Positions 1 to 40,380 of a DNA stretch of 40,380 bases are shown piece by piece. The stretch covers positions 1 to 40,380 of the forward strand of contig JAGHCA010000078.1 in the NCBI GenBank assembly GCA_021160725.1. The letters are read 5' to 3'. The stretch comes from Dehalococcoidia bacterium. GTDB taxonomy: Bacteria > Chloroflexota > Dehalococcoidia > GIF9 > AB-539-J10. The translations under genes were made by a program, and so were the position numbers. The notes under the pieces were generated by a model that saw nothing but the letters and a program-made list of their open reading frames with translations, ran no database searches and was not told where the DNA came from. The first letter of the stretch is position 1; every line of letters starts with the position of its first letter.

Positions 1-135
1 GCTGACGCCTCTCAGAGCAACTCTTAACGGCAAGCTGATGAGCCGAAGGTTCTTCAGGTTTTTGGAAAGGATTTACCCCCGGGTGTGATAGGGAATTTCT
101 GTTTTATCTTTGAGGTGTAGCCATCGTACACCTTG

Positions 136-735
136 TCAGAAATCTCGCCTGTTTTCCAGCGCTTGCCCCAGGGTCAGGTCGTCAGCATATTCCAACTCGG
201 CACCAAAGGGCAAGCCACGAGCTAGGCGGGTGACGCGGATGCCTAGAGGCGTGATAATCTTTTGGAGATACATAGCCATGGTTTCGCTCTCTACATTGGG
301 GTTGGTTGCGACAATCACCTCAGTTACTGAGCCATTTTGTAGACGAGCCAGAAGTTCCTTTATCTTTAGCTTTTCAGGCCCTATGCCGTGTGCCGGGTTG
401 ATAGTTCCATGGACTACATGATAAACGCCGTTATATTTCCCAGTTCGCTCTAAAGGAAGGATATCTGAAGGTTTTTCTACAACACAAATTTTAGAATGGT
501 CACGTTCTTTATCTTGACAGATGAGGCAGGGGTCACAATCGGTGTTGTTAAAACAAATTGAACAAAGCTTTATTTTTTCCTTTAATGTCAAAATAGCCTC
601 GGCTAAAGCTTTAGCTTCTTCATCAGAGCTACGCAGGAGATGATAAGCTAGCCTTTGGGCGCTCTTGGGCCCAATGCCGGGCAGCTTATTAAATTCCTCA
701 ACTAGCCTGGCTACAGGCTCAGCAACAAATCTCAT
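136..735 (-). CDS. recR: Recombination mediator protein RecR
   Basis: RecR acts with RecO (and RecF) to load RecA on gapped or SSB-coated DNA. The 199-residue protein has the normal family length. It shows the N-terminal helix-hairpin-helix (LPGIGPKSAQRLAYHLL, about residues 18-34), a four-cysteine zinc site (C58, C61, C70, C73), and a Toprim domain starting at ICVVEKPSD (about 83-91). The C-terminal segment VTRLARGLPFGAELEYADDLTL is typical of the family. It is the last gene of dnaX-ybaB-recR, a widely conserved order. The start is ATG with an AGGA-type ribosome site just upstream. The 91 bases between ybaB and recR hold a hairpin. No terminator is evident in the 135 bases downstream. Confidence 0.97.
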   Translation of the reverse strand: MRFVAEPVARLVEEFNKLPGIGPKSAQRLAYHLLRSSDEEAKALAEAILTLKEKIKLCSICFNNTDCDPCLICQDKERDHSKICVVEKPSDILPLERTGKYNGVYHVVHGTINPAHGIGPEKLKIKELLARLQNGSVTEVIVATNPNVESETMAMYLQKIITPLGIRVTRLARGLPFGAELEYADDLTLGQALENRRDF

Positions 736-805
736 TTTCCTGATCCTTTACCCCTATGAAATCAGGGCTGTTCGGAGCATAGCGAGAGCCCCATGTCTTT
801 GGTAG

Positions 806-822
806 CTCCGATTTCATCGGAG
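806..822. other. Hairpin between ybaB and recR
   Basis: CTCCGAT, a three-base loop, then ATCGGAG form a perfect 7-bp stem four bases past the ybaB stop codon. A second, looser nesting surrounds it to the left (GAAATC/GATTTC and GGGCT/AGCCC between about 757 and 815). There is no U tract on the minus strand, so it is not a standard terminator. It could be an RNA-processing or stability element, or a remnant of a dispersed palindromic repeat. Confidence 0.5.
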
Positions 823-826
823 ATTC

Positions 827-1132
827 CTAGAATAACCCTGGTATATTGAAACCACCGGTTAAACTGCTGAGATGCTCGTTAACAAGTTCCTGCGACTTGG
901 AGATAGCTTCGTTAACAGCAGTCATAACCAAGTCTTGTAATAACTCAATATCTCCAGATTCTATTACTTCAGGAGATATCTCGATAGAGTGAATCTTCTG
1001 ATGCCCGTCAGTCACCACTTTGACGGCACCACCTCCACTGGTTGCTTCCACAGTGATGTTGCCTAATTCCTCTTGGGCTTTAGCCAACTTTACCTGAAGT
1101 TTCTGGGCTTGGCGCAATATTGATTTATCCAT
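827..1132 (-). CDS. ybaB: YbaB/EbfC family nucleoid-associated protein
   Basis: A small dimeric DNA-binding protein of the nucleoid-associated YbaB/EbfC family. The 101 residues match the family length. Visible hallmarks are the N-terminal coiled helix (QAQKLQVKLAKAQEELGNITVEATSGGGAVKVVTDG), the central V-x-V-x-x-x-G-x-x-x-I strand pattern, and the C-terminal helix ending in LTGGFNIPGLF. A strong Shine-Dalgarno AAAGGAGG lies a few bases before the ATG. It sits between dnaX (23 bases upstream) and recR, the classical dnaX-ybaB-recR order. Confidence 0.95.
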   Translation of the reverse strand: MDKSILRQAQKLQVKLAKAQEELGNITVEATSGGGAVKVVTDGHQKIHSIEISPEVIESGDIELLQDLVMTAVNEAISKSQELVNEHLSSLTGGFNIPGLF

Positions 1133-1155
1133 CTACCTCCTTTCCTTGAGCAGTA

Positions 1156-2790
1156 CTATAGCTCCTCATCTCTGATTCTGGCTCCCATTTCCAGAGCAGC
1201 TTTAATTACCGGATTTTGTGTTCTCATCTGGGATGGAACTTCCCTTTTATAATCAACTAAAATACACCGTATCTTGTAGGGCTGACCAAAAACCTCCTTG
1301 AGCTTTTTTTCTACCAGATATCGGTATTTGGAGTCTTCGATTTTCTCCTTGTGGAAGGAATAGTAGAAACCTAATACCAGTGTATCATCCTCAAGGGCTA
1401 CAGGGTCACAAGCGCTACGCAGAAAGGCGTCCAGGTTGCCACTGGAACCTTCCCCTCGCAAAGATTTAATGAACTCCCGCCAGCGGTTGCGGATGTAATC
1501 AATGTTCTGAGAAATCTCTTCGTTTGGAATCTCAGTCTCGGCTCCGTCAGGCTTTGTTGCTACAGGAACTTCTCCTGGGTCCTCAGCCCCGACTCGGTTG
1601 GGCTCCGGTGCTGCAGGAGGAATCTCAGGCTCGACCCTGTCGGAGGGTTCAATTATTTCAGCGGCGTCTGCTATCTCTGAAGGTCTAGTTGTAGTCGGCT
1701 GCTCATGTTCTGTGGGGGGAGATAAAGCACAATCTAGTAAAGCTAATTCTAAGGGCAGGGCGGAGTAATTATCACTCCGAAAGTCTATGGCGGAGAAAGA
1801 TTTAACTGCCTTAAGTAGGTAATTCATCGTGGCACTGGCTGCAAGGCTACCCATCTCAGCTAAATCTTCGCTGGTTATATCCAGAGCCTCTTCGCATCGT
1901 GATTTAACCAGCAGCAATCCTCGAAGGTATTCTACCAAGCCCAGATTAAACTGACGGAGGTCAACACCATCGCCATTGAGGTTATTTATGACTTTTAGCC
2001 CATCAGCCACATCCCTATTGACTATACATCGTGCTAGTTGTCTAACCCGTGAATCCCAGCCGATGCCAAGCTCTGTTTGGACCTTAGCAAGCTCAATTTG
2101 GTTGCCATAGTAAGCAATCATCTGTTGCAAAATATTTTCAGCATCTCGAAGGCTCCCGGTAGCGGCCCGAGCAATAAGCTCTAATGCGCCAGGCTCGATG
2201 TGAATTCCTTCCTTCTCACATATTAGCTTGAGTTTATCCATTATCTCGGTTTGTCGCAGGCGATGGAAATTAAACCGTTGACATCTCGATACGATGGTGG
2301 ATATTACCTTGTGTGTTTCTGTGGTAGCTAAGACAAAAATTACATGTCTGGGTGGTTCCTCTAATGTCTTCAACAGGGCATTGCAAGCCGCCTCGGTAAG
2401 CATGTGGACTTCGTCTATAATATATACCTTGTAGCGAGCGAGACTAGGAGAGTAATTTGCCTTTTCCCTCAGGCTACGGATTTCGTCAATGCCACGATTG
2501 CTGGCAGCATCTATCTCTATTACATCCAAAGCCCTGCCCTCAGTGATTGAATGACACATATCGCAAGCATTGCACGGTTCGCCACCTGCTTGATTAGGAC
2601 AGTTGACTGCTTTGGCTAAGATGCGTGCCGTGCTGGTTTTGCCTGTACCTCGCGGGCCGCAAAAAAGATAGGCATGAGATATCTTTCCACTCTCTACAGC
2701 ATGACGCAGGGTCTGAGTGACAGGCTGTTGTCCCAGGACCTCGCTTAAGGTCTGTGGCCTCCACTTGCGGTAAAATACCTCAGAAGCCAT
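1156..2790 (-). CDS. dnaX: DNA polymerase III subunit gamma/tau
   Basis: Clamp-loader ATPase of the replicative polymerase. Counting from the ATG at 2790 the protein has 544 residues. It shows a Walker A motif GPRGTGKT (45-52), a zinc module with C64, C73, C76 and C79, a DEVH box (126-129), and the SRC sensor motif in TIVSRCQRF. A proline- and acid-rich linker (about 370-435) precedes a C-terminal tau-like domain. A longer version from TTG at 2820 is possible, but the ATG start MASEVFYRKWRPQTL fits the family better. The ATG has only a weak ribosome site, yet a TATAAT box ends nine bases upstream, so the message may be nearly leaderless. It heads the dnaX-ybaB-recR unit. Confidence 0.96.
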   Translation of the reverse strand: MASEVFYRKWRPQTLSEVLGQQPVTQTLRHAVESGKISHAYLFCGPRGTGKTSTARILAKAVNCPNQAGGEPCNACDMCHSITEGRALDVIEIDAASNRGIDEIRSLREKANYSPSLARYKVYIIDEVHMLTEAACNALLKTLEEPPRHVIFVLATTETHKVISTIVSRCQRFNFHRLRQTEIMDKLKLICEKEGIHIEPGALELIARAATGSLRDAENILQQMIAYYGNQIELAKVQTELGIGWDSRVRQLARCIVNRDVADGLKVINNLNGDGVDLRQFNLGLVEYLRGLLLVKSRCEEALDITSEDLAEMGSLAASATMNYLLKAVKSFSAIDFRSDNYSALPLELALLDCALSPPTEHEQPTTTRPSEIADAAEIIEPSDRVEPEIPPAAPEPNRVGAEDPGEVPVATKPDGAETEIPNEEISQNIDYIRNRWREFIKSLRGEGSSGNLDAFLRSACDPVALEDDTLVLGFYYSFHKEKIEDSKYRYLVEKKLKEVFGQPYKIRCILVDYKREVPSQMRTQNPVIKAALEMGARIRDEEL

Positions 2791-2799
2791 ATGCCTTTT

Positions 2800-2805
2800 A
2801 TTATA
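2800..2805 (-). promoter_or_regulatory. -10 box directly upstream of dnaX
   Basis: TATAAT on the minus strand. Its last base lies ten positions before the first base of the ATG, so transcription would be predicted to begin about three bases before the start codon. A -35 candidate 17 bases upstream (TTTAGG) is poor. This placement matches those seen upstream of the EF-G-like gene and polA. Confidence 0.5.
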
Positions 2806-3004
2806 CACCCCTTCACCCAATTCCTAAAGGAGATTTTTGCCCAAAATCGCTAGGAACATATCAACTTTTATAGCATATGCTTTGGATATCGCGATGGCAC
2901 GACAGAAGCAGGATTTTCTGAGGCGGAACTCTACATCAGTGACGCTAAATAACTAGCCGTAATTGCCTGCCTTATCAGGCTTGGGCACCGAGTTCTAAAA
3001 ACTT

Positions 3005-3484
3005 TTATTTGCTGATTTGCTTCTCAGCCCAGTTGCCTGCCCAGGGTACCTTCCACATTTTACCGGTTCCCGCCTGAATCACAAGGATAATCCATAATAT
3101 GGCCATCATGATCCAAATAATAGTGCCAAGGACTCCGGCAAAAACCGCAAGGCCGGGTGAAAAAGTCGCGAATGCAATCGCTCTGAGTATCGTACTTAGG
3201 ATAAGATGTGCTGCGGTCAGAACACCGAAGGTCATAATGGATTGCCAGGCGTGAAATTTAACGAAGATGCTTTTCTTTTCCAGGACGATGAAGACTATTC
3301 CTGTTATCCAGCCAGCCACGTAGCAAAGAAGACCGGCAACATTGGCTGACAAACCTGTGCTGCTCTCCGCTTCGGGCTTAGCTGCACCTTCAGTTAACGT
3401 TGGCGAAACAGCGAGGACGGCACCACACTTAGAGCAAAACTTAGCCTCCTCAGGATTTTCTGCACCACATTGAGAGCAGAACAT
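3005..3484 (-). CDS. Zinc-ribbon membrane protein (DUF4870-like)
   Basis: A 159-residue protein of unknown function. The N-terminus is a zinc ribbon with C3-x2-C6 and C17-x2-C20 (MFCSQCGAENPEEAKFCSKCG). A short linker leads into a hydrophobic domain with three predicted membrane segments (about 45-68, 78-98, 103-135). The pattern KKSIFVKFHAWQSIM between the first two helices is typical of DUF4870-type proteins. The start chosen is the ATG five bases after a perfect AAGGAGG. A GTG two codons earlier overlaps that Shine-Dalgarno site and is rejected. The gene stands alone with its own promoter. A membrane stress or sensing role is only a guess. Confidence 0.85.
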   Translation of the reverse strand: MFCSQCGAENPEEAKFCSKCGAVLAVSPTLTEGAAKPEAESSTGLSANVAGLLCYVAGWITGIVFIVLEKKSIFVKFHAWQSIMTFGVLTAAHLILSTILRAIAFATFSPGLAVFAGVLGTIIWIMMAILWIILVIQAGTGKMWKVPWAGNWAEKQISK

Positions 3485-3504
3485 AGTCACCTCCTTACGT
3501 TAAC

Positions 3505-3532
3505 TCTATATTACATCTTAAGGGCGTGTCAA
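3505..3532 (-). promoter_or_regulatory. Sigma-70 type promoter of the zinc-ribbon gene
   Basis: On the minus strand TTGACA (3527-3532), a 16-base spacer, then TATAGA (3505-3510). The -35 is a perfect consensus. Transcription would start near 3498 and give a short leader containing the AAGGAGG site of the zinc-ribbon gene. Confidence 0.75.
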
Positions 3533-3707
3533 TAGCCGATTTTTTACCAGTCGAGTGTTAGAGAGGAGACCGTATTCTTCTTCTTCACGGAACTCGCCCA
3601 TAGCACCGTCAATTCATGGGAATGGGGAATAGAGCTCTACAGGTTAACGAGCACAATTTGTATAAGGTGAAGAAGAGTTTTACGGAAGAACTGGCTCGTT
3701 TGTTTGC

Positions 3708-6089
3708 TCAAGATTTAGTATTCGCTGCTTTGTTTAGAGCATGCTCAAGGGCTTCATCGATACTCTTTACGAATATGAATTGAAGATCTTCCTTAACCTC
3801 TTTGGGGATTTCTTCTAAATCCTTCTCGTTTTCTTTGGGTAAAATCACCTTTTTGAGGCCGGCACGGTGAGCTGCCAGAACCTTATCTCTAATGCCGCCT
3901 ACAGGGAGGACTTTGCCTCTCAAGGTGATTTCACCGGTCATCCCAACGTCTTTGCTCACCAGATGCTTGGTCACCGCCGAAGCCAAGGCTACTGCCATAG
4001 TGATGCCAGCAGATGGGCCATCTTTGGGAATAGCGCCGGCAGGAACATGAATATGAATGTCATTATTTGCGTAGAAGTTCTTGGGAATGTCGAATTTGGG
4101 TTGCTCACAGGCAGTGAGAGTGCGAACATGAGTGAGGGCAGCCTTGGCTGATTCCTGCATGACATCACCCAGTTTGCCGGTGAGAATAAGATTGCCCTTT
4201 CCAGGAACCGTGGTAGCCTCAACAAAGATGACATCGCCGCCGGCCGGCGTCCATGCTAAACCTGTAGCCACACCTACTTCGTCAGCTTCTTCAGCTATTT
4301 CATAGCGAAATTTTCTGGCACCGAGAAAATCGTGAAGCTTGTCTGCTGTGATTATAGTTGGCTCTTTCTTTCCTTCAGCGATTCGACGAGCTATCTTACG
4401 GCAGATAGTGTCGATTTCGCGTTCCAGGTTTCTCAGTCCTGCCTCCCTGGTGTAATTCCGAATAATACCGAGCACAGCTTCATCTTCGATCTCAAGTTGC
4501 TGTGTCGTCAGCCCATTTTCCTTAAGCTGCTTGGGGATGAGAAATTTCTTGGCAATGTGAAGTTTCTCATTCTCGGTATAGCCTGGTAGCTCAATTACTT
4601 CCATTCTGTCCAGTAGAGCGGGAGGAATAGGGTCTACTATATTGGCCGTGGTGATAAACATTACTTGGGATAAATCAAAGGGAACATCAAGATAATGGTC
4701 AACAAAGGAATGGTTCTGCTCAGGGTCAAGGACTTCGAGCAAGGCTGCTGATGGATCACCCCGAAAATCTGTACCTACCTTGTCAATTTCATCGAGCATG
4801 AATAAGGGATTATTAGACTCGGCGCGTCGCAAGCCCTGAATAATCCTGCCAGGTAAGGCACCGACGTAAGTCCGACGATGTCCTCGGATATCAGCTTCGT
4901 CCCTGATACCGCCGAGGGAAATGCGGACGAATTTCCTTCCCAGAGCGCGGGCAATGGACTGACCAACCGAGGTCTTGCCGGTGCCTGGAGGTCCAACGAA
5001 ACATAGGATAGGTCCTCTCATGTCAGGCTTCAGTGTTCGCACCGCCAGGTAATCGAGTATCCTTTCTTTTACCTTGTCCAAATCATAATGGTCCTGATCA
5101 AGAACTTGAGAGGCCTGGCTGATATCCAGGTTATCTTCAGTGCATTTTGACCATGGGAGATTTAGCAGCCAATCGAGGTAGGTACGCGATACGGTATATT
5201 CTGCGGCTGCTGGTGGCATCTTGGTCAGGCGATTGAGCTCCCGCTCTGCTTCCTTGCTCGCTTCAGCAGGGAGTTTTGCCGCAGCAATCTTCTCCTTGAG
5301 TTCATTTATCTCTATTGTTCGTTCATCGGCTTCCCCTAACTCTTTCTGTATTGCCTTGAGTTGTTCTCGAAGGAAAAACTCCCTTTGAGCCTTGGTCATC
5401 TCCTCCTTAGCTTGAGATTGAATTTTACTTCCTAATTCCAAAACTTCTAGTTCGCGGTTGACAAATGTAGTGAGCTTTCTTATCCGCTCAGCCACATCAA
5501 TAGCCTCCAAAATTTCCTGCCTTTCTTCAAGTGCAAGATTGATATGAGCAGCGACGAAGTCGGCCAAGCTTCCGGGGTCAGGCATGTTCAGAACAGCAAT
5601 ATTCAACGCACTAGGTAAATTAGGCGCCAAGTCAACAACCTTTTGGAAAAGCCCGGTTAGGTTTCTGACAAGAGCCTCAAGCTCGGCTGTCTTCTCTATT
5701 TTATCCTCTATTACCTCAACTTGGGCCTTCAAATAAGGTTGAACCTGAGTAACTTTCTTCAATCCGATTCGAGAAAGCCCTTGGAAGAAAACTTGAACTG
5801 AATTATTGGGCAACTTAAGCATGCGAGCAATAATAGCAGCAGTACCTACGGAATAGAGGTCAGTAGCTTCCTGTGAATCCGGCCGCTGGGCGAAAAAGCC
5901 AACGAGTTTATCGCCAGAAGCAGCGTCATCTATGAGCTTAAGTATTTTCTCCTCCGCTGTGGCTAGGGGAACAATAAGAGAAGGGTAGACGACAATTTCA
6001 TTTTGAGGAAGGATAGGTAATTCCTCAGGGATGCGGAATTTTTCCTCCTTCGTCCCCTTCCGTTCTTTACTGTTGGTAACAACCATCAT
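3708..6089 (-). CDS. lon: ATP-dependent protease Lon (LonA)
   Basis: Cytoplasmic AAA+ serine protease that degrades misfolded and regulatory proteins. All parts of a full-length LonA (793 residues) are present: a substrate-binding N-domain starting [19 protein letters not shown], a coiled middle region (about 190-290), Walker A GPPGTGKT (366-373), Walker B LFMLDEID (429-436), and the proteolytic dyad S693 ([10 protein letters not shown]) and K736 (GGIRDK). The two catalytic residues are 43 apart, as in E. coli Lon. A GAGGA ribosome site precedes the ATG. It lies nine bases after hsp20 and is almost certainly co-transcribed, which pairs a holding chaperone with a protease. Confidence 0.98.
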
Positions 6090-6098
6090 TATTCCTCA

Positions 6099-6545
6099 CT
6101 AACTTGCTCGTATATTCACACGACGTGACTTTTCTTCATTCCGCTTAGGCAAGACGACTTCCAGGATGCCAGCTTCATAAAAAGCTTTAATTTTGTCCAC
6201 ATTTACATTCGCGGAAAGGGTGATATTCCTTTCAAATGGCCCCCATGCAATCTCCATCTGGGAGTAAATTCGCTTAATACCTCGCTTGATATCTTTTCTT
6301 ATGCCTCTGATAGTTAGGATGTTATGCTGAACGGTTACTTCAATCTCATTTTCGCTGACCCCGGCTAATTCAATCAGGACTACTATCTCGCTATCGGTTT
6401 CAAAAACATCAATTGCTGGCTGCCAGGCTTTGGGAGCAAAATGTACTGAAGGAGGTTTACGATTAGCAACTTCATCTATCAACCGCTCCATCTCTTTTTG
6501 CATAGTAACAATTACTTCGGACCAGTCTCTTCGTAACTCGATCAT
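6099..6545 (-). CDS. Hsp20/alpha-crystallin family small heat shock protein
   Basis: An ATP-independent holding chaperone of 148 residues. The alpha-crystallin domain is recognisable from WQPAIDVFETDSEIVVLIELAGVSENEIEV through the ending AGILEVVLPKRNEE. A C-terminal VNI resembles the I-x-I motif used for oligomer assembly. The start is the ATG at 6545, seven bases after AAGGAG. An ATG seven codons earlier has no ribosome site. It is the first gene of an hsp20-lon unit. No CIRCE-type inverted repeat was found upstream, so HrcA control is not supported. A weak -10 (TATCAT, minus strand) lies about 60 bases upstream. Confidence 0.92.
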   Translation of the reverse strand: MIELRRDWSEVIVTMQKEMERLIDEVANRKPPSVHFAPKAWQPAIDVFETDSEIVVLIELAGVSENEIEVTVQHNILTIRGIRKDIKRGIKRIYSQMEIAWGPFERNITLSANVNVDKIKAFYEAGILEVVLPKRNEEKSRRVNIRAS

Positions 6546-6721
6546 CTTGTATCTCCTTCTCCTCATCGGCTACAGGGCAAATAATGGATGTTCTCTCCGA
6601 TGATAATGATACACCACGTTTTAATAAAGTGCGAACTCCAGGATATCTCGTCACGGTAAAGTTCCCCACAAAATTGCCAAAACAACCTGGCGAATCATCC
6701 TTACAGCAATAGCAACTAAAA

Positions 6722-6895
6722 TTACTTCTTCTCCCTTAGCTCAGAGAAGAATCTCTGGCACCCTTCGTAGAGTTTACATTCAGTGAATCTCAATTGTTGT
6801 CGCAGAATAGTGCAAATCGGCAAGTCTAGGATGACAAGCTGACCACGACCGAGTGTTACTGATGTGAAGAAAATTTTCTGCTCACGGGGTTTCAT
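6722..6895 (-). CDS. Possible small cysteine-containing protein downstream of gyrA
   Basis: A 57-codon open frame starting at an ATG inside the last codons of gyrA (14-base overlap). The product has three cysteines in its second half (C30, C43, C49 by my count) within a plausible helical stretch, [11 protein letters not shown] then [13 protein letters not shown]. No clear ribosome site precedes the ATG, so translation would depend on coupling to gyrA. I do not recognise the family. It could be a chance frame, and the composition is the only argument for it. The rest of the 336 bases between hsp20 and gyrA holds nothing else I can name. Confidence 0.33.
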
Positions 6896-9314
6896 CTTGT
6901 CGGAAGACCCAGGTGACCGAAACGACGCTATCATCCTCGCCTAAGCTCATTAACCTGGCTCCCCGTCCACCTCTGCCCTGAATTGAAACCTGCTCCATAG
7001 GAATGTTCACCACGTTGCCCCTACTGGATAACATCACTAAGGAGCCTTGCGGAGATACAAGCTTGGAAGCAACTAGATTACCGGTTTTCGGACTAACTCT
7101 GTAAGCTCGCACTCCTTTGCCCCCCCTATTGTGAGTAGGATAATTCTTTACTGGGGTCAGTTTGCCAAAACCTTTTTCGGTCACTGTGAGCATGTAAGCG
7201 TCGGGAAAAACAATCCCCATGCCAATAGCATAATCGTCAACAAGACGTATGCCACGTACACCGCCACTCGTTCGAGACGCAGTCCTCAGGTTTTCAACCT
7301 TAAATCTAATGGCCTGCCCATTCCGACTCACCAGCATGACCTCATCTTCATCGGCAACTACACCGGCTGAGATAAGCTTATCTTCATTTCTAAGCCCCAT
7401 AGCAATAATGCCGTTTCTTCTTATAGAGGCAAATGCGCTTAGGGGAGTCTTTTTGATCGCGCCCCCCCTGGTAGCCATTAGTAAAAACTTATTGGAGGGA
7501 AAGCCTGCCAGAGATAATAGCACAGTTACTTCATCTTCCAGGTCAATGGGTAGCAAATTCACCAGGGCTGTTCCTTTGGTTGTGCGAGATGAATCCTCGG
7601 GAATCTCGTAGCACTTAAGACAGTACACCTTGCCAGTGCTGGTAAAGAAAAGCACATTATCATGGGTGTCGGCTGTCAGAATATGGTTCACTGTATCGCG
7701 ATCCCTGACTACCATTCCTATGACGCCTTTTCCGCCACGGCGTTGTAACCGATAAGTGCTGGCAGGAATTCTCTTAATGAATCCCTTGCTAGTCAGGGTA
7801 ACCACCATTGTCTCATGAGGGACAAGGTCTTCTGTGCGAAATTCTTCGATTTCCTCTGCTTTTATCACGGTTCGCCGAGCATCGCCATATTTGGATTTAA
7901 GCTCCTTGGCATCCTGGGCAACGAGTGATAATACTTTCCGGGGATTAGCTAATAAATCCTCAAGATAGGAAATATTCTTTATGACAGAGGCATATTCCTC
8001 AGTTATTTTGTCCTGCTCCAGCTTAGCCAATCTACGAAGCGGCATATCGAGGATAGCTTGCGCTTGAATCTGTGACAGAGTAAAAGCTGCCATCAAGTCG
8101 GTACGAGCGGACTCTACAGTTTGAGACTGTCGAATAACCTTGATTATCTGATCAAGATTATTGAGAGCAATTCTGAAGCCCTCGAGGATGTGAGCTCTCT
8201 CCCTTGCCTTATTAAGCTCAAACCGAGACCTTCTGGTAATGACCTGGAAACGAAAGTCAATATAAGTAGTCAGCGCCTCTTTAAGATTAATTACCTTAGG
8301 TTGTGCATCAACTAAAGCAACCATATTGATAAAAAAGGCGGACTGCATTGCAGTATATTTGTAGAGATTATTTAGCACTTGTCGAGTTTGTGCTTCCTTT
8401 TTGAGTTCGATAACGATACGCATTCCTTCCCTGTCTGACTCATCGCGCACCTCGGCTACCCCTGAAACTCTCTTTACTTTAACCAGTTCAGCTATCCTCT
8501 CTACCAAAGCCGCTTTGTTTACCTGATAGGGAAGTTCAGTAATGACTATTTGTCTCTTACCTCCCTTACCAGTTAGTTCGGTGGTTTTAGCCCGGAGTAT
8601 AATTTTTCCGTGCCCTGTAGTATAAGCATTGTCTATGCCCTCTTTTCCCCAGATTATCCCACCAGTGGGAAAATCGGGACCTTTTACCAGCTCTATCAGT
8701 TCCTCTGCAGTGGCTTGGGGATTATCAATCAGATAGACAATGGCATCACATATTTCAGATAAGTTATGTGGAGGGATATTGGTTGTCATGCCCACAGCGA
8801 TGCCTGAAGAACCACTAACTAACAAGTTAGGTAACCTAGCTGGCAATACAGAGGGCTCCTGGAGAGAGCTATCGAAGTTGGGAACAAAGTCGACGGTGTC
8901 TTTTTCAATGTCGAGTAACATTTCCTCGGCGATTTTAGAAAGACGAGCTTCGGTATATCTCATCGCTGCTGGTGGGTCATTGTCAACGCTGCCAAAATTA
9001 CCCTGCCCATCAACTAAGGGATATCTCAGAGAAAAATCCTGAGCCATGCGTACCATAGCTTCATATATCGGGGCATCTCCATGGGGATGATACTTTCCCA
9101 TGACTTCACCAACAATGCGGGCACTCTTCTTATATGGGCTATTGTGCCGTAATCCTAAGCCATCCATGGCGTACAGAACACGTCGCTGTACTGGCTTCAA
9201 ACCATCACGTGCATCGGGTAAGGCTCGGGAAATGATGACACTCATAGCGTAGTCGAGGTATGAGCTTTTCATTTCCTCTTCGATATCTATAGGTTTTACC
9301 ATTGCGACTTCCAT
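6882..9314 (-). CDS. gyrA: DNA gyrase subunit A
   Basis: Breakage-reunion subunit of gyrase, 810 residues. The catalytic tyrosine is Y120 ([10 protein letters not shown]). The canonical GyrA box QRRGGKG at residues 524-530 distinguishes it from ParC. The C-terminal beta-pinwheel repeats continue to the end. The quinolone-determining stretch reads [10 protein letters not shown], so the positions matching E. coli S83 and D87 are Ala81 and Glu85. The ATG overlaps the TGA of the upstream TPR gene by one base, and an AAGGAG lies ten bases before it, so translation is probably coupled. It is the last clear gene of the apgM-lysC-TPR-gyrA run. No gyrB lies in the window. Confidence 0.97.
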
Positions 9315-10198
9315 CAGGTCTCGTCTCCTTCTTGTCTGTCTTCGCCAACGACGGTGAAACCTTCGGGTAAAGACTCCTCTTCGCTGCTAGGATATTCTTC
9401 TTCCTCAAAGTATTCAAACTCAGGAGAGATCTCACTTTCTTCAGTGACGATTCCTCGCCTGAGCAGGCTTTCTTTAATACGCGTACGCAGGTGTTCTTCG
9501 GCTTTAACAGGAAAAGAAGGGCGTCCCACCTGGCTGGGATGTTGATACACTTCTTTAATGAGCACCTGCACTTTGTTTTCTTCTACATTGAGGATTGCCG
9601 CATCGTATTTATTGCCACCTTGCATTAGTTGAACGAGGCGCAATCCTTGTTTCGGCTCCGCTTCTCCCAAATATTCTCCGTCCTCGTTTTTCACAATTAG
9701 CTGTCGTCCTCTCGTTTCTAAGTATACTTGGTCGCCAAATCCCATTTTAGCTAAGGTATCACGTGAAGCCAGGTTGTGAAGATCGACTATCCCAGCCCTG
9801 CCCATCTCAGTTATAAAAAGATCAAGAGCAACTTTTCGAACTTGACCTCTCCGCGGCGAAGCTTTCTGAACATTGTTGCTCAAGGTTGTCATAGATTCTG
9901 ACAAACTGGTTAAGCGAGCAAGGTTTTTCTTAGCAATGGTATTATCAGGGGCGAGCTCCAAAGCCTTTAAATAGGCTTCCTTGGCTCCGTCAAAATCTTC
10001 TAGTTCTGTTAAAGCTCGGCCAAGACGATTATAAGTCTCAGCATCGGCGGGGAACTGCTCAATTATATTTCGGTTGACTGCTGCGGCTTCCTCCCACCTA
10101 CCTTGAAGAGCTAAATTTATAGCTTCCTTGGTTAGTTGCTGTTTTAATCGAGTCTCTTCTCCCTTTCGCTGTTGGTAGAATGCTATATCCATTTCCAT
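9314..10198 (-). CDS. TPR-repeat protein with acidic C-terminal tail
   Basis: A 294-residue protein of unknown function. Residues about 20-95 form two or three tetratricopeptide repeats ([19 protein letters not shown], then [31 protein letters not shown]). A middle domain (about 115-215) is mostly beta and reads like a small nucleic-acid or protein-binding fold, for example [30 protein letters not shown]. The tail (about 250-294) is very acidic. The stop overlaps the gyrA start, which suggests tight co-expression with gyrase. The ATG has no good ribosome site, and a second in-frame ATG two codons later is equally possible. TPR domains imply a scaffold role. The partner is unknown. Confidence 0.85.
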
Positions 10199-10244
10199 AA
10201 ACTTACGATGTCAAGCCAAGATTGTCAAGTTTTCATTGGCAAGC

Positions 10245-11468
10245 TCAGGGCTGGACTTTCTCCAGTTCAAAAGCTTGATGTAATGCCTGAATGGCATCCT
10301 TAACCCTATCCTCAGAGATGATGCAGGTTATTCTCATCTCTGAAGTCGTAATTAGCTGGATGTTTATTCCCTGTTCATAGAGTGTGCGAAACATTCTGGC
10401 AGCATAGCCCGGTGCATTTTGTATGCCAGTACCTACGATGCTAACTTTTGCCGACGTAGAATCGGCAACACATTGCGTACCTCCCACAGATTTAACCACT
10501 GGTTCCACGATGGACATCGCCTTAATTAGATCACCACGAGCCACTGTAAACGTGAGGTCAGTAATATTATCGATGCTGGCATTCTGGACGATATTGTCTA
10601 TATTTATATTTGCTCTAGCTAAGGGTTCGAAGATTGCCGCAGCAATACCAGGATGGTCGGGGACGCCAACGATGGTGACTTTAGATACATTGGTATCATA
10701 GGCAATCCCCCTTACCTTATTTCTTACTTCCATAGAGACCTCCTTACGAATGATGGTACCCGGGCTATCGCTAAAGCTGGAAAGCACCAAAATGGGCACA
10801 TTGTACACTGCTCCCAATTCCACCGCTCTGTTGTGCATTACGCTGGCTCCACTGCTAGCCAGTTCCAACATCTCCTCGTAGCCAATTTCCTTCAATTTCC
10901 TGGCACTGGGAACAAGGCGAGGGTCAGCAGTATAGACACCATCAACATCAGTATATATCTGGCACATTTCGGCGTTCAGACTGGCAGCGAGAGCAACTGC
11001 CGTTGTGTCGGAACCACCGCGGCCCAGGGTGGTGATATCCATTTCTTGATTCACGCCTTGAAACCCGGCCACAATGACGATGTTTCCTTTTTCTAACTCA
11101 TTGACCACTCGTTTTGGATTGATGCGGAGAATACGGGCGCGGCTGTAACTAGAATCGGTGTGGATGCCTGCCTGAGCGCCGGTAAGACTGACTGCCTTGT
11201 AACCCAAACTCTCCAAAGCCAGGGCTAATAGTGTGCTGGAAACTAGCTCCCCGGTGGACAAAAGAACATCGAGTTCCCTATCACCAGGCTGTTCGTTAAC
11301 CTGGTAAGCCAGTTTAATCAAATTGTCGGTGGTGTCTCCCATAGCCGAAACAACAACTACCACCTGTTTTCCTTCGTCTTTTACTCTGGTGACGCGGCGA
11401 GCTACATTCCTAATCTTTTCGGCATCAGCTACTGAGGTGCCACCATACTTCTGAACAATCAGTGCCAT
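10245..11468 (-). CDS. lysC: Aspartokinase (aspartate kinase)
   Basis: Phosphorylates aspartate in the first step toward lysine, threonine, methionine and diaminopimelate. The 407-residue length matches single-domain bacterial aspartokinases. The N-terminal kinase signature KYGGTSV lies at about 7-13. The GRGGSDTTAVALAASL motif marks the active site. Two C-terminal ACT domains (about 265-400; VTIVGVPDHPGIAAAIF, then VSIVGTGIQNAPGYAARMF) imply feedback control by lysine and/or threonine. The ATG follows AGAGG at good spacing. The next enzyme of the pathway, Asd, is encoded 1.8 kb away on the other strand. No lysine riboswitch is visible upstream. Confidence 0.96.
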   Translation of the reverse strand: MALIVQKYGGTSVADAEKIRNVARRVTRVKDEGKQVVVVVSAMGDTTDNLIKLAYQVNEQPGDRELDVLLSTGELVSSTLLALALESLGYKAVSLTGAQAGIHTDSSYSRARILRINPKRVVNELEKGNIVIVAGFQGVNQEMDITTLGRGGSDTTAVALAASLNAEMCQIYTDVDGVYTADPRLVPSARKLKEIGYEEMLELASSGASVMHNRAVELGAVYNVPILVLSSFSDSPGTIIRKEVSMEVRNKVRGIAYDTNVSKVTIVGVPDHPGIAAAIFEPLARANINIDNIVQNASIDNITDLTFTVARGDLIKAMSIVEPVVKSVGGTQCVADSTSAKVSIVGTGIQNAPGYAARMFRTLYEQGINIQLITTSEMRITCIISEDRVKDAIQALHQAFELEKVQP

Positions 11469-11488
11469 CTCTTTACCTCTATGTTTGC

Positions 11489-11861
11489 CTATTTTACTTT
11501 AGTCAACTCCACTACTTGACCTAGAATGTTTGTGACATGCGGGTAAACCGGAATTGCTGTCTTTCCATCCCACCACATGAAATCACTAAGCTCATTTTCT
11601 CAAATGAACATGTCCATCCGCCTCGACTAAGAACACTCTATGTTCATTTACCTTCCCACGGTAATTAAATATTCGAACTACCTTTGTCGCTCTTAACCCG
11701 GTCTCCTCGTATAATTCTCTCGCAGCTGCACTCAGGGATAGTTCGCCATGGTGTACTCCGCCACCGGGCAGCGAAAAGTGATGCTTACCCTGATCTCTAA
11801 CTAATAAAACTTTATCCTCTCTTATTACAACCGCGGTAGCTCTTCTGCGCAAATGTCCCAT
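11489..11861 (-). pseudogene. Nudix hydrolase interrupted by a frameshift
   Basis: The first 89 codons encode the front of a Nudix hydrolase with a complete Nudix box: PGGGVHHGE, seven residues, then RELYEETGL (G-x5-E-x7-RE-U-x-EE-x-G-U). Translation stops early at TGA (11592-11594), right after AAAA. In the next frame the DNA continues directly as ELSDFMWWDGKTAIPVYP and on to a TAG at 11489-11491. That is the kind of C-terminus expected of short Nudix proteins, and it would restore about 123 residues. One extra base, or a +1 slip at the AAA-TGA site, explains this. It may be a sequencing error, a true pseudogene, or recoding. The start is ATG at 11861, with GTG at 11864 possible. It sits between apgM and lysC. 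Confidence 0.75.
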
Positions 11862-11898
11862 CACAGTGTCTCTCTATTCTTGTAGGGCATCACATTTA

Positions 11899-13095
11899 TC
11901 ATGACTCCACAAGCTTGCCCATAATATTATAGCCTTCCTGGATAAAAACGCCTGTGCTTTTAGCCTCTGCTTCGGTGAATCTCTTCGCCCCGCCCCGACT
12001 TGTCGGGGTGAACCCAGGTCCCCAGAGTACAAACGGAACAGGGTCGGCAACATGGGTTTGAATCTCGATCGGTGTGGAATGGTCAGGCAGAATTAACACC
12101 CGGAGGGCAGTTTTATCCCAGGAACGAAGTCGAGCCACAATCTCTTTATCTACCTTCTGAATAACCTCTATTTTGTCTTTAAACAGGCCGGCATGAGCGG
12201 CTTCATCGGTTGCTTCCACATGGATAACCACCATGTCATATTTCTCAAGTGCTTCTAGGGCGCCAATGGCTTGGGCAGCGCAATCATTGTTGAGGTCGCC
12301 AGTGACACCATGGATATCCAGCACTTCCATACCTATCATTCGGGCCAAACCCCGCATAATATCAACTCCGGATGTCAGGGCAGCATCAAGTCCATAGGCC
12401 TCTTTGAAGGCTGGCATATCAGGTATTTTACCGCTGCCCCAGAAAAGCCAGATCATGGTAGCTGGAATATCGCCGCGCGCCTTTCGTTCTATGTTTACAG
12501 GGTGGTCACGGAGCACAGGCTGAGAGCGTATCATAAGCTCTCTTAAAAAGTCGCTCCCAGGCCCTTTGGGGAAGAATTCGGCGATAGCTTTGTCATGAAT
12601 ATCATGCGGCGGGGTACAGCTAGCCAGGAGGATATCTTCTCTCCCTTTTATCTTGCATATATGCCTGTAGCTCACGCCAGGATAAAAATGTACTTCGTCG
12701 TTACCAAGCTTTTCATTCAAGCTAGCAACAAGGGCTTGTGCCTCGCCAGTACTGATATGCCCGCAACTGTAGCTCCACATCCTTCCGTCGCGAACAGCTA
12801 CTAAATTGCAGCGAAAAACGGCTTCTCCTTCGTTAATAGGAATGCCCATGCCACGAGCCTCAATAGCACTCCGTCCCCGATAATATATGCGAGGGTTGTA
12901 ACCTAACACGGACATAGAGGCACAGGCGCTGCTGGGTTCCATCCCCGGTGGCACGTTGCAAATCAGCCCAACAATACCTTCTCTGGCTATGGCATTCAGG
13001 TTTGGAGTGTGCGCCAGCTCCAGACAAGTCTTTCCTCCATGAGCAGCCAATGGCCAGCCTGATGCTCCGTCAATTATTAAAATGCAATACTTCAT
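11899..13095 (-). CDS. apgM: 2,3-bisphosphoglycerate-independent phosphoglycerate mutase, archaeal type (ApgM)
   Basis: Interconverts 3- and 2-phosphoglycerate in glycolysis and gluconeogenesis. The 398-residue protein belongs to the alkaline-phosphatase-like ApgM family, which is shared by archaea and some bacteria. Visible motifs are the N-terminal metal site MKYCILIIDGASGWPL, the serine nucleophile region EPSSACASMSVLGYNP, and the C-terminal metal ligands HVEATDEAAHAG and LPDHSTP. The start is the ATG at 13095, five bases after GGGAG. An upstream in-frame start at 13131 lacks a ribosome site. A 16-bp palindrome (11993-12008) codes for part of the segment TPTSRGGAKRF near the C-terminus and looks like an in-frame repeat insertion. 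It heads the minus-strand run to gyrA. Confidence 0.93.
   Translation of the reverse strand: MKYCILIIDGASGWPLAAHGGKTCLELAHTPNLNAIAREGIVGLICNVPPGMEPSSACASMSVLGYNPRIYYRGRSAIEARGMGIPINEGEAVFRCNLVAVRDGRMWSYSCGHISTGEAQALVASLNEKLGNDEVHFYPGVSYRHICKIKGREDILLASCTPPHDIHDKAIAEFFPKGPGSDFLRELMIRSQPVLRDHPVNIERKARGDIPATMIWLFWGSGKIPDMPAFKEAYGLDAALTSGVDIMRGLARMIGMEVLDIHGVTGDLNNDCAAQAIGALEALEKYDMVVIHVEATDEAAHAGLFKDKIEVIQKVDKEIVARLRSWDKTALRVLILPDHSTPIEIQTHVADPVPFVLWGPGFTPTSRGGAKRFTEAEAKSTGVFIQEGYNIMGKLVES
11993..12008. repeat. Perfect palindrome inside apgM
   Basis: CCCCGAC, two bases, GTCGGGG: two 7-bp arms, 16 bp in all, within the reading frame. It encodes roughly the residues TPTSRG between the conserved GPG and the downstream KRFTEAEAK. 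A GC-rich palindrome like this is typical of small dispersed repeats. Here it has been accommodated without breaking the frame. Confidence 0.6.
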
Positions 13096-13097
13096 CC

Positions 13098-13130
13098 TTG
13101 CTCCCGTAATTAAAGCATCATATAATAGCA
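13098..13130. promoter_or_regulatory. Overlapping divergent promoters for tRNA-Pro and apgM
   Basis: Plus strand: TTGCTC (13098-13103), 17 bases, TATAAT (13121-13126). This predicts a start near 13133, six bases before the tRNA. Minus strand: an extended -10, TGCTATTAT (13130 to 13122), uses almost the same bases and would start apgM near 13115, giving a leader of about 20 bases with its GGGAG site. No clear -35 is seen for the minus direction. Confidence 0.65.
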
Positions 13131-13138
13131 TAAACAGG

Positions 13139-13211
<73 letters not shown>

Positions 13212-13280
13212 TTAGCTCAATAAAAGGAAATACAAGCTGTTTGTAACTAATACAAAATTAAAAAATAGAGGAGAGAGACT

Positions 13281-14360
13281 ATGGTAAAAGCTGCAATAGT
13301 AGGTGCCACTGGCATAGTAGGGCAACAATTTATTGTTGCCCTGAAGGATCATCCTTGGATTGAAATTGCTGCCCTTGCTGCCTCTGAGAGGTCAGCAGGG
13401 CGTAGGTATAAGGAAGCTATAAGCGATGCCCAGTCTGGAGCCTTGCGATGGTTTTGTCAGGAGCCTCTGGTAGAGGAGGTTATGACCATGACTGTCCAGA
13501 ATGCTGCTGAAATGGATATCTCTGGCCTGGATATCATCTTTTCCGCCGTGGAATCTGACCAGGCGAAGATTCTCGAGCCGAAATTTGCCAAAGATAAAGT
13601 GGTTATAAGCACTGCGTCGGCTTTTCGCTATGAAGAAGATGTGCCTATTCTAATCCCAGGCATCAACTCTGAGCATGCTAAGTTAATCAATGTACAACGA
13701 AAAACTCGGGGATGGAAAGGTTTCATTACACCTATTCCCAACTGCACCACTACCGGTCTGGCGATAACCCTAAAACCAATTTATGAATCGTTTGGCATTA
13801 ACGCCATTATCATGACGTCTATGCAGGCTCTGTCAGGAGCAGGACGTAGCTCGGGAGTAATAGGCCTCGACATCCTGGATAATGTCATTCCCTTTATTGC
13901 CGGGGAAGAAGAGAAGGTGCAGCGGGAAACACAGAAAATCCTGGGCGATTTCGCAGGTAGTTCGGTAAGTCCAGCCAAGTTCAATGTGAGCTGCACCTGC
14001 ACCCGGGTGAATGTCAGGGAAGGACATACAGAATCGGTCTTCGTCTCCACCGAGAAAGGCTGTGAAGTGGGCGAGGTTGCCAGAGCTATGAGAGAGTATA
14101 AGGGCTCAGCCAACGAAATTGAGCTGCCTTCAGCCCCCAAGCACATGATAATAGTGCACGAAGACCCGTTCAGGCCTCAGCCGCGGCTCGACCGTGACGC
14201 TGAGGACGGTATGGCTACTGTCGTTGGTAGAATCAGGAAAGACAACGTCCTGAAAAATGGCATCAAATATGTTTTGGTATCGCACAACACCAAGATGGGA
14301 GCAGCCAAGGGCGCAGTCCTTGTCGCCGAACTCCTTATCAGAGACGGGTATATTTCCTAG
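13281..14360 (+). CDS. asd: Aspartate-semialdehyde dehydrogenase, archaeal/fungal type
   Basis: Reduces aspartyl phosphate to aspartate semialdehyde with NADPH, the step after aspartokinase. The 359-residue protein begins with the dinucleotide-binding loop VGATGIVGQQF. The catalytic cysteine is C155 in PIPNCTTTGLA. The motif SMQALSGAGRSSG and the phrase CTCTRVNVREGHTESVFV mark the archaeal/fungal branch rather than the E. coli type. GAGGAG lies seven bases or so before the ATG. It begins 69 bases after tRNA-Pro and might be read from the same promoter. No clear promoter of its own was found. Confidence 0.95.
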   Translation: MVKAAIVGATGIVGQQFIVALKDHPWIEIAALAASERSAGRRYKEAISDAQSGALRWFCQEPLVEEVMTMTVQNAAEMDISGLDIIFSAVESDQAKILEPKFAKDKVVISTASAFRYEEDVPILIPGINSEHAKLINVQRKTRGWKGFITPIPNCTTTGLAITLKPIYESFGINAIIMTSMQALSGAGRSSGVIGLDILDNVIPFIAGEEEKVQRETQKILGDFAGSSVSPAKFNVSCTCTRVNVREGHTESVFVSTEKGCEVGEVARAMREYKGSANEIELPSAPKHMIIVHEDPFRPQPRLDRDAEDGMATVVGRIRKDNVLKNGIKYVLVSHNTKMGAAKGAVLVAELLIRDGYIS

Positions 14361-14537
14361 ATGCCGATGGTGAAGATTAAAACAACCTCGTCAGATTGAG
14401 CTTGTGTTGGTGATTGCTGGACAGTTGGGGAAATGGTGTACTGGGTACTAGGATTTTGGAGAAATTGAACTACTAAATTCCTAGTTTAGTCTATGCCTCT
14501 TTAACCATGTGCTTATCTCACAGCACCGGTCATCGTG

Positions 14538-14560
14538 CATCATATTCACGATATATGATG
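14538..14560. other. 8-bp dyad upstream of the gatB promoter
   Basis: CATCATAT, a seven-base spacer, then ATATGATG. The arms are perfect, and the site lies about 65 bases upstream of the gatB -35 box. The spacing would suit an operator or a weak hairpin. No regulator is encoded nearby. Confidence 0.35.
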
Positions 14561-14624
14561 TCTGGCTGCTCTAGTTTCCTTTTGAAGTTAAAGGGTGAAG
14601 TGGGCGTGAGAGTGGCATGCTGTT

Positions 14625-14653
14625 TTGTCTCCATTTGGTGAGGATGATATACT
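14625..14653 (+). promoter_or_regulatory. gatB promoter with extended -10
   Basis: TTGTCT (14625-14630), a 17-base spacer ending in TGA, and TATACT (14648-14653), forming the extended element TGATATACT. Transcription should begin near 14660, only about six bases before the gatB ATG, with no Shine-Dalgarno site between. Confidence 0.65.
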
Positions 14654-14665
14654 ACTTTCGGGTTT

Positions 14666-16105
14666 ATGGATTACGAGACTGTTATCGGTTTGGAAGTTCA
14701 TGCCCAGCTGCTAACAAAGAGCAAGATGTTTTGCTCTTGTAGCGCCGATTATGTTAATGCTCCGCCTAATAGTCATGTTTGTCCTATTTGTCTGGGCATG
14801 CCTGGTGTGCTTCCAGTTATTAACAAGAAGGCGGTGGAATATACGGTTATGAGTGCCCTAGCCTTACACTGCACTGTTCCTGAACACAGTAGCTTTGACC
14901 GTAAGAGTTATTTCTATCCTGATATATTGAAAGGCTACCAGATTTCCCAACATCGTGCGCCTATGGGTAGAGGAGGTTGGCTGGCGATTGATAGCAATGG
15001 GACTAGAAAAAGAATTGGTATTGCTGATGTACATCTTGAGGAAGATGTGGCTAAGTTATGGCACAGGGGGGATTATAGTTTGATAGATGCTAATCGCTCA
15101 GGGGTGCCATTGATGGAGATTGTTAGCGAGCCCGAAATGAGCTCCCCCGAGGAAGCTCGAGATTATCTTATCAAGTTACGCGCTATTCTTCGTTATCTAG
15201 GGGTGTCCACGGGTAACATGGAGGAAGGCAGCTTCAGGTGTGACGCTAACATAAGTATCCGTCCACGGGGCAGCAAGGAGTTGCTTTGTAAGATAGAAGT
15301 CAAGAATATGAATAGCTTCAAAGCGGTTTATCAGGCTATGGCATACGAATCCAAACGACAAAGAAGAGTGCTTGAGGAGGGTGGTGAGCTTGTACAGGAA
15401 ACGAGGGGTTGGGTAGAGGAGAAGGGAATAACGGTAAGTCAAAGAAGCAAGGAATATGCTGATGATTACCGATATTTCCCTGAGCCTGATTTGCCTCCGC
15501 TCGTTTTAGACAGAAAATGGATAGAGGAAATCAGGCAAAAGCTACCCGAGTTACCTGAAGCCAAAAGAGAACGCTTTGTAACTCAATATGGTTTGTCCTT
15601 ATATGATGCTAATGTCTTGACTAGTTCCAGAGCGATGGCAGATTATTTTGAAAATTGCCTCGAAGCGCTGGATCATAGCAAGGCGAAGATGGTGTGCAAC
15701 TGGCTTCTGGGAGACTTTAGCCGGCTAATTAATGCTACAAATACTGAAATTGAAGATACGAAGATAACTCCCGAACACCTGGTGGAAATGGTTATTCTGG
15801 TGGATAAAGGGGCTATTAGTGGTGCGGTTGCCAAGACGGTGTTAGAAGAAATGTTCTATACTGGTAAGAAGGCTAGTGCTATCGTGGCAGAGCAGGGACT
15901 CAGCCAGATTGGCGATGCTGCTGAGATAAGGGAGGTAGTGAAGGAGGTGGTAGCTAAAAATAACAAAGCAGTGTCCGATTATAAGTCCGGCAAGCAAGGA
16001 GTTTTAACCTTCATTATCGGGCAGGTAATGAAAGCTACGAGAGGAAGAGCCAATCCTTCTCTGGTGAGGGAGATTCTAATTGAAGTTCTACGAGATGATT
16101 TATAG
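14666..16105 (+). CDS. gatB: Asp-tRNA(Asn)/Glu-tRNA(Gln) amidotransferase subunit B
   Basis: The kinase and tRNA-binding subunit of GatCAB, which converts Glu-tRNA(Gln) or Asp-tRNA(Asn) to the amidated form. The 479-residue protein shows the family start YETVIGLEVHAQLLTKSKMF, cysteines of the zinc site (CSCSADY and HVCPICLGMPG), and the active-site region SFDRKSYFYPD. The C-terminal YqeY-like tail domain ends near SLVREILIEVL. The 3' end overlaps the glnA stop codon by six bases in convergent orientation. The partner genes gatC and gatA lie beyond glnA on the other strand. No Shine-Dalgarno site precedes the ATG. A -10 box 13 bases upstream suggests a nearly leaderless message. Confidence 0.97.
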   Translation: MDYETVIGLEVHAQLLTKSKMFCSCSADYVNAPPNSHVCPICLGMPGVLPVINKKAVEYTVMSALALHCTVPEHSSFDRKSYFYPDILKGYQISQHRAPMGRGGWLAIDSNGTRKRIGIADVHLEEDVAKLWHRGDYSLIDANRSGVPLMEIVSEPEMSSPEEARDYLIKLRAILRYLGVSTGNMEEGSFRCDANISIRPRGSKELLCKIEVKNMNSFKAVYQAMAYESKRQRRVLEEGGELVQETRGWVEEKGITVSQRSKEYADDYRYFPEPDLPPLVLDRKWIEEIRQKLPELPEAKRERFVTQYGLSLYDANVLTSSRAMADYFENCLEALDHSKAKMVCNWLLGDFSRLINATNTEIEDTKITPEHLVEMVILVDKGAISGAVAKTVLEEMFYTGKKASAIVAEQGLSQIGDAAEIREVVKEVVAKNNKAVSDYKSGKQGVLTFIIGQVMKATRGRANPSLVREILIEVLRDDL

Positions 16106-17449
16106 AATCGGTAAATATCTCTTAATCTCATATTCTGTTGTTTGGCAACGGTATTGATCCCACTCGATTTTCTTATTCTTGATGAAAGCATCAAAAACAT
16201 GCTCACCAAGTGTTTTTTTCACTAGTTCGCTTTTTTCTGTGAGCTGAATCGCCTCCCAAAGATTGCCAGGCAAAGTGCCTATACCTCGCCTCTTTCTTTC
16301 CTCCTCGGTCATTATATAGACATTTTCCTCCACGGGGTCTGGTATTTCGTATTCCTTTTCAATTCCCTCGAGTCCAGCAGCCAGCATCACGCTGAAGGCA
16401 AGGTAAGGATTGCAGGCTGGATCAGGAGATCTCATCTCTATCCTGGTGGCTTTTTCATTGCCAGGCATGTATAGTGGGATTCTGATCAGGTCGGCCCGAT
16501 TTTGCTGTGCCCATGAAAGGTATACAGGTGCCTCATATCCTGGAACTAATCGTTTGTAGGAATTGACCCACTGATTGGTAATCGCAGTGATTTCGGGAGT
16601 GTGTCTTAGTAGTCCGGCAATATATTGCCTAGCTATCTTAGAGAGGCCGTATTTGTCATTTCGATCAAAGAAAGCATTGGTGTCGCCTTTGAACAGCGAC
16701 TGGTGGATATGCATACCACTCCCATTGATACCAAAGACCGGTTTAGGCATAAAGGTGGCATAAACACCGTGCTGTAGAGCTATTTGCTTTATTACCAGGC
16801 GGCTGGTCATCACGTTGTCAGCCATAGTCAGGGCATCAGTGTATGTCATATCTATTTCGTGCTGACTGGGAGCTACCTCATGGTGAGAACACTCGACATC
16901 TATGCCCATCTCCTCGAGGGTAAGAACTGTTTCCTGCCTCAGATCAGTGGCGATGTCTGGGGGGGTCATGTCGAAGTAGCCTCCTTCATCTAAACCTTGT
17001 GTTCCCTTGGAATCTTGAAAGTAGAAATACTCCAATTCTGAGCCTACATAGAAGATGTATCCCATTTGGGTTGCTCGCTTTAAATTCCTTTTCAGCACGT
17101 ATCTTGGATCTCCCTCAAAAGGTTTACCGCCGGGTCTCTGGACGTCGCAAAATATTCTAGCTACAGCGTGGTGTGTACTGGGTTTCCAGGGTAGCAGCTG
17201 AAAAGTGTCTGGATCGGGCATGGCTATCATATCGCTCTCGTCAATCCGGGCAAAGCCCTCGATGGTGGAACCATCAAAGCCTGCCCCTCGCTCTAGGACA
17301 CCTTCCAGTTCCTGTGCAGTAATGGCGAAACTTTTCAGCACACCCAGAATGTCGGTAAACCACAGATTAATGAACTGAACATTGTGTTCCTTACTTATCT
17401 TGAGAACACGCTCTTTACTTTCCTCGTTGCTTCTATTTTTATTTTCCAT
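16100..17449 (-). CDS. glnA: Glutamine synthetase, type I
   Basis: Makes glutamine from glutamate, ammonia and ATP. The 449 residues fit the GSI-alpha class. Motifs include the N-terminal latch VQFINLWFTDILGVLKSF, FDGSTIEGFARI, the metal ligands in VAPSQHEIDMTY, the ATP-site region GSGMHIHQSLF, and NSYKRLVPGYEAPVY. No adenylylation-loop tyrosine motif is evident, so GlnE-type control is unlikely. AGGAG precedes the ATG by eight bases. It lies downstream of gatA with a 158-base gap that contains no convincing gene, and it converges on gatB. Glutamine is also the amide donor for GatCAB, so the grouping makes metabolic sense. Confidence 0.97.
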   Translation of the reverse strand: MENKNRSNEESKERVLKISKEHNVQFINLWFTDILGVLKSFAITAQELEGVLERGAGFDGSTIEGFARIDESDMIAMPDPDTFQLLPWKPSTHHAVARIFCDVQRPGGKPFEGDPRYVLKRNLKRATQMGYIFYVGSELEYFYFQDSKGTQGLDEGGYFDMTPPDIATDLRQETVLTLEEMGIDVECSHHEVAPSQHEIDMTYTDALTMADNVMTSRLVIKQIALQHGVYATFMPKPVFGINGSGMHIHQSLFKGDTNAFFDRNDKYGLSKIARQYIAGLLRHTPEITAITNQWVNSYKRLVPGYEAPVYLSWAQQNRADLIRIPLYMPGNEKATRIEMRSPDPACNPYLAFSVMLAAGLEGIEKEYEIPDPVEENVYIMTEEERKRRGIGTLPGNLWEAIQLTEKSELVKKTLGEHVFDAFIKNKKIEWDQYRCQTTEYEIKRYLPIL

Positions 17450-17607
17450 TTTTGTTCTCCTGTCCGCAGTAACGACTGTAAACGGCTTTTTGTCGTTGTC
17501 TGCCAGGCTTTTTTATTGCCTTTATTCTGAGTCTCTTTCCCATCTGTACAAAAACCATGGCTCTCTGACATAAATATAACCTGAGTAGCCTTTTACTTAC
17601 AAGGTAT

Positions 17608-19080
17608 TCATAACAGTGGTGGCTTTCTATTATGCCAATCAGTTGCTTGCTCATAGGCGAAGGCGATGCGCAACAGTGTTTCCTCGCTGAAGGGCTTGCC
17701 TATGATTTGCATACCTATAGGTAAATTGTCAGCGAAGCCAGCAGGTACGGAGATAGCAGGGATTCCAGCTATATTTACGGGTAAGGTGCATACATCGTTT
17801 AGATACATCTGCATCGGGTCTTCTAACTTTTCACCCAGCTTAAAAGGCACTGTGGGTGAAGTTGGAGTGACTAGGGCACTATATTTTTCAAAGGCTTGGT
17901 CGAATTCCTGTTTTATAAGTGCGCGCACCTTCTGTGCTTTGAGATAGTAAGCGTCGTAATAACCGGCGGATAAGGCATAAGTGCCTAGCATTATGCGTCT
18001 TTTAACTTCAGCCCCGAAGCCAAATTGTCGCGTTCTCTCCGTTGTCTCGATTACATTGCTGGCATCTCGCTCGGAAAAGCCGTACTTTACTCCATCATAT
18101 CGAGCTAAATTCGCTGAGGCTTCAGATGGAGCAAGTATATAGTAAGCTGCCAGTGCGTACTTAGTATGAGGTAGAGAAACCCCCCAATCTATTTCCGCAC
18201 CCAGCTCGTGTAGTTTATCTACGGCTGCTTCGAAAGCCGCTTTTACCTCGTCTTGCATGTCCTCGAGAAGGTATTCCTGAGGGACGCCGATTCTTAATCC
18301 TTTGATGTCTGGAATTAGTTGCTGGGTGTAATCTGGTACAGGGTGCGGCACTGAGGTTGAGTCTCGAGAGTCATGCCCGGCAATGGCATTCATTACCAGG
18401 GCACAATCAGTGACATCCTTGGTTATTGGCCCAATTTGGTCGAGGGAGCTGGCGAAGGCTACCAAACCGAAGCGGCTGACCCGTCCGTAAGTTGGTTTAA
18501 GCCCTACCACGCTGCAAAATCCTGCTGGTTGACGGATGCTGCCTCCGGTGTCGGAGCCTAGGGCATAGATGGTTTCATCGGCAGCCACGGCAGCTGCTGA
18601 GCCGCCGCTACTGCCTCCGGGGACACGCCTTAAATCCCAGGGGTTGTGGGTGGGGAAAAAGGCAGAGTGCTCCGTGGAAGAACCCATGGCGAATTCATCC
18701 ATATTCGTTTTCCCGATTATTATCGCCCTCTGTGCCTTCAATTTCTCCATTACTGTAGCATCATAGGGAGGGATGAAATTTTCCAGCATCTTTGAACTAC
18801 AGGTAGTTCTTATCCCTTTCGTGCATATGACGTCTTTGATTAAGGTAGGGATTCCGGCTAAGGGCGTAATTTCATGGGCAGTTTTGATGTAACTATCAGC
18901 TTTTTCTGCTTCTTTCAGTGCCACGTCTTCGGCAATAGTGACGCAGGCTTGAACTTTTTCTTCTATCTCGACAATGCGCTTCAGTACAGACTTCGTCAAG
19001 TCCAGTGAGGAAATCCTCCTTTGCTTAAGGAGCATGTGTGCTTCATGGATAGTTAGCTGGTGTAGTTTGTCTGTTGGCAT
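17608..19080 (-). CDS. gatA: Asp-tRNA(Asn)/Glu-tRNA(Gln) amidotransferase subunit A
   Basis: The glutaminase subunit of GatCAB, which releases ammonia for the GatB reaction. The 490-residue protein carries the amidase-signature triad Lys-Ser-Ser: K82 ([10 protein letters not shown]), S157 in [13 protein letters not shown], and S181 in [13 protein letters not shown]. These match K79, S154 and S178 of the staphylococcal enzyme with a constant offset of three. The ATG is two bases after the plsY stop, and AAGGAG lies within the plsY end about eleven bases upstream. Order on the minus strand is gatC-plsY-gatA, then glnA. Confidence 0.97.
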
Positions 19081-19082
19081 GT

Positions 19083-19739
19083 TTAGAGTCTCTCCTTAAG
19101 GCTGCGGCGCTTGATAACTTTGTGCCAGTCACCACCGGATTTGTCACGCATCTCTTTGAGCCTGGGGATGTATTGTATGCCCAGGAATATTCCTATGCCT
19201 ATGGAGTAGAATACTAAAGCCAAGGGCTCGCCGTAGCGTTCAACGTAAATAAATCCCGCGACAAATGGGAAAACAATAAGGAGTAAGCTATAACTAAAGG
19301 TGGGATTACGAGTGATCAATAGAGCTACGAAGAAGACTGCAAAGAGGAATGGCACTGCCAAGGGCATCAGAAAAATGAGAATCCCGATGGCAGCAGCTGC
19401 GCCTTTGCCACCACGGAATTTGAGGGAGATGGGAAAGATATGGCCTATTACGGCGGCTATGCCGGTGAGCCCGGCAAGAAAATCGAATGGTGAAATCAGA
19501 GGATTGCCCAACAACCACCGCACCAAAAGAATTGCTCCTACACCTTTGCCCAGGTCAGCCAAGGTTACTAGCACAGCCTCCATCGGCCCGACCTGGTAGA
19601 AGACATTCATAGCACCCATGTTTTTGCTTCCGACCTGTCGGATGTCTATCCCTTTTCTCAGACGACCGGCAAGATATGCTGAAGGAAAGGAACCAAGGAG
19701 GTAGCCAATTATGATGGCGATAACGATGTTGTTAATCAT
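19083..19739 (-). CDS. plsY: Glycerol-3-phosphate acyltransferase PlsY
   Basis: Membrane enzyme that transfers acyl groups from acyl phosphate to glycerol-3-phosphate, the first step of phospholipid synthesis with PlsX. The 218-residue protein has about five membrane segments. It shows the conserved motif [15 protein letters not shown] followed by [11 protein letters not shown], a variant of the usual GSGNIGATN. The second motif [13 protein letters not shown] is intact. It sits between gatC (13 bases) and gatA (two bases), an unusual position inside an amidotransferase operon. The product implies ester-linked bacterial lipids. Confidence 0.94.
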
Positions 19740-19752
19740 TTGCCTGATGGGC

Positions 19753-20040
19753 TCACTCTAGTATTGCTTGAACTTTAAAACATTTTTCAGCTTGTTTTGG
19801 TGCGTTTGATAAAATCTCAGCTTGGGAATATGAGTCAGCTACATTGTCTTCCCTGAAGACATTTTGTAGCGGGATGATATGTGCCAGTGGTGCCACATTG
19901 TCTGTATTTACGTGCTTTAGTATTTCGAAATTCTCCAGAATATTAGATAGCTGAAGACTGAATTTCTCCACATCCTCCTCGCTTAAGCCCAAGCGAGCAA
20001 GCCAAGCGATATGCTTCACCTGTTCGTAACTCAGTTTCAT
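19753..20040 (-). CDS. gatC: Asp-tRNA(Asn)/Glu-tRNA(Gln) amidotransferase subunit C
   Basis: The small subunit that wraps GatA and GatB together. The 95 residues match the family. The opening KLSYEQVKHIAWLARLGLSEEDVEKFSLQLSNILENFEIL is the typical helical N-terminus, and the middle VAPLAHIIPLQNVFREDNV is the conserved interface. It is the first gene of gatC-plsY-gatA. The ATG has no Shine-Dalgarno site. An extended -10 (TGCTATAAT) lies 18 bases upstream, so the leader is predicted to be about ten bases long. Confidence 0.95.
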   Translation of the reverse strand: MKLSYEQVKHIAWLARLGLSEEDVEKFSLQLSNILENFEILKHVNTDNVAPLAHIIPLQNVFREDNVADSYSQAEILSNAPKQAEKCFKVQAILE

Positions 20041-20057
20041 TATTGCTAAGTTGTATG

Positions 20058-20066
20058 ATTATAGCA
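20058..20066 (-). promoter_or_regulatory. Extended -10 promoter of gatC-plsY-gatA
   Basis: TGCTATAAT on the minus strand, a perfect extended -10. The predicted start is near 20051, about eleven bases before the gatC ATG. No good -35 is present, which is usual for extended -10 promoters. Confidence 0.6.
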
Positions 20067-20220
20067 TCTAACTTTCAGCGTAGCCATCCCAAATCCTGCG
20101 GTTGTCTAACATCCGGTGCCATTCAGATTCCTTTACCTCTTGGCATTCTGTTATTCTTCGCTGTCCCAATTTATCTGGATTTCTCAGAATGATGCTGCTA
20201 AGCGCTCTGTGTGACAGCGG

Positions 20221-20249
20221 TTGCTTATCTTTCGGAACAAGATTATAAT
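20221..20249 (+). promoter_or_regulatory. Promoter of the EF-G-like gene
   Basis: TTGCTT (20221-20226), a 17-base spacer, and a perfect TATAAT (20244-20249). The predicted transcription start, about 20256, is only two bases before the ATG at 20258. This is the clearest leaderless candidate in the window. Confidence 0.75.
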
Positions 20250-20257
20250 TGGGGGCT

Positions 20258-22312
20258 ATGGAAATCCGAAATGTTGTCTTGCTATCTCATCAAGGAGCGG
20301 GGAAAACCTCGCTTGCCGAGTTTATGCTCTTCACCTCAGGTGTCAATCAGCGTTTGGGGAGCGTTGCAGATGGCACCGCTACCTCAGATTATGACCCCCT
20401 TGAGGTGGAACGTGGTATGGGCATTAACCTTTCCCTACTTTCATTTGAGTGGCAGGGTACGAAGCTGAATCTCATTGATACCCCGGGATATGCTGATTTC
20501 ATTGGTGAAGTAAGATCAGGGCTGAGGGTAACGGAGGGAGCAGTAATTGTAGTCTGCGCTGCTTCAGGTGTGGAAGTCGGCACAGAACAGATGTGGAATG
20601 ATGCTGAGAAGGCAAAGCTGCCTCGGTTAATATTTGTTAATAAGATGGAACGTGATAATGCTGATTTCTTCTCTACGTTGGAAGCAATTCAGGCTAAATT
20701 GTCACCGAAATGTTTACCTCTGCAATTACCCATAGGTTCGCAAAGCGATTTTCAAGGCATTATAGATCTGGCAACTATGCAAGCTTACATTGGCGACACT
20801 ATGAAAAAGGCTGAAATCCCTTCGACACTTCAGAAACAAGCAGAAGCTAGCCGTGAGAAATTAGTGGAGGCTGCTGTGGAAAGTGACGATGAACTTATTA
20901 ACAAATATCTGGAAGGCGAAGCCATAACTAATGAGGAAATTATTGTCGCCATAAAGAAATCTACAATCGCTGGTAAACTGGTGCCGGTTTTTGTTGGCTC
21001 TGCCTTGCAGGGTATCGGTGTCCAGCAAGTCCTCAATGGCATTTGCTGCTACTTGCCTTCGCCGGAAGAAAAAGATGCCTTTGTGGCCAAGAATGTGGCT
21101 ACCGGTAATCAAGAGGAAATCAAACCTGATTCGGAAGCTCCCTTGTCAAGTCTCGTTTTTAAAACTACTGCAGACCCTTATGTGGGCAAGCTTAGCTATT
21201 TTCGGGTTTATTCAGGTGTTTTTTTCAGCAACTCCCAGGTTTGGAATGCTAACAAGGATAGCATAGAACGGATAGGTCAACTCTTTACCATGCTGGGAAA
21301 AAATCAACAGCAGGTGCCTCAGATCGGTGCTGGAGATATTGGGGTGGTGGCGAAGTTGGGGTTAACCACGACTGGTGACACCCTCTGCGCTCGCGAGCAT
21401 TCTGTGATATTCGAGGGTATTGAGTTTCCCCACGCGAATTTCAGCATGGCAATCCAACCTCAAACTAAAACCGATTTAGACAAGATGAGCACCGCTTTGC
21501 CCAAAATCTGCGAAGAGGATCCTTCTCTCCAAATACGTCGCGAACCTGATACTAACGAGTTTATTATTTCTGGAGTTGGTGATAGCCATCTGGAAATAGC
21601 CAGGGAAAAACTACGGCGCAAGTTTGGAGTAGCTGTGAAATTGAGCTTGCCAAAAATTCCCTACAAGGAAACCATCACTGTATCCACAAAGGCAGAATAT
21701 AAACATAAAAAGCAGAGTGGAGGGCATGGTCAATACGGCCATGTCTTTCTGGAGTTGGAACCTTTGCCTCGGGGGGGGGGATTTGAATTTGTTGAGAAAA
21801 TCTTCGGTGGGGCAATACCCCAGAACTATATTCCCTCTGTGGAAAAGGGGGTTAATGAGGCAAAAGAGGAAGGGGTTTTAGCTGGTTATCCCGTAACAGA
21901 CGTGAAAGCAACACTTTATGATGGTAGCTTCCATTCAGTAGATTCTTCAGATATTGCTTTTAAGATTGCTGGGGCACAAGCCTTTAAGAAAGGATTATCA
22001 CAAGGTCAGCCGGTGTTGCTTGAGCCTATAATGAGGCTCAAAATAACTGTGCCTGAAGCATATACCGGAGATATTACCAGTGATCTTAATACTAAGAGGG
22101 GGCGAGTGCTTGGTATGAGTCCTAGCGATGGCATCAATGTCATTGATGCTCAGGCACCTTATGCAGAGTTGCTTCGTTATGCCACAGATTTAAGATCGAT
22201 GACGCAAGGGCGCAGTGACTTTGTCATGGAATTTGACCATTATGAAGAGGTGCCTGCTCATCTCACTCAGAAAATCATCGCTGACACGAAAAAGACGGGC
22301 AAGGGCGATTGA
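20258..22312 (+). CDS. Elongation factor G-like translational GTPase (FusA2-type)
   Basis: A 684-residue ribosome-associated GTPase of the EF-G-like branch, shorter and more divergent than the main EF-G. Counting from the ATG at 20258, G1 is SHQGAGKTS (10-18), G3 is DTPGYADF (74-81), and G4 is NKMERD (128-133). The C-terminal domains IV and V follow, with KQSGGHGQYGHVFLELEPLPRG and DITSDLNTKRGRVLGM. The switch-I region reads ERGMGINLS where EF-G has ERGITI, so the usual threonine is missing. A run of ten G residues (21771-21780) lies in the coding sequence. A TTG start three codons earlier is possible but less likely. Its precise role relative to canonical EF-G is unknown. Confidence 0.9.
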   Translation: MEIRNVVLLSHQGAGKTSLAEFMLFTSGVNQRLGSVADGTATSDYDPLEVERGMGINLSLLSFEWQGTKLNLIDTPGYADFIGEVRSGLRVTEGAVIVVCAASGVEVGTEQMWNDAEKAKLPRLIFVNKMERDNADFFSTLEAIQAKLSPKCLPLQLPIGSQSDFQGIIDLATMQAYIGDTMKKAEIPSTLQKQAEASREKLVEAAVESDDELINKYLEGEAITNEEIIVAIKKSTIAGKLVPVFVGSALQGIGVQQVLNGICCYLPSPEEKDAFVAKNVATGNQEEIKPDSEAPLSSLVFKTTADPYVGKLSYFRVYSGVFFSNSQVWNANKDSIERIGQLFTMLGKNQQQVPQIGAGDIGVVAKLGLTTTGDTLCAREHSVIFEGIEFPHANFSMAIQPQTKTDLDKMSTALPKICEEDPSLQIRREPDTNEFIISGVGDSHLEIAREKLRRKFGVAVKLSLPKIPYKETITVSTKAEYKHKKQSGGHGQYGHVFLELEPLPRGGGFEFVEKIFGGAIPQNYIPSVEKGVNEAKEEGVLAGYPVTDVKATLYDGSFHSVDSSDIAFKIAGAQAFKKGLSQGQPVLLEPIMRLKITVPEAYTGDITSDLNTKRGRVLGMSPSDGINVIDAQAPYAELLRYATDLRSMTQGRSDFVMEFDHYEEVPAHLTQKIIADTKKTGKGD

Positions 22313-22451
22313 GAGCATCTGGAGAAGCTACATCGTTGAGTTTGAACACCTCATCTTAAAATCGCTTCGCGAATACATAAGGTAGAGAAGTTTAATCTTC
22401 GTCGACTATTGTGTCATCGTTTAGTGCATTTTATACTGTGGAGACATAGAC

Positions 22452-22474
22452 CCAGCTCGCAAAGCTGGTTTTTT
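22452..22474 (+). terminator. Rho-independent terminator after the EF-G-like gene
   Basis: CCAGCT, loop CGCAA, AGCTGG, then six T residues. The 6-bp GC-containing stem and U tract fit an intrinsic terminator on the plus strand, 140 bases after the stop codon. The convergent etfA gene ends 54 bases beyond the end of the stem, at 22506. Read in the other direction there is no U tract after the stem. Confidence 0.8.
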
Positions 22475-22505
22475 CAAGTGTTTCTAACTATCCGTCTACG
22501 TTATT

Positions 22506-23507
22506 CTAGCCAGCCAATAATTCCCTTAGCTTGTTAGTGAAAGCTGGCACCACTTCTTCGTATTTGCCTACCACTCCAAATTCCGCCTCTCTGAATATAT
22601 TAGCCTCAGGGTCTTTGTTGATAGCTATGATATGTTTGGACCCTGAACATCCAGCTATGTGTTGGCTAGAGCCGGAAATGGCTATAGCGATGTAGATATC
22701 AGGAGCGACAATTTTGCCAGTGAGGCCGATATGTAGTGCCGCTGGCACCCAGCCATTATCAGCAGGGGGGCGTGAGGCACCTACTGCGCCGTGCAGCAAA
22801 TCAGCCAGTTCCTTCAACGTAGTCTGGAAAGGTTCAGGTCCACCCAACCCTCTGCCTCCACTGACAATAACAGAGGCATCCTCAAGTTTAACGCCGACCG
22901 CTTCTTCCTTCACGGTTTCTATTATCTTCGCCCTTACCTTCGATGTATCTATGTCAATCTTAAAGGGTATGACTTCTCCTTTCCTTGAGTTATCGCGATC
23001 CAATGGTGACATTGCCTTGGATCTAACCGTAGCCATCTGAGGCATAAGCTCGCTGGTGAATACGGCTCGAGCGTTGCCGCCATAAGCGGGCCGCGTTTGT
23101 ATTAGCAACTTTGTCTCAGGGTCTATGCTTAAGTCGAGACAGTCTGTTGCTAAGCTGGTATCTAGTCTGAACGCAAGGCGAGGAGCCAGGTCTCTACCCA
23201 TAAATGTTTGCCCCATAAGTATTATCCGGGGCGAAATATCCTTTACCAATTTTTCAACGGCTTGTATATGGAAATCTGCTTGATATTCTTTGAGGGCAGG
23301 ATGTTCTACCGTGTAAACCTTGTCTGCTCCAAAGGCAATTGCTTCTTTGGAAGCTTCGCCAATCGCATCGCTGGTCAACAGGCAGGATAAGCTTTCCTGC
23401 AGGCTATCAGCAAGTTTTCTGCCACATCCTAACAACTCAGTGGTAATAGAGGCTAGCTTCCCATCTGCTAGCTCGCCACAAACTAATATACCTTTGTATT
23501 CAGCCAT
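22506..23507 (-). CDS. etfA: Electron transfer flavoprotein subunit alpha
   Basis: The FAD-carrying subunit of ETF, which passes electrons from acyl-CoA dehydrogenases or other flavoproteins toward the membrane chain. The 333-residue protein has the C-terminal FAD domain with VIVSGGRGLGGPEPF, GASRPPADNGWVP, and the loop ISGSSQHIAGCSGSKHIIAINKD. The start is taken as the second of two adjacent ATGs, five bases after AAGGAGG. The first ATG (23510) is only two bases from it. It lies 18 bases after etfB and is certainly co-transcribed with it. No dehydrogenase or ETF-quinone oxidoreductase gene is beside it. Confidence 0.95.
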   Translation of the reverse strand: MAEYKGILVCGELADGKLASITTELLGCGRKLADSLQESLSCLLTSDAIGEASKEAIAFGADKVYTVEHPALKEYQADFHIQAVEKLVKDISPRIILMGQTFMGRDLAPRLAFRLDTSLATDCLDLSIDPETKLLIQTRPAYGGNARAVFTSELMPQMATVRSKAMSPLDRDNSRKGEVIPFKIDIDTSKVRAKIIETVKEEAVGVKLEDASVIVSGGRGLGGPEPFQTTLKELADLLHGAVGASRPPADNGWVPAALHIGLTGKIVAPDIYIAIAISGSSQHIAGCSGSKHIIAINKDPEANIFREAEFGVVGKYEEVVPAFTNKLRELLAG

Positions 23508-23525
23508 CATTTCCTCCTTGATTTC

Positions 23526-24326
23526 TTAAAGCAATTTGGCTTCCTTGAGCCTCACGGCTAGGTTAGCACCAGCTTCTGCGGGCGTCTCACCTGAGATTAT
23601 TTCACATTTGGCTTCCTTGACTGGCTGGAAGAGTTTATCTAACTTACTGTGTCTTCCAGCGGCGCCAACCTGTGAAGGCTCAAGTCCGATATCGGCTGGT
23701 TTCCAAACGACAGGTTGTTTTTTACCCGCTGCCATGATTCCTTTTAAGGTGGCATAACGAAGCGCTCCCAACTCGCTGGTTACCGTAATTAGGGCAGGTA
23801 ATGTCACTTCAACAGAGCGATAGCCATCAGGAATAACTTGCTCGACTTTTGCTTTGCCATTGGTGATTTCTACCTTACGGGCTAAAGTTACAGCTGGGAT
23901 TCCTAAGATCTCAGCAATTCCTAGCCCCACCTGCCCTGCATCCCAGTCAGAGGATTGCCTCCCGCAGAAGATAATGTCATATTCCCCTATTTTTTTTATT
24001 GCCATAGCCAGGGCATTGGCGGTTGACCAGCTATCGCCATCCTCAAAAGCTTCGTCTTCCAGAAGAATTAGTTCATCGCTCCCCACGGCTAATGTTTTCT
24101 TAATCACATCGCGAACGAAGTTGTTACCCAAGCTGAGCGCAGTGATTTTGCCCCCCACGGTATCCTTGATTTTGAGAGCAGCTTCCAAGGCGAATTCCTC
24201 GTATTGACCGATAACAGGTTTTATGTCTGGCGGTACGGTCATTTTGTTGTTTGTCACCCTAAATACCGTCGGTGGTGCCTCAGGATCGGGTACTTGCTTG
24301 CAACAGACAATCATATTAACTGGCAT
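23526..24326 (-). CDS. etfB: Electron transfer flavoprotein subunit beta
   Basis: Partner of EtfA that binds AMP or, in bifurcating forms, FAD. The 266 residues begin MIVCCKQVPDPEAPPTVFRV and contain the signature region ALSLGNNFVRDVIKKTLAVGSDELILLED, GRQSSDWDAGQVGLGIAEILGIP and LPALITVTSELGALRYATLKGIMAA. A perfect AAGGAGG lies seven bases before the ATG. It is first in an etfB-etfA operon with its own promoter. I cannot tell from sequence alone whether this ETF is bifurcating. Confidence 0.95.
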   Translation of the reverse strand: MPVNMIVCCKQVPDPEAPPTVFRVTNNKMTVPPDIKPVIGQYEEFALEAALKIKDTVGGKITALSLGNNFVRDVIKKTLAVGSDELILLEDEAFEDGDSWSTANALAMAIKKIGEYDIIFCGRQSSDWDAGQVGLGIAEILGIPAVTLARKVEITNGKAKVEQVIPDGYRSVEVTLPALITVTSELGALRYATLKGIMAAGKKQPVVWKPADIGLEPSQVGAAGRHSKLDKLFQPVKEAKCEIISGETPAEAGANLAVRLKEAKLL

Positions 24327-24358
24327 TCCCTGACCTCCTTAAAGATTTTTGAAGCTAA

Positions 24359-24387
24359 AGGATATATGAAAGCCTGTCTTACGTCAA
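24359..24387 (-). promoter_or_regulatory. Promoter of etfBA
   Basis: Minus strand TTGACG (24387 to 24382), 17-base spacer, TATCCT (24364 to 24359). The -35 differs from consensus at one base and the -10 at two. The predicted start near 24352 gives a leader of about 25 bases containing the AAGGAGG of etfB. Confidence 0.6.
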
Positions 24388-24570
24388 TAATCTAAATCAC
24401 GCCGATTCGATATTAACAGCCTAAGGATTTGAGTGTTAATAGCTACTTTGGTCGCAGAAATAATGTTAAAATAGGTGGGAATTATTATTTGTGGGAATAT
24501 TTTTACATCTGCCGTCGAGAAGGCTTCTAAACCACCCAATCAAATCAGTCTCCTTTGTTAGGCACAAGCC

Positions 24571-25068
24571 ATGGAAATTAAATTCATTGCAGATAACAAC
24601 GTTGGTAAGCTAGCCAGATGGTTAAGGCTGATGGGCTATGATACTCTGTTGTTTAGGCAAAAGGATGATAGCCGAATGATTAACACTGCTCTTAATGAAG
24701 ATAGGGTGATTTTGACTAAAGATGCTCAATTCATGAAAAGACGATTGGTCACAAATGGCACGCTCAAAGCTATACTCGTTAAACAGGATGACCCTGTAGT
24801 TCAAATACAAGAAGTGGTGAAACTTTTGAATTTAAATTGTCATTTCAAACCCTTCTCGCTTTGTCTGGAATGTAACCGAGCATTGCAGCCTCGAAGTAAA
24901 GAAGAGATGGAACATCTGGTTCCCCCTCGCGTTTATGAAACTCAAACTCTATATATGGAATGTCCTGCCTGCCATCGTATCTACTGGCAGGGAACACACT
25001 GGCAGGCGATGGTTAGGAAGTTGCAGGACTTGGAAGAAGGGAGAAACAAGGATCATACTTCAGGCTAA
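24571..25068 (+). CDS. Mut7-C family RNase (PIN-like, with zinc ribbon)
   Basis: A 165-residue protein of the Mut7-C (former DUF82) family, which has a PIN-like nuclease fold followed by a zinc ribbon. The N-terminus MEIKFIADNNVGKLARWLRLMGYDTL carries the acidic residue D8. The second acidic site is ILTKDAQF (D51). The ribbon cysteines are C98, C101, C131 and C134 (CLEC and CPAC). A role as an RNase is inferred from the fold, and its substrate is unknown. The ATG has only a weak AGG upstream. An extended -10 candidate TGTTAAAAT lies at 24464-24472. It stands 95 bases ahead of coaX and is likely a separate unit. Confidence 0.88.
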   Translation: MEIKFIADNNVGKLARWLRLMGYDTLLFRQKDDSRMINTALNEDRVILTKDAQFMKRRLVTNGTLKAILVKQDDPVVQIQEVVKLLNLNCHFKPFSLCLECNRALQPRSKEEMEHLVPPRVYETQTLYMECPACHRIYWQGTHWQAMVRKLQDLEEGRNKDHTSG

Positions 25069-25113
25069 TGTCCATTTTGCAGAGCTTCAAAAGTAGCATG
25101 GATTAGCTAGTAA

Positions 25114-25135
25114 TGCTATACTCAAATCATATAAT
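25114..25135 (+). promoter_or_regulatory. Two -10 elements upstream of coaX
   Basis: An extended -10, TGCTATACT (25114-25122), and a perfect TATAAT (25130-25135). The second predicts a start near 25142 and a leader of about 22 bases without a clear Shine-Dalgarno site. Which of the two is used cannot be told from sequence. Confidence 0.45.
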
Positions 25136-25163
25136 ACCAGGCGAATATAGATAAAGCTAAGCA

Positions 25164-25937
25164 ATGATGTTATTAGCCATTGATATCGGGAACACAAATA
25201 TTAAGCTGGGGGTGTTTGATGGCGACAAGCTAAAAGCTGCTTGGAATTTGGCTACTGACATTCATCACACTTCAGATGAGTATGGGGGAGTGGTGCTCGA
25301 CCTCATGGAGAGGGGAAAAGTTCTGGCTTCAAAGGTTACTGGAGTGGTATTATGCGGCGTCGTACCACCACTGCTGCCTACATTCATGGAGATGTGTAAG
25401 GAATATTTGAATACTAAACCCTTGGTGGTCGAGGCTGGTATCAAGACAGGCATGCGCATCCGGTTGGATAATCCTCGTGAGGTTGGTCCTGATCGCGTGG
25501 TCAATGCCATGGCTGCCAAGAACCTCTACGGGAAGCCGGTGATAATTATTGACCTTGGCACTGCTACCACCTTCGACGTTGTTTCAAAGGAGGGCGATTA
25601 TCTTGGCGGGGCTATTGCCCCAGGCATTCTCGTAGCTACTGAAGCTTTATTCACTCGTACTGCTGCGCTCCCTCGGATAGAACTAATCCATCCCAAGCAA
25701 GCCATCGGCAGAAATACTATCGCAGCTATGCAATCGGGTATTATATTTGGTTACATTGAGCTCATTGGAGGTATGATTCGACGAATAGAAGAGGAATTGG
25801 GAGGCAAGGCGAAGGTGATAGCCACAGGTGGTCAGGCTTACCCTTTTGCCGAAGAGATAGTAGCTATAGACGTGATAAATCCCAATTTAACCTTGATTGG
25901 ACTGCGACTCATCTATGAAATGAATAGGGAGCAGTAA
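25164..25937 (+). CDS. coaX: Type III pantothenate kinase
   Basis: Phosphorylates pantothenate, the first step of coenzyme A synthesis. The 257-residue protein has the ASKHA-fold motifs of the CoaX class: phosphate loop LAIDIGNTNIKLGVFDG (about 3-19), GPDRVVNAMAA (active-site Asp), DLGTATTFDVV, and GGAIAPGI. Its TAA overlaps the coaBC ATG by one base, which implies translational coupling of two enzymes of the same pathway. Two adjacent ATG codons are possible starts, 25164 and 25167. Confidence 0.96.
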   Translation: MMLLAIDIGNTNIKLGVFDGDKLKAAWNLATDIHHTSDEYGGVVLDLMERGKVLASKVTGVVLCGVVPPLLPTFMEMCKEYLNTKPLVVEAGIKTGMRIRLDNPREVGPDRVVNAMAAKNLYGKPVIIIDLGTATTFDVVSKEGDYLGGAIAPGILVATEALFTRTAALPRIELIHPKQAIGRNTIAAMQSGIIFGYIELIGGMIRRIEEELGGKAKVIATGGQAYPFAEEIVAIDVINPNLTLIGLRLIYEMNREQ

Positions 25938-27136
25938 TGCTTAACAACAAAACGATAGTATTAGGGATTACAGGTAGTATTGCTGCCTATAAGGCAGCAG
26001 AGATTGCCAGCCGACTAACTCAGGCAGGGTCGAAGGTGAATGTAATCATGACTAAAGAAGCCATCCAGTTCATATCACCCGTTACCCTCCGGGCTGTTAC
26101 CGGTAGCCCTGTAGTTACTGAAATGTTTGATTTAGCCTCTGAGTTCAGCATTGAACATATCTCTTTGGCGCAAGCTGCTGATATAGTAGTTATTGCTCCT
26201 GCCACAGCTAATATCATTGCTAAACTGGCTGCTGGCATTGCTGACGACATGCTATGTTGCACGGTTCTGGCTACCAAGGCTCCGGTGCTTATTGCCCCAG
26301 CTATGGAAACCAATATGTATAATAACCCAGCCACCCAAGATAATTTGACCAGGCTCGAAGCTCGGGGCTTTGAGATTATTGGTCCAGCCAGTGGCTGGTT
26401 AGCCTCGGGGAAAGAGGGTGTGGGGCGACTGGCTGATATCAATGATATTATAGGTAGTATCTGCCAGGTGTTGGGGAGGGATGGAGATCTGGCTGGTAAA
26501 CATCTAGTGGTTACCGCAGGCGGTACTCAAGAGCCCATTGACCCGGTTCGCTACATCAGCAACCGCTCCTCAGGGAAAATGGGCTATGCTCTGGCTGAAG
26601 CAGCCCGAGACCGGGGAGCTAAAGTAACACTGGTTACAGCTCATACTTCTTTATCCGAACCTGCGGGCGTTGACATAATGCAAGCCGGCACAGCTCAGGA
26701 AATGTACCAAGCAGTGCAGGGTGTAGCTCCCCATGCTGATGCTCTGGTAATGGCAGCTGCCGTAGCTGATTACCGTCCGATAAAAGCGGCTAAAGATAAG
26801 ATTAAAAAAGACAAAGCCGAGCTAACCTTGAAATTAGAACTCACTCCAGATATTCTAGGCAGCGTTAAAGGCGACTTCATTAAAGTGGGCTTCGCTGCTG
26901 AAAGCATTAATCTGGTGGAAAATGCCAGGGAGAAGCTAAAGCAAAAGGGGCTTGACCTTATCATAGCCAATGATATCACGGCCGGCGATAGCGGGTTTGA
27001 CACTGATACCAATCGAGTAACCATAATTGACCGAGAGGGAAAGATTGAGAGCTTACCTCTTATGCCGAAACGAGAAGTGGCGGACAAGGTTTTGGATAGG
27101 GTGGCAGCATTGTTATCCAAGAGGAGCAAAAGGTAA
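25937..27136 (+). CDS. coaBC: Bifunctional phosphopantothenoylcysteine decarboxylase/synthase
   Basis: Catalyses addition of cysteine to 4'-phosphopantothenate (CoaB) and its decarboxylation (CoaC). The 399-residue length is normal. The N-terminal CoaC flavin domain shows GITGSIAAYKAAEIASRL and the active-site motif PAMETNMYNNP. The C-terminal CoaB domain (from about 190) shows VVTAGGTQEPIDPVRYISNRSSGKMG and AAAVADYRP. It follows coaX in the same transcript. A RAMA-domain gene begins four bases after its stop and may be read through. Confidence 0.97.
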   Translation: MLNNKTIVLGITGSIAAYKAAEIASRLTQAGSKVNVIMTKEAIQFISPVTLRAVTGSPVVTEMFDLASEFSIEHISLAQAADIVVIAPATANIIAKLAAGIADDMLCCTVLATKAPVLIAPAMETNMYNNPATQDNLTRLEARGFEIIGPASGWLASGKEGVGRLADINDIIGSICQVLGRDGDLAGKHLVVTAGGTQEPIDPVRYISNRSSGKMGYALAEAARDRGAKVTLVTAHTSLSEPAGVDIMQAGTAQEMYQAVQGVAPHADALVMAAAVADYRPIKAAKDKIKKDKAELTLKLELTPDILGSVKGDFIKVGFAAESINLVENAREKLKQKGLDLIIANDITAGDSGFDTDTNRVTIIDREGKIESLPLMPKREVADKVLDRVAALLSKRSKR

Positions 27137-27140
27137 GAAG

Positions 27141-28064
27141 ATGTCAATATTGGTAATAGATGGTGTAAGGTATGGGGAGTGGAGGCCTACAAATGAAGAC
27201 GAATTTGAGCGGATGGTCGAGGAGCATGCTGAAAATATATTCGGTGAAGAGTCTATATATCTTGAAAAGCACAGGCTAAGAACGAAATCGGGGATTGGCT
27301 CGATACCTGATGGATACGTTACCATTATTGGAGGCCAGGCTCAGTGGCACATCATGGAGGTGGAATTATCCACCCATCCATTATATGAGCACATAGTGCC
27401 ACAAATCAGCAAGTTCATTAACGGTATCAAAAATCCTTCAACCCAAAGAGATGTAGTTGATACTTTGTACCGGGAGATAGATAGCGACGACTTTCTTAAA
27501 CTCCGCTTAAGGAAGGCAATGAGGACAACCGAAACCTACAAATTTCTTTCAGACCTTATCTCAGAACCGCCAGTGGTAACAATCATTATAGAAAAATGCA
27601 CAGAGCAATTACATGAAGCTCTAAGTGCTCTTGCTCATCCTCGAATAAAAGTTGTTGAGTTTCAGACTTTTACCAGAGAAGGCGTTGGTTTAGATGTACA
27701 TGCCCATTTGTTTGAGCCTCTGTATAAACCCCGCCAGTCCCTAACGATGGGGTCAATCACTAGCACTGAAGGTGAAGGTAGGAGAGGCAAGATAGAAAAA
27801 AGGGTCACTTTACAAGATCTAGTCGACGCCAAATTAATTAATCCAGGTCAAAAGATTTTCAGGAATTACACGGATAAGCGATACGAGGCTGAGATCACAG
27901 CCGCAAGCAAATTAAAGCTATTACATGACGACACAATTTGGAACAGCTTATCAGAAGCTGCTCAACACATTACTGGTACAGCAATCAATGGATGGATATG
28001 GTGGTATACATTAAAAGATGGACAAGAATGCTTAATGGACGACCTTAGAAAGAAGTTACCTTGA
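27141..28064 (+). CDS. Putative PD-(D/E)XK-like nuclease with C-terminal RAMA domain
   Basis: A 307-residue protein of unproven function. The N-terminal half looks like a PD-(D/E)XK nuclease: an acidic helix EFERMVEEHAENIFG (21-35), D57 in IPDGYVTII, E73 and E75 in IMEVELS, and a QISKF helix (88-92) like those in NucS-type enzymes. The usual catalytic Lys after the second acid is not in place (EVEL). Residues about 218-306 resemble the RAMA domain found in methylation-linked restriction proteins: RVTLQDLVDAKLINPGQKIF, SLSEAAQHITG, and NGWIWWYT. The start is ATG 27141. It follows coaBC by four bases but has no metabolic link. It looks more AT-rich than coaBC, which could indicate transfer. No methylase lies nearby. 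Confidence 0.65.
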   Translation: MSILVIDGVRYGEWRPTNEDEFERMVEEHAENIFGEESIYLEKHRLRTKSGIGSIPDGYVTIIGGQAQWHIMEVELSTHPLYEHIVPQISKFINGIKNPSTQRDVVDTLYREIDSDDFLKLRLRKAMRTTETYKFLSDLISEPPVVTIIIEKCTEQLHEALSALAHPRIKVVEFQTFTREGVGLDVHAHLFEPLYKPRQSLTMGSITSTEGEGRRGKIEKRVTLQDLVDAKLINPGQKIFRNYTDKRYEAEITAASKLKLLHDDTIWNSLSEAAQHITGTAINGWIWWYTLKDGQECLMDDLRKKLP

Positions 28065-28127
28065 TTTATGAAGGAGCTATAAACCAAGGGCACTACGTTT
28101 TTTCGAGTATTGGCTAGGATCTATCCC

Positions 28128-30836
28128 ATGTTTGAAATACCTAAAGCCTATGAGCCAGGCAAAATAGAACAGAAGTGGTATGATTTCTGGTTCAAGCAGG
28201 GTTACTTTACTCCTAAGATAGACCCCAACAAGAAGCCCTTTGTCATTATCATGCCCCCTCCTAATGTCACCGGTGAACTCCACCTGGGGCATGCTCTGAC
28301 CGCGACGCTGGAGGATATTATGGTCAGGTGGCACAGGATGAAAGGGGAGCCCACGTTATGGTTGCCGGGAACTGACCATGCCGGTATTGCCACGCAAGTA
28401 GTTGTGGAACAGCAACTGGCGAAACAGGGGCAAACTAAGGAGGAGATAGGCAGAGAGAATTTCACTAAGTTGACCTGGGAATGGGTTAACAAGAGCCAGG
28501 AGAATATCAGACGTCAGCATCAGCTATTGGGAGCATCCTGCGATTGGACCAGGGAGAAATTCACCCTGGATGAAGGTCCGAGCAAAGCAGTACGGACCGC
28601 TTTTGTCCGTTTGTACAATAAGGGGCTGATTTACCGTGGAGAGCGAATGATAAACTGGTGTCCCCGCTGTCAAACTGCCCTCTCTGACCTCGAGGTAGTG
28701 CATAAAGATGTCATGGGGCATCTTTACTATATTCGCTACCCCTTAACTCAAAGTGAGGGCTTCGTCACCGTAGCTACTACTCGACCGGAAACCTTCCTCG
28801 GTGACATGGCGGTGGCTGTGAATCCTGAAGATGAGCGCTACAAGAACCTTGTGGGCAAAAGTGTCAGCTTGCCTATTATAGATAAAGAAATCCCAATAAT
28901 TGCTGATGATGCCGTTGATACTTCTTTCGGCACCGGAGCATTGAAGATAACTCCAGCTCATGACCCCACGGACTTCGAAATAGCCCAGAAACATAATTTG
29001 CCCTTGGTAAATATCATGAACCCCGATGCTACTATGAACGAAAATGCTGGTCCGTATCGAGGGTTGGAAAGATTTGCCTGTCGAGATAGGGTGTTAGCCG
29101 ACCTGAAAGACAAAAAACTATTAGAGAAAATCGAATCCTACGCTCATTCGGTAGGACATTGTAGTCGTTGCCAGACGATGGTTGAGCCCAAGGTTAGCCT
29201 CCAGTGGTTTGTTCAAACAGAGCCATTAGCTAAAGCTGCTATAGAGGTTGTTAAAGATGGCAGAATCAGGATAATCCCGGAACGTTTCACTAAGATATAT
29301 TTTGACTGGATGGAAAATATCAAGGATTGGTGCATCAGCCGACAATTATGGTGGGGACATCGCATCCCGGTATGGTATTGTCAGGATTGTGGCAAGTTGA
29401 CGGTATCGGTAGATGAACCATCAGCTTGCACTCATTGTAGTTCAAAACAAATCATCCAGGACCCTGATGTCCTGGACACATGGTTTAGCTCGGCGCTATG
29501 GACGCATTCCACACTGGGCTGGCCAGAGGATACCGATGACCTTCGCTATTTCTATCCTGGCTCAGTAATGGTAACCGGCTATGACATCCTTTTCTTCTGG
29601 GTCGCCAGGATGATTATGATGGGACTGGAGGATACTGGCGAGATACCTTTCCATACCGTTTACCTCAATGGTTTGATTCGCGACGAAAGTGGGGAGAAAA
29701 TGAGCAAACTGCGAGGAAACGTTATAAATCCCGCTGAAGCGATAAGCAAGTGTGGTGTTGATGCTCTCCGATTTGCTCTAACTACGGGGACTTCACCGGG
29801 GAATGATATAAACCTGGGCACGGACAAATTGGAATCCAGTCGCAACTTCGTCAACAAATTGTGGAATGCCACCAGATTTATCCTTCGGAGCCTGAATGAA
29901 GAAGGGCTGGAAGCTCAGACAATCCCGACTTTACCGGAACAACCGCAGAGAATAGAAGACCAATGGATTGATAGCCAGCTCAACCGACTTATCAAAGATG
30001 TCACTGAACTGATGGAGGATTTCAAGTTTGGTGAAGCGGAGCAGCAGATTTACGATTTTGTCTGGTCGAAGTTCTGTGATTGGTACGTTGAAATTGCCAA
30101 GATACGACTTCGTGGTCAATTAACTCCATCACCGCTGCCTTTTCTGGTCAATACATTAGAAAAATCATTACGTCTTTTGCATCCTTTCATGCCTTTCATC
30201 ACCGAGGAATTGTGGCAAAATTTGAAGGTGAGAGTGCTTCGCCCCGATATAACCGGGGGTCGCAATGACAATATTAAGATGCCGGCTTCCATAATGATAG
30301 CTCCTTATCCCCTCGCTGATGAAAGGTCCTTTGCTCCAGAAGCAGAGCGGGTGATGGATTCCGCAATAGAGATTATCCGCTCTATCCGTAACGCTCGGGC
30401 TCAATACAAGGTCAAACCAGGCAAATGGATTGAAGCTCGCATTTATACTGATGAACTTCTCTCAGGCCTTATTAATGAAGCGCATATAATAGAAACACTG
30501 GCTAAAGTTCGCCCCTTAGCAATACTCAGCCGCCAGAAAAGGGAATCTACTAAAGATAAAGTTCAAGTTTTAGTGTTGAAAGAGGCTGAGGTAGTTTTGC
30601 CTTTAGCAGGTATGGTGGATCGACTTGCTGAAGAGAAACGGCTGCTAAAGGAAGGCGAGGAAATCAAAGGAAGAATTTCCCAACTTAAATCTAGGCTAAG
30701 AAATAACGATTTTTTAAGCAAAGCTCCACCTCAGGTTATCGAAAAAGAGAAACAAAAGCTGGCTCTGCTCGAAGATAAGTTGAGAAGGTTACACAAGGAA
30801 TTAGCTCAACTGAACTCACCGCCGGCTGGTAGCTGA
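28128..30836 (+). CDS. valS: Valyl-tRNA synthetase
   Basis: Charges tRNA-Val. Counting from the ATG at 28128 the protein has 902 residues. A TTG start six codons earlier is possible. The class I HIGH motif is in PPPNVTGELHLGH (43-55). The editing domain includes TTRPETFLGD and GTGALKITPAHDPTDFE. Cysteine pairs appear in NWCPRCQTALS and YCQDCGK. The KMSKS motif reads KMSKL (524-528, EKMSKLRGNVINP). The C-terminus is a coiled tail (KSRLRNNDFLSKAPPQVIEKEKQKL). An unusual insertion lies between EELWQNL and ASIMIAPYP and contains repeat-like DNA. The last 21 bases overlap the end of a convergent gene. Confidence 0.97.
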   Translation: MFEIPKAYEPGKIEQKWYDFWFKQGYFTPKIDPNKKPFVIIMPPPNVTGELHLGHALTATLEDIMVRWHRMKGEPTLWLPGTDHAGIATQVVVEQQLAKQGQTKEEIGRENFTKLTWEWVNKSQENIRRQHQLLGASCDWTREKFTLDEGPSKAVRTAFVRLYNKGLIYRGERMINWCPRCQTALSDLEVVHKDVMGHLYYIRYPLTQSEGFVTVATTRPETFLGDMAVAVNPEDERYKNLVGKSVSLPIIDKEIPIIADDAVDTSFGTGALKITPAHDPTDFEIAQKHNLPLVNIMNPDATMNENAGPYRGLERFACRDRVLADLKDKKLLEKIESYAHSVGHCSRCQTMVEPKVSLQWFVQTEPLAKAAIEVVKDGRIRIIPERFTKIYFDWMENIKDWCISRQLWWGHRIPVWYCQDCGKLTVSVDEPSACTHCSSKQIIQDPDVLDTWFSSALWTHSTLGWPEDTDDLRYFYPGSVMVTGYDILFFWVARMIMMGLEDTGEIPFHTVYLNGLIRDESGEKMSKLRGNVINPAEAISKCGVDALRFALTTGTSPGNDINLGTDKLESSRNFVNKLWNATRFILRSLNEEGLEAQTIPTLPEQPQRIEDQWIDSQLNRLIKDVTELMEDFKFGEAEQQIYDFVWSKFCDWYVEIAKIRLRGQLTPSPLPFLVNTLEKSLRLLHPFMPFITEELWQNLKVRVLRPDITGGRNDNIKMPASIMIAPYPLADERSFAPEAERVMDSAIEIIRSIRNARAQYKVKPGKWIEARIYTDELLSGLINEAHIIETLAKVRPLAILSRQKRESTKDKVQVLVLKEAEVVLPLAGMVDRLAEEKRLLKEGEEIKGRISQLKSRLRNNDFLSKAPPQVIEKEKQKLALLEDKLRRLHKELAQLNSPPAGS
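30227..30282 (+). repeat. Repeat-like in-frame insertion in valS
   Basis: The segment codes for about 18 residues (KVRVLRPDITGGRNDNIK) where ValRS proteins usually have a short loop before the conserved SIMIAPYP. The DNA contains GCCCCGATATAACCGGGG, a near-palindrome, followed by GTCGCAATGAC, a phrase typical of dispersed bacterial repeats. It is in frame and the rest of valS is intact. Confidence 0.45.
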
Positions 30837-31529
30837 CAACTCGCAGCCTTCAAGAGCGGAACGACGAAGCGGTTTAGCTTTGAGGGCTAATACCTCGTGT
30901 AGCTTGGTCAGGGCTTTTTTAGTATCACTAGCCACGCAGGATTTATCATGGATTTTTATGCGATATTTAAATAACCAGTAGGTAAATTCATTAAGTTCGG
31001 TTAAGCTTATAGACCTGAGTTGAGGATAATGTCTCTCCTTCCTGAACTGTTTCAGGAGGGCAAATTGATTGTCACCATAAATGTGTTGGTAGGCTTCGTC
31101 AACTATTCCGTTGTCGTTGTTCAAGCCTAAAACTCTCCTTTTCTTTCGTATCTCTTCAGTTACAGCCAAAATGAGGAATTTTTCCACAAGAATGCCATAG
31201 AAATAGTTGAGGTAGGTCTGATATTTAGTAGTACCAATTAGGTGCTTAAACTCGTCTTTAGATAATTCTATTGGTGGTATACCAAAGAATAGAAGATTAA
31301 TCCGCTCGTTTTCTGGAATAAGGTCATCGAGTTCTTCACATAACCTCTCTGCCAGAATCAGCCAGTCGAAGGCTTCGTTGTCAATGAGATAGCAATAATG
31401 CCGCCCATTGTAGTCCTCTTCAGGACTACGCCACAGGCGAATGGTTTCGAGCATGGCCACATACCAATGCTTGTCTTCAGCAATAGAATTTCTCAGTCCT
31501 TGGATTGCCTGAGTATCTCGCGTGGGCAC
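30816..31529 (-). CDS. Hypothetical protein
   Basis: A 237-residue soluble protein that I do not recognise. It has no signal peptide and no evident membrane segments. The sequence is rich in aromatic and charged residues and looks mainly helical, for example LIDNEAFDWLILAERLCEEL and YQTYLNYFYGILVEKFLILAVTEEIRKKRR. The start is a GTG at 31529, six bases after GGAGGTG. A GTG three codons earlier overlaps that site. It has its own strong promoter and converges on valS with a 21-base overlap of the 3' ends. No conserved catalytic motif was seen. Confidence 0.75.
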   Translation of the reverse strand: MPTRDTQAIQGLRNSIAEDKHWYVAMLETIRLWRSPEEDYNGRHYCYLIDNEAFDWLILAERLCEELDDLIPENERINLLFFGIPPIELSKDEFKHLIGTTKYQTYLNYFYGILVEKFLILAVTEEIRKKRRVLGLNNDNGIVDEAYQHIYGDNQFALLKQFRKERHYPQLRSISLTELNEFTYWLFKYRIKIHDKSCVASDTKKALTKLHEVLALKAKPLRRSALEGCELSATSRR

Positions 31530-31573
31530 TCCGGCCACCTCCGCAATTATTCTAAGAACCGTTTATTAGGTAT

Positions 31574-31603
31574 ATTATATCCTTGCTGAGTGGGGGTGTT
31601 CAA
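31574..31603 (-). promoter_or_regulatory. Promoter of the hypothetical gene next to valS
   Basis: Minus strand TTGAAC (31603 to 31598), an 18-base spacer, and a perfect TATAAT (31579 to 31574). The predicted start near 31567 gives a leader of about 37 bases with a GGAGG site. The 273 bases between this gene and polX otherwise hold only short repeat-like phrases (GAGATTGC at about 31615 and 31735). Confidence 0.65.
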
Positions 31604-31802
31604 GGTCATATGGTTGAGATTGCGTAGTGATTCTTAACCACCCTTGCCAGCTCTGTGCCTCTTGTCACCTCTGAGCTTTGACTTGTCAGGTACGAAGACC
31701 AGGGGGTTAACTGCGTGCAGCCTCGCGGGCATGTCGAGATTGCATTGGCACCTGTGCTCCTGTGGCAGTTATGCGGGCAGAAAATTGAGGGCATGTTCTG
31801 AG

Positions 31803-33527
31803 TCATCTCTGCCTATTTAAAGCAGCAAGCAATTCTGTTAAGGGCAGGGTATTCAATATATGCTGTGGCTCACACCAAGCCCGCCGGGCGACGCCAACCC
31901 CAAATCGCATGAAGCCCAGATGGGTAATACTATGAGTATCGGTCCCGATGGAGAGCTTTACACCCAAATCCTTGGCACGGAATGCATGAGTGTCTTTTAA
32001 ATCAAGTCGCTCGGGCGTGGCGTTAATCTCCATAATCTTATTGTACTTGGCTGCTGCCCGGAAGACGGCTTCCAAATCTATGGCTACGGGCTCACGCTCT
32101 CCAATCAGGCGACAAGTAGGATGGGCAATGATGTTAACATCGGGATTCTCTATAGCGTTTATTACCCTGCGGGTCATCTTTTCTTCACTTTGGTTCATAG
32201 CGGAGTGCACGGCAGCAATCACTATATCCAATTCGGATAAAATTTCATGAGGCAGGTCCAAGCTGCCATCTGCTCGAATATCAACCTCAACGCCACTAAG
32301 TATGTGAATCCCGGTTATATGCTCGTTAAGAGCTTTGATTTCGGCAGTTTGTTCCCTCAATCTCTCCACGCCGAGACCATGAGCAATGCCCCTGCCGGCA
32401 GAATGGTCTGTGATTGCGATGTATTGATAGCCTATATCTTTAGCAGTCAGAGCTACCGCCTCGATGGTATCATGTCCATCACTCCATTCAGTATGTGTAT
32501 GGAGGTCGCCCTTTATATCGCATAACTCCACGAGCTTTGGTATAGCTCCTTGTTCAGCCATTTCTATTTCACCCTGCGCTTCTCTAAGTTCTGGTGGGAT
32601 ATACTGAAGCCCCAGTCTATGATAGAATGCCTCCTCTGTAGAAAATTTTTCCAGCTTGTTTGTAGCTATATCAGTTATACCATATTCACTCAGCTTTAAC
32701 CCCTGCTTCCGCCCTCTTTCTCTCAGGGAAATGTTATGTTGTTTATTCCCGGTAAAATACTGAAGCAAGGAGCCAAAGGAATCATGCTCCACCAGCCTCA
32801 AGTCCACTTGCAATCCGCCGTTGACAATAGCACTAGCTTTGGTTGATCCTTGAGCCAGTACCTGCCCTACTTGAGGCAGGGTAACGAAAGCATCTACTAC
32901 CTCCCTCGGGTTATCGGCAGTGCCCATCAGGTCAATATCACCCAGCGTTTCCCGAAAGCGTCGTAAGCTGCCAGCAGGAGTGAGGTTTTTCATGCCGGGG
33001 ACAGAACGGAGGGCTCCTAATATTTTCTCGACGATGGGCAGAGCTTCGCCAATGGGGATGCGCTGGTCCTTGCGTCGCAGTGCCTGGATTTGGTAAAGGA
33101 TGTTATCAGCGGTCTTTTCGCCAAGACGGAAAAGTTTAGCCACTCGTCCTTCATTGATTGCTCGCTCCAATTCGTCCACCGAGCTTATCCTCAATTCGCT
33201 GGCAAGCTTGTTAGCCGTCTTTGGACCAATCCCTGGTATAGCCAGGAGGTTAGTGACCCCATCGGGGAACTCAGCCTTTAGATTCTCATAATAACCCAGC
33301 TTACCGGTGGTTATGAGCTCGGCAGCCTTTTTAGCTATTGCCTCACCCACACCGGGAATGCTCTGTAAGTCTTCCCCTTCGTCAAGCATGACCTTCAATT
33401 CTCTGGGATAGTGCTCGATAGCCCTGGCTGCCTTCTGATAGGCGCGAATCTTAAAGATATTCTCTCCCTTAAGCTCCAGAAGATCAGCAATATCCTGAAA
33501 TACCTTGGCTACCTCGCTGTTTTTCAT
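31803..33527 (-). CDS. polX: DNA polymerase/3'-5' exonuclease PolX
   Basis: A family X repair polymerase fused to a PHP-domain nuclease, acting in gap filling during base excision repair. The 574-residue protein starts with helix-hairpin-helix units (SIPGVGEAIAKKAAEL at about 56-71, AIPGIGPKTANKLASEL at 96-112). The polymerase acids are D197 and D199 (GDIDLMG) and D242 (VDLRLVE). The PHP domain begins at about 340 with DLHTHTEWSDGHDT, then ITDHSAG, GVEVDIRADG, AAVHSAM, HPTCRLIG and IGTDTHS, so all metal motifs look intact. A -10 box TATAAT lies at 33559-33564. The weak ribosome site is its only oddity. Confidence 0.96.
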   Translation of the reverse strand: MKNSEVAKVFQDIADLLELKGENIFKIRAYQKAARAIEHYPRELKVMLDEGEDLQSIPGVGEAIAKKAAELITTGKLGYYENLKAEFPDGVTNLLAIPGIGPKTANKLASELRISSVDELERAINEGRVAKLFRLGEKTADNILYQIQALRRKDQRIPIGEALPIVEKILGALRSVPGMKNLTPAGSLRRFRETLGDIDLMGTADNPREVVDAFVTLPQVGQVLAQGSTKASAIVNGGLQVDLRLVEHDSFGSLLQYFTGNKQHNISLRERGRKQGLKLSEYGITDIATNKLEKFSTEEAFYHRLGLQYIPPELREAQGEIEMAEQGAIPKLVELCDIKGDLHTHTEWSDGHDTIEAVALTAKDIGYQYIAITDHSAGRGIAHGLGVERLREQTAEIKALNEHITGIHILSGVEVDIRADGSLDLPHEILSELDIVIAAVHSAMNQSEEKMTRRVINAIENPDVNIIAHPTCRLIGEREPVAIDLEAVFRAAAKYNKIMEINATPERLDLKDTHAFRAKDLGVKLSIGTDTHSITHLGFMRFGVGVARRAWCEPQHILNTLPLTELLAALNRQR

Positions 33528-33558
33528 GGCTTTGCTCGCTTTCTATCCTTCTTTGTTT

Positions 33559-33587
33559 ATTATACCCTTGTTTTCCAATCCTGTGAT
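33559..33587 (-). promoter_or_regulatory. Probable polX promoter
   Basis: Minus strand ATCACA (33587 to 33582), 17-base spacer, perfect TATAAT (33564 to 33559). The predicted start near 33552 is 25 bases before the polX ATG. Confidence 0.5.
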
Positions 33588-33641
33588 AGCTAAAAATGCT
33601 TTACATAATCTGACAAACTGCTCCAGGTCATTTTGAACGGC

Positions 33642-33669
33642 TTGTCCAAATAGTCGTTTATGGTACACT
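33642..33669 (+). promoter_or_regulatory. Promoter of the CPBP-family gene
   Basis: TTGTCC (33642-33647), a 16-base spacer ending in TGG, and TACACT (33664-33669), giving an extended -10 TGGTACACT. The predicted start near 33676 leaves about 29 bases of leader without a clear Shine-Dalgarno site. Confidence 0.5.
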
Positions 33670-33704
33670 AATGCCACTAAAAGGCGTAATACGTCGCAAT
33701 CAGA

Positions 33705-34325
33705 ATGCAAAAGTACATCAGAAACAGGATGTTACGAGACTATGACCTGAACCTCATTACCGTAGTCGGCACATCCACGCTGGTATTAGTTCTGGACTGT
33801 TACTACCCCATAGACGTCATTTTCCCCCTATCGAATATGATTTATTACCTGTTCATCCCGCTGGCGGCAGGTTTTGTAATTTTCCGGGATAAGCCCTGGG
33901 ACTATGGTATCCGCGTTGGCCGCTGGAAACCAGCTATAATTCTGACCGCAGTCTGCCTTGCTGCCATGGCGCTGATTCTCTATGGAACCGGTAAAATGCC
34001 TGAGTTTCGCGCTTACTATCACAGGGATACCATAGACTGGCCTGAGCTGTTGCTCAACCACGCACTATATATGTTTGCTTGGGAATTTCTATTCCGCGGA
34101 TATATGCTGTTTGGGCTGGAAAAGTCAATAGGGAAAAGTGCTATCTTTATGCAAACCATTCCTTTCGTGCTTTTACATCTCGGGAAGTTCTTTTTGGAGA
34201 CACTGGCTTGCATCCCCGGTGGCTTTATTCTTGGTTACGTGGCATATAGAACGAGGTCGTTTTTGCCTTGTTTCATCATCCACTTCGGTATCTACGCAAT
34301 GATGATCCTTTTTACCAATATCTAG
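33705..34325 (+). CDS. CPBP family intramembrane metalloprotease-like protein
   Basis: A 206-residue membrane protein with about six membrane segments. It shows the three CPBP (Abi/CAAX protease) motifs: WEFLFRG (E127, R131), where the usual EExxxR has Trp in the first acidic place, FVLLH (F154, H158), and HFGIY (H193). The family includes prenyl-protein proteases and bacteriocin-immunity proteins. The single acid in motif 1 is a known kind of variant, so activity is uncertain. The ATG at 33705 has no good ribosome site, and an ATG eight codons later is an alternative. It stands alone between polX and the HGSNAT-like gene. Confidence 0.82.
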   Translation: MQKYIRNRMLRDYDLNLITVVGTSTLVLVLDCYYPIDVIFPLSNMIYYLFIPLAAGFVIFRDKPWDYGIRVGRWKPAIILTAVCLAAMALILYGTGKMPEFRAYYHRDTIDWPELLLNHALYMFAWEFLFRGYMLFGLEKSIGKSAIFMQTIPFVLLHLGKFFLETLACIPGGFILGYVAYRTRSFLPCFIIHFGIYAMMILFTNI

Positions 34326-34352
34326 AGGTTGGATGCAGTTCTCAAGCTATGC

Positions 34353-35135
34353 CTAGAATGGCAGGTAAGAAAGAGCTTCTTTGACGTAAGGTAGTATCCT
34401 CTCAGGGTACAGGGCAAGGATGACTCCGATGAGTATTGGCCACTGGGCAAGATATATCACAAAGGGATGTCTTCCCGGCAAAGTCAGTGCTGAGACAGCA
34501 GGGTTATTGAACTCAGGAATATTGAATCTTCTATTCCCCTGCGGGTATAGCATTTCGCCGCAAAACATACCCACAAGAAAAAGCCCTAACCAGGGCAGCA
34601 GTGGGAAGTAATCTATTGTCCTGAAGCCGTAGGGCATAAAACCAAGCCAGAGCAACCAGGAAAAGTTGAAGGACATCCCCCACAGGTAAATGCCTATTGC
34701 CAGCAGCGCGATACCAGCTATCAGATTGATAAAGCGTAATCCTAAAAAGAAAGGCCCAAGTATGAATGCAATCCCGAAGAAATGAAGTATGCCGAATCGG
34801 ACATATTCGTCTGGGGCGATTATCCAGGTAATCAGAGTAATCGCCATGCCCCACGCGAATATCTTCAGGCCTCTGAATAGAAACCTCGATATTCCCTTCC
34901 GTCTGGAATGGCTGATTGTAAGCGATACTCCGGCGAGGAATATGAAAGTTCCAGCAGACACCCTGGCAAACCACCACCAGAATCCATAATGCACGCCTGT
35001 GCGGTAGATATCAAAGTAATTAAGTATATAGAGCACATGGAAGGTTATCATCATTACTATGGCGACGGTGCGTAAAAAGTCAATCTCCCAGAAACGTTTA
35101 TGCTTACTTAGATAACTGGCGGTTGTGCGTGTCAT
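34353..35135 (-). CDS. HGSNAT-like (DUF1624) membrane acyltransferase
   Basis: A 260-residue polytopic membrane protein with seven or so helices. The N-terminal pattern RFWEIDFLRTVAIVMMITFHVLYIL followed by GTFIFLAGVSLTISHSRRKG is the catalytic-domain signature of the heparan-alpha-glucosaminide N-acetyltransferase (DUF1624) family. The family transfers acetyl groups across membranes, and the bacterial substrate is unknown. It converges on the CPBP gene with a 27-base gap and diverges from polA. An extended -10 TGATACAAT lies 20 bases before the ATG and there is no strong Shine-Dalgarno site. Confidence 0.85.
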   Translation of the reverse strand: MTRTTASYLSKHKRFWEIDFLRTVAIVMMITFHVLYILNYFDIYRTGVHYGFWWWFARVSAGTFIFLAGVSLTISHSRRKGISRFLFRGLKIFAWGMAITLITWIIAPDEYVRFGILHFFGIAFILGPFFLGLRFINLIAGIALLAIGIYLWGMSFNFSWLLWLGFMPYGFRTIDYFPLLPWLGLFLVGMFCGEMLYPQGNRRFNIPEFNNPAVSALTLPGRHPFVIYLAQWPILIGVILALYPERILPYVKEALSYLPF

Positions 35136-35154
35136 TCGTCAAGTTGCTGGCACG

Positions 35155-35163
35155 ATTGTATCA
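35155..35163 (-). promoter_or_regulatory. Extended -10 promoter of the HGSNAT-like gene
   Basis: TGATACAAT on the minus strand (35163 to 35155). The predicted start near 35148 gives a leader of about 13 bases. Confidence 0.5.
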
Positions 35164-35226
35164 TGTTTTAAGCAATCATCTGAAATTGGGCTTTGGGATT
35201 GTTTAGGGGTTTTGGTGGCGCCATAG

Positions 35227-35232
35227 TATAAT
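35227..35232 (+). promoter_or_regulatory. -10 box directly upstream of polA
   Basis: A perfect TATAAT whose last base is seven positions before the G of the GTG start at 35239. Transcription and translation would therefore begin at about the same base. The -35 region is poor (TAGGGG at 17-base spacing). Confidence 0.55.
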
Positions 35233-35238
35233 AAGGCT

Positions 35239-37950
35239 GTGGCAAGGGAGGAGAGACGGCTTTTACTGCTTTTTGACGGCAATGCTCTGGTGCACCGCGC
35301 CTTTCACGCTCTGCCCCCGCTAACGCAACCCAAAACCGGCGAGCTGGTAAATGCCGTCTATGGCTTTGCCAGTACTTTGCTCAAAGTATTTGCTGATTTT
35401 AAGCCTACTCACTGGGCTGTAGCCTTTGACCGCCCCACACCGACCTTCAGGCATGAAATGTTCGAGGAATACAAAGCCCAGCGACCGGCTACGCCCGAGG
35501 AATTGAAAAGTCAGATAAAAAAAGTGCACCAATTGGTGGAAGCATTCCATATTCCCGTTTTTGAAATCGATGGTTTCGAAGCCGATGATATCCTGGGCAC
35601 CTTGAGCAAGCAGGCTGATGAACAGGGCATTGAGACCATTATTGTTACCGGTGACAACGATATGTTGCAGGCTGTCCTGCCTCGAGTGAAAATCCTTGTC
35701 CCTAGGCGGGCCTTCGCAGATACCATCCTTTACGATGAAAAGGCAGTGGAGGAGAAATATGGCATCAGACCGGAACAACTTCCTGACCTAAAAGCACTGG
35801 TCGGCGATGTTTCGGACAATATACCCGGCCTGTCGGGCGTTGGTGAAAAGACAGCTACTAAGCTACTCCAGCAGTATGGCAGCCTCCAGGGAATATATGA
35901 CCATATTGAAGATGTAACGCCGGGCAGGTTGCAGGACACGCTACGCAAGTATCGCACGCAGGCTTTCCGGAATAAAGAGTTGTCCACTATAATCAAAAGT
36001 GTTCCTATCAAACTGGATTTGAAAACCTGCCAGGTAAGCCACTATGACCGAAATGAGGTGGCCAGGCTTTTCCAGGAGCTTGAGTTTATTAAATTACTTT
36101 CCAGATTGCCCCAAGTGAAAACCGAGAACTTTCAGTCCTCGGCAGTCAAGTGCCACACGGTGAACACTGATACGGCTTTGGAACAGCTTACGGGCGAACT
36201 GGAAGAAGCACAAGACCTCGCCATCGAGGTAGAGGCTACGAGCGAAAAGGCTGTGATAGCCGATTTGGTAGGCATCCCAATTGGTATCGGGATATCGCCA
36301 AGTCAGGGGAAGGCGTTCTATATACCTCTGGGACACCAGGGACTAAATCAGCCGCCGCAGTTGCTGTTAAACCAGGTCACAGCCCGACTCAAGCCAATTT
36401 TGGAAAACGCCAGCATAGGCAAGATTGCCTATAACGGCAAGCATGTTATGGCGGTGTTGGCTGGTTGTGGGATCAAGCTCGAGAATCTGAATTTCGACCC
36501 CATGCTCGCTGCTTATCTCTTGGGCGAAAAAAGCCTGGGGCTAAAAGAATTGGCTTTTAATAAACTGGGCGTTGAAATATCAACCCCTGCTGAATTAAAC
36601 CACAAAGGGAAGAGGAGAAGCTCTCTATCTCTGCTAGAGGTGGGTCAGGTTGCCGACTACGCCTGTGTCAAGGTAAACATCCTTTGGAGTTTGAGAGAGG
36701 ATTTGCAAGCCGAGCTGCGAAAGCAGGGATTGTGGCAGCTTTTCACTGATGTCGAGATGGCTTTAATTCCAGTTTTGGTGGCTATGGAGAGAAATGGCAT
36801 CCTTTTAGATACCGACCTGCTCCGGCAGATGTCACTGGAGATGGGTAGGGAACTACTGAAGCTGGAGAAGGAAATTTACAGCAGTGTCGGGCACCAGTTT
36901 AATATAAATTCCTCCCAGCAATTAGGGAGGGTGCTTTTTGAGGAGCTCAAGCTGCCCCAGTCTCGGAGGACGAAAACCGGCTACTCCACCGAAGCCTCGG
37001 TCATGGAAGCATTGAGAGATATTCATCCTGTAATCGAACTCGTATTAAAATATCGCCAGCTTAGTAAGCTCAAGTCAACCTATATTGATGCACTGCCCGC
37101 GCTTATCAACCATAAAACGGGGAGGGTGCATACCAGTTTCAACCAGACAGGCACGGCTACCGGCCGGCTTTCCTCCAGCGACCCTAACCTCCAGAATATA
37201 CCTATAAGGAGTGAGATGGGTAATAAGATAAGGAAAGCCATTATAGCTCCGCCCGGGGCATATCTTTTAAGTGCTGATTATTCGCAGATTGACCTCAGGG
37301 TTTTGGCTCACCTCTCCCAAGACCCTGGCCTCATTGCTGCCTTTGCCCGAGGTGAGGATATCCATGCCACGACCGCCTCTAAAATCTTTGGCATTCCTGT
37401 GGCGGAAGTGACTCCTGAGATGCGACGGAATGCCAAAACGGTCAATTTTGGAGTCGTTTATGGCATGAGTGATTATGGATTGGAACAAGCCACCAATCTC
37501 AGCCGGGAAGAGGCTGCTCAATTTATCTCCCTGTATTTCGAGAAATATCCCGGGGTGAAGAAGTATCTCGAGGCAACTAAGGAACAAGCCCGCAAGCTGG
37601 GTTATGTCCAGACAATATTGGGGAGGCGGCGGTTCCTGCCGGAAATTACTTCTACCAATCGAATGGTCAGGGAAGCTGCGGAGCGCATGGCTATAAATGC
37701 CCCGGTGCAGGGCAGTTCTGCTGATATCATCAAAATCGCCATGATAAATCTACACCGGGAGATGGAGAGGCGGAATCTTAAGAGCAAGATGCTGTTGCAG
37801 ATACACGATGAATTGCTCTTCGAGGTGCCCGAGAAAGAAGTGGAGGAAATGAAGTCCCTGGCTGACGAACTTATGCCCAGGGCTGTCGAGCTTAGTGTCC
37901 CTGTGAAAATAGACATCAAGCTGGGCAGAAACTGGGGCGAGATGAGATGA
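35239..37950 (+). CDS. polA: DNA polymerase I
   Basis: Repair and Okazaki-fragment polymerase of 903 residues. The 5'-3' exonuclease domain is intact (LFDGNALVHRAFHAL, DGFEADDILGTL, VTGDNDMLQ, LVGDVSDNIPG). The middle 3'-5' exonuclease domain is degenerate. The DxE site reads IEVEA (about 329-333), the NLKYD aspartate is replaced in YNGKHVMAVL (398-407), and the YxxxD site reads DYACVKVN. Proofreading is therefore probably lost. The polymerase motifs are complete: A DYSQIDLR (680-687), B RRNAKTVNFGVVYG (729-742) and C QIHDE (854-858). The start is GTG at 35239, the position of predicted transcription start. mutM follows after one base. Confidence 0.97.
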   Translation: MAREERRLLLLFDGNALVHRAFHALPPLTQPKTGELVNAVYGFASTLLKVFADFKPTHWAVAFDRPTPTFRHEMFEEYKAQRPATPEELKSQIKKVHQLVEAFHIPVFEIDGFEADDILGTLSKQADEQGIETIIVTGDNDMLQAVLPRVKILVPRRAFADTILYDEKAVEEKYGIRPEQLPDLKALVGDVSDNIPGLSGVGEKTATKLLQQYGSLQGIYDHIEDVTPGRLQDTLRKYRTQAFRNKELSTIIKSVPIKLDLKTCQVSHYDRNEVARLFQELEFIKLLSRLPQVKTENFQSSAVKCHTVNTDTALEQLTGELEEAQDLAIEVEATSEKAVIADLVGIPIGIGISPSQGKAFYIPLGHQGLNQPPQLLLNQVTARLKPILENASIGKIAYNGKHVMAVLAGCGIKLENLNFDPMLAAYLLGEKSLGLKELAFNKLGVEISTPAELNHKGKRRSSLSLLEVGQVADYACVKVNILWSLREDLQAELRKQGLWQLFTDVEMALIPVLVAMERNGILLDTDLLRQMSLEMGRELLKLEKEIYSSVGHQFNINSSQQLGRVLFEELKLPQSRRTKTGYSTEASVMEALRDIHPVIELVLKYRQLSKLKSTYIDALPALINHKTGRVHTSFNQTGTATGRLSSSDPNLQNIPIRSEMGNKIRKAIIAPPGAYLLSADYSQIDLRVLAHLSQDPGLIAAFARGEDIHATTASKIFGIPVAEVTPEMRRNAKTVNFGVVYGMSDYGLEQATNLSREEAAQFISLYFEKYPGVKKYLEATKEQARKLGYVQTILGRRRFLPEITSTNRMVREAAERMAINAPVQGSSADIIKIAMINLHREMERRNLKSKMLLQIHDELLFEVPEKEVEEMKSLADELMPRAVELSVPVKIDIKLGRNWGEMR

Positions 37951-37951
37951 A

Positions 37952-38773
37952 ATGCCGGAGCTGCCTGAGGTAGAAACGATTAAGAACGAGCTTTCGCCCT
38001 GGGTCGTGGGGCGAAGTTTTACCGAAATCAACATCTTAGATGCCAGACTGGTATGCGGTGGTTCTGTTGAAGAAGTCCGTCGCGGGTTAATCGGACAGAA
38101 GGTAGAAAGACTGGAGCGACGGGGGAAATATCTCATCTTTCACCTCTCGAGTGGCAGGTCACTGATTATGCATCTCAGGATGACTGGCAGCTTGCTGTTA
38201 AATCCTAAAGACGTGGACCGCTATGCCCGGGCGGTTTTTCACCTTTCCAATGGCCACTTCCTTGTTTTCAGCGACCGTCGCCGGCTGGGGAAAATGTGGC
38301 TGGTGGACGATGCCGGTGTCGTGGTTTGCAAGCTTGGCCCCGAGCCACTGGATGAAAGTTTTACCCCGGACATTCTGGAGCAACGACTAAGCCGGCATCG
38401 TATTCCCGTAAAAGCAGCGCTTCTCGACCAGTGTATCGTCGCCGGAATCGGCAATATGTATGCCGACGAAGTCCTCTTTGCTGCTCGCATTCACCCTCTC
38501 AGAAAAGCAGACGATCTGTCGTCCGAGGAAATCCGAACTTTACATAATTGCATCCGTAGAATTCTTGTGGCAGCCATCGGCAACAGGGGCGCCAGCGTGG
38601 ATACCTACGTCCGCCCCGAGGGCGAGCTGGGCACTGCCCATTTCGATTTTAAGGTTGCTCATAAGGGAGGCGAAACCTGCTCTGTTTGCGGCAGTACCAT
38701 CGAGCGGTGTGTGGTGCAGAACCGTGGCACCTACTTCTGCCCCAGATGCCAGCCTTTGACTCCTCGTCTCTAA
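37952..38773 (+). CDS. mutM: Formamidopyrimidine-DNA glycosylase (Fpg/MutM)
   Basis: Removes 8-oxoguanine and ring-opened purines and nicks the DNA. The 273-residue protein begins MPELPEVETI, so the processed N-terminus exposes the catalytic proline and glutamate. The lysine K59 (RRGKY) matches the conserved Lys57 of E. coli. The helix-two-turn-helix is QCIVAGIGNMYADEVLF. The zinc finger uses C243, C246, C263 and C266. It is one base after polA, so lesion removal and gap filling are co-expressed. The frame ends just before the tRNA-like fragment. Confidence 0.97.
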   Translation: MPELPEVETIKNELSPWVVGRSFTEINILDARLVCGGSVEEVRRGLIGQKVERLERRGKYLIFHLSSGRSLIMHLRMTGSLLLNPKDVDRYARAVFHLSNGHFLVFSDRRRLGKMWLVDDAGVVVCKLGPEPLDESFTPDILEQRLSRHRIPVKAALLDQCIVAGIGNMYADEVLFAARIHPLRKADDLSSEEIRTLHNCIRRILVAAIGNRGASVDTYVRPEGELGTAHFDFKVAHKGGETCSVCGSTIERCVVQNRGTYFCPRCQPLTPRL

Positions 38774-38782
38774 TATAAAGAC

Positions 38783-38971
38783 CGGCAGCGGCTGGATTTG
38801 AACCAGCGACCCTTGGGTTATCGACCCAAAACGGGAGGATAATTCTCAGTTTTCGCCGTTATTCGCTGGTGTTTGGTACCAAAATGATTAGGCTTCTTCT
38901 CTTCGAGATGTGGGACGGGACAAAAGGCCGGGAGAAGGGCAACAGGGGTGTGGGATATATTTTAGCTGTAA
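38783..38971. repeat. Diverged repeat, copy A
   Basis: Copy A shares with copy B (39486-39600) the tRNA-like end (GGCAGCGGCTGGATTTGAAC against GCCAGCGACTGAATTTGACC), the block CTTCTTC-T-CTTCGAGATGTG (38893-38912), and a later part with GTGTGGG and GCTGTAAA. Copy A has about 78 bases (38813-38890) that copy B lacks. The copies flank a small membrane-protein gene. Confidence 0.55.
38784..38829 (-). pseudogene. tRNA 3'-end fragment, possible attachment site
   Basis: On the minus strand the fragment holds an anticodon-like stem TTGGG/CCCAA with loop TCGATAA, a variable GGGTC, a perfect T-arm GCTGG-TTCAAAT-CCAGC, and the 3' acceptor strand CGCTGCC. The 5' half is absent: no matching GGCAGCG or D-arm lies upstream. 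The loop would read GAT (Ile) if aligned normally, but position 33 is C instead of U. The anticodon to 3'-end portion of a tRNA is what site-specific integrases use as attB, so this may be one border of an integrated element. Confidence 0.55.
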
Positions 38972-39083
38972 ATATTCGATGGTAGAAAAACAAAACATGG
39001 TGCTATAATCTGGACAACTATAAATTGAAAGTTATTTCTCAGCTTGGACTATCGAAGGAAAGAAAATTTAAAGGAGAGAAAAA

Positions 39084-39434
39084 ATGAAGTGGAGACTACT
39101 GATTAGTGTAGGAGCTTTCATCATTGTTGCGTTAATTTTAGGAATTATTGGTCAGTTCAGTGGCGAAACCGTATTTAATGCTTATGCACTGGGTGTTCTC
39201 GCAGTTGGGTTAGGTGCTAATAGCTTGATGATATCGTTCAACACTGCTAAAAGAACGAATAGTATAGAAGCTACACTTACGCGCATAGCAAGCTTGCAAG
39301 AAGAAATAAAAAAAGCTCAGGAGGAACAGCCAAGTTCTAGTAAACCTATATTGGCAACGTTAGAGGGGCTATCACAATATTATTTAGACTATATAGCTAA
39401 ACAGAAGGGAAAGGATGAGAATGAAAAAAGTTAA
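39084..39434 (+). CDS. Small membrane protein with coiled C-terminus
   Basis: A 116-residue protein of unknown family. Two hydrophobic segments (about 5-24 and 33-51) anchor it, followed by a charged, probably helical tail (IEATLTRIASLQEEIKKAQEEQ). AAGGAG lies seven bases before the ATG, and an extended -10 lies 75 bases upstream at 39001-39009. It is AT-rich and lies between the two repeat copies, outside the housekeeping block. No functional motif is visible. Confidence 0.7.
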   Translation: MKWRLLISVGAFIIVALILGIIGQFSGETVFNAYALGVLAVGLGANSLMISFNTAKRTNSIEATLTRIASLQEEIKKAQEEQPSSSKPILATLEGLSQYYLDYIAKQKGKDENEKS

Positions 39435-39735
39435 GTAAATTTCAGGGAGTATTCATGAAATGCGTAAAAGAGGCTCAAAAGCTAACTGCCAGCGACTGAA
39501 TTTGACCCAGCGACCAGAAGCTTCTTCCCTTCGAGATGTGAGACGATGCTAGAAAACCAGGAGGAGGTCGGCAGGAGTGTGGGGCAAGTTAAGGCTAAAA
39601 CCAGTTTTTGGACAATATCTTGACTGACTGGAGAGAATATGCCATAGTCCAATGTATTAGCCCATCCATATAAAAAGGCACAGTTGATTTCTGGAATATC
39701 CCATATCCCAAAACTCAATTTAAGGAGTGAGAAAT
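39435..39735. other. 301-base region holding repeat copy B and a promoter candidate
   Basis: It contains copy B of the repeat and TTGACT (39620-39625), 17 bases, CATAGT (39643-39648), a possible promoter for the last gene. No other gene is convincing. A minus-strand frame here (39482-39718) is made of repeat sequence. Confidence 0.55.
39486..39600. repeat. Diverged repeat, copy B
   Basis: A shorter, more decayed relative of copy A. Its T-arm-like part no longer pairs perfectly, and the anticodon-arm portion is missing, so the CTTCTTC block follows almost directly. Same orientation as copy A, about 700 bases away at the left edge. Confidence 0.55.
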
Positions 39736-40380
39736 ATGAATAACGGCTATTTGGAAAAGCTTAGTCAAGTCGAGCTGGCTCGTTGTGTCATAGATGTATT
39801 AAGACGGACAATATTGCACTACGGCATATGGTTCAGCGAAGTCAGCCATCAGTTGGGTCTGGAAGAAGCTATTCGGCTTGAAAAGGAGGCTTTCGACTGG
39901 TTTTTCCCTATAGCGGTAAATCGCTTGTCCAGAACCCTTGGCTTTGAAACTGCAGACGACTTGCCACTCTGGTTGACTAACATGGAAAAGGAAAAATTGA
40001 TTAGCCTGATAAAAACTTTTTCCTTTACCTGGTTGACATGTGATGGAGTATGGTTTCGAACTGTTGAAGACAATTATGACATGTATACCAGCAAAAGGTG
40101 TAACGATACCAGCTGGGTTAAGTATTCGCCTGTTGAAGCATGCATAATAAAATCATCTTTACAGCTTCCCGAGCAAAGTGGGCTGGATGGTTTGGAACAG
40201 GCTTTGAAATTTCGGCTTTTTGCACATATCAACGAGCAGACCATCGAGAGGACGAGTGATGAACTCGTTCTTCGCATGGTGAGATGCCTGGTTCAGGAAA
40301 CAAGAAAACTCAATAGGTTGCCTGATTATCCCTGCAAGTCGGCGGGACTCGTAGAATTTCCGGCATTTGCCAAAGCAATA
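39736..40380 (+). CDS. DUF6125-like protein, 3' end beyond the window
   Basis: An open frame of 215 codons with no stop before the window edge, so partial at the 3' end. AAGGAG lies eight bases before the ATG. The sequence LRRTILHYGIWFSEVSHQLG, WLTCDGVWFRTVEDNY, KRCNDTSWVKYSPVEACIIK, ALKFRLFAHIN and DYPCKSAGLVEFPAF resembles the DUF6125 family of uncharacterised cytosolic proteins. Cysteines C102, C123 and C136, and the CNDTSW motif, are possibly conserved functional residues. The family assignment is from memory of the pattern and not from a search. The gene lies inside the suspected integrated region. Confidence 0.7.
   Translation, partial: MNNGYLEKLSQVELARCVIDVLRRTILHYGIWFSEVSHQLGLEEAIRLEKEAFDWFFPIAVNRLSRTLGFETADDLPLWLTNMEKEKLISLIKTFSFTWLTCDGVWFRTVEDNYDMYTSKRCNDTSWVKYSPVEACIIKSSLQLPEQSGLDGLEQALKFRLFAHINEQTIERTSDELVLRMVRCLVQETRKLNRLPDYPCKSAGLVEFPAFAKAI

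Follow-up and report, generated by a model that had tools for sequence, protein, structure and literature searches.

In the window (the whole 40,380-nucleotide stretch of Dehalococcoidia DNA analysed here), the gene at 27141-28064 (+ strand, 307 residues) joins a PD-(D/E)XK-like domain to a RAMA domain, and its product is probably, at roughly 0.6, a restriction-type defence nuclease made of a single chain, whose target-recognition domain can be exchanged. The N-terminal domain, which carries D-(x15)-E-x-E instead of D-ExK, would be the constant cutting part, and the C-terminal RAMA domain would be the target-recognition part that directs the cutter to foreign DNA, presumably that of phages. 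Orthologues retain the cutter at a coaBC-X-valS dock and differ in their readers (RAMA, B3, DUF5655, DUF4268-type and others), which would be exchanged by recombination, as might be expected where phages escape a recognition specificity.

The open reading frame is intact, with an ATG at 27141 and a stop at 28062-28064, and the opposite strand is rich in stops; the gene described in the first-pass annotation is confirmed. It begins 4 bp past the stop codon of coaBC (25937-27136, +) and is followed by valS (28110-30836, +), the conserved upstream and downstream flanks of its slot; the description of a gene riding behind coaX-coaBC holds, and the slot is kept in other genomes. The source genome is 1.45 Mb in 104 contigs and 96% complete, and its relatives are Dehalococcoidia metagenome bins. 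The remaining genes of the window, named by reading, are housekeeping ones: recR, dnaX, lon, gyrA, gatAB, glnA, an EF-G, ETF subunits, coaX, coaBC, valS, polX, polA and mutM. Since they read this way, the window shows no defence island around the RAMA gene, nor phage or mobile genes near it. No methylase or helicase lies near the gene within the window, as had been noted from the start, and the window has no GHKL ATPase or SF2 helicase. Past valS, a 240-residue frame (30816-31538, - strand) has no Pfam match above cut-off, and a clear relative occupies the same place in two other loci (L002 and L003).

The N-terminal domain (residues 1-197; 27141-27731, +) is the unit common to homologues with other C-termini, and is delimited by alignment, structural model, NucS/EndoMS neighbours and homology to operon nucleases. 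Profile searching, proposed earlier as a check, identified RAMA in the second half of the protein but gave zero matches for residues 1-196 in Pfam and NCBIfam; sequence searches of solved structures with the whole protein or an N-domain profile returned chance matches only. An AlphaFold2 model built on a 14-row alignment runs through helix A (19-34), strands at 38-41, 58-62 and 68-75, a helix at 81-95, an all-helical stretch, a strand at 145-150, a helix at 155-164 and a strand at 169-173, with pLDDT blocks over residues 10-180 mostly at 82-92 and lower, 58-67, at 41-60. The predicted fold is a PD-(D/E)XK core of alpha-beta-beta-beta-alpha-beta topology. D57 opens the second strand of the model and E73 and E75 close the third, as in PD-(D/E)XK proteins, which answers at the level of topology the structural check that had been proposed; D57 would then neighbour E73 if residues 63-67 close an antiparallel hairpin. 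Foldseek against the PDB places NucS/EndoMS at ranks 1-4 with weak scores (E 0.14-0.34, probability 0.44-0.84), and Can2, Exo5 and Bax1 further down the list. These weak matches gain weight because the neighbours all belong to a single superfamily of PD-(D/E)XK nucleases. NucS/EndoMS, the best structural neighbour, also has a D, an E and then a Q in helix B, but those enzymes carry ExK where this domain has E-x-E, and there is no sequence match. Membership in NucS itself was rejected, as no family match turned up in 20 genomes of the group and the structural similarity is weak.

Alignment of 13 N-terminal domains, with identity down to 23%, leaves K43, P56, D57, E73, E75, L76, H79, H84, Q88 and F92 invariant. 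In the window, on the + strand, the codons of D57, at the start of the second core strand, are at 27309-27311, those of E73-x-E75 at 27357-27365, that of Q88, in helix B (QISKF), at 27402-27404, and that of K43 at 27267-27269. E75 sits at the place of the usual catalytic lysine, which is absent: the position two after E73 is glutamate in every member, and the most distant relatives keep E-x-E as well (VEVEL in G405 and G521, VEAEM in G665). The acidic residues and the QISKF helix thus lie where the first-pass annotation had put them. Its PD-(D/E)XK layout stands for the topology and the strand positions of D and E in the model, but not for the canonical lysine. It was also correct that the lysine is lacking; because D57, E73, E75, Q88 and K43 are invariant across the 13 homologues, this is a fixed, family-wide E-x-E signature rather than decay, and is no evidence of a dead domain. 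As E75 replaces lysine in all members, the domain is classed as PD-(D/E)XK-like and not as a canonical member. For the same reason cleavage is not to be assumed. BamHI uses an E-x-E site, however, which makes a putative nuclease activity plausible, and K43 is a candidate migrated active-site lysine that could supply the missing charge.

The N-terminal domain is homologous to a small nuclease family (hhalign 98.4%, E 4e-15). This family turned up in three Chloroflexota genomes (G405, G665 and G521), each time together with genes for a DNA methylase, a GHKL ATPase and a helicase of the ResIII type. The sets lie at L026:5512-10241, L042:5734-10302 and L043:525-5246. Operons of methylase, ResIII helicase and GHKL ATPase have been predicted to be restriction-modification systems, and the endonuclease described for these MORC/paraMORC operons reads E-D-ExK, unlike the E-x-E found here (PMC2292703). 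Such operons hold distant E-x-E homologues of the N-terminal domain, whereas the window gene is solitary and has a RAMA reader. The L026 helicase matches PADLOC PbeA (1.2e-65), and the methylase of that set lies on the strand opposite to its three partner genes.

Could the domain instead be a catalytically dead DNA-binding protein of PD-(D/E)XK fold, such as a nucleoid factor or a regulator of the coaBC-valS operon? Glutamate in place of the catalytic lysine in all members would fit, and a start 4 bp after coaBC makes co-expression possible. This explanation is nevertheless rather improbable. Invariance of D57, E73 and E75 down to 23% identity would be unexpected under it, the E-x-E is also kept in restriction-type operons, and the BamHI site speaks against equating E-x-E with inactivity. 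The gene is also missing from most relatives, in which coaBC and valS simply adjoin each other (no more than 180 bp apart in 35 of the 54 relatives where the gap could be measured), and exchange of the reader is at odds with a single operator.

The RAMA domain (PF18755; residues 209-306; 27765-28058, +), the exchangeable C-terminal reader of the putative restriction-type nuclease, is matched at E 5.5e-15 and 55.7 bits against a Pfam cut-off of 35.2, which confirms the first-pass assignment. Three orthologues pass the cut-off too, and DUF2924 and DUF4357 (PF14267) overlap the region as weaker Pfam matches. The AlphaFold2 model of this half is poor (pLDDT 32-58), the alignment being too shallow there. 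RAMA has been put forward as a reader of 6mA, and RAMA-Mrr(PD-QXK)-NTPase and GIY-YIG-RAMA fusions have been noted as observations only (PMC11037411). They pair RAMA with a nuclease, as here, but with another nuclease family or domain order, and the window protein has no NTPase. DUF4268 and DUF4357, the latter weakly matched by the window protein, are accessory domains of the GmrSD Type IV enzymes (PMC4619093). Such precedents, together with the lack of an adjoining methylase in the window or at the slot in the relatives inspected, speak for a strictly modification-dependent (Type IV) scheme, in which foreign DNA with adenine methylation or some other modification would be recognised by RAMA and cut by the nuclease, with no need of a partner methylase. 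As a special case of the restriction-type reading, whose confidence overlaps with its own, this scheme is possible but doubtful. The host genome has seven N6/N4-methylase matches and one HsdM-type match, unlinked to the RAMA gene, so a general 6mA-cutter would threaten its host. The evidence that RAMA prefers 6mA is disputed, as an attempt to confirm the 6mA-DNA preference of the RAMA protein MPND failed (PMC11037411), RAMA is present in ordinary methylases as well (a Caulobacter control included), and the B3 domain exchanged for it in homologues suggests, by analogy, the reading of sequence.

The gene family is patchy, and its rarity, like the want of a defence island nearby, counts against the restriction-type reading. 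Since genome bins are incomplete, its absences are approximate: homologues occur in 8 of 84 genomes of the order, 0 of 19 of the same genus, 10 of 393 sampled genomes of the class (two divergent ones included) and 6 of 400 sampled from the phylum. A scan of public genomes by short peptide patterns, a method that misses distant relatives easily, gave three loci; members may therefore exist outside Chloroflexota. Where the gene is present its place is constant. The neighbourhood survey that had been suggested found coaBC directly before it in all 12 close members (G000, G024, G026, G043, G037, G056, G424, G410, G077, G169, G400 and G090), and valS next downstream in ten, the exceptions being G424, where the contig ends, and G077, where a different gene follows. 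None of the close members inspected has a linked methylase at the slot. A form with DUF4268 (G239) sits at another locus. Identities of the N-terminal domain and of coaBC correlate (Spearman 0.62), consistent with partly vertical inheritance plus many losses. A phage-borne origin is without support, as no relatives were found among phages or plasmids and none was confirmed in viral contigs.

Relatives that have neither the gene nor abutting flanks carry small frames between coaBC and valS, including HicB-like (8) and B3-domain (5) ones, one PIN toxin-like and one NYN-like, names that rest on similarity to frames read in this analysis. The gap is in its own right an insertion hotspot, with small HicB-like, VapC/PIN-like and NYN-like frames differing by genome (junctions in L046, L050, L059, L073, L077, L078, L085, L087, L091 and L097, and at L002 5598-5999).

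Reader exchange is seen among the homologues. RAMA follows the N-terminal domain in G000, G024, G026 and G043, and a B3-type domain does so in G037, G056, G424 and G400. Others end in DUF5655 (G169, 7.7e-9), DUF4268 (G239, 3.6e-33) or a DUF4268-type domain (G410, by its PADLOC PDC-S11 match), in an unnamed domain common to G090 and G268, or in another unnamed one (G077). A model of the B3-type domain from eight sequences (pLDDT 89.7) matches in Foldseek the B3 domains of VAL1 from plants and of three restriction proteins, LlaJI.R1 of H. pylori, BfiI and R.NgoAVII (probability 0.98-1.0, E 0.0035-0.09); a sequence search of solved structures with a three-row B3-type alignment gave no match. Tree tests reject a single clade of RAMA-bearing N-terminal domains (p-AU 4.6e-73) and, less strongly, a single clade of B3-bearing ones (p 0.0125). 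The tree is otherwise poorly resolved, with three of nine branches starred, and individual exchanges are therefore left uncounted. The G026 protein looks like a mosaic: its N-terminal domain is 73% identical to that of G077, which has another C-terminal domain, and 53% to the window's, while its RAMA domain is 81% identical to the window's.

BfiI, R.NgoAVII and R.CglI place a nonspecific nuclease before a C-terminal B3 domain that reads the target sequence (PMC4267653), the same order and reader fold as in the B3-bearing homologues. Their nuclease is of the PLD type, not PD-(D/E)XK-like, and they have linked methylases, NgoAVII and CglI also an ATPase partner. The shared order raises a second special case of the restriction-type reading, again with overlapping confidence, in which the protein would cut a defined unmodified sequence like a Type II enzyme and the host would be protected by a methylase encoded at another genomic site. 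Methylases do exist in the host genome, and distant relatives of the N-terminal domain do adjoin them. Such an arrangement is still unlikely, given that no linked methylase appears in the window or in any close member inspected. The window's RAMA is moreover the only one detected in its genome, so that no methylase there shares the reader.

In several Dehalococcoidia genomes coaBC, which belongs to pantothenate metabolism, itself ends in a domain of the B3 type, the nuclease's alternative reader (L021:774-1079, +; L046:1204-1503, -; L073:1219-1515, -; L078, about 140-436, +; L079, about 2871-3150, -), and one stands free in L059. A tentative extension of the restriction-type reading, of somewhat less than even probability, is that the slot is an undescribed single-gene defence locus, with a constant E-x-E nuclease at coaBC-valS and readers recombined between lineages, some of them stranded there as coaBC fusions or a stand-alone frame. 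The last 110-120 residues of L016:1126-2070 and L018:1492-2490, two homologues of the N-terminal domain, form a shared, unnamed further candidate reader, with no Pfam match and the pattern DTIVVPA..EGF...FLGE.RWYA.R....I..IA.Y...P.SAITH.

Comparison with PADLOC ties the readers to known defence candidates. The window protein is matched in its RAMA half only, best by PDC-S14 (3.7e-14), over profile positions 173-271 of 280 and so short of the full profile. Three C-terminal domains in all match single-gene candidates, PDC-S14 (RAMA), PDC-S11 (DUF4268) and PDC-S18 (DUF5655); apart from the PDC-S18 match, which runs on some 35-50 residues into the N-terminal domain, these matches are confined to the C-terminal domain. 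For PDC-S14, an overlap with GAO_29 and a restriction-like mechanism have been reported (PMC10855318). The three PDC families, which have the status of candidates, resemble the window protein in being single genes of about 280-375 residues in which the same C-terminal domains follow an N-terminal part of comparable length, but the N-terminal domain of the window protein belongs to an E-x-E lineage of its own that keeps to a single locus. With hhalign it has no match to individual Marinitoga and Klebsiella nucleases that carry DUF4268, whose N-terminal domains also read D...ExQ/ExK by eye; on a Klebsiella plasmid DUF4268 is flanked by the S and R genes of a Type I system. The stand-alone, restriction-like factor proposed in the first-pass annotation gains from the lone gene, the conserved slot, the exchanged reader and the PDC-S14, S11 and S18 matches, whereas its dependence on modification is doubtful, given RAMA in ordinary methylases, the B3 alternative and the host's N6/N4 methylases.

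Nature here provides one nuclease with a whole set of different readers at one locus, so that the targets of RAMA, DUF4268 and DUF5655 could be compared on a common cutter, and three single-gene phage-defence candidates are tied together. Specificity exchange is established for the S subunits of Type I systems, and the series suggests that it occurs in single-chain factors too. The family-wide E-x-E site poses a clear biochemical question. Member genomes are also rich in N6/N4-methylase matches (PF01555), up to 13 in G037, many of them partial or with inner stops, possibly reflecting a high turnover of restriction-modification genes.
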